Of a stretch of 35,926 nucleotides of DNA, positions 1-35,926 are shown one piece after another (the stretch's first letter is position 1; every line of letters begins with the position of its first letter). The DNA comes from Bacteroidia bacterium. GTDB taxonomy: Bacteria; Bacteroidota; Bacteroidia; UKL13-3. The notes below the pieces were generated by a model that saw only the letters and a list, made by a program, of their open reading frames with translations, was not told the DNA's origin and ran no database searches. The DNA is taken from positions 1 to 35,926 of the forward strand of contig JAGPCK010000029.1 in the NCBI GenBank assembly GCA_018058135.1. The letters run 5' to 3'. Made by a program: the position numbers and the translations under genes.

Positions 1-3000
1 TACAATATGGATTATACAGGAATGTAGGTAGAATTGATGTAGGAACTGCTGTGAATGTTTTGGTAGTCACTGAACTACCGCTTTTCACTTCAATATCTTT
101 TGCTCTTACAAATGTTCCTGAAGCGGTTATGGTTGATGCATCTTTAACTTCAACTTCTCCACAGCTGCTTGTTGACCCTACGCCTCCGTTATGTACTGTT
201 ACGTGATCCTCTAACTCTACCTCTTTCTTAGAAATAATCACATAAGAAGAAAGCAGGTTGTTGGCCGTATAGTTAACTGCCGTTGTTGCATTGGCTGTAC
301 ATCCGTAAATGTTGGTTACTGTTACGGTGTAATTACCTGAAGCATAAACATAGTTAACAGGAGTTGACGGACCTGAGGTCCATGCATAACTGGTAGCTGT
401 AGCTGATGCTGCTGTTAATACAATAGCTCCACCCTGAGTAAAGCCCGGTTGTAAACCTTGTGCTATACTTACTGATGGAATAGCACCTACAACAGTTACT
501 GTGGCGGTGGCGGTGTTGCTGTTGCCGTTTACGTCTGTTACGGTTAAAGTTACTGTGTTACTACCAATGTTGGTACAATTAAATGAACTTGGTGACACAC
601 TCATGCTGGCAATACCGCATGCATCTGATGAACCGTTATTTATCTGTGCTGCCGTAACACTGGCTGCTCCATTGGCTAAAGTAACTGTTACATTTTGTGT
701 AGTTACACTTGGCGATGTATTGTCAACCACGGTTACTGTTGCGGTTCCTGTATTGCTGTTTCCGTTTACGTCTACTACAGTTAAGGTTACAGTGTTAGAA
801 CCAACGTTGGTGCAATCAAACGAAGTTTTGCTCAACGTGCGTGAAGCAATTCCACATGCATCCGAACTTCCGTTGTCAATGTCAGCTACTGCAATTGAAC
901 CTGTTCCGTTTGCAGCAAGTGTCAACGTGTAGTTCTGTGTAGTTACGCTTGGTGCGGTGTTGTCAACAACTGTTACTGTTGCTGTGCCTGTGTTGGTGTT
1001 GCCGTTTACGTCTACTACAGTTAAGGTTACAGTGTTAGAACCAACGTTGGTGCAATCAAACGAAGTTTTGCTCAACGTGCGTGAAGCGATACCGCATGCA
1101 TCTGATGAACCGTTGTCGATGTTGGTTACTGCAATTGAACCAGTGCCGTTCGCAGCAAGTGTCAACGTGTAGTTTTGTGTAGTTACGCTTGGTGCAGTAT
1201 TGTCAACAACTATTACTGTGGCTGTACCTGTATTGCTGTTTCCATTTACGTCTACTACAGTTAAGGTTACTGTGTTTGAACCAACGTTGGTGCAATCAAA
1301 CGAAGTTTTGCTCAAGGTGCGGGAAGCGATACCGCAGGCATCTGAACTTCCGTTGTCAATATCAGCTACTGCAATAGAAGCTGAACCACTTGCGCTCAGG
1401 TTGATGGTTACGTTTTGTGTAGTTACGCTTGGTGCGGTGTTATCAACAACTGTTACTGTTGCTGTGCCGGTGTTGCTATTGCCGTTTACGTCTACTACTG
1501 TTAATGTAACTGTGTTAGAACCAACGTTAGTGCAATCAAACGATGTTTTGCTCAATGTACGTGAAGCAATACCGCAAGTATCTGAACTTCCGTTGTCGAT
1601 ATCAGCTACAGCGATAGAACCTGTGCCATTTGCGGCAAGTGTCAACGTGTAGTTTTGTGTAGTTACGCTTGGTGCAGTATTGTCAACAACTGTTACTGTG
1701 GCTGTACCTGTATTGCTGTTTCCGTTTACGTCTACTACAGTTAAGGTTACGGTGTTTGAACCAACGTTAGAACAATCAAATGATGTTTTGCTCAATGTGC
1801 GTGAAGCAATTCCACATGCATCTGATGAACCGTTGTCGATATTGGTTACTGCAATTGAACCTGTGCCGTTCGCAGCAAGTGTCAACGTGTAGTTTTGTGT
1901 AGTTACGCTTGGTGCGGTGTTGTCAACCACGGTTACTGTTGCTGTGTTTGTGTTGCTGTTACCGTTTACGTCTACTACAGTTAAGGTTACCGTGTTTGAA
2001 CCAACGTTAGTACAATCAAACGATGTTTTGCTCAACGTGCGGGAAGCTATACCACATGCATCTGTACTTCCGTTGTCGATGTCAGCTACTGCAATTGAAC
2101 CTGTGCCGTTTGCAGCAAGTGTCAAGGTATAGTTCTGTGTAGTTACGCTTGGTGCGGTGTTGTCAACAACTGTTACTGTTGCTGTGCCGGTGTTGCTGTT
2201 GCCGTTTACGTCTACTACAGTTAAGGTTACGGTGTTTGAACCAACGTTAGTGCAATCGAAGGAAGTTTTGCTCAAGGTGCGGGAAGCGATACCGCAGGCA
2301 TCTGAACTTCCGTTGTCAATATCAGCTACTGCAATAGAAGCTGATCCACTTGCGCTCAGGTTGATGGTTACGTTTTGTGTGGTTACGCTTGGTGCAGTAT
2401 TGTCAACAACTGTTACTGTTGCTGTGCCGGTATTGCTGTTGCCGTTTACGTCTACTACAGTTAAGGTAACCGTGTTAGAACCAACGTTAGTGCAATCAAA
2501 CGATGTTTTGCTCAATGTACGTGAAGCAATACCGCAAGTATCTGAACTTCCGTTGTCGATATCAGCTACAGCGATAGAACCTGTGCCATTTGCGGCAAGT
2601 GTCAACGTGTAGTTCTGCGTAGTTACGCTAGGTGCAGTGTTGTCAACAACAGTTACGGTTGCTGTGCCGGTGTTGCTGTTTCCATTTACGTCTACTACAG
2701 TTAAGGTTACAGTGTTAGAACCAACGTTAGTGCAATCAAACGATGTTTTGCTCAATGTACGTGAAGCAATTCCGCATGCATCTGATGAACCGTTGTCGAT
2801 ATTGGCTACTGTTAATGATCCTGCTCCATTAGCACCAAGATATAAGGTGTAATTTTGCGTATTAACTGTGGGTTTGATAGAATCTATAATAGTAACGGTT
2901 GCTGTACAACTTGCGTCCTTGTTGAAGGAATTATATACAGTTAACGTTACCGAGTTAGTTCCTACGTTACTGCAATCAAAAGTATCTTTACTCACTGTTC

Positions 3001-6000
3001 TGTTGGAAATGCCAACCAAACTGTAACTTCCATTATCAATTACTGAAGGCGTTAAAACAACCTTACCGGCTGCATTAAGATACAACGTTGCATTTTTACA
3101 TAAAGCAACCGGTGCCGGTTCAATTACATATACGTTGGTTGTGCATCTCGCTATGTTGTTTGACGCATCAGTTGCAGTCACTATAACTGAGTTGTTTCCA
3201 ACGTTAGCCGCAGTAAATGAAGATACACTTAGAGAGATAGAAGGATTGCCACAATTATCAGCAGAAGCTGACACCACATTTGATGCAGTAATGGTTGCTG
3301 TACCGCTGGCATTCAGCAACACAGTGTCTGTTTTGCAGGTAACCGTAGGTTGAATGGTATCGCCTACCCAAACCGTTATCGGTGCTGACGTTGCTGAACA
3401 ATTGTTAGCATCTGTAACAATAACAGAATAGTTACCTGATGAGCTTACAGTAAGTGTTGTTGCTGTAGTATTGTTACTCCACAGATACGAAGAAGCTGCT
3501 GAGGAAGTCAACAACACACTACCGCCAGGACAGAACGAAGTTGAGCTGCCTGCTGAAATACTTGCAGTAGGTAAACTATTTACCGTAGCAGTAACTGCAG
3601 TACGTGTGCTTGATTTACATCCGGTTGTTGTATTTCTGGTCTCAGCATAATAAACTGTAGTTGCAGAAATTGCAGGTGTGGTATAATTAACGGTACCACT
3701 TGCCAAAGGAGATCCTCCGGTAGCATTTGTATACCAATCAACTGTGTTGCCTGCTACTACTGAAGCTGAAATTGTAACTGAACCGGTGCTGCAACGGGCT
3801 GCATTGTTAGCTGTAGGTGCAGCAGGCAATGCATTAACAGTAACTATTTTTGAAACTGTTGTACTACATCCCGCAGCAGTTGTTCCGGTTAATGAATATG
3901 TGGTAGTTGTGGTAGGACTTACTGTTTTTGAAGCAGTAGTGTCTCCGCCAGATGTCCATGACCATGAAGCAATGCTTGAACCGCTACCTGCATAAGTTAC
4001 TGTAACTACAGCAAAGTTGTTACTAAGTGCTGCTGTTTGAATAAAGCCCATACAAGTGTTTACATTACCTATATAGAATGTATTGGTAGACCCGGTATTG
4101 TAATTAGGGTTGGCAAAATTCAGGGTAACATTCGATGCTGTTGAAGAAGCCTGTCCTGCGCACTGGCACCATCCGGGTGTTTGTGCAAATGACGGTCCTG
4201 CAACTGAGTTCAAAGTTGTTGTATGTGTAAATCCGTTGTGACACTCTACCCCAATAGCGAAAGTAATCTGAACATTGGTTACAGATCCTGTGCCTATATC
4301 CACCCAGCTAAATCCGGGTGATTGGCTACTGCAACCATTATAGTATGAACCTGTAGCACAACTTGAGCTCTGGTTGATAAGATTACTTAAGGCAATATTA
4401 TAAGTACGTGTAGTAGAAACATTATTGCTGCCGGTTAAAGTAAGCGGACTGCCAGCGCAGGTTACCGCAGTAGCCGGTGCAATAGAAAGTGAAGGGTTAG
4501 TATTGATAGTTACCACTTTTGCAGCCGATGTCTTAGTGCAACCATTGGAGGTAACTGTTACCGTATAACTTCCTGCTGTTGTAGCAGTATACGAAGAACT
4601 TGTTGCTCCGCTGATGGTATTCCCGTCTTTACGCCATACATAAGTTAATCCGCTACCTGTATTTGCATTAAGGAGTAATGAACCTCCGGTACAAAATGCG
4701 TTGGAAGCAGAGGTAATAGTAGCTTCAGGTAATGGTTTCACCGCAACTGATGTAGAAACATCATCACGACATCCGTTTGCACCTGTTCCTTCTACAGTAT
4801 ATACACCGCTATCACTCACCTGAAGATTACTTCTTGATGTATTCTGTGTAGTTGCTGCAAAACTATTTGGACCTGACCATATATATGAAACTGCACCAGA
4901 AGCACTCAGGTTAACTGTTCCGCCTTCGCATATCGGACCATTGTTGGTTGCTGACATTACAGGTAGCGCATTTACTACAACACTTGTAGTTCCTGTACCT
5001 GAACAATTCTGTGCATTCACCACAGTTACGGTATAGGTTCCTGCCATTGCAGCAGTTGCATTCAAAATAACAGGGTTCTGCTGAGTTGATGTAAATCCGT
5101 TAGGTCCTGTCCAGGAATAAGAAACTCCTCCGCTGGCATACAGTTTAATCGTATCACGAACACAAACCGGTCCGCCATTTGAAGTTTGAATAGGTAACCC
5201 ACTTACATAAACTGTTTGTGTGCAGGTCTTGGTATTGTTGTTAACGTCAGTTACGGTCCATATCACATTGGTAGTGCCAATAGGATATGATCCACTTGCG
5301 TTTCCGGTGTTATTAAAATTGTTGACAATCGATGCTACACCGCAATTATCTGCCGTTGAAGGTGCAGCTATGTTAACACTTGCCGAACAAGATCCTGAAT
5401 CAGGACCTACTGAAACATTAGAAGGGCAAATAATTACCGGCTTCACTGTGTCATAAACAGAAAGATTAATTGTTTGAGCCGTAGTTGCGCAATTTCTTGC
5501 ATCACGCACTACCAGATTATATGTACCGGATGTAAGATTCTGGAAACTGTTACCTGTTACAAACAAAATTCCGTTGTTAATGGAATAGTTATAAGGAGTT
5601 GTTCCGCCCGTAGCGCTGAACACAATTGAACCATCCGAAGTACTCTGACAAGATGTGCCTGTAGGGGTATTGGTTTGTGCCAGAACAGCGGAAGGCTGAG
5701 TGATTGTAACTGCTGTAGCATTGGTAGTGCAGTTGATTGAATCTTTCACTTTTACCTGATAAGTACCCGGTGCCAGATTAGCAAAGACACCTGAACTTGC
5801 GTAACTAGTTCCGTTATCAATAGAGTATTGTAATGGTTGAACTCCGCCTGATGCAGTAATGGTTATTGAACCATCACCTGTTCCAAAACACTGAACATTA
5901 GTGCTGGCTATTGATCTGCTGATATCAGAAATACGGATTGTTTTGCTCACTGTAGCCGGACATCCTCCCGAATCAAGATACTGGAGTGTTACCTGATATG

Positions 6001-9000
6001 TACCACCGGTAGTGAAAGTTTTACTCGGGTTCTGTACTGTAGTAGTAGTGAAATCACCAAAATTCCATTTGTAACCCGTTACTGTTTGAGCAGGTGAACC
6101 TGCTGTAAAATTAATTGTTGTACCTAAACAAACATCCACTGCTGATGTTGAGAAAGGCACCGCTGAAATGTAGGAAGGTGTATTGATAGCAACAACATTT
6201 TGTGTTAAGAAACAACCCGCAGAATCCGTTACTTTAACGGTATAGGTACCCGGTATCAGGTTGCTGATGCCTGGTGTAGTCTCGGTTGTTGACCATAAAT
6301 AACTGTATGGTGAAATACCACCGGTTACCGAAGTAACTGTTGCTGTGCCGTTGTTGTTAGAAGTACAGCTTACATCGGTTGTGTTCACTGTAACATTCAG
6401 ACTTGGAGGAGTTGTAAAATTCCAACCGGTGTTGTTGCTGATATTATTGCTGTAGTTAGCGTTAAAGGTGGCTCCACCTTGTGCTTTGATATCTGTAAGA
6501 TTAAGGAAAGTGGCATTAACAACACCGCTGGTTTTAGTAAATGTGGCTTGTGTGCCTGGAGTTGAAGATTTAATGTTAATCAGATTTGCGCAGGTACCGT
6601 TAGCCACCAGTTGATTCATATTCTGATTAGCTGACTCTACGGATAGCGTAAGACCTTTTTCTACTTTAAGTGTATTAAATGTATTTGAACCTGCAAGAGA
6701 AGCAGCCAATGTACCCGTAGTAGTAAAGGTTACATTATTGTAGGTAAGGTTATTACCGTAGAATGCAGAAGAACTTCCTGTTCCTGTCATCACAATAGTA
6801 GATGTTCCCTCCACCAACTGTGCGTTAGTAAGTGTGGCAGGATTCCAGCTGCCGTTCAGAACAGTTACCGTTGAGCTACCTAGTTGCAATGAACGTGTGT
6901 TGCTTGTTGTACTGTTGAAGTTCTTTGTATTTATATCCTTATTATTTGATATTAATGTTCCGTTATCAAAATTCAGATTGTTGGATACGTTTAACGGATT
7001 TAAAAGTTTCCATGCTCCTGCTCCTGAGTTTCCTCCGATGAAGCTAACGTTGGTCATGCTCTTTCCTCCGCTGTTCAACACGTGGCCAGTATCTGAGGCC
7101 ATAAATTTCCACTCACCTGTGAAATTCTGGTTCATATTAGAAATCAGTTCCAGATCACCGTACACACGAATTTCTGTGCTACCGGTGAAGGTTGGATTAT
7201 AGGTTGCTGATCCCCATTTCATGTCGCGAACATTAACTGTTGATACGTCAACATTTACCGTACGACCACCTGTAGTAAATGAGTTGGCATCAAAATACAC
7301 ATCGTCATTTGCTCCGGGAACTGTAGTTTGGAAAGTGGTACCACCCGATGAAGTAGCCCAGTGGTTAGCATAGTCTGACCAGTTACCGTTATCACCAACC
7401 CAATAGAACGCGTTACATGAACTGAAGTTCCAGTTGGTGTTGTTACCTAAGTTAACACTGCTTGCACCCGCAAAGAAGGTAGTTTGTATACCACCTGAAC
7501 CATTTGGCAAACCATTAGCTCTAATATCCTGCATCAATACAAAATCAAGACAAACTTTTCCTGATGGTTTGTAAATTGTTGCCTGTGTTCCTTGTGTTTG
7601 TGATTTTACAATCACAGGATAACTTCCGTTACCAAGGGCAAGTAAACTATTTACCGTTTGCGTAGTTGACGCACCAAGTAATAAGCGTGTACCCAATCCT
7701 GCAGCAATTAATGAATTGAAGCTGTTGTTTTGGTTCAGACTCAGGTAAGGTCCACCGTTTCCGGTAGAAGTTACGGTGAGGTTGTTAAATGTATTGGCTC
7801 CCTGATACGTAACAGTAGGAATATTGGTAGTGGCATTATTGAAATTGTAAGTAACATCATTAAACACGTTTGAACCTGAGTAAGTAATAGCAGGCCACCC
7901 GATTGTACTTAATGTTACGTTACGGAAGGTATTGTTGTCATAAACCTCAATAGTAGGTCCGCTCAATCCGTTATTATAGGTATGGTTAAATTGTACATCC
8001 TTAAATGTTTTATTTCCACCATACAAACGGTTAGTATTATTGTATGAATTGGTAAATTTAATGTTTGTTCCACTCATCATCGCAGTTGGCAAGGAAGAGA
8101 ACCTTACTTCATGACTTGCGTAGATAGTGTCAGTACCGGTGAAATCAAGTGTAATTCTGGAATCATTATAGTCATTGGTAATTGAACGAGCGTTTACCTG
8201 ATAACCGGCAGAAATAAACTTACCAGAACGCAGGTAAAGTTCATCTGTTACTGTAAGGTTGTTCTGTAAAGTCCATTCGCCAAGATATCCGCCTTCTCCA
8301 TAGAATTGTGCGCGGTACATCTTAACACCGTTGGTATTTATTGTATTTCCGTTTTTGCGTGAATCAAAGTATACAAATCCAGTTTGTTGCCATGTAAGAT
8401 TTGGTGCAAGAACCATAGATCCGTACACATGCAATTCATAGCCTCCTGAAAAACGCGGGTTATTTACGTTGTTCCAAACCATGTTATTGCAATAGCCATT
8501 GACGTTAAGGTTCACAGTTTGGTTGGCTGCAGTAAATGAATTCACATCAAAGAAGACATTATCACCAGCACCCGGCAAACAACCGGCCGGACTTCCACCG
8601 CTGGTATTTGACCAGTGGTTTACATCGTTCCAGTTGCCTGCACCTGCTACCCAATAATAATTAGTAGGGGTGCTGCTCATAGTCCAATTAGTTACGTTAC
8701 CCAATAAAACAGAATTTGTTCCTGAGTAAGTACCTCCACCGTTTAATTTTAAATCAGCAACATTAGCATAAGTTGCAACGGCCCATTTAACATTGTTCAA
8801 TGTTGCCTGAGTTCCGGCTGTCATAGACCCAACATTGGTTCTATATAGACAGGTACCGTTTATTATCAGCGTGTCTATAGTACAGGCATAAGATGTATTA
8901 AATTTGAATGTACCCAAATTATTAATAGTAAGTTTTTTGGCTACAATAGGATAATACAATTCCAAGCGTGGAAGGTTGGCGCCATTTCCGCTAAAGGTCA

Positions 9001-11677
9001 GATTACCGTAATACTTTGTTCCCCCGTATCCATACAGATAATAATATGAATTGGTTGTTTGAAAATCACGACCAAAAGTAAAGGTTGCATTAGCAATAGA
9101 GTCCCCACCCTGGTTGTAATCATAAAAAGTACCGTCACCATTATGCTTTACAATAAAGTTAGCCATGGTATTGTTCATACCCTGATAATAATTGTAGTAA
9201 TTTGATGTATTTTGATTATCTATAGTAACGGTATTGTATCTCGGACGGTTTATGCCTGTTGCTGATCCGTAAGAGTTAAACTGTAAATAATTGTTCCCCT
9301 GCATCAGGATATCAGCAGAGCCAATCTTGAGTATGGTATAATATAAGTACCAATAGCTGTTTACTTTCACCAGTGTAGTACCTCCAGTAAAGTCAGCTGT
9401 GGCAGCTCCGCCTGAACCAGATTGGAAAGAATAAATATCCAAATTATAACCATTGGATTTAAATGTTCCGTAATTCAAATACAGAGTGCTGGTAGTTGTC
9501 AACTTATCAAGTAATCTCCACTCTCCTGAGGTTTGGTTTTGACCCTGGAAATAAACCTGACATGGAAGTGTTTTGTTTTGCGTCTCAATGGTGTTACCTG
9601 TATTAACAGCTTGAAAATATAAATTACCATTGTAATTGAAGTTCATGTTGGCATCCAGTTTAAGGGATCCGAAAACATTTAACTGCTGGCTTCCGTTAAT
9701 TCCGGCTCCTGTTGTTATACCGGTCCAATTCAAATTTTTACATTCAGCGTTTACATCTACTGTGCAATATTGATTGGAAGCTGTATACGAGTTGGCATCA
9801 AAGAAAACATTATCAATACGGCTTGGTATAGCACAGCCTGCAGTTCCGCCTGAAGTGAGCGACCAATGCGAAGGGTCGCTCCAGTTACCCGTTCCGCCTA
9901 TCCAGTAAAAATTCTGAGCGGGAATAGTACTGATGTTCCACCCGCTAACATTACCTAAGTTAATGGTGTTGGTTGCAGTAAATGTGGCACCCCCAGCTCC
10001 GTCAATATCCTGTAACTGTGCCCAGTTAACTGATACAGTTCCTGAATTCTGACGCATGTAGGCTTTTGAACCACCACTTGAGCTGCGAATGAGAACAGTT
10101 TGCTGGCAGCTGCCGTTTATTGCCGTAAAATTTCCGTAGTATTGAGTGGAACCCGATCCTAAAATCATCTCACTTATATTGCCTACATCGATTGTTCCAA
10201 ATGAATCTGTATTCAGGAATTCTATACTTGGACGAATGCCTGAACCTACACTAGTTGTTTTGAATATGCCCCTGAATGCATTAGGACTATAGAATTTAAG
10301 TTTGGGAGCATAAAATGATGATGTGGCACTTAAGTGATTCACTGTAAAATTACGAAATACGCTGCTTGAATTTATCTCCAGATATTGCTGGCCATATGCG
10401 TTAATTGTCACATCTCTGAAAGTGCCACCATATACTGAATAAATCTGAGTAGCATAGGTTGCTGTCGCATTAAACACAACATCCCTGAAAGTCTTGTTGC
10501 CCGGATAGAAGATAAAACTATTTGTACCATCAAACTTAATGGTTGCATCTCCATTTATATAGGTTGTGTTAGTGTTCGGATAGATGCCAAACTGATAGGT
10601 TATTGTTGCAGTATCCGTACCTGTTAAATCAACAGTTACTGGATTGCCTGACCATGCCCAGAAATAGGTAGTGCTAAAAGGAAACCCGTTCGAAATAAAT
10701 TTATTTGCATTAGGATAAATTCCCGCACCAAGAGCAGTTACCTTTAGTGTATCCTGTAATTTATACTCTACATTATAGTTAGTACCACCTAACTCTATAC
10801 GGTGCATGTCTTTATTGCCACCACGAATATTGTACGTACCACCATGTGTAGCATAAAAATACATATATCCGCCTGTGTTATTGGGCAGTCCTGAATAGCT
10901 GGCATTTTTAGTATAAAAAGCCCGGCTGTTTACATCAAAACCACCATCTGTTATTTCCCACTGACCATCAATAGTTATAATAGCTAATGGTTGACCTACA
11001 AATGAACCGTTCTTAATGTAGTGAGTGTAGGCTGATGAATAAAATGTTGCTCCTGCCGGAACAACCACATCACCCTGGTTGGTGTAGAAGTATCCTTTAT
11101 TTTGGGTAAACTTTGACGTTCCGTCAAGCATCAAAGTTCCTGCGTCAATTTTAGTGTTATCGCCATTACCTGATTTTACAAAGTATGTAGAGTCATACAG
11201 GTTAAGGTTACCCGCAAATATTTGTATAAGACCTGAGTTCATGGTAAAGTTGGTCTTTCTGAATGTTGCACCAGCACCTGCAGTTATTCTGGACAGCTGA
11301 TTCCATGTAATCTTCCTTGACGGATTGATGTTGAACACATTCGCTGCATTTATACCTGCCGTAAAGTTGAATGTAACATTAGAGGTAATACCGCTGGTGA
11401 CAATAAAGTCTTTACAAAAGCCTTCAAAGTTAATTGTTACTGTTCCGCCTGATGAACTGAATGAGTTGGCATCAAATACCACATCATCAATTGGTGTAGG
11501 TACAATAGCTGGGTTTACACTACCTCCTGAACTGGTAGCCCAGTGGGTAAGGTCGGTCCACACACCTGTTCCTCCTACCCAATAATAGGTAGCAGCCGAA
11601 CCTTTAAGCCCGGAGGTGAGTAGGAAAAAAAGCATTGCCAGCCGGCATACTTTTTTGAAAATCTGATTCTTTATCAT
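1..11677 (-). CDS. Giant multidomain secreted adhesin-like protein (3' end outside window)
   Basis: An uninterrupted minus-strand frame runs from ATG 11677 to the window edge: 3892 codons with no stop. In-frame landmarks checked at W33, W592, W1009, W1426 and in the 240-bp repeats all fit one frame. Order of parts: signal peptide (about 1-29, hydrophobic MLFFLL core, ending GSAA); four beta-helix-like modules opening with YYWVGG-type motifs; SprB-like repeats and a PKD domain (about 1753-2075); one HYR domain (about 2076-2158); Ig-like domains; a jelly-roll-like insert (about 2416-2563); more Ig-like domains; twelve 80-residue HYR-like repeats (2773-3732); an Ig-like domain; then what looks like another beta-helix start (GGVG, ASGTFVRAKDIEV). 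Such proteins in Bacteroidota are exported by the T9SS and act as surface adhesins; the sorting domain would lie outside the window. Adhesin function is inference. It follows the 11694-12668 gene by 16 bp, suggesting one operon. Confidence 0.9.
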   Translation of the reverse strand, partial: MIKNQIFKKVCRLAMLFFLLTSGLKGSAATYYWVGGTGVWTDLTHWATSSGGSVNPAIVPTPIDDVVFDANSFSSSGGTVTINFEGFCKDFIVTSGITSNVTFNFTAGINAANVFNINPSRKITWNQLSRITAGAGATFRKTNFTMNSGLIQIFAGNLNLYDSTYFVKSGNGDNTKIDAGTLMLDGTSKFTQNKGYFYTNQGDVVVPAGATFYSSAYTHYIKNGSFVGQPLAIITIDGQWEITDGGFDVNSRAFYTKNASYSGLPNNTGGYMYFYATHGGTYNIRGGNKDMHRIELGGTNYNVEYKLQDTLKVTALGAGIYPNANKFISNGFPFSTTYFWAWSGNPVTVDLTGTDTATITYQFGIYPNTNTTYINGDATIKFDGTNSFIFYPGNKTFRDVVFNATATYATQIYSVYGGTFRDVTINAYGQQYLEINSSSVFRNFTVNHLSATSSFYAPKLKFYSPNAFRGIFKTTSVGSGIRPSIEFLNTDSFGTIDVGNISEMILGSGSTQYYGNFTAINGSCQQTVLIRSSSGGSKAYMRQNSGTVSVNWAQLQDIDGAGGATFTATNTINLGNVSGWNISTIPAQNFYWIGGTGNWSDPSHWSLTSGGTAGCAIPSRIDNVFFDANSYTASNQYCTVDVNAECKNLNWTGITTGAGINGSQQLNVFGSLKLDANMNFNYNGNLYFQAVNTGNTIETQNKTLPCQVYFQGQNQTSGEWRLLDKLTTTSTLYLNYGTFKSNGYNLDIYSFQSGSGGAATADFTGGTTLVKVNSYWYLYYTILKIGSADILMQGNNYLQFNSYGSATGINRPRYNTVTIDNQNTSNYYNYYQGMNNTMANFIVKHNGDGTFYDYNQGGDSIANATFTFGRDFQTTNSYYYLYGYGGTKYYGNLTFSGNGANLPRLELYYPIVAKKLTINNLGTFKFNTSYACTIDTLIINGTCLYRTNVGSMTAGTQATLNNVKWAVATYANVADLKLNGGGTYSGTNSVLLGNVTNWTMSSTPTNYYWVAGAGNWNDVNHWSNTSGGSPAGCLPGAGDNVFFDVNSFTAANQTVNLNVNGYCNNMVWNNVNNPRFSGGYELHVYGSMVLAPNLTWQQTGFVYFDSRKNGNTINTNGVKMYRAQFYGEGGYLGEWTLQNNLTVTDELYLRSGKFISAGYQVNARSITNDYNDSRITLDFTGTDTIYASHEVRFSSLPTAMMSGTNIKFTNSYNNTNRLYGGNKTFKDVQFNHTYNNGLSGPTIEVYDNNTFRNVTLSTIGWPAITYSGSNVFNDVTYNFNNATTNIPTVTYQGANTFNNLTVTSTGNGGPYLSLNQNNSFNSLIAAGLGTRLLLGASTTQTVNSLLALGNGSYPVIVKSQTQGTQATIYKPSGKVCLDFVLMQDIRANGLPNGSGGIQTTFFAGASSVNLGNNTNWNFSSCNAFYWVGDNGNWSDYANHWATSSGGTTFQTTVPGANDDVYFDANSFTTGGRTVNVDVSTVNVRDMKWGSATYNPTFTGSTEIRVYGDLELISNMNQNFTGEWKFMASDTGHVLNSGGKSMTNVSFIGGNSGAGAWKLLNPLNVSNNLNFDNGTLISNNKDINTKNFNSTTSNTRSLQLGSSTVTVLNGSWNPATLTNAQLVEGTSTIVMTGTGSSSAFYGNNLTYNNVTFTTTGTLAASLAGSNTFNTLKVEKGLTLSVESANQNMNQLVANGTCANLINIKSSTPGTQATFTKTSGVVNATFLNLTDIKAQGGATFNANYSNNISNNTGWNFTTPPSLNVTVNTTDVSCTSNNNGTATVTSVTGGISPYSYLWSTTETTPGISNLIPGTYTVKVTDSAGCFLTQNVVAINTPSYISAVPFSTSAVDVCLGTTINFTAGSPAQTVTGYKWNFGDFTTTTVQNPSKTFTTGGTYQVTLQYLDSGGCPATVSKTIRISDISRSIASTNVQCFGTGDGSITITASGGVQPLQYSIDNGTSYASSGVFANLAPGTYQVKVKDSINCTTNATAVTITQPSAVLAQTNTPTGTSCQSTSDGSIVFSATGGTTPYNYSINNGILFVTGNSFQNLTSGTYNLVVRDARNCATTAQTINLSVYDTVKPVIICPSNVSVGPDSGSCSASVNIAAPSTADNCGVASIVNNFNNTGNASGSYPIGTTNVIWTVTDVNNNTKTCTQTVYVSGLPIQTSNGGPVCVRDTIKLYASGGVSYSWTGPNGFTSTQQNPVILNATAAMAGTYTVTVVNAQNCSGTGTTSVVVNALPVMSATNNGPICEGGTVNLSASGAVSYIWSGPNSFAATTQNTSRSNLQVSDSGVYTVEGTGANGCRDDVSTSVAVKPLPEATITSASNAFCTGGSLLLNANTGSGLTYVWRKDGNTISGATSSSYTATTAGSYTVTVTSNGCTKTSAAKVVTINTNPSLSIAPATAVTCAGSPLTLTGSNNVSTTRTYNIALSNLINQSSSCATGSYYNGCSSQSPGFSWVDIGTGSVTNVQITFAIGVECHNGFTHTTTLNSVAGPSFAQTPGWCQCAGQASSTASNVTLNFANPNYNTGSTNTFYIGNVNTCMGFIQTAALSNNFAVVTVTYAGSGSSIASWSWTSGGDTTASKTVSPTTTTTYSLTGTTAAGCSTTVSKIVTVNALPAAPTANNAARCSTGSVTISASVVAGNTVDWYTNATGGSPLASGTVNYTTPAISATTVYYAETRNTTTGCKSSTRTAVTATVNSLPTASISAGSSTSFCPGGSVLLTSSAASSYLWSNNTTATTLTVSSSGNYSVIVTDANNCSATSAPITVWVGDTIQPTVTCKTDTVLLNASGTATITASNVVSASADNCGNPSISLSVSSFTAANVGNNSVIVTATDASNNIARCTTNVYVIEPAPVALCKNATLYLNAAGKVVLTPSVIDNGSYSLVGISNRTVSKDTFDCSNVGTNSVTLTVYNSFNKDASCTATVTIIDSIKPTVNTQNYTLYLGANGAGSLTVANIDNGSSDACGIASRTLSKTSFDCTNVGSNTVTLTVVDVNGNSNTGTATVTVVDNTAPSVTTQNYTLTLAANGTGSIAVADIDNGSSDTCGIASRTLSKTSFDCTNVGSNTVTLTVVDVNGNSNTGTATVTVVDNTAPSVTTQNVTINLSASGSASIAVADIDNGSSDACGIASRTLSKTSFDCTNVGSNTVTLTVVDVNGNSNTGTATVTVVDNTAPSVTTQNYTLTLAANGTGSIAVADIDNGSTDACGIASRTLSKTSFDCTNVGSNTVTLTVVDVNGNSNTNTATVTVVDNTAPSVTTQNYTLTLAANGTGSIAVTNIDNGSSDACGIASRTLSKTSFDCSNVGSNTVTLTVVDVNGNSNTGTATVTVVDNTAPSVTTQNYTLTLAANGTGSIAVADIDNGSSDTCGIASRTLSKTSFDCTNVGSNTVTLTVVDVNGNSNTGTATVTVVDNTAPSVTTQNVTINLSASGSASIAVADIDNGSSDACGIASRTLSKTSFDCTNVGSNTVTLTVVDVNGNSNTGTATVIVVDNTAPSVTTQNYTLTLAANGTGSIAVTNIDNGSSDACGIASRTLSKTSFDCTNVGSNTVTLTVVDVNGNTNTGTATVTVVDNTAPSVTTQNYTLTLAANGTGSIAVADIDNGSSDACGIASRTLSKTSFDCTNVGSNTVTLTVVDVNGNSNTGTATVTVVDNTSPSVTTQNVTVTLANGAASVTAAQINNGSSDACGIASMSVSPSSFNCTNIGSNTVTLTVTDVNGNSNTATATVTVVGAIPSVSIAQGLQPGFTQGGAIVLTAASATATSYAWTSGPSTPVNYVYASGNYTVTVTNIYGCTANATTAVNYTANNLLSSYVIISKKEVELEDHVTVHNGGVGSTSSCGEVEVKDASTITASGTFVRAKDIEVKSGSSVTTKTFTAVPTSILPTFLYNPYC
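481..3360 (-). repeat. 12 x 240-bp in-frame tandem repeat encoding HYR-like domains
   Basis: Twelve consecutive 240-bp units encode twelve 80-residue domains of the giant protein. Ten units (481-2880) are highly similar and in perfect register: tgtcaac-type openings recur at 721, 961, 1201 and so on to 2641 with no insertion or deletion. Two further units (2881-3120 and 3121-3360) are the same length but diverged. Unit landmarks read DACGIAS, SFDCTNVGSNTVTLTV and DVNGNSN, as in HYR/Ig-like beta-sandwich stalk domains. The outermost unit, 481-720, is also diverged and marks the C-terminal edge of the array. Confidence 0.95.
6420..11590 (-). repeat. Four large beta-helix-like modules with W-[VI]-[GA] opening motif
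   Basis: Within the giant protein the motif YYWVGGTGVW (W33), FYWIGGTGNW (W592), YYWVAGAGNW (W1009) and FYWVGDNGNW (W1426) opens four modules; each is followed by HW..TSGG and then DDV.FDANSF-like strings. Modules close with similar G-N-x-[ST]-x-W strings (LGNVSGW, LGNVTNW, LGNNTNW, ISNNTGW). Inside, short N-x-F-x-[ND]-[VL] rungs (NTFRNVT, NVFNDVT, NTFNNLT) recur every 20-30 residues, suggesting a right-handed beta-helix. The fold is inferred from the rung pattern. Modules 2 and 3 are each exactly 417 residues from motif to motif. Confidence 0.75.
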
Positions 11678-11693
11678 GGGTTATTATTTGTTG

Positions 11694-12668
11694 TTATCTA
11701 ATTTCTGTAATGAGGACTACACTATGATCCGAAATCGCTTTTTTATTTCTTTGCTCCTTTACGGATATATTTATTAAATACTTACCAAAACTACCGGACT
11801 TAATTTCCACTTTACCTGTAAGGTGATTGATGGAGAAATTACCGGTCTGGAATATTTTCTCTGCTGAGTATCCTTTGGCATATTGAACTGTTTCAAATGG
11901 TGGCTGATTAGTTAGAAATGAACCCACATAAACAGGATTCGAAAATGCCTTTGCCACATCCACGCCTTTTTCAGGAGCAGCATAATTGTACTTTACACCC
12001 TCAGCATAAAAGAACGGAGCGATGAGGTGAAAACTCACTTCATCACTGTCTGTGTTATTTAAAGCCGTTTCAAACGATATGGAAGAATTATTACAAAGGT
12101 ATTGGCCCGACATACGCTGAAGGGAAGGCATCGTATTTATTTCGGCATTCGAAGGATTAAACAAATGATTCGTCAATACAAAACCTTGTTTACTCATATT
12201 ATTGAGGTTAATCAAGCCACGGTCAAAAAAGCAGTATCCCCAAGTAAGGTCATAATCCATATATGGTAAGGCAACTTCAAGCCCTGCCGAATACCTCACC
12301 TGAGAAATGCAGGTTTGTTGTTCATTAAAACATGGGGCTGAAACATTGTTCTTCTGAACGAAAGAAGTGTCTTTCTTTAGTTCGAGCACTTGCACCAGAC
12401 GATTAGTCATTGATTCGAATACAGAAATATACTCTTTCTCCGGAGCATCGGATAAGCAGGAGTAGTAAACTATAAGGTGTGCCTGAACAACACCTCTACC
12501 TTTTAGATCTGAAAAAAGCTCTGCTCCTTTCAATTCATTAACCTGAATTACTTTTGATGGTAGTATCTGATTTTTTTGAGCATTGACTGAATCAGCACAT
12601 AAATACACCAAGAAGAGGAATAAAATCTTCTTGAATTTAATGCTCAAAACATTGTTAAATCGGGTCAT
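11694..12668 (-). CDS. Secreted stand-alone homologue of a gliding-adhesin N-terminal region
   Basis: A 324-residue protein with a likely signal peptide (hydrophobic ILFLFLVYLC, ending VNAQ near residue 30). The layout resembles the N-terminal region of large Bacteroidota surface proteins that carry PKD repeats and a gliding-type C-terminal domain. Landmarks are an early AHLIVYYSC strand, a central PCF..QQTC segment, a GYCFFDRG segment that parallels the Y.RCCRN string of the family, and a C-terminal FSINHLTGKVEI...GKYLINISVKEQRN string like the family's 'idp.TG.i.g.p...G.y.v.v.v.EyRnG'. Here that region is free-standing: no repeats and no sorting domain follow. It ends 16 bp before the giant adhesin gene, so the two are probably co-transcribed. 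Function is unknown; a partner or accessory protein of the adhesin is an inference. Confidence 0.65.
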   Translation of the reverse strand: MTRFNNVLSIKFKKILFLFLVYLCADSVNAQKNQILPSKVIQVNELKGAELFSDLKGRGVVQAHLIVYYSCLSDAPEKEYISVFESMTNRLVQVLELKKDTSFVQKNNVSAPCFNEQQTCISQVRYSAGLEVALPYMDYDLTWGYCFFDRGLINLNNMSKQGFVLTNHLFNPSNAEINTMPSLQRMSGQYLCNNSSISFETALNNTDSDEVSFHLIAPFFYAEGVKYNYAAPEKGVDVAKAFSNPVYVGSFLTNQPPFETVQYAKGYSAEKIFQTGNFSINHLTGKVEIKSGSFGKYLINISVKEQRNKKAISDHSVVLITEIR

Positions 12669-12759
12669 TGGTCAGGTTATTGTTTTCAATCCTAAAATAT
12701 TTACCTGATAACTATTAACAGGGCTATGGTTCTTAGGAAATGACGTCAATGTTACTCTT

Positions 12760-12795
12760 TACCGAATGCGAGGGCAAAAAAAAGGTACCAAATGC
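12760..12795 (-). promoter_or_regulatory. Paired TACCRAATGC elements upstream of the adhesin operon
   Basis: TACCGAATGC (12760-12769) and TACCAAATGC (12786-12795) are direct repeats 26 bp apart in the 158-bp gap upstream of the 11694-12668 gene, 92-127 bp before its start. The second is identical to an element upstream of the TPR kinase gene at 14919-14928. Paired direct repeats of about 10 bp are typical of LytTR binding sites. No TAnnTTTG promoter box was found in this gap. Binding by the LytTR protein at 14962-15684 is a hypothesis. Confidence 0.4.
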
Positions 12796-12826
12796 AATGA
12801 AAGTGCTACAAGAGGACAAAAAGAAT

Positions 12827-14857
12827 CTATTTTACCATAAAGTCAGAATCGGCTGGCTTTTCCGGTTGACCCGAATAAGGAAAAACAAGTGTAAAACAAG
12901 TACCGAAATTTGTTGAAAATTTAGCTGTTCCTTTTAATTGACGGGAAAGCTCATTCATAATACGGTAGCCAAGGTTAGGAGATAAAGCCGGGTCAAAGTC
13001 TTCAGGTATTCCTTTACCATTATCCGAAACAGCGAGTGTATAAAAACCGTCTCCATTATCTGAACAAGAAATATGGATGTGCGCATCCTGCGTATCTTCA
13101 GCAAATGCATACTTCACTGTATTAGTAATTAACTCATTTACAATTAAACCGATTGGAATAGCTTTTTCCATATCCAGCATAAGTCCTTTAGGTGTAATAT
13201 TCAGTATAACATCAATGTGTCCGGCATTATATACTTTCCTGAGGTGATTCCACAGTTGCTGTATGTAATCTTCGAGAAGTATAACCGAAAGTTCATCAAA
13301 TGAATATAGCTTTTGATGGATAATAGAAATGGTTTTAACCCTATTATGGCTCTCACGCAATGCTTCCAAAGCACTCTTATCCGTAACTGAATTAGCCTGC
13401 AGATTAAGTAAACTTGATACAATCTGTAGATTATTCTTTACCCTGTGATGTATCTCCTGTATCAAAACATCTTTCTCAATAGATTGATTCTGAATAATGA
13501 GTTGCTGTTTCTCCAATTGTTTATTCTGCTTCCTTTTAGCGGCATAAGCTGTATAAACAAAAATTCCCAATATCAGAAAAATGATTGCTACACCAAAAGC
13601 AATAATTCGTTCATTACTAAGGTTCTTATTCGACATTTTAAGAATATCGTTCTCCCTTAGTTGCTGCTTCACATTTAACCGCATCTCTAACTCTTTTTGT
13701 TTTAATAAACCCTGAGCTTGTACATTAGCTATACTCCTCTCCTTGGTTTCATTAAAAACACTATCGTTCCATTGAGTGTACAATTCGTAGTAGACTAATG
13801 CCTGTTGATACCTTTTTCTGCTTTGTTCAATGTGTGAAAGTACCTTATAGGCCTCTCCAATATAAAATTTTGCCTGTTGCTTACTTGCATCCTCAAGTAA
13901 TCGTTTAGCACATACTTCTGCTTTTTCTATGGTATGCTGTTTAATGTACAATTTTGATAGTGCAAGTAATGGCCTTAAAGAATTATCAGGCATCTGCAAA
14001 CTATCTAATACTCTTAGTGAGCCTGCCAAATAAGCTTCTGCTTCACTATATTTGCCCGACTCCAGATATATGTTACCTATTTCATAATTTATGGTAGCAT
14101 AGTTATATCTGCCTGAGCCTTTTCTTTCTGAATACTTAATGGCCTTTTTAATGTAAAGTTCGCTCATGGGCTTATTTCCGGCACGGTGATAGTCTGCAGC
14201 TATATTTATGCTGATCATACCCGCAAAAGATCCTTTCTTTACTAAAGTATCATGCATAAGTGCTTTATGAAAATAAGGCAAACTTTGTGAAGCCGGCCGG
14301 CCGGCTTCGGCAAGAAGAGACGCTGTATTGTTATACAATATAGCAATCATGTTGTGGTCACTGGTAAGCTCAGCAACTTTTAATCCATGCAGGTAATAAC
14401 TTAGTGCCTGATCATAATCTCCTTTATCCTGATACATTCCTGCAACCAGACTTAAACAAGAGGCCTCTTCAATTTTATTACCAGCCTTTCGGGCATACTG
14501 CAATGCCAAATTATACATACTCAAGCCATCCACCAGCTTTGACTGTACCACCAAAATAAATCCTTTGGTACGATAGCCATCTGCCATATAACCAAAATGA
14601 TTGTGCTTTTCTGCAATGCTAATCTCTTCATTTGCTAATCGAAACGCTTCATCAGGATCACTGAACTTAATGTTCCAGGCCAATTGTCCAAGCAAATATG
14701 CCCTGCCCGTATCTGTTTGCTCTGTTAAAATTTTATCGCGCAGGCATTGCTCCTTACTTTGAGCCATAGCAACTAAAGCCCAAAACAAGACAACTGATAA
14801 GAGAAGAAGTTTGCGATTAAAATACAACATTAGAAAACATCGGGGTAAATGGCGCAT
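12827..14857 (-). CDS. TPR-containing sensor histidine kinase (HisKA_2 type)
   Basis: A 676-residue membrane kinase, or 667 residues if it starts at the second Met (14830), which gives a better signal peptide (MLYFNRKLLLLSVVLFWALV). Parts in order: signal peptide ending VAMAQ; periplasmic TPR repeats (about 40-400; patterns such as YLHGLKVAEL and YFHKALMHD); one transmembrane helix (about 413-436, AIIFLILGIFVYTAYAA); a short coiled coil; HisKA_2 H-box EIHHRVKNNLQ with His470/471; HATPase with N-box NELITNTVKYAF and G-box VSDNGKGIP. This TPR/HisKA_2 kinase type commonly pairs with LytTR regulators in Bacteroidota, and a LytTR gene lies 104 bp upstream on the same strand. The signal sensed is unknown. 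Confidence 0.88.
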   Translation of the reverse strand: MRHLPRCFLMLYFNRKLLLLSVVLFWALVAMAQSKEQCLRDKILTEQTDTGRAYLLGQLAWNIKFSDPDEAFRLANEEISIAEKHNHFGYMADGYRTKGFILVVQSKLVDGLSMYNLALQYARKAGNKIEEASCLSLVAGMYQDKGDYDQALSYYLHGLKVAELTSDHNMIAILYNNTASLLAEAGRPASQSLPYFHKALMHDTLVKKGSFAGMISINIAADYHRAGNKPMSELYIKKAIKYSERKGSGRYNYATINYEIGNIYLESGKYSEAEAYLAGSLRVLDSLQMPDNSLRPLLALSKLYIKQHTIEKAEVCAKRLLEDASKQQAKFYIGEAYKVLSHIEQSRKRYQQALVYYELYTQWNDSVFNETKERSIANVQAQGLLKQKELEMRLNVKQQLRENDILKMSNKNLSNERIIAFGVAIIFLILGIFVYTAYAAKRKQNKQLEKQQLIIQNQSIEKDVLIQEIHHRVKNNLQIVSSLLNLQANSVTDKSALEALRESHNRVKTISIIHQKLYSFDELSVILLEDYIQQLWNHLRKVYNAGHIDVILNITPKGLMLDMEKAIPIGLIVNELITNTVKYAFAEDTQDAHIHISCSDNGDGFYTLAVSDNGKGIPEDFDPALSPNLGYRIMNELSRQLKGTAKFSTNFGTCFTLVFPYSGQPEKPADSDFMVK

Positions 14858-14918
14858 TAAAAATTAGAATGTAAGTAATCGAATTTGCAACAAAAAAAAT
14901 GGTCCGCATATAATATGT

Positions 14919-14949
14919 TACCAAATGCACTAAAAAGGGTACAAATAAC
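14919..14949 (-). promoter_or_regulatory. Direct-repeat element upstream of the TPR kinase gene
   Basis: TACCAAATGC (14919-14928) is followed 21 bp later by the related TACAAATAAC (14940-14949), in the gap between the LytTR regulator and the TPR kinase, 62-92 bp before the kinase start. Spacing of two helical turns between imperfect repeats fits a LytTR dimer site. The first 10-mer is identical to one upstream of the adhesin operon. This suggests autoregulation; it is not proven. Confidence 0.4.
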
Positions 14950-14961
14950 ATCCGACATACG

Positions 14962-15684
14962 CTACATGACCCTGTTAAGTTTGCTCATCAATTCATCTTT
15001 GAAGTTTCGACTCAGTGGTATCTCTGATCCATGCATGGTAATTTCAGAATGTGAAACGGCATCAATACGTTGCAAGTTGACCATGTATGATTTGTGAACC
15101 TGAACAAACATATCTTTTGGAAGATTCAATAATAGTTCTCTGAAATTGGAGCGAACAATACTTTTCCCTTTTTCAGTAACGATGTAGATATAATTATGAT
15201 CAGACTGAAGCCATAATATATCTGCAACATTTACTTTAACATAATTCCGGTCTGTCTTAACAAAAATGCAATCAGATAGAAATTTCTTATTTTGGTTTAC
15301 TGTACTTCTACCTGTATGTGCTGCAATAGCTACCTCAATAGAAGTAAATATATCCTCCTGTTCAAATGGCTTTACCAGATATCCGTTTGGATGTAACTCT
15401 GCGGCCAAGGAAACTGTAGCTTTATCTGAATGAGACGTAATAAAAACAAATGGAATGTCATACTTGCTTCGAATATGTTGACCCAGGTCAATGCCTGTTT
15501 TCAACCCACCTAAATCAATATCCACCAGCACTAGATCAGGCAAAGCGTTTTCTAATGCCAACAATGCTTCATCATAAGTTATGGCAGAGGGTAGTACATT
15601 ATAACCTAGTCTGGTGAGCATATCACTAATGTCCAATGCAACCAACGACTCATCTTCCACGATGAGAATTTTAAGTGCTTCCAT
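14962..15684 (-). CDS. LytTR-family response regulator
   Basis: A 240-residue cytoplasmic transcription regulator. The N-terminal receiver domain (1-125) has acidic pocket residues E10/D11, phospho-acceptor Asp55 in LVLVDIDLGG, a Thr/Ser in FITSHS and Lys in VKPF. The C-terminal LytTR DNA-binding domain (about 140-238) shows the usual strings DILWLQSDHNYIYIVT, SNFRELL, FVQVHKSYMVN and EIPLSRNFK. It lies directly upstream of the TPR kinase, its likely partner. Length and layout are normal for the family. Candidate target sites (TACCRAATGC) lie upstream of the kinase and of the adhesin operon. Confidence 0.9.
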   Translation of the reverse strand: MEALKILIVEDESLVALDISDMLTRLGYNVLPSAITYDEALLALENALPDLVLVDIDLGGLKTGIDLGQHIRSKYDIPFVFITSHSDKATVSLAAELHPNGYLVKPFEQEDIFTSIEVAIAAHTGRSTVNQNKKFLSDCIFVKTDRNYVKVNVADILWLQSDHNYIYIVTEKGKSIVRSNFRELLLNLPKDMFVQVHKSYMVNLQRIDAVSHSEITMHGSEIPLSRNFKDELMSKLNRVM

Positions 15685-15740
15685 GTAGTATAGAGATTTT
15701 TGGAAGGCAAGATAAGGATTCTATTCAACATGCATATAGC

Positions 15741-15769
15741 CAATTGATGCTATAAAAATGTATCAATTG
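15741..15769. repeat. 8-bp inverted repeat CAATTGAT...ATCAATTG
   Basis: Perfect arms at 15741-15748 and 15762-15769 are separated by 13 bp. They sit in the 87-bp gap just after the receiver gene stop (15772) and before the LytTR gene start (15684). The stem is AT-rich and has no T-tract on the minus strand, so a simple intrinsic terminator is unlikely; an operator is equally possible. Confidence 0.35.
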
Positions 15770-15771
15770 CT

Positions 15772-16170
15772 TCATAGGTTTTTCAGCATATCCAATAATT
15801 TTTCTGTGGTAATAGGCTTTATAATGTAATCTGTAACCTCATTAATAGCTTCGGCACGCTGAATATCTGAAGGAGCGATGGATGAAGATACAACATAAAT
15901 AGTGATCTTCTTTTCAAGTCTTGGTTTAAGTAAAGTAAACTCTTCCAAAAACTCCCAGCCATCCATCACAGGCATATTAAGATCCAGTAAAATTATTTCA
16001 GGCAACTGAGCAGCATTTTGAGCGACTGATCTCAAAAAATCCATGGCATCCAATCCGTTGGAAAATACTTTTATTGTATCTACAAGATTAGTTTGTGCAA
16101 TGACTCTTTGGGTAATAAGTTGAAAGATATCATCATCATCAACCAAACAAAGTGTTTTTATCCTTTTCAT
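15772..16170 (-). CDS. Single-domain response regulator (CheY-like)
   Basis: A 132-residue receiver domain without an output domain. Acidic cluster DDDD at 11-14, phospho-acceptor Asp63 in LLDLNMPVMDGWEF, Ser/Thr in VVSSS and Lys in IIKP are all present, so it should be phosphorylatable. It starts 5 bp after the PAS kinase stop, so kinase and regulator are almost certainly one transcript and a cognate pair. Such proteins usually act by protein-protein contact; the target is not evident here. Confidence 0.9.
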   Translation of the reverse strand: MKRIKTLCLVDDDDIFQLITQRVIAQTNLVDTIKVFSNGLDAMDFLRSVAQNAAQLPEIILLDLNMPVMDGWEFLEEFTLLKPRLEKKITIYVVSSSIAPSDIQRAEAINEVTDYIIKPITTEKLLDMLKNL

Positions 16171-16175
16171 AGTTA

Positions 16176-17243
16176 TTAAAGATTATTCAATTTAACAATA
16201 AACGTGCTTCCTTCTCCTTCTGTACTGTTAACACTCACGCTCCCTCCCATCGCTTCAATCTGGTTACGTGTCATAAATAATCCCAGTCCTTTTGCATTGG
16301 GATGCTGATGAAATGTTTTGCGCAATTTAAACATCTTGTGCCCGTGCTTTTTTAAATCAATTCCAAGCCCGTTGTCTTTTACTTCAAGGTGAAGCCACCC
16401 GTTATCAATATAACTTTTTATTTCTACCTCTGGCACCCTTAGTGGTGAACGGTATTTAATTGCATTACTAAGCAGATTAAACATAATACTCTCCATATAC
16501 TTACGGGGGAATTTAACCAATGGCGCTTCAGAGAAATCTACGCTAAGTCTTGTGCCAGTCTGTAGTATTTCACCTTGCAGTAAATCAGTAACATGGTGCG
16601 CCATCTTCCCTAAATCAACTACATCAACAGCAACTGAATAATCTGTACGTACCTGAATGATGTCTACTAATTCTTCAAAGGTTTCATGCAAAAATTCAAC
16701 CACCGGCTTTTGCTTGCACACCAGCATTTTAATGTCAGCTGCATCCAATGCTGACGTAATCATATCATTTAGCAGCAACAGGTTGGCCAATGGTGCCCTG
16801 ATGTTGTGTGCAATAATGTGACAGAAGTCTTCCAATTGCTTTTTTTGTTCTGTCAGCTGTGTAAGCATTCGCGACCGCTCTTTCAGTTTATCATCCAACT
16901 TTGCTTCTGTTTCTTTGAGCTGGGTAATATCAAACGACAATATAAGCACACCTTCTTCTACAGGCTGCATGCTTAATTCAAACCAACCCGAACTACCATC
17001 AGTATACTCAAACTGGTTAATGAGTTGTGCAGGGATCTTACTTTCCATACATTGCTTCAACTGAGCAAACATTTCTGTGTGTTCAATACCCTGATATTTC
17101 TCCATCATGGTGCACCCGATGTAAGTATCTTTAGGGGCCTTTCCGTGGTTGGCTACCACATCATTCACATACACATAACGCCAATTGGAATCAATAACCT
17201 GTGCCCCTTCAATGAGGTGATCAAAAGCAGCATATTTGTTCAT
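16176..17243 (-). CDS. PAS-domain sensor histidine kinase, soluble
   Basis: A 355-residue kinase with no signal peptide or membrane helix, so probably cytoplasmic. PAS domain at about 1-110 (VIDSNWRYVYVND, then GWFELSMQPV), a coiled coil at about 111-138, a dimerisation/phospho-acceptor helix with His146 in AHNIRAPLANL, and HATPase with N-box NLLSNAIKYRSP, G1 DNGLGID and G2 GLGLFMTRNQIEAMGG. It is the first gene of a two-gene unit with the receiver at 15772-16170. A promoter matching the Bacteroidota consensus lies just upstream (17273-17306). The ligand is unknown. Confidence 0.9.
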   Translation of the reverse strand: MNKYAAFDHLIEGAQVIDSNWRYVYVNDVVANHGKAPKDTYIGCTMMEKYQGIEHTEMFAQLKQCMESKIPAQLINQFEYTDGSSGWFELSMQPVEEGVLILSFDITQLKETEAKLDDKLKERSRMLTQLTEQKKQLEDFCHIIAHNIRAPLANLLLLNDMITSALDAADIKMLVCKQKPVVEFLHETFEELVDIIQVRTDYSVAVDVVDLGKMAHHVTDLLQGEILQTGTRLSVDFSEAPLVKFPRKYMESIMFNLLSNAIKYRSPLRVPEVEIKSYIDNGWLHLEVKDNGLGIDLKKHGHKMFKLRKTFHQHPNAKGLGLFMTRNQIEAMGGSVSVNSTEGEGSTFIVKLNNL

Positions 17244-17272
17244 AGGTTCATTATTCGCGGTTTTTAGTTACT

Positions 17273-17306
17273 CAAATGTAACTAATCCGTTTGACAACCA
17301 ATCAAA
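17273..17306 (-). promoter_or_regulatory. Putative Bacteroidota promoter of the PAS kinase gene
   Basis: On the minus strand TTTG (17306-17303) and TACATTTG (17280-17273) are separated by 22 bp, matching the TTTG / TAnnTTTG consensus of Bacteroidota primary-sigma promoters. The expected start site is about 25 bp upstream of the ATG at 17243. Confidence 0.55.
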
Positions 17307-17328
17307 AACAAAAAAAGGTCTTGAAAAT

Positions 17329-18351
17329 TTAAGGTAAGGGAGCAAAAAAATCAGCGTAGGAACGCAATACTTTTCCAACAACAAAATGTTGCACCAAAAG
17401 CAAATCTTTTTCCTCATCTAACAAAGCATAGTATCGCTCAGGGTCAAACTCCAACGGCTGATTTGTTTTTTCATCAAACTGCTGCATGGTTTGGCCATCA
17501 ACTGCTTTTAAGAAAAGGCGTAATTTTGTAACTTTCCCTTTTTTATTTTTCAACTCCACAATGCAGTATGAGGTGAGTGAAGCTACTGAATCTGCTTTTT
17601 GTTGGTTGAATGCCTGATCATACCCTTCGTAGTTGAGTTGTTCAAATGAGGCAAGGTAAAATTGCACCAACTGTTTATTGATGTTTTGCAGTGGCTCGGT
17701 TTTTTCGCTGAGAGGAACTACTGATCCATCTGCACTTACTACAAATGATTTTTGCGGCTCCATCGGGTATTCTACTTTAACATAGTCAATATCGGCAGCT
17801 CGCTCTTCAAAAATAGCCTTGGTTTTCCATTCTTTTTCTTTGGTAAAATAACGGGTATTGAGATAACCGTTAAAGCCGGGAATGTGCGTAATAAAAGGTG
17901 ACTTGGAATTTTCCATCAGCATGTAAGTACCCAATTGATCTACGGTTTGTATACCTACGTAGTATGTTTTGGCCAGTTCCCCTTTCTGATAAATTTCCAC
18001 CTTTACTGAACGGGTTGCCATGTCAGCCACCACACTGTTAAAGTCTTTCTCCGGAACAGGAAATTTTACTTCCAACAACTTCATAGTTTCGAGTAACGTG
18101 TTAATTTTAGGCTGACTTGCCTTATACTTGTTATTCACCTTCCACTCTCCCACATTCACACGCTCCAGTGTAATTGAGAAGCCTTGCTTATCTGCCAGAA
18201 AAATTTTGTCAATAACAGCTGTATCGGCTATGGCAAAATTACGTAGCTCACTTTTGAGTGTAGAAAATTTATTCCTGTTGAGCACAAAAAAAGTAAGTGC
18301 AGTCAAGAGCACAAATAACAGTATGTATAACTTGTTTCCTTTTAAACTCAT
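17329..18351 (-). CDS. DUF4340-type membrane-anchored protein of the gld cluster
   Basis: A 340-residue protein with one N-terminal membrane helix (LYILLFVLLTALTFFVL, about 8-24) and a large extracytoplasmic part containing repeated W-K-V-N-N and Y-Y-V-G strings of the DUF4340 type (GEWKVNNKYKA; KTYYVGIQ). The start ATG overlaps the gldG stop by 4 bp (ATGA), implying translational coupling. DUF4340 proteins are regularly found next to auxiliary ABC components of the GldG/ABC_transp_aux family, so a role in the same complex is likely. No catalytic motif was recognised. Confidence 0.8.
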   Translation of the reverse strand: MSLKGNKLYILLFVLLTALTFFVLNRNKFSTLKSELRNFAIADTAVIDKIFLADKQGFSITLERVNVGEWKVNNKYKASQPKINTLLETMKLLEVKFPVPEKDFNSVVADMATRSVKVEIYQKGELAKTYYVGIQTVDQLGTYMLMENSKSPFITHIPGFNGYLNTRYFTKEKEWKTKAIFEERAADIDYVKVEYPMEPQKSFVVSADGSVVPLSEKTEPLQNINKQLVQFYLASFEQLNYEGYDQAFNQQKADSVASLTSYCIVELKNKKGKVTKLRLFLKAVDGQTMQQFDEKTNQPLEFDPERYYALLDEEKDLLLVQHFVVGKVLRSYADFFAPLP

Positions 18352-20054
18352 GAGGTATATTTACGTTTACGCCACCAGGCATGCCAACCGCCAAATAAAA
18401 CCAGAAGCACTACCGGTATTACCATATTGATGAGTTGCCATTTCAATTTTTCACTCTTCAACTTTGCTCTGTCGAGCAGGCGAAGTTTGATTTCTTTCAT
18501 TCGCACCTCAATCAATCCTGATTCGTCACATAAGTAGTCAACACAATTCACCATAAAGTTCTTGTTGCCGAAAGTTTGTTTACTATACTTATCAAAACCA
18601 AGCGGATAAACTTGTCCTTCTTTACTTATCTGATTGCGGATAATATCTCCGTCAGCAATTACAATCATGCTGTTGCTATCGGTTTTCTCTTTGTATTGCA
18701 ATGCTTTTAAAGAACTGTCATTGCCTCCTTTATAACGATATTTGAATACTGATTCGAAGCCACCTTCCAACAACACGGCTACCGGCATGTTCGCTCTGTT
18801 AAACAACTCCGGATTAGGGTTCAGCCTGGCCATGTTGATGTTTACTCTGGCCGGATTACTTACCGTACGTGAATACAGGGAAGTATGCAGCAAAACCGTC
18901 TTATTCAGCTGCCGAGCACCCACTGTATCTATGGTATTGGTAAACTGCCCCCATACATAATCCAGATTTTTTACAATGGGATGATTACTGCTGGAACCCA
19001 TTACCGGATAAAATAACCAGGGCAGCATTTTGGTTTGTGCGGGTGCTCCGGGAAAATTATTGAGAATAGGAATGTAGTTGCTCTGTAAATCCTGCACCAA
19101 AACCGGATTTATGCGCACTCCGTAACGAAATAACATATCATCCAGATTAAGATCATAGTTGTAGGTCATAAACTCTCCGGCTGAGTTGCGTGTGCTATCC
19201 ACGTTGGCAAACAAGGCATCTATGAGCCAGATAACTTTGCCACCGTGCATGATGTATTGGTCAATTTTAAACTTATCGTATTCCGTAAAAAATGAATCGG
19301 GTTTGGCGATAATCATGCCATCAAACTCAGTAAGTTTTTCCACCGGGAAATCGTGCAGGTTGATGCGTCCCAACTCATAATACTCTGCTAATTCACGGGC
19401 AAAATCTGCCACTTCTTTCCCTTGCAATTCTCCGTTGCCGGTTAAGAAAGCTATTTTCTTTTTCTCCTCTATAGTGCATTTGCGCAACACGTTTGAAATC
19501 TGGTACTCGAGCAACTCCAGCGACTGGTTAATGGTTTGCTCAGGATCTGCACCAAACTGATTTTTGAGCAGGTTAAGCGGGTACTCTTTACCCTTGTAAG
19601 CAAAGGTAGCGCCCGGCACAATCAGCTTCTGAGACATTTCATCGTCTTGCTTTATTTGCACATTGGTAGGATACAAACCTTTCTCACCTAATTGCTGAAC
19701 AATCTCATTAATCTGCTCCGTTGTTTTCCCTTCAAACGGATCAATAAATTCATATTCAATTTTACCTTCAGAAACAATGCGGTATTCATCCAAAAGTTCA
19801 CGGGTAGAGTTGCGCAAGCGTTTAAATCCTGCCGGAAATTCTCCTTCCAGATAAACCTTAATGTACAATACATCATTTAGTTTGGAAGCCAAACGCTTTG
19901 AGCTGGCCGAAAGGGTATAGCGTTTTTCCTTGGTAAGGTCAACGCGAAAAAAGAGTTGCTGTGAAAGCACGTTAATGAGCACAATCACTCCCAGCGCCAG
20001 TAGTAATTTACTTGCACTGCTGCGGGTAGTCGGTATTTTTTTTTCTTTTACCAT
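18348..20054 (-). CDS. gldG: GldG, ABC-transporter auxiliary component (gliding motility)
   Basis: The preferred start is ATG 20054 (568 residues), overlapping the gldF stop as ATGGTAA; an upstream in-frame ATG at 20075 would add 7 residues and overlap gldF by 28 bp. There is an N-terminal membrane helix (LLLALGVIVLINVLSQQLFF), then a long extracytoplasmic region typical of ABC_transp_aux/GldG (DLTKEKRYTLS near the start, LTGNGE and DGMIIAKPDS centrally), and a C-terminal helix (VIPVVLLVLFGGWHAWW). In Flavobacterium johnsoniae GldA, GldF and GldG are thought to form an ABC complex needed for gliding. Order and overlap with gldF and gldA support the name. Confidence 0.87.
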   Translation of the reverse strand: MVKEKKIPTTRSSASKLLLALGVIVLINVLSQQLFFRVDLTKEKRYTLSASSKRLASKLNDVLYIKVYLEGEFPAGFKRLRNSTRELLDEYRIVSEGKIEYEFIDPFEGKTTEQINEIVQQLGEKGLYPTNVQIKQDDEMSQKLIVPGATFAYKGKEYPLNLLKNQFGADPEQTINQSLELLEYQISNVLRKCTIEEKKKIAFLTGNGELQGKEVADFARELAEYYELGRINLHDFPVEKLTEFDGMIIAKPDSFFTEYDKFKIDQYIMHGGKVIWLIDALFANVDSTRNSAGEFMTYNYDLNLDDMLFRYGVRINPVLVQDLQSNYIPILNNFPGAPAQTKMLPWLFYPVMGSSSNHPIVKNLDYVWGQFTNTIDTVGARQLNKTVLLHTSLYSRTVSNPARVNINMARLNPNPELFNRANMPVAVLLEGGFESVFKYRYKGGNDSSLKALQYKEKTDSNSMIVIADGDIIRNQISKEGQVYPLGFDKYSKQTFGNKNFMVNCVDYLCDESGLIEVRMKEIKLRLLDRAKLKSEKLKWQLINMVIPVVLLVLFGGWHAWWRKRKYTS

Positions 20055-20776
20055 TTTCTGCCGGAGAATATCCATTTGGTAAAACCTAAAAACAGGGCAA
20101 TAAAACTGAGAAAATAAATCAGATCTCTTGAATCCAATACTCCTCTGCTGATGGAGTCGTAATGTGTGTTGATACTTAAATATTCAATTACATGGTCAAA
20201 CGAACCCAGCAAACGAAAATCACTGAACAGGTCAAACACAATGAAAAAGAAAAAGCACAAAAACATGCTGAGGATAAACGACACAATTTGATTTGACGTA
20301 ATTACCGAAGAAAAAATACCGACAGATACAAAACAGGAGGAGAGCAAAAATAAACCCGTATATGAGCCCCATGTTGCCCCTATGTCAATATTCCCTTTGG
20401 GGGCACCCAACTGGTAAATACTGTAGAAATAAAGTAGTGTAGGCAACAAGGAAAACAATACCAGCAGAACTCCGGCAAAATATTTTCCGAGAATAATATC
20501 CCAATCTGTAAGAGGTTTGGTGCTGAGTAATTCTATGGTTCCGGCTTTTTTCTCTTCTGAAAAAGAGCGCATGGTAATAGCGGATACTAAAAAGATAAAT
20601 ATCCAGGGGCCCATAGAAAAAAGGGTATCCAGATTAGCATACCCGTTATCAAAAATATTCATCTCGGGCACAATCCACGTAAACATACCAATGGCAAGTA
20701 AAAACACCATGATGGTGATGTAAGCTATGAGCGAGCTTAAAAAACTATTGACTTCTTTTTTTAATACACTCCACAT
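20048..20776 (-). CDS. gldF: GldF, ABC-transporter permease (gliding motility)
   Basis: A 242-residue integral membrane protein with about six hydrophobic helices (IAYITIMVFLLAIGMFTW; WIFIFLVSAITM; VLLVLFSLLPTLLYFYSIY; YTGLFLLSSCFVSVGIF; FILSMFLCFFFFIVFDLF; LIYFLSFIALFLGF). The cytoplasmic loop MRSFSEEKKAGTIELLSTKPL is the ATPase-contact signature of ABC-2 permeases of the GldF/NosY kind. It starts 1 bp after the gldA stop and overlaps gldG, so the three are one operon. Length is normal for GldF. Confidence 0.88.
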   Translation of the reverse strand: MWSVLKKEVNSFLSSLIAYITIMVFLLAIGMFTWIVPEMNIFDNGYANLDTLFSMGPWIFIFLVSAITMRSFSEEKKAGTIELLSTKPLTDWDIILGKYFAGVLLVLFSLLPTLLYFYSIYQLGAPKGNIDIGATWGSYTGLFLLSSCFVSVGIFSSVITSNQIVSFILSMFLCFFFFIVFDLFSDFRLLGSFDHVIEYLSINTHYDSISRGVLDSRDLIYFLSFIALFLGFTKWIFSGRKW

Positions 20777-20777
20777 A

Positions 20778-21686
20778 CTATTGCGCCCCTGTTAATTTTC
20801 TGAACACATCTTCCAATGAGGTGTCCTGCATGTTTACTGACAATAGCACCAACTGATGCTCCACCGCGAAAGCAAAAAGCTGCTCGCGAATGTCTCTATC
20901 GGCTGTTACTACTACTTTGGTATTGCCGTCTGCTTTTACCTGACGCACTCCCTGAATGCTGCGTAACAGATTAACGTTAATCGGATGTTTAAATTCAGCA
21001 GTAAAGGTAAATTCCTGTGTGGCTCTTTTTTGAAGTTCCTCTGAAGTACTGTCGGCCACCAATTTTCCTTTATTGATGATAAGCACCCTATCACACATAG
21101 CTTGCACCTCTTGCATAATGTGTGTCGACAAAATCACTGTCTTATCTTTTCCTGCCTCTTTAATGAGGTTACGTATTTCAACAATCTGGTTGGGGTCAAG
21201 TCCGGAAGTGGGTTCATCAAGTATTAAAACTTCAGGGTTATGAATCATAGCCTGAGCCAGCCCTACCCTTTGGCGGTATCCTTTCGATAATGCGCTGATT
21301 TGTTTTTTGTATTCATTTGTGAGCCCTGTGACTTCCACCATTCGCTCAACAGCCGCTTTTGTTCCCTTTCCTAACTGATGTACACCGGCCACAAATTCAA
21401 GGTACTCTTTTACGTACATGTCCAGGTACAAGGGATTGTGCTCAGGCAGGTAACCAATTCGCTTCTTCACCTCCATGGGATTTTGCTCTACGTTAAATCC
21501 ACAAACGTCAATGCTGCCTGAAGTTGCCGGTAGGTAGCAGGTAATCATTTTCATGGTAGTGGATTTTCCGGCTCCGTTCGGACCCAAAAAACCTATTACT
21601 GAACCCTTACTTGCGGTGAATGAAATATCATCCACTGCCTGCTGTGTTCCGTATACTTTTACCAGATTTGATACTGTTACGCTCAA
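20778..21686 (-). CDS. gldA: GldA, ABC-transporter ATPase (gliding motility)
   Basis: A 302-residue ABC ATPase. Walker A GPNGAGKST (35-43), signature LSKGYRQRVGLAQAM, Walker B VLILDEPTSGLDP and switch His in LSTHIMQEV are intact; a C-terminal extension (about 225-302) ends SLEDVFRKLTG as in GldA-like and drug-efflux ATPases. The start codon is TTG: an in-frame stop lies four codons upstream and no ATG or GTG is available at the right place. It energises the GldF/GldG membrane complex. A weak promoter and terminator-like hairpin separate it from the upstream glycosyltransferase gene. Confidence 0.88.
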   Translation of the reverse strand: MSVTVSNLVKVYGTQQAVDDISFTASKGSVIGFLGPNGAGKSTTMKMITCYLPATSGSIDVCGFNVEQNPMEVKKRIGYLPEHNPLYLDMYVKEYLEFVAGVHQLGKGTKAAVERMVEVTGLTNEYKKQISALSKGYRQRVGLAQAMIHNPEVLILDEPTSGLDPNQIVEIRNLIKEAGKDKTVILSTHIMQEVQAMCDRVLIINKGKLVADSTSEELQKRATQEFTFTAEFKHPINVNLLRSIQGVRQVKADGNTKVVVTADRDIREQLFAFAVEHQLVLLSVNMQDTSLEDVFRKLTGAQ

Positions 21687-21705
21687 TGTAGTGTTTTAAT
21701 GGCCA

Positions 21706-21733
21706 CGAAAATAATTAAAACCTGTGTATGCAA
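21706..21733 (-). promoter_or_regulatory. Possible gldA promoter
   Basis: On the minus strand TTG (21733-21731) and TATTTTCG (21713-21706, one base off TAnnTTTG) are 17 bp apart, about 20 bp upstream of the TTG start of gldA. It overlaps a hairpin that may end the upstream transcript. Confidence 0.35.
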
Positions 21734-21740
21734 GTCAGGT
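21720..21740 (-). terminator. Weak terminator-like hairpin after the glycosyltransferase gene
   Basis: On the minus strand ACCTG (21740-21736) pairs with CAGGT (21724-21720) around an 11-base loop, followed by a T-rich run (TTTAATTATTTT). The stem is short, so termination would be partial at best. Confidence 0.35.
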
Positions 21741-21776
21741 ATTTACCCCCAAGGGCTGCATGAGGTGTACAGTGGG

Positions 21777-22502
21777 TTAATCAGCTTTGAATAAACCGTA
21801 TTTCAGAATGCAATAAATTGCTCTGAAACCATCTTTCCAGCCAATCTTTTTACCTTCTTCGTAAGTGCGCCCGTAATAGGAAATACCTACTTCATAAATA
21901 TTTAACCCTTTGATACGGGCGATTTTATGAGTCACTTCCGGTTCAAATCCAAATCTTTTCTCTTTCAACTTGAGGCCTTGCACCACATCTGTTCTGAATA
22001 ATTTATAACAGGTCTCCATATCGCTCAGGTTGAGGTTGGAGAAAATATTACTCAGAAAGGTAAGAAACTGATTACCCAGTGTGTGCCAGAAAAATAAGAT
22101 ACGATGAGGTTTCCCACCTGTAAAACGCGAACCATACACCACGTCAGCAAAGCCTTCGACAATGGGTTTAAGCAATTCGTTGTACTCACGGGGGTCATAC
22201 TCCAAATCAGCATCCTGAATGATAACGTACTCACCGGTAGCTTTAGCAATTCCGGTGTGCAAAGCCGCTCCTTTTCCCTGGTTTACTTCATGTTTGTAAT
22301 AGCTGATGGGCAAGTCTTTGTTAGCTGCCTGATAACTTAATATGGCTTCCTCTGTATTGTCTTTAGAGCAGTCATTAACAATAATCACTTCTTTCTCAAT
22401 GCCGTTAAGCAATTGTACTTCTTTCACCCGATTGAGAATAAAATGGATGGTTTTTCCTTCGTTGTAGGCCGGGATAACTATGCTGAGTTTTCGGATATTC
22501 AC
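21777..22502 (-). CDS. Family-2 glycosyltransferase (DPM1/GtrB-like)
   Basis: A GT-A fold transferase of about 241 residues. The start GTG 22502 is preferred because it gives the usual short lead into [14 protein letters not shown]; an in-frame TTG at 22526 overlapping the upstream stop is the alternative (249 residues). Visible motifs: [12 protein letters not shown] (nucleotide site), [31 protein letters not shown] with the metal-binding DAD, and [10 protein letters not shown]. There are no C-terminal membrane helices, so it resembles the catalytic part of polyprenyl-phosphate glycosyltransferases. Substrate is unknown; a cell-envelope glycan role is likely. It follows the NlpC/P60 gene without a gap. 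Confidence 0.85.
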
Positions 22503-22522
22503 AAGGCAAATGTATTGATTTT

Positions 22523-23050
22523 TCAATTAATGCGCCCTGCTCCCACAAAGCTGTTTTTAAAATAGGCTTCATCCAGACCACTGATCATCACTCCTTTGCT
22601 GCTGCTCACGTGTACAAACTTATTTTCATTGAGGTAAAGTCCCACGTGTGAAACCTTTACTGATTTAATTTTAAAAAACACCAAATCACCTTCTCTCAAA
22701 TCTTTTGATTCAATTCGTTGGGTTTTGGTAAACATCTCATGCGAACTACGACCCACATCTTTGCGGTACACTTCGGCTAACACCATTTTTATAAAACAGG
22801 AGCAATCGGTACCTGATTTAGAACAGCCATTATCCTTATGCGGAACACCTATCCAATCCTGAATTAATTCATACAAAGCAATATTGGATTGTTCGTTGAT
22901 GCTGACGTTGAGTTGCTTCGAGAGTTGCGCTATCTTCTTTCGTTCCGTTTTGGCGGATGTTGAAGAAACTGTTTTACGCGATTTGCAGGAGGGTAGTAAA
23001 ATTACCCCGCTCAAAAAAAACAGTAGTATGTATTTGCGGAAAGGTCTCAC
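22523..23050 (-). CDS. NlpC/P60 family lipoprotein (peptidoglycan endopeptidase)
   Basis: A 175-residue lipoprotein: hydrophobic segment followed by lipobox LLPSC with Cys22 as lipidation site. The C-terminal NlpC/P60 domain (about 58-172) has catalytic Cys83 in GTDCSCFIK, His135 in VSHVGLYL and polar third residue His147 in FVHVSSSKG. The GDLVFFK string before the catalytic His is typical. The family hydrolyses peptide bonds in cell-wall stem peptides. It lies 18 bp after paaD and overlaps the region of the next start, so it may be read from the paa promoter, though its function has no known link to phenylacetate. Confidence 0.88.
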
Positions 23051-23068
23051 TCCGCAAAAATATAAAAA

Positions 23069-23554
23069 TTATACTACAGGTTTAAATTGTTCAAAGGCTT
23101 GCAAACAATTGTTGCAATAATGCAGTGAACGGCACAAAGTAGGCCCGAAAGGCGACTTGGTATCCGTATTAGTGCTGCCGCAAAACGGACAAGGAACATG
23201 TTCCAATAACTCCTGCGTTATTTCTCCGTTGTGTTTGGGCGGTGGTGCCAGACCATGTTTTTTTAAACACATCAACCCCCGTTCAGTAATTTTATTACTG
23301 TCCCAGGGTTTATCAAAGGTGGTCACCACGTGAGGTGAGGAAATACCTGCTTCTCGCAAACGGTCGGCCACCATGTTTTCCATCATTTTTATTGCCGGAC
23401 AACCGGAAAATGTAGGAGTCATTTCTACATACACATCATCTTCACCACGCACTTCTATTTTGGTAATGATACCCATATCCACCATACTGAGCGTAGGAAT
23501 TTCAGGATCCTTAACTACTTCGAGTATTTTCCAGATATCTTGTTCGTTGTACAT
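23069..23554 (-). CDS. paaD: PaaD, phenylacetyl-CoA epoxidase accessory/assembly protein
   Basis: A 161-residue protein with an N-terminal MIP18/DUF59 domain (KDPEIPTLSMVDMGIITKIEV; FSGCPAIKMME) and a C-terminal cysteine cluster (CPFCGSTNTDT, then CRSLHYCNNC) that could bind zinc or iron-sulfur. This combination is characteristic of PaaD, which is needed for a functional epoxidase, probably in iron-sulfur or diiron maturation. Its ATG follows the stop codon of the TIR gene by a single base, where in ordinary operons it would follow paaC directly. Base composition is like paaC, not like the inserted gene. Confidence 0.92.
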   Translation of the reverse strand: MYNEQDIWKILEVVKDPEIPTLSMVDMGIITKIEVRGEDDVYVEMTPTFSGCPAIKMMENMVADRLREAGISSPHVVTTFDKPWDSNKITERGLMCLKKHGLAPPPKHNGEITQELLEHVPCPFCGSTNTDTKSPFGPTLCRSLHYCNNCLQAFEQFKPVV

Positions 23555-23555
23555 G

Positions 23556-24524
23556 TTATTTAATTTTATTGAGCCCGTTTAAATAGGTTAAAAAAGCTTC
23601 TCGGACCTTAATAATATCAACTTCGCATTTAGCTAATCCTTGCATCTGAATCAAAAAAGGGCAAGGGTTCGTATAATCCATAGTCCCACCAACAATTTCC
23701 ATCAAGTCCTTATTCTTAAAATCAGATAAGTCAATATCAACAAAACTGAAAGAGCTTACTATTTCCTCATTAATCATTAACTCTATTATCTTGTTTTTAA
23801 TGTCCAACTTATATGAAAGGAAGAACGTGCTATTTGGAGGGCCAGTTTTACTTAAACGAGCATTTAGTGAAATTTCAATATTGTTTGAAGTAGTTAATGT
23901 GACTGCAATAGAATTATTTTCATGAATTAATATTGACAACTTTGAATGTCGCCTTCCTCTAACTCCCAATTGGTACAGACACTTTTCCATCTGTGGATTG
24001 TAAAGATGTGGGAGGGCTGCACCAATAATTAATATTAGCCCATCTTTTTCGATATCGATTGACTCATCAAATTTTGTAACAATGAATCCTGTATGATTTG
24101 AAATCCCTGAATGATCAATTATTTCCTGACATAAAAAATCAATTCCCTTATTTGTATTTGTTCCTTTTATATCATGCAGAAGAGGATACTTTTTAGCAAA
24201 GTCAGAATGATCTATATTGTGAAATATGGGAATTATTCGCTTGCCCGTTGTTGTTGAAATGGAAAAAATAGAGTTCAATTCTTTATTTGTCCAATCCTTT
24301 CGTAAAAATTCTGGGCTTATAATTAATAAGAATACCTTAGATTCTATTAGCCCTTGATTTATTTTCTCAACAATACTATCGCCAAGCTTAATAGAATATT
24401 CATCATAGAACGTCAGATAACCAAATTTTAGCAATCTATTGGCAAATTCACGAACAAACTCATCTTTGTCTTCGCTTGCATGACTAATAAAAAAATCAAC
24501 TGTCTTTTTTCTTTCTTCTGACAT
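23556..24524 (-). CDS. TIR-domain protein inserted between paaC and paaD
   Basis: A 322-residue protein from ATG 24524; an in-frame GTG at 24542 overlapping the paaC stop would add 6 residues. The N-terminal TIR_2 domain (about 8-140) shows DFFISHASEDKDEF, YDEYSIKLGDSI, VFLLIISPEFL and RKDWTNKEL. The W-x-x-x-E motif (W78, E82) carries the glutamate that is catalytic in NAD-cleaving TIR proteins, so enzyme activity is plausible. The C-terminal half (about 150-322) has no motif I can name; strings such as SYKLDIKNKIIELMINEEIV look like a LamG/concanavalin-like beta-sandwich. No membrane segment. It is much more AT-rich than its neighbours: two sampled 60-base lines have 18 and 16 G/C, against 29 in paaC and 27 in paaD. 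Its product has no known part in phenylacetate breakdown; acquisition by transfer is likely. Confidence 0.87.
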   Translation of the reverse strand: MSEERKKTVDFFISHASEDKDEFVREFANRLLKFGYLTFYDEYSIKLGDSIVEKINQGLIESKVFLLIISPEFLRKDWTNKELNSIFSISTTTGKRIIPIFHNIDHSDFAKKYPLLHDIKGTNTNKGIDFLCQEIIDHSGISNHTGFIVTKFDESIDIEKDGLILIIGAALPHLYNPQMEKCLYQLGVRGRRHSKLSILIHENNSIAVTLTTSNNIEISLNARLSKTGPPNSTFFLSYKLDIKNKIIELMINEEIVSSFSFVDIDLSDFKNKDLMEIVGGTMDYTNPCPFLIQMQGLAKCEVDIIKVREAFLTYLNGLNKIK

Positions 24525-24535
24525 ACTAGTATTTT

Positions 24536-25285
24536 CTACCACTCCGCACCCGGGTCAATACGAAATACTTCGGCCATCTCTTCCACCAACGGATCAAGGT
24601 GCTCTGTATGGTATCCCTTGCGACCGCCCAGCTTCGGCTCCCAGGTTTTTTCTTCAGGAATTTTTAATGAAGCTTTGGCCAAAACGGGTTGGATGGTTTC
24701 GAGCCAACGTGCTTTTAATGCAGCTTCCCCTTCAAATATTTTCTCGCTGATAAGTTGCTGTTCAAATTCACTTTCTTCAAAGATGCCCAGCGCATAGTTC
24801 CATGCTTCGTTGAGGGAGGTTTGCATGCGTGCATGACTTTCTTCGGTTGCTGCTCCCAGTTTGGTTACCCAGGTGTTGGCATGAAATACATGGTACTTGA
24901 GTTCACCTTTTATTTTACGAGAAACCTTGGCCAGTGGTTCATAGCTGCTGTTGGCCAACATTTCAAAACGCAACTGATCTGCCACATCATACAAAAAATG
25001 ACGTATGGTGCTAAAATCATAATCACCATTGGGCAACTCCACCAACTGACAATTGTGAAACTGATTTGCCTGCCGGGTAAAGGCTACCGTATCAGGTTCC
25101 TGTTCGCCCAGTTCATGCAAAAGTTGAAACAGAGCTTGCGATTGCCCTATTTTATCCTGAGCCATGGAAGAGAAGGCAATGTCTTCTTCCAATATAGGAC
25201 CAAGTCCAGTCCACTCACTATTGCGGTGCCCGATGATAAGCAGGTCATCGGCCATTTTATATAAAAGTTCTTTAACGTGATTCAT
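24536..25285 (-). CDS. paaC: PaaC, structural subunit of phenylacetyl-CoA 1,2-epoxidase
   Basis: A 249-residue all-helical ferritin-like protein matching PaaC in length and strings (KMADDLLIIGHRNSEWTG, LGPILEEDIAFSSMAQDKIGQ, RHFLYDVADQLRFEML, KYHVFHANTWVTKLG, GRKGYHTEHLDPLVEEM). PaaC pairs with the catalytic PaaA but lacks the diiron ligands. It ends with TAG at 24536-24538, 11 bp before the preferred ATG of the TIR gene, and begins 79 bp after paaB. Confidence 0.92.
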   Translation of the reverse strand: MNHVKELLYKMADDLLIIGHRNSEWTGLGPILEEDIAFSSMAQDKIGQSQALFQLLHELGEQEPDTVAFTRQANQFHNCQLVELPNGDYDFSTIRHFLYDVADQLRFEMLANSSYEPLAKVSRKIKGELKYHVFHANTWVTKLGAATEESHARMQTSLNEAWNYALGIFEESEFEQQLISEKIFEGEAALKARWLETIQPVLAKASLKIPEEKTWEPKLGGRKGYHTEHLDPLVEEMAEVFRIDPGAEW

Positions 25286-25364
25286 TTTTCTGACAAATTA
25301 TATGGTTGTTGGATTACAAAAATCAAAAGGCCAAGTCCCTGTATTGACTAATGATTTTGAACCT

Positions 25365-25736
25365 CTATACTTTTTGTTCTTTTTTGTATTTATTAATTTT
25401 CTCCATCACTTTGTAGCCACCGGCCTCGCGGTATTGCTTCTCGGGAACGGTTTCAAAAATGTCCTGGTCATCGTATTCACTGGCAAAAACGTGTGCTGTT
25501 TTTACTACCCAAATATTGGCTGTAATTCCCCTGCGTCCGTATTGCTCTTTACCAAACAACAAAGCCATTTCTGGGTTTGGTGCGTGAACAATGCCAACGT
25601 GCATGTGCTGATCGCCACGTTTTTTCTGGTGAAATACTTCATACGTTTCCCAGTTGTCCATCTCTTTCAATGGCTCAATGGAATTATCAAGTTCTATTTG
25701 CTCCCTTGTAATTCGGGGGTCCAGTGATTTTATCAT
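25365..25736 (-). CDS. paaB: PaaB, small subunit of phenylacetyl-CoA 1,2-epoxidase
   Basis: A 123-residue protein with the PaaB core: WETYEVFHQKKRGDQHMHVG, VHAPNPEMALLFGKEQYGRRG and NIWVVKTAHVFAS. PaaB bridges PaaA-PaaC heterodimers in the complex. The extended N-terminus (about 25 residues before the core) is common in Bacteroidota copies. It is separated from paaA by 167 bp that contains a decayed small element, an unusually large gap for this operon. Confidence 0.92.
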   Translation of the reverse strand: MIKSLDPRITREQIELDNSIEPLKEMDNWETYEVFHQKKRGDQHMHVGIVHAPNPEMALLFGKEQYGRRGITANIWVVKTAHVFASEYDDQDIFETVPEKQYREAGGYKVMEKINKYKKEQKV

Positions 25737-25756
25737 CTTATTAATTGTAAAATTTT

Positions 25757-25894
25757 CAAATTAGGAGATTACAGATTTTTTCGATTGGTGCTTACTCTGG
25801 TATTTCATACCGCTTTTAATATTTTTTGAACTATTTGTTACAAACTGTCAATGTCTTCGAATTTCTCAATCTTCATAATCTGCAATTTGTAATC
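25757..25894 (-). mobile_element. Remnant of a small element flanked by imperfect inverted repeats
   Basis: The paaA-paaB gap is bounded by related sequences in opposite orientation: plus-strand AATCTGCAATTTGTAATC at 25877-25894, and at 25757-25778 a string that begins CAAATTAGGAG and ends ATTACAGATTT. Reverse-complemented, the first contains CAAATTGCAGATT, which aligns with CAAATT...ACAGATT of the second with an 8-base difference. Between them lies the broken four-helix-bundle gene. The repeats plus broken gene suggest an inserted and then deleted element; its class is inference. Confidence 0.4.
25761..25876 (-). pseudogene. Decayed four-helix-bundle (S23/IVS-type) gene remnant
   Basis: From ATG 25876 the minus strand reads MKIEKFEDIDSL and stops (25838). 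MKIEKFEDI is the typical opening of free-standing four-helix-bundle proteins of the 23S rRNA intervening-sequence (S23) family in Bacteroidota, which continue with a W-[KQ]-x-A-R motif for about 110 more residues. Here the middle is gone. Another frame reads SGMKYQSKHQSKKS up to a stop at 25761-25763, compatible with the original C-terminus. The N-terminal match is convincing; the C-terminal one is tentative. Confidence 0.5.
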
Positions 25895-25903
25895 ATGCCA
25901 GTA

Positions 25904-26893
25904 CTACGCCAGCGGGGTTACATATTTTTCAGTTTTGTTGATGAGTGCTTCACGTACCCAGCGTCCGCGTTCTTCGGCATTTCTGCGTACAGCCAAACGC
26001 TCTGCATTGCAGGGACCATCTCCGTTAATTACACGTTTAAACTCTTCCCAATCGGGCTCGGTGTATTCCCATTTGCCTGTTGTTTCATTCTTCTTCAGAT
26101 TGGTATCTGGAACGGTTAATCCCAAGTCCCAAATTTTCGGAACATACATATTCAAAAACTGCTGACGCATATCATCGTTGGAAGCCATCTTCACTTTCCA
26201 GCGCATCAGTATTTCGGTATGATTTGAAATTTTATCACTCGGACCAAAGAAGTGCATGATGGGCGGCCACCAGCGGTTAAGCGCTTCCTGCACCATTTTA
26301 CGCTGCACAGGAGTGCCTGTAGCCAATGTTACCACATTATCGTGCCCGTACTTGAGGTGAAAACTTTCTTCGGTACAAATGCGGTCGAGCGCACGGCAAT
26401 ATGGTCCGTAACTTCCTTTGGCATTGGCTACCTGATTTATAATTGCTCCGGCATCTATCAACCAGGCAATCACACAAGCATCGGCCCAGGTGAATGCAGG
26501 GTAATTAAATACATTAGAGTATTTTGATTTCCCGGTAATCAAATCGTTGATCATGGCCTCACGGCTTTTACCCAAAGTTTCGGCAGCACTGTATAACAAT
26601 TGTGCATGGCCTACTTCATCCTGTACCTTGGCCATCAAAGCCAATTTGCGTCTGAAGCCCGGGGCACGGGTAATCCAGGTTCCTTCCGGCAGGGCTCCTA
26701 TAATTTCAGAATGCGCGTGTTGCTCAATCATTCGAACCAGTTGCTTGCGGTATTCTGCGGGCATCCAATCCTTCGGTTCTATTTTTTCGCCACGAGCAAT
26801 GCGGGCCTCAAATTCAGCCAGTTTAACCGGGTCTTCGCCTTCTAACATTTTAGCGGCTTTGTCATTGGGGTCTATATATGCGTTTCCGTACAT
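25904..26893 (-). CDS. paaA: PaaA, catalytic diiron subunit of phenylacetyl-CoA 1,2-epoxidase
   Basis: A 329-residue ferritin-like oxygenase subunit. Diiron ligand motifs are visible as DEVGH (92-96) and EESFH (175-179). Other family strings: [43 protein letters not shown] and [14 protein letters not shown]. It adds one oxygen atom across the ring of phenylacetyl-CoA, with electrons normally supplied by PaaE. Length is as expected. It starts 20 bp after the tetR stop, so both are probably on one transcript. Confidence 0.94.
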
Positions 26894-26913
26894 ATTACTT
26901 TGTTTTTATTTTT

Positions 26914-27522
26914 TCAGGGTTTGTAATTGATATCGGTAATCATCTTTTTGCGCAAACCACTCCATATAAAATGAGTGAGGTGTGCTGCAATTTCATCTGG
27001 GCTCATTTTGCCCTCGGCACTGTACCATTCATTCACCCAGTTTACTGAGGCAAGAATGGTGAGCACAGCAAATTTTTTATCTACGTTGTCGAATAAATCT
27101 TCTTTTTCGCCATCGTCCATTATCTGGTAAAATCCTTGCTCATAGCGGTCGCGCAGTTGTTTAAATTCAGACAAACGGGGCTCGCTCAGGTAACGCCAGT
27201 CATGTAAAAAAACGGCTGATGCATCCCTGTCATTGGTAAGTAATTTTACGTGATTCAGAATAGCCATGCGCAATTTTTCCGTGGCGTTGAAATAAATGTC
27301 GTTTACTTCATCAATGCCCTGAAGAAATTTTTCGGCCATAGTGAAACAAATGGTTTCCAGAATTTCTTCTTTTGATTTTACGTGGCTGTATAAACTTGAT
27401 GCTTCAATGCCCAATGCCTGCGCAATATCGCGCACGGTGGTTACGGCATATCCTTTGTTTCTGAACAATCCGGCTGATACAGCCAAAATCTGTTCTTTAC
27501 GGTTTTGTATTGCTTCAGACAT
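26914..27522 (-). CDS. TetR-family regulator, probable repressor of the paa operon
   Basis: About 202 residues from ATG 27522; an in-frame TTG at 27537 is the alternative but falls inside a palindrome. The N-terminal TetR HTH is clear: ILAVSAGLFRNKGYAVTTVRDIAQALG then SLYSHVKSKEEIL. The C-terminal domain is helical and ligand-binding-like. TetR regulators next to paa genes (PaaR) respond to phenylacetyl-CoA in other bacteria; position as first gene of this operon supports the same role here. A 16-bp palindrome lies 8 bp before the start codon. Confidence 0.85.
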   Translation of the reverse strand: MSEAIQNRKEQILAVSAGLFRNKGYAVTTVRDIAQALGIEASSLYSHVKSKEEILETICFTMAEKFLQGIDEVNDIYFNATEKLRMAILNHVKLLTNDRDASAVFLHDWRYLSEPRLSEFKQLRDRYEQGFYQIMDDGEKEDLFDNVDKKFAVLTILASVNWVNEWYSAEGKMSPDEIAAHLTHFIWSGLRKKMITDINYKP

Positions 27523-27529
27523 AATGCTA

Positions 27530-27545
27530 CCAAACAATTGTTAGG
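27530..27545. promoter_or_regulatory. Palindromic operator candidate for the TetR/PaaR-like regulator
   Basis: CCAAACAATTGTTAGG is a 16-bp palindrome with a single mismatched pair and a perfect 10-bp core AACAATTGTT (27533-27542). It sits 8-23 bp upstream of the tetR ATG, where binding would block transcription or early elongation. From memory, the PaaR operator of Thermus thermophilus has the pattern CNAACGNNCGTTNG; the 14 bases 27531-27544 fit it except for two symmetrical substitutions. No convincing TAnnTTTG box was seen nearby. Confidence 0.55.
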
Positions 27546-27586
27546 CAAGTTATGTTTTTGATTTTTAAGGTGCAAATAATTTTTCA

Positions 27587-28576
27587 TTATAGCTTAATGA
27601 ACTTAAATCTATATGATTGACCTGTGGATTTATCAACCATTTCAATTATGTACGCTCCCTTAGGATAAGCCTCAATATCAAATGAAAGTTTACTAGTTGT
27701 ATGAGCATATAGATCTTCTGAATGAAATTTACGGCCTGCAACATCTAAAATCGTGATTTTTAGGTCAGAGTTTTTAACACAATTATAGCCTGATGCCTCA
27801 ATTGTTAAATGACTATGTGTCGGATTAGGGTAGGCAAAGAAATCATTGCATTTAGTTAATAATGGGGCTGTTTCATTTCCTAAAGAAGTATTTTCCTCTT
27901 GGTAAAACTTATACTTTTTCTCAGATTTATTATGAGTTGAATCTTTCGAATCAAAATGAATTTTCACTTTACCAGAAAAATAACCCGCTATGTAAATATT
28001 TGAAATAGAGTCTTTTTCAATATAATATACCCCTTCATTACCAGCACCGCCTATTGTTCTTACCCATTTAAGAGTATTATGCTTATCATAGTTAAATAAA
28101 GCGATATCTGTACCTCCAGAACTTTTGTATTGAGTGCCATTTACGCTAAATGGCGATAAATAGCTGCTTGCTAACAACTTATTACCAAAACTATCTATTA
28201 AAATTGTTCTACCAAATTTTGAATAAATTGAATTGGTCACAGTGTTGCTTTTAAACTTCTTAACTGTGTCAATCTTTGAAAAGAAGGATACCCCCTTGAT
28301 TGCAGAATAGCTCTTTGAATCAATGAGAATGGTTGAATCCAAAACACTTTTGTTATGTAAAAAGAAAAGTGTTTTAGGTTCCTTTTCAGCATATATATGA
28401 AAGGCATAGGATACACTATCTGTTTTACCTTGTTTTGCCCACACAACATTTCCACTGCTATCAAGCATTATAAACATCATTTCTTTTACTGCCAAAGTAT
28501 GAAGATTGATAGTATTCTGTCCTTTTACAAAAAAGGAAATAAACAGAAAAAGGCTGATAAAAAATATCTTACGCAT
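27587..28576 (-). CDS. Secreted beta-propeller-like protein with type A T9SS sorting domain
   Basis: A 329-residue protein. Signal peptide (IFFISLFLFISFFVKGQ, about 3-20). The middle contains SBBP-like propeller strings (DSFGNKLLASSY; DSISNIYIAGYFSG; LKWVRTIGGAGNEG), but only about two blades, fewer than a closed propeller needs. The C-terminal about 80 residues form a type A T9SS sorting domain: FFAYPNPTHSHLTIEASG, KITILDVAGRKFHSE, YPKGAYIIEMVD, FKFIKL. It should therefore cross the outer membrane through the T9SS and be attached to, or shed from, the surface. Third gene of an AT-rich trio, 10 bp after the previous one. Confidence 0.85.
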   Translation of the reverse strand: MRKIFFISLFLFISFFVKGQNTINLHTLAVKEMMFIMLDSSGNVVWAKQGKTDSVSYAFHIYAEKEPKTLFFLHNKSVLDSTILIDSKSYSAIKGVSFFSKIDTVKKFKSNTVTNSIYSKFGRTILIDSFGNKLLASSYLSPFSVNGTQYKSSGGTDIALFNYDKHNTLKWVRTIGGAGNEGVYYIEKDSISNIYIAGYFSGKVKIHFDSKDSTHNKSEKKYKFYQEENTSLGNETAPLLTKCNDFFAYPNPTHSHLTIEASGYNCVKNSDLKITILDVAGRKFHSEDLYAHTTSKLSFDIEAYPKGAYIIEMVDKSTGQSYRFKFIKL

Positions 28577-28586
28577 AAATATAGGT

Positions 28587-30047
28587 TTATCTAATTAATT
28601 CAAAAAATCCATTTTTAACTTTCCGGCTTTCTTCAAATGATGAATATTCACATGTAAAAAAATAGACGCCTGCCGCTGCTTCTATTCCATTGATTTTACC
28701 ATCCCATGCCAATACATCTGAACAATTGTTTTGCTGAAAAACTATCTGCCCCCATCGGTTATAAACAGTGAAATTATAAATGAAATTATTTTTGCAATCA
28801 ACTGTATAGGTATCATTGAATAAATCATTGTTAGGGGTGAAAACATTGGCAAAAAAGGGACTACCATAAGCCCCAAGTTCAACTTCGAAACTATCTTGGG
28901 GTATCTCAATCGAATCTTCAATCACAGAAAAAATACTCGCAATAAAATTGGGTAAACCTTCACCCGATTGAGCTGATAAAAGATCGACTTCATTATCACT
29001 AACCAAACATGCTAATCCCTTAAGGTCTGGCTTTGTTATTTTACCAATATAATTATCAGAATATTGCTTGCAAAAATAAAGTACGTTACCCGGGGCTCTC
29101 TGAATAGCGCTTATTGGACACTTAAAAGTTGAACAATTGGAATCTCTAAATAATACAGTATAATTTGATGCTATATACTCTCTTTCAAGCTTGCGTAAAT
29201 CTAATTGTACCAGCCCATAACCTGCAACATATAAAAATTGATTATTGGGAGAAAACTCAATACCGTATGGATCCTGAACGCCTCTAATCGTACAAATTAA
29301 CTTATGATGGCCTGTTTTGTTATTAAATGAAAATAGCTGTACAATATTATTTGAGTTGTTGGCCCAAGCTAAAAACTTTCCATTAGCACTATATTTCATA
29401 TATCCCAGTACGTATGAATTTTTTGTATTAAAGCCAGTAAATGACTTAACGGGAACGCTGTCAAACCCATTGCTTGAAATTAAGTAAGAATAAAACGCTC
29501 TTTCCCCAAAATTTCTTACCGTTACCCATATAGCATTTTTATCTGAATGATGTACAGCACACATTTGCTCAGAAATTGAATCACTTATTAAACGACCCGC
29601 TTTGATAACCACAGCACTATCTGAACCTTTGGTAGTATCTATAACTGAGAGGTAAAACTTACCTGAACTAGCAGAAATGCTAAACATATAAATGTGAAGA
29701 GTATTTTCTATACTGGGAATAAAAATACACCCCTGAGTCGTTGAACTGCTGCCAAAACTAGGCAGGATCATGTTTAGCAAAACCTTATTATTTTTATCAA
29801 ACAATTTATGTCCGTCAGTATAAAATAAAAGTTTCCCATTTGTGTCGCTGATGCTTGCCACACCCTCGCTGCCCGAAAATTGAGAGGATGCACTTTGAGA
29901 TACCTTTTGAACATCACCAGAATTATTGAACTTGAGAACCGTATTTTGTCCAATAACCCAAGTTTGAGCATTCAGTTCTGTTAAGCCTTGACAAAAGGTC
30001 AAAGTAATTTGTATAAAAAAAAGTAAAAAGCAAATGAGGTATCTCAT
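28587..30047 (-). CDS. Secreted beta-propeller protein with gliding-type (type B) C-terminal domain
   Basis: A 486-residue protein. Signal peptide (LICFLLFFIQITLTFCQ). Residues about 25-370 form a propeller-like region with the family opening QTWVIGQNTVLKFN and later YMKYSANGKFLAWANN, IEFSPNNQFLYVAGYG and GLPNFI. The C-terminal about 90 residues are a gliding-motility-associated sorting domain (CHU_C type): ANVFTPNNDLFNDTY, FTVYNRWGQIVFQQN, AWDGKINGIEAAAGVYFFTC. Exported by the T9SS; specific function unknown. Its ATG directly abuts the stop of the upstream gene, implying co-translation. Confidence 0.87.
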   Translation of the reverse strand: MRYLICFLLFFIQITLTFCQGLTELNAQTWVIGQNTVLKFNNSGDVQKVSQSASSQFSGSEGVASISDTNGKLLFYTDGHKLFDKNNKVLLNMILPSFGSSSTTQGCIFIPSIENTLHIYMFSISASSGKFYLSVIDTTKGSDSAVVIKAGRLISDSISEQMCAVHHSDKNAIWVTVRNFGERAFYSYLISSNGFDSVPVKSFTGFNTKNSYVLGYMKYSANGKFLAWANNSNNIVQLFSFNNKTGHHKLICTIRGVQDPYGIEFSPNNQFLYVAGYGLVQLDLRKLEREYIASNYTVLFRDSNCSTFKCPISAIQRAPGNVLYFCKQYSDNYIGKITKPDLKGLACLVSDNEVDLLSAQSGEGLPNFIASIFSVIEDSIEIPQDSFEVELGAYGSPFFANVFTPNNDLFNDTYTVDCKNNFIYNFTVYNRWGQIVFQQNNCSDVLAWDGKINGIEAAAGVYFFTCEYSSFEESRKVKNGFFELIR

Positions 30048-32909
30048 CTAATCTACAATAATAAACAGGTATAATCTCCCACCATATAACTTATAAGTAT
30101 CAGACTTTGTTTCCCATTTAGGATTTAAACATCGACCCGGAAGTCCAAAAGCAATGTCAAACCAAGTTCTATGATAATCTTTACACGCCCATTTCCTATA
30201 TCTTCTATTTATAAAAGTATTTTCATAACCCGGGCTGCAATTTTTTAAATCAAGGAAGAAATTATAATCGTCAGGCATCAACCTTCTGCCACCATACACT
30301 AAATTCCAATGAATCTCCCCATTGTAAAACCCCGAAGGGTGGAAGCCATCAAAGATATTTCCTTCCTTTACTTTTACCCATTCACCGTACTCTGCATTAA
30401 AGTATAGTTTATATTGAGTTAAGTTATATGAATTATACTCCCACTGAAGATCCTCTACACTTGATATGTATAACCCTTCTCTACCAACAACATCATACCA
30501 ACTCAATGTATCTATTGGCCCCCAATTTAGTGTTGAACTAATCACCACCTTACCCAAAGTATCTTGTCCACAAGGGTTGGATACATTAGCAACAAATCTA
30601 ACTGTATCACCACCGTTTATTTTGGCAAAAACCGTTTTACCGTATAGTATCTCAGAATTTTTATCGTTAGTCCAATAAACATCACCCAATGCGGTTGATG
30701 TGGCTGTTAACCTAACACCACAATTTACTAATTCTTCTATTATACTAATATTTGAAGGTGGGCCATTAAAAATTCTTACTGTATCGTATGAACTGCAATT
30801 AAATTCATCATCAACCCGAAGCACATATTTCAACACCCCATTCACCCATTGGGGTGTACAATTTCCTGAATTAAAAGTTGGATTGGCAACGTTTGCACTT
30901 GACAAGCATGTACTGGGTGACCACAAGTAAGTTTTACCCAAGCTTGGGTTATCGCCCAAATAAAGTGTACATGGATTACTTGTACAACACAAATCCTGCC
31001 CGGCTTTGCCTTCTGCCGGGCATGATATGAATACCGTTTTGGTAGTTGTTCTCCATTCTGTACAATTATCCTTAACCGCCAATGTTACTTTATAGTATTT
31101 ATTGCATGCAAATTTTCTTCCATCACCTTCATACAAAGCCTTTATATCAAATAATGCAGCTGGCTTATTAAAATACATGTACCTTTCCCTAGTATCCTCT
31201 ATCTCCTGTTGACTATTGTCGAGCTCAACAATATCTATGTAATGGTCTTGCTCTGCAACACTTGCACTTCCGTCTAATTGGTATGTCTCATCTGCATAAC
31301 AGAAAGTTGAAGGACCGTTTAATGTAGGGGCAACTAAATCCTCTACACACAAATCAACATAACTGTACCCATCATGCCACTTAGCGGAACAATCAAGATT
31401 ATACATTTCTAAAATTACTGTCTGCCCGATAAAATTTGATAGATCAACCTGATAACATTTCCATTGTTTTCCTACAGTTGGTTCTATCAATTCAACAACT
31501 ATTGAATTCGGGTTATTTGCATCTGCGAAAACTTCCTTATGTTGTATAATATTACGTTTTGGCGATAGGCCTAAGTTCTTGCGCCTTAAAATAATACGAA
31601 AACCAGGTTGGTCCATGAATGAATGTTTCCCATCTTCTCCGACATAGGCATAGTGAATTTTAAACTGAGCATTCTCTGGTGTCACTGTAAATACTTTCTG
31701 CATCAAATCAACATCATTCCCTGCATCAAATATAGCACCACCCAACTTTATAGAATGGTTGCCACCTCCCAAAGGTACCAAAGGTATATGTGCCGGGAAA
31801 TGCCCATCATTCCCTGTTGACATAATTTCGATATCTTTCCTCCCTTCTGTAATTGATATACCATCAGGTCGTACATTCGGCCCTGTATAGGGGTATAGTG
31901 AATGTTTGCCATTGAAGTACCTCCAACCATCAACATCAAGCCTAGCCGATTCAAACCCATCAAATATGCAACCTGCGCTTCTTTTCTGGAAAATCTTTGG
32001 AAAAGTGTCTCCTGAGTTAGATGTTATCCTGAAAATATAAGGAACAGCATAACCGTAGTTAGACCCAATAGGTAAACCTGAATTTAAGTCAAAAGAGCGG
32101 ATGGTCCATACGTAATCTTGACCACTCTGCAATAAAAGGGCTGCTGCTTGCGGTAGTATACAGTTGGTTGAATCTATAAAAGAAAGATCAATAAGTGCCT
32201 CGGCTGTATCTGTAATTGTTTCATAATAACTTTTCGTAGAATCAGTGTAAGGGTAAACAATCAATTGGTATAATATAGAATTCCCTGGATTTGGCGTTAA
32301 CGGATACCATTCAAATTGAATTTCTTCTGTTCTTGCAGCATAAACATACGCATTATCATATGGTCCAATTAAACCTGGGCTTTGATATGCCCCTACGTTT
32401 AATGACGTTGATACATTGTACAACATAGAAGTGTATGTACTATTGTAAACTTGAACATTTAATGTATAACTACCAGAAGGCAATTTTCTATTATCATAAA
32501 TTATTGAACCCAATGAATCTGGGAAATTTAAAGAAGAGTACCGCATAAACTCTTCAGCATAAATTCTATTATTTCCAGCAGTAAGAGTATCAGAATAATT
32601 CTTGAGAATTAATGAAAAAGTATCAATAAAATTCTGATTTAATGTGTCACCTTGCTCATAAAAAAGAGTATCAAAGATGGCTGTATCTGTTTCAAATACT
32701 TTTTGACTTGAGTATGTGAGTGTAACAAAATACCTAACCACTTGTTGATTTGGCACCGAATTAATATCGACATAAATAGAGTTTTTGTGTTCAATCCATT
32801 CGTCAAAGAATGGAGACATTAAGCTATCTGAGCTTAGTGATATTGACTGTGCGAATACACCATTACTTAAGCAAAAAACAAGAATCAGATAAAATGAGAC
32901 TTTTTTCAT
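30048..32909 (-). CDS. Large secreted surface protein with Ig/PKD-like domains and a divergent C-terminus
   Basis: A 953-residue protein with signal peptide (VSFYLILVFCLSNGVFAQ, about 4-21). The N-terminal part (about 22-310) has strings such as QSPGLIGPYDNAYVYAARTEEIQFEWYPL, like Bacteroidota outer-membrane scaffold proteins with fibronectin-type domains. The middle (about 315-530) carries a lectin-like or jelly-roll segment (DGFESARLDVDGWRYF). Later Cys-rich Ig/PKD-like segments read LWSPSTCLSSANVANPTF. Near the end YKLYFNAEYGEWVKV and PDDYNFFLDLKNC look like a divergent gliding-type domain, but about 60 further residues follow, ending YLFIIVD. No clear sorting signal was found. First gene of the AT-rich trio (one sampled 60-base line has only 13 G/C). 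Confidence 0.75.
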   Translation of the reverse strand: MKKVSFYLILVFCLSNGVFAQSISLSSDSLMSPFFDEWIEHKNSIYVDINSVPNQQVVRYFVTLTYSSQKVFETDTAIFDTLFYEQGDTLNQNFIDTFSLILKNYSDTLTAGNNRIYAEEFMRYSSLNFPDSLGSIIYDNRKLPSGSYTLNVQVYNSTYTSMLYNVSTSLNVGAYQSPGLIGPYDNAYVYAARTEEIQFEWYPLTPNPGNSILYQLIVYPYTDSTKSYYETITDTAEALIDLSFIDSTNCILPQAAALLLQSGQDYVWTIRSFDLNSGLPIGSNYGYAVPYIFRITSNSGDTFPKIFQKRSAGCIFDGFESARLDVDGWRYFNGKHSLYPYTGPNVRPDGISITEGRKDIEIMSTGNDGHFPAHIPLVPLGGGNHSIKLGGAIFDAGNDVDLMQKVFTVTPENAQFKIHYAYVGEDGKHSFMDQPGFRIILRRKNLGLSPKRNIIQHKEVFADANNPNSIVVELIEPTVGKQWKCYQVDLSNFIGQTVILEMYNLDCSAKWHDGYSYVDLCVEDLVAPTLNGPSTFCYADETYQLDGSASVAEQDHYIDIVELDNSQQEIEDTRERYMYFNKPAALFDIKALYEGDGRKFACNKYYKVTLAVKDNCTEWRTTTKTVFISCPAEGKAGQDLCCTSNPCTLYLGDNPSLGKTYLWSPSTCLSSANVANPTFNSGNCTPQWVNGVLKYVLRVDDEFNCSSYDTVRIFNGPPSNISIIEELVNCGVRLTATSTALGDVYWTNDKNSEILYGKTVFAKINGGDTVRFVANVSNPCGQDTLGKVVISSTLNWGPIDTLSWYDVVGREGLYISSVEDLQWEYNSYNLTQYKLYFNAEYGEWVKVKEGNIFDGFHPSGFYNGEIHWNLVYGGRRLMPDDYNFFLDLKNCSPGYENTFINRRYRKWACKDYHRTWFDIAFGLPGRCLNPKWETKSDTYKLYGGRLYLFIIVD

Positions 32910-32925
32910 AATATTTAGGTTTATA

Positions 32926-32954
32926 CAAAACTAATAAAAAACATCAAAAAACAA
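32926..32954 (-). promoter_or_regulatory. Putative Bacteroidota promoter of the secreted-protein trio
   Basis: On the minus strand TTG (32954-32952) and TAGTTTTG (32933-32926, an exact TAnnTTTG match) are 18 bp apart, about 17 bp upstream of the 953-residue protein's ATG (32909). It directly follows the stop codon of the methyltransferase gene. Confidence 0.55.
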
Positions 32955-33674
32955 CTACCCCAACACAAACACTGCCGGTTGCTTGTGCAAATCGGGCAGG
33001 TTGGTTTTCCAATTTTGTACGGTTGTGCTGCGAATAAATTGATTGGGTTGCGTGAGGTTGGCTGCTACACAAAGTTGTGTATCGGGTTGCAGGTTTTTAA
33101 GCAGGTCTTCCAGCAAAGAGTTGTTGCGGTATGGGGTTTCAATAAATAACTGCGTTTGTTTTTTAGTGAGCGCTTCTTTTTCCAATTCCTTAATGCGCCT
33201 AACACGTTCAGCCTTATCAATGGGCAGGTAACCAACAAAAGCGAAACTTTGTCCATTAAATCCGGAGGCCATTAAAGCTAACAAAAGTGAGGATGGCCCG
33301 TGCAAAGGAACTACTTCAATACCTAGTTGGTGCGCTAAAGCAACAGCCTCGGCACCGGGGTCGGCCACGCAGGGCAAACCCGCATCAGAAATAAGACCCA
33401 TATCATGGCCCTGCAAAGCGTCATTCAGTAAGGTCTGTTTTTCTTCCAAAGAAGTGTGTTGGTTGAGTAGTACAAAATGCAACTCACTTTGAGGTGCAGC
33501 CAATTGCAGGTTTTTAATGAGGGCGCGCGCGGCTTTTTCGTTCTCGGCCACAAAATGAAGGAGGTGGTGCACCTGCTGTTTTACCCAGGGAGCCAGCATA
33601 TCTGAAGCTCCTTCTGCACCTAATGTATTAGGAATCAGATATAATTTACCTTTTGTGGGCTGTAAGTCAGTCAT
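32955..33674 (-). CDS. RsmI-like SAM-dependent methyltransferase (tetrapyrrole methylase fold)
   Basis: A 239-residue protein. Opening GKLYLIPNTLGA, then DMGLISDAGLPCVADPGAEAVALAH (the SAM-binding 'isDaG.P.vaDPG' loop), VPLHGPSSLLLALMASG, FAFVGYLPIDKAERVRRIKELE and FIETPYRNN. These match a Bacteroidota-type COG0313 protein related to RsmI, which 2'-O-methylates C1402 of 16S rRNA. Members of this shorter group may not share that exact target, so no symbol is given. Divergent from the foldase gene. Confidence 0.85.
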   Translation of the reverse strand: MTDLQPTKGKLYLIPNTLGAEGASDMLAPWVKQQVHHLLHFVAENEKAARALIKNLQLAAPQSELHFVLLNQHTSLEEKQTLLNDALQGHDMGLISDAGLPCVADPGAEAVALAHQLGIEVVPLHGPSSLLLALMASGFNGQSFAFVGYLPIDKAERVRRIKELEKEALTKKQTQLFIETPYRNNSLLEDLLKNLQPDTQLCVAANLTQPNQFIRSTTVQNWKTNLPDLHKQPAVFVLG

Positions 33675-33706
33675 GTGGCCAAATATACGGCAGTATTGAT
33701 AAAAGA

Positions 33707-33738
33707 GTTGAATTTAAGGTGCGTCCCCCTTATTTTTG
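33707..33738 (+). promoter_or_regulatory. Putative Bacteroidota promoter of the foldase gene
   Basis: gTTG (33707-33710) and TATTTTTG (33731-33738, an exact TAnnTTTG match) are separated by 20 bp. Transcription would start about 15 bp before ATG 33760. Because an alternative in-frame TTG (33736) lies inside the -7 element, ATG 33760 is the preferred start. Confidence 0.6.
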
Positions 33739-33759
33739 CCGTCTTACTTAAAATCAACT

Positions 33760-35871
33760 ATGTCGATACTAGAAAGAATTCGTAACCGTTCAGGATTGTT
33801 AATCGGTTTTGTGGGAGTAGCCCTTGGCTTATTTGTAATACAGGGTTTGCTGGAAAGCAGAGGAAACTTTGGTTCAGCCGGTGCCACTGATGTGGGCGAG
33901 ATAAAAGGTGAAAAAATATCTATAAAATATTTTGAAGCCCGTGTGGAAGAAAATGTAGCCAACTACAAAATCAACTCACAAACTGAAACCGTTGACAACA
34001 ATACCATGGAATCACTTCGTGAGCAAACATGGAATCAATTGGTGCAGGAAGTATTAATGAACGATGCCTATGAAAAACTGGGCATTAATGTTACTACCGA
34101 TGAGTTGTTTGAAATGGTTCAGGGAAAAGACCCTCACCCATCCATCAAAAGTGCTCCCATATTTGTAAACCAGCAAAACGGCCAGTTTGACCGTACCATG
34201 GTTATCAGTTTCCTCAAATCTATTTCACAAGATCCGGAAGGTGAACAAATGAAGCGTTGGTTAGCTTTTGAAGAAGGCATTCAAAAAGAACGCCTCACAC
34301 AAAAATTCAACAGCCTCATTAAGGGGGGAGTTTACGTAAACTCACTTGAAGCAAAAGAGTTATTCATGTCACGCAACAAAACCGTTGACATCAAATTTGC
34401 CGGATTAAACTACGCCAGCATTGCTGATTCAACAGTGCAACTGAGCGATGATGATTTGAAAAAATACTTTGACAAAAACATCAGCAAGTACAAAAACAAA
34501 GAGCGCAGTCGTAAACTTGAGTTTGTGGTGTTTGATATTTTCCCTTCGGGTGAAGATAGTGCCAATGCACAGAAATGGGCAGAGAGCCAGGTGGAACTTT
34601 TCCGCAATTCAACCAACGACTCAGCCTTTGTTGCTTCGAACAGCGATGCTCCATACGATAGCACATTCAAGGGTCGTGGTCAATTGCCTCCTTCTGTTGA
34701 AGACTTGTTGTTTAATGCAGAAAAAGGTACAACCGTGGGTCCTGTGAGTGACAATGGTTCATTCAAAATTTACAAACTTTCTGCAGTACAAGCTGATGGT
34801 CCATTCCAAATGAAAGCCAGCCACATTCTGTTCAAAGTAGAAAATAACGATACAGCTGCTGCGGTTAAAAAAGCTAATGAGGTATTGGCTGAAATACGCA
34901 AAGGTGCCAGCTTTGAAGTTATGGCCGCACAATACGGAACTGACGGAACTGCTCAACGTGGCGGAGACTTGGGTTGGTTCCAGGAAGGCCAGATGGTAGC
35001 AGAATTTAATGATGCCGTTAAGCGCGGAAACAAAGGCGATATGTTTGTGGTAAAAACTCAGTTCGGGCCACACATTGTAAAAGTAACTGAAAACAAAAGC
35101 AACAGAAAAGTACAGGTAGTTACTGTAGAACGTAAGATTGAAGCCGGCAGCAAAACTGTTCAGGCAGCTTACAACAAAGCACAGCAGTTTGCAGCAGCCA
35201 GCCGCACTGCCGAAGACTTTGACAAAAACTCTACTGCTAATAACTACACAAAACGTTTAGCTGAGTCAATAAAAGAAAATGACCGCACTTTACCCGGTAT
35301 TGAAAATTCCAGAGAAGCCGTTCGCTGGGCTTACCGTGAAGAAGCTTCTCGAGGCGATGTATCAGAAGTATTTGAAGCCGGTGATAAATTTGTTGTAGCT
35401 GTGTTAAAAGAAATGCGTGAAAAAGACAAAGCCGGTTTTGACGATGTAAAAACTCAGGTTACGCAAGACGCTACCAAAGACAAAAAAGCAGAAATCATCA
35501 CAGAAAAAATTACTTCTGCTTTAGCGCAAACAAAAGATCCGGTTGCATTAGCCGTAAAATTGGGAACAGTAGCCAATGATGCCGCTAATCAAACTTTTGA
35601 AAATGCCAATATCCCATACATTGGTATGGAGCGTGGTATACTGGGTACAGCATTTGGTTTGAAAGCCAATGTATTATCAGCACCAATTAAAGGTGATAAC
35701 GGTGTATACGTAATTCTGGTTACTAAAATAAATGACGTAAAGGCACCCACAGATATGAAGGTATTCAAGGATGAGTTAATTAATCCGTTAAAATCCCGTA
35801 GTGAGTTTGAGGCCTTTAATGCCATGAAAGAACTTTCTGAAGTTAAAGATAACCGTTACCGTTTTTATTAA
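33760..35871 (+). CDS. PpiD/SurA-like membrane-anchored peptidyl-prolyl cis-trans isomerase
   Basis: A 703-residue protein from ATG 33760. One N-terminal membrane helix (LLIGFVGVALGLFVIQGLL, about 13-31) anchors a large periplasmic chaperone. A SurA_N-like helical region (about 45-220, with GEIKGEKISIKYFEARV-type opening and LREQTWNQLVQEVLM) is followed by a parvulin domain at about 352-447: KASHILFKVENND, GGDLGWFQEGQMV and TQFGPHIVKVTE. A second, degenerate parvulin-like part follows. Such proteins help fold outer-membrane and secreted proteins. It is the only plus-strand gene in the window. Confidence 0.9.
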   Translation: MSILERIRNRSGLLIGFVGVALGLFVIQGLLESRGNFGSAGATDVGEIKGEKISIKYFEARVEENVANYKINSQTETVDNNTMESLREQTWNQLVQEVLMNDAYEKLGINVTTDELFEMVQGKDPHPSIKSAPIFVNQQNGQFDRTMVISFLKSISQDPEGEQMKRWLAFEEGIQKERLTQKFNSLIKGGVYVNSLEAKELFMSRNKTVDIKFAGLNYASIADSTVQLSDDDLKKYFDKNISKYKNKERSRKLEFVVFDIFPSGEDSANAQKWAESQVELFRNSTNDSAFVASNSDAPYDSTFKGRGQLPPSVEDLLFNAEKGTTVGPVSDNGSFKIYKLSAVQADGPFQMKASHILFKVENNDTAAAVKKANEVLAEIRKGASFEVMAAQYGTDGTAQRGGDLGWFQEGQMVAEFNDAVKRGNKGDMFVVKTQFGPHIVKVTENKSNRKVQVVTVERKIEAGSKTVQAAYNKAQQFAAASRTAEDFDKNSTANNYTKRLAESIKENDRTLPGIENSREAVRWAYREEASRGDVSEVFEAGDKFVVAVLKEMREKDKAGFDDVKTQVTQDATKDKKAEIITEKITSALAQTKDPVALAVKLGTVANDAANQTFENANIPYIGMERGILGTAFGLKANVLSAPIKGDNGVYVILVTKINDVKAPTDMKVFKDELINPLKSRSEFEAFNAMKELSEVKDNRYRFY

Positions 35872-35926
35872 TCTCTTGGGTAGCGAAGAACATATTTTCA
35901 GTTACACCTCACACAGAACCGAGTCC

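Follow-up and report, generated by a model that had tools for sequence, protein, structure and literature searches.

The window, that is the whole stretch of 35,926 nucleotides analysed here, contains a paa operon on the reverse strand with an additional gene between paaC and paaD. This gene codes for a TIR domain followed by a predicted lectin fold. The features are listed in the order of reading:

26914..27522, minus strand: TetR-family regulator, upstream of paaA (Pfam TetR_C_24, E 7.3e-32)
25904..26893, minus strand: paaA (Pfam PF05138, E 1.2e-82)
25365..25736, minus strand: paaB (Pfam PaaB, E 1.9e-25)
24536..25285, minus strand: paaC, intact, 249 aa (Pfam PF05138, E 1e-73)
24525..24535, minus strand: spacer of 11 bp, paaC stop to TIR ATG
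23556..24524, minus strand: TIR plus lectin-fold gene, 322 aa with ATG start (ORF and translation)
24093..24503, minus strand: TIR domain, residues 8-144 (Pfam; PDB sequence matches to AbTir, BtTir and TcpB; fold prediction)
24291-24293, minus strand: codon of W78 (WxxxE motif)
24279-24281, minus strand: codon of E82 (WxxxE motif)
23580..24092, minus strand: C-terminal domain, residues 145-315, predicted concanavalin/LamG (CBM40-like) beta-sandwich (predicted fold)
23555..23555, minus strand: spacer of 1 bp, TIR stop to paaD ATG
23069..23554, minus strand: paaD, intact, 161 aa (Pfam PaaD zinc ribbon, E 1.7e-20, and FeS_assembly_P, E 1.2e-13)

For the TetR-family regulator the in-frame ATG at 27522 was taken as the start, the ORF list beginning at TTG 27537. 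The initial annotation had placed the TIR gene between paaC and paaD, in the same direction and with these two spacers, and the open reading frame, coordinates and strand agree: the ATG lies at 24524 and the stop ends at 23556, between the paaC stop at 24536 and the paaD ATG at 23554. An alternative in-frame start, GTG 24542, overlaps the end of paaC and gives 328 aa. Because of this placement the gene would be read on the paa transcript and its expression would follow phenylacetate catabolism. A Bacteroidota-type promoter pattern has no full match in 23001-27700. There are 21 matches of sigma-70 kind, where shuffles gave 12.7 (sd 4.1); one of them (24558-24531, 9 of 12 letters) stops immediately upstream of the TIR ATG and, weak as it is, might conceivably provide a promoter of its own. 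A terminator-like site on the coding strand lies within the TIR gene at 23953-23935, and such sites number 2 in the region against 4.8 in shuffles.

No integrase or transposase was identified at the junctions, both flanks being intact paaC and paaD by Pfam. Neither significant junction repeats nor a target-site duplication were found there: the best direct pair has 8 bp, a length reached in 9% of 500 shuffles, its right copy lying inside paaD and off the border, and the best inverted pair has 7 bp (reached in 25% of 500 shuffles). Cargo of a recognisable mobile element was rejected, there being no integrase, transposase or terminal repeats at the junctions.

The AT-richness attributed to the TIR gene was borne out, with a GC of 0.316 and a GC3 of 0.272 against 0.415-0.472 and 0.407-0.476 in tetR, paaA, B, C and D; among 71 flanking windows of 960 bp only 1 has so low a GC. 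Three other genes of the window (27587-32909) are AT-rich too, with GC 0.315-0.363 and GC3 0.255-0.286, so composition alone is not diagnostic. These three genes sit just upstream of the TetR regulator gene. So sharp a difference from the surroundings, in a genome of 127 contigs that is 84.2% complete, could also be produced by misassembly or binning, the TIR gene being joined to the operon artificially. This is highly improbable: both flanks of the gene are on one contig whose gene order is common to same-genus genomes, the flanking paaC and paaD are both intact, and the 90% cluster of the TIR protein holds 3 member sequences on 4 contigs (protein level).

PaaC was searched in 147 genomes and matched in 125, the genome of the window being included in both counts. 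The surroundings of paaC were read in 69 loci from 67 of the 124 other genomes (62/62 of the other matching family genomes and 5/62 at class level), leaving out the second, distant paaC copies of G014, G018, G031 and G040. In none of the 69 loci, including 29 with paaD next to paaC, was a TIR match at E 1e-5 identified at paaC. The statement that paaABCD genes normally adjoin is partly right: paaD directly follows paaC in those 29 loci, 28 of them with spacings between an overlap of 7 bp and a gap of 201 bp, and the last (L011) with 331 bp owing to a run of N in paaC. In the remaining 40 no paaD was found in the stretch read, some of these stretches ending at contig ends (L026, L176 and L192 at less than 800 bp). 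Both same-genus genomes have paaC-paaD spacers of 32 and 30 bp and no TIR gene. The order tetR-paaABCD-nlpC-glycosyltransferase-gldA-gldF is common to them and to the window, gldG being reached in G002 only. Each has extra genes of its own between nlpC and the glycosyltransferase, and G002 also between paaD and nlpC.

The comparison of empty and occupied junctions proposed in the initial annotation thus gave empty sites in both same-genus genomes and none occupied in 69 loci. The close relatives read carry no equally placed gene of normal composition, and a vertically inherited member of the paa operon was rejected on these loci. Since the relatives examined have no such gene at paaC-paaD, the TIR plus lectin-fold gene was likely acquired horizontally at this point. 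The view that it landed as cargo without breaking the operon is supported by the empty same-genus sites, by a patchy distribution (full length in 2/64 family genomes) and by the foreign composition.

Other accessory genes were seen on this side of the operon. A gene of the AAA_14-DUF4143 kind comes after paaD in G002 (L216:7818-8960) and G049 (L013) and after paaC in G061 (L023); the G002 copy was assigned by Pfam and the other two were grouped with it by BLAST. Convergent to paaD and just after it, both genomes of genus g10 carry an ORF with HTH and Fic domains, at L214:7057-8109 (G022) and L215:8395-9447 (G011), the Pfam assignment being on the G022 copy. Solo accessory genes may thus land repeatedly on the 3' side of the paa operon.

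Regarding the route of arrival, an incoming paaB-paaC-TIR-paaD stretch of another lineage might have recombined into the resident operon. The paaB, paaC and paaD of the window are 91-93, 85-86 and 86% identical to those of genus g10 and 77-79, 74-75 and 77-78% to those of the two same-genus genomes, and the downstream nlpC, glycosyltransferase, gldA and gldF, common with the same-genus genomes, were not found in about 8 kb after paaD of the two g10 genomes. However, paaC of the two same-genus genomes shows much the same identity (72-75%) to all others compared, and perhaps it is these genomes that diverged; the exchange may consequently have affected either side. At the junction the g10 genomes are likewise without a TIR gene, and no carrier of the TIR gene within a paa segment was found. 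Such a replacement is judged unlikely; it would bear on how the gene arrived and leave its function untouched. As a separate observation, an exchange of a paa operon segment between genera is possible for 23069-26893, the downstream order being genus-like.

Matches to the TIR part or more of the window protein were identified in 13 of the 147 genomes, its own included. Full-length relatives are present in 2 of 64 family genomes (its own and G011), in at least 2 of 395 class genomes (the same two) and in at least 1 of 395 phylum genomes (its own), the other 12 phylum matches listed covering the TIR part. The G011 protein is 35% identical to the window protein while PaaC of G011 is 85% identical, which makes a shared inheritance of the two TIR plus lectin-fold genes unlikely. 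Among the best 80 of 530 confirmed contig-scan loci four match over most of the length (L032-L035), L032 carrying the same ORFs as the G011 locus L213 on a contig of equal length. Viruses and plasmids were searched as carriers of the full-length gene: 46 viral loci match, none beyond residue 139; no match among 303 plasmid records covers 80% of the query, and among the 15 listed two Arthrobacter plasmids reach 67%, while in the others the match lies in the TIR part; the matches in 6 phage records span 35-40%.

The search for the operon context of TIR homologues led to four other loci. The gene is found 103 bp after ribonucleotide reductase genes (L035), 111 bp after a superoxide dismutase gene (L034), in the cyanobacterium Nodosilinea nodulosa 172 bp downstream of a gene for a heavy-metal P-type ATPase (L033) and at a contig edge (L032/L213). 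No paa genes were identified among the neighbours read in these four loci; of the neighbours, 8 were scanned and proved to be metabolic, ankyrin or without Pfam match. In L033, L035 and L213 none of the flanking 960-bp windows is as AT-rich as the gene, whereas L034 has no such contrast. As the gene stays at 30-38% GC amid flanks of 39 to 59% GC, it looks like travelling cargo.

These settings bear on the suggestion that the TIR protein is a guard of the Paa epoxidase, co-expressed with paaABCD and sensing the toxic CoA-epoxide or a failing operon, with loss of NAD+ as the outcome. The same-strand placement with 11-bp and 1-bp spacers and the lack of a convincing promoter of its own are in its favour. 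Against it, no relative has a TIR gene at paaC (0/69 loci), in the four other full-length carriers whose context could be read the gene lies outside paa, and G011 has paa and the gene on different contigs. In the four carrier genomes, of unstated completeness, PaaA and PaaC gave no match in G530 and G531 and two each in G529 and G532. With the gene outside paa in the other carriers and two of four genomes without PaaA/PaaC, a paa-specific guard is very unlikely, and the suggestion was not supported.

The N-terminal half is a TIR domain. Pfam TIR_2 (PF13676) matches with E 1.2e-20 (74.6 bits, cut-off 28) and TIR (PF01582) with E 7.2e-14 (52.4 bits, cut-off 21.3), and a TIR fold was looked for in the structure prediction and found. 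The W-x-x-x-E motif had been reported as intact: W78 and E82 are invariant in 46/46 aligned family members and align with AbTir, E82 being presumably the catalytic Glu of TIR NADases. The solved structures nearest to this domain are AbTir, BtTir and TcpB. The nearest NCBIfam profile is NF042941 (E 1.8e-33, 116 bits against a curated cut-off of 600, residues 4-120 only), and PADLOC gave PDC-S66 (E 1.8e-42), ThsB (E 2.7e-23) and RT-TIR_XII (E 1.2e-17). The nearest curated TIR profiles are thus anti-phage or candidate anti-phage proteins, each covering the TIR part alone.

The initial annotation was right on the TIR part and missed the C-terminal 180 residues. For residues 145-315 a beta-sandwich was predicted, with a lectin fold of concanavalin/LamG (CBM40-like) type. 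No lectin or LamG profile is among the Pfam matches of the window protein up to E 1; Pfam Lectin_like touches 8 of the 46 family members (best E 0.00028), the window protein not among them, and the 25 families listed over the 46 members include neither NPCBM nor FGS. Two region searches for this half joined to other effectors returned 9 and 7 proteins, all with TIR, a weak result as only proteins of similar length with shared words were kept.

The window protein and 45 relatives form a family with a fixed TIR-plus-lectin-fold architecture, whose halves change at two speeds. With the window protein and P0003, its nearest relative, set aside, the remaining 44 members have a median pairwise identity of 0.615 over the TIR half and 0.344 over the rest. 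Against those 44 the window protein has 0.463 and 0.206, and against P0003 0.657 and 0.439. A slow TIR half and a fast C-terminal half would fit a fixed effector with a changing sensor. In the C-terminal half 20 columns have the same residue in at least 40 of 46 members; the window protein deviates at 12 of these columns (e.g. R205 to S, W227 to T), so that its C-terminal domain is perhaps specialised or drifting, and drift in this copy may be the source of its divergence. Between residues 205 and 298 (23631-23912) the window protein, P0001, is without R205, S221, W227 and G298, which are common to 42/46 members. The binding face of its predicted lectin fold may differ from that of the others.

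The reading favoured on balance is a horizontally acquired protein of TIR and predicted lectin fold that acts as a one-protein anti-phage sensor and effector cleaving NAD+. Binding of a phage-derived or infection-exposed ligand in the cell by the fast-changing C-terminal domain would bring the TIR domains together in clusters, in which state they would, as judged from known TIR families, hydrolyse or cyclise NAD+, the infected cell ceasing to grow before phage release. An NADase triggered through the lectin-fold half is likely. In this host the TIR gene would be read on the paa transcript, with no link of phages to paa implied. Several points stand against this reading: the flanking genes are paa and not defence genes, the nearest defence profiles match the TIR part alone, the window protein is atypical in its C-terminal domain and escapes the Lectin_like profile, the junctions have neither a mobile-element gene nor a significant repeat, and one of the four other loci, L034, has no contrast in composition.

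A less probable alternative, indeed an unlikely one, is a messenger maker of the Thoeris kind, in which the TIR domain does not itself deplete NAD+ but produces a cyclic ADP-ribose isomer, the activator of a separate effector encoded at another place. AbTir, BtTir and TcpB, the nearest solved structures, are makers of such isomers, and ThsB profiles match the TIR part. On the other hand Pfam ThsB_TIR stays below its cut-off (15.3 bits against 21.2), and the neighbours are paaC and paaD, not thsA; in the four other loci they are metabolic, ankyrin or without Pfam match. STALD, the sensing domain of ThsA, gave no match in the genome of the window, but as the control matched nowhere either and the assembly is 84% complete, this negative is uninformative.

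A wider and rather doubtful extension of the sensor-effector reading likens these proteins to animal TRIM/SPRY immunity, of which they would be a one-gene counterpart in bacteria. In the cell a concanavalin-type sensor would grip an invader protein or glycan and fire an NADase, solo genes of this kind settling behind or inside housekeeping operons; here the dose would be tied to phenylacetate catabolism and immunity would be metabolically gated. The interest of the 46-member family lies in an effector half that hardly changes and a fast-changing, sensor-like half in one protein. As it has no evident partner gene, the trigger of a bacterial TIR would be testable with one gene. The window adds a solo immune-type gene within a catabolic operon and without visible mobile element.

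Among known systems, the TIR NADases AbTir, BtTir and TcpB (BtpA) have the TIR domain starting at residues 117-155 of the matched chains, after another part, whereas the window protein has a predicted lectin-fold partner at its C-terminus. The TIR-bearing anti-phage reverse transcriptase (NF042941; PADLOC RT-TIR_XII), nearest by NCBIfam profile, has TIR last (profile positions 335-451 of 464) while the window protein has it first and no reverse transcriptase in Pfam. Thoeris ThsB shares the TIR-part match and differs in Pfam profile and neighbourhood. The CBM40-type domains of sialidases (NanB, NanC and R. gnavus) share the fold predicted for residues 145-315 at 11-15% identity, and the window protein has no sialidase part. 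Arabidopsis PP2-A5 (TIR-lectin, PP2) has, according to PMC12355970, the same order of TIR and then lectin-type beta-sandwich, but is a plant protein of another lectin family, induced by spider mites. Bacterial conflict systems join lectin-fold domains, NPCBM (discoidin-like fold) and FGS (C-type lectin fold), to effectors including TIR, as given in Kaur et al. 2021 (PMC8195603); the fold predicted here is of concanavalin type and was not identified as SPRY. A literature search, outside of which lay supplementary files and most subscription journals, returned no bacterial TIR-LamG/concanavalin family. The joining of a lectin fold to a TIR effector is thus already known; because the present variant is of concanavalin type by prediction and no such bacterial TIR family was found in that search, it would stand outside Thoeris, RT-TIR and the NPCBM/FGS proteins. 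The authors of PMC8195603 state that they had not observed SPRY-like domains, which have the concanavalin lectin fold, in prokaryotic conflict systems; a concanavalin-type sensor, if true, would narrow this gap between bacterial and animal immunity.
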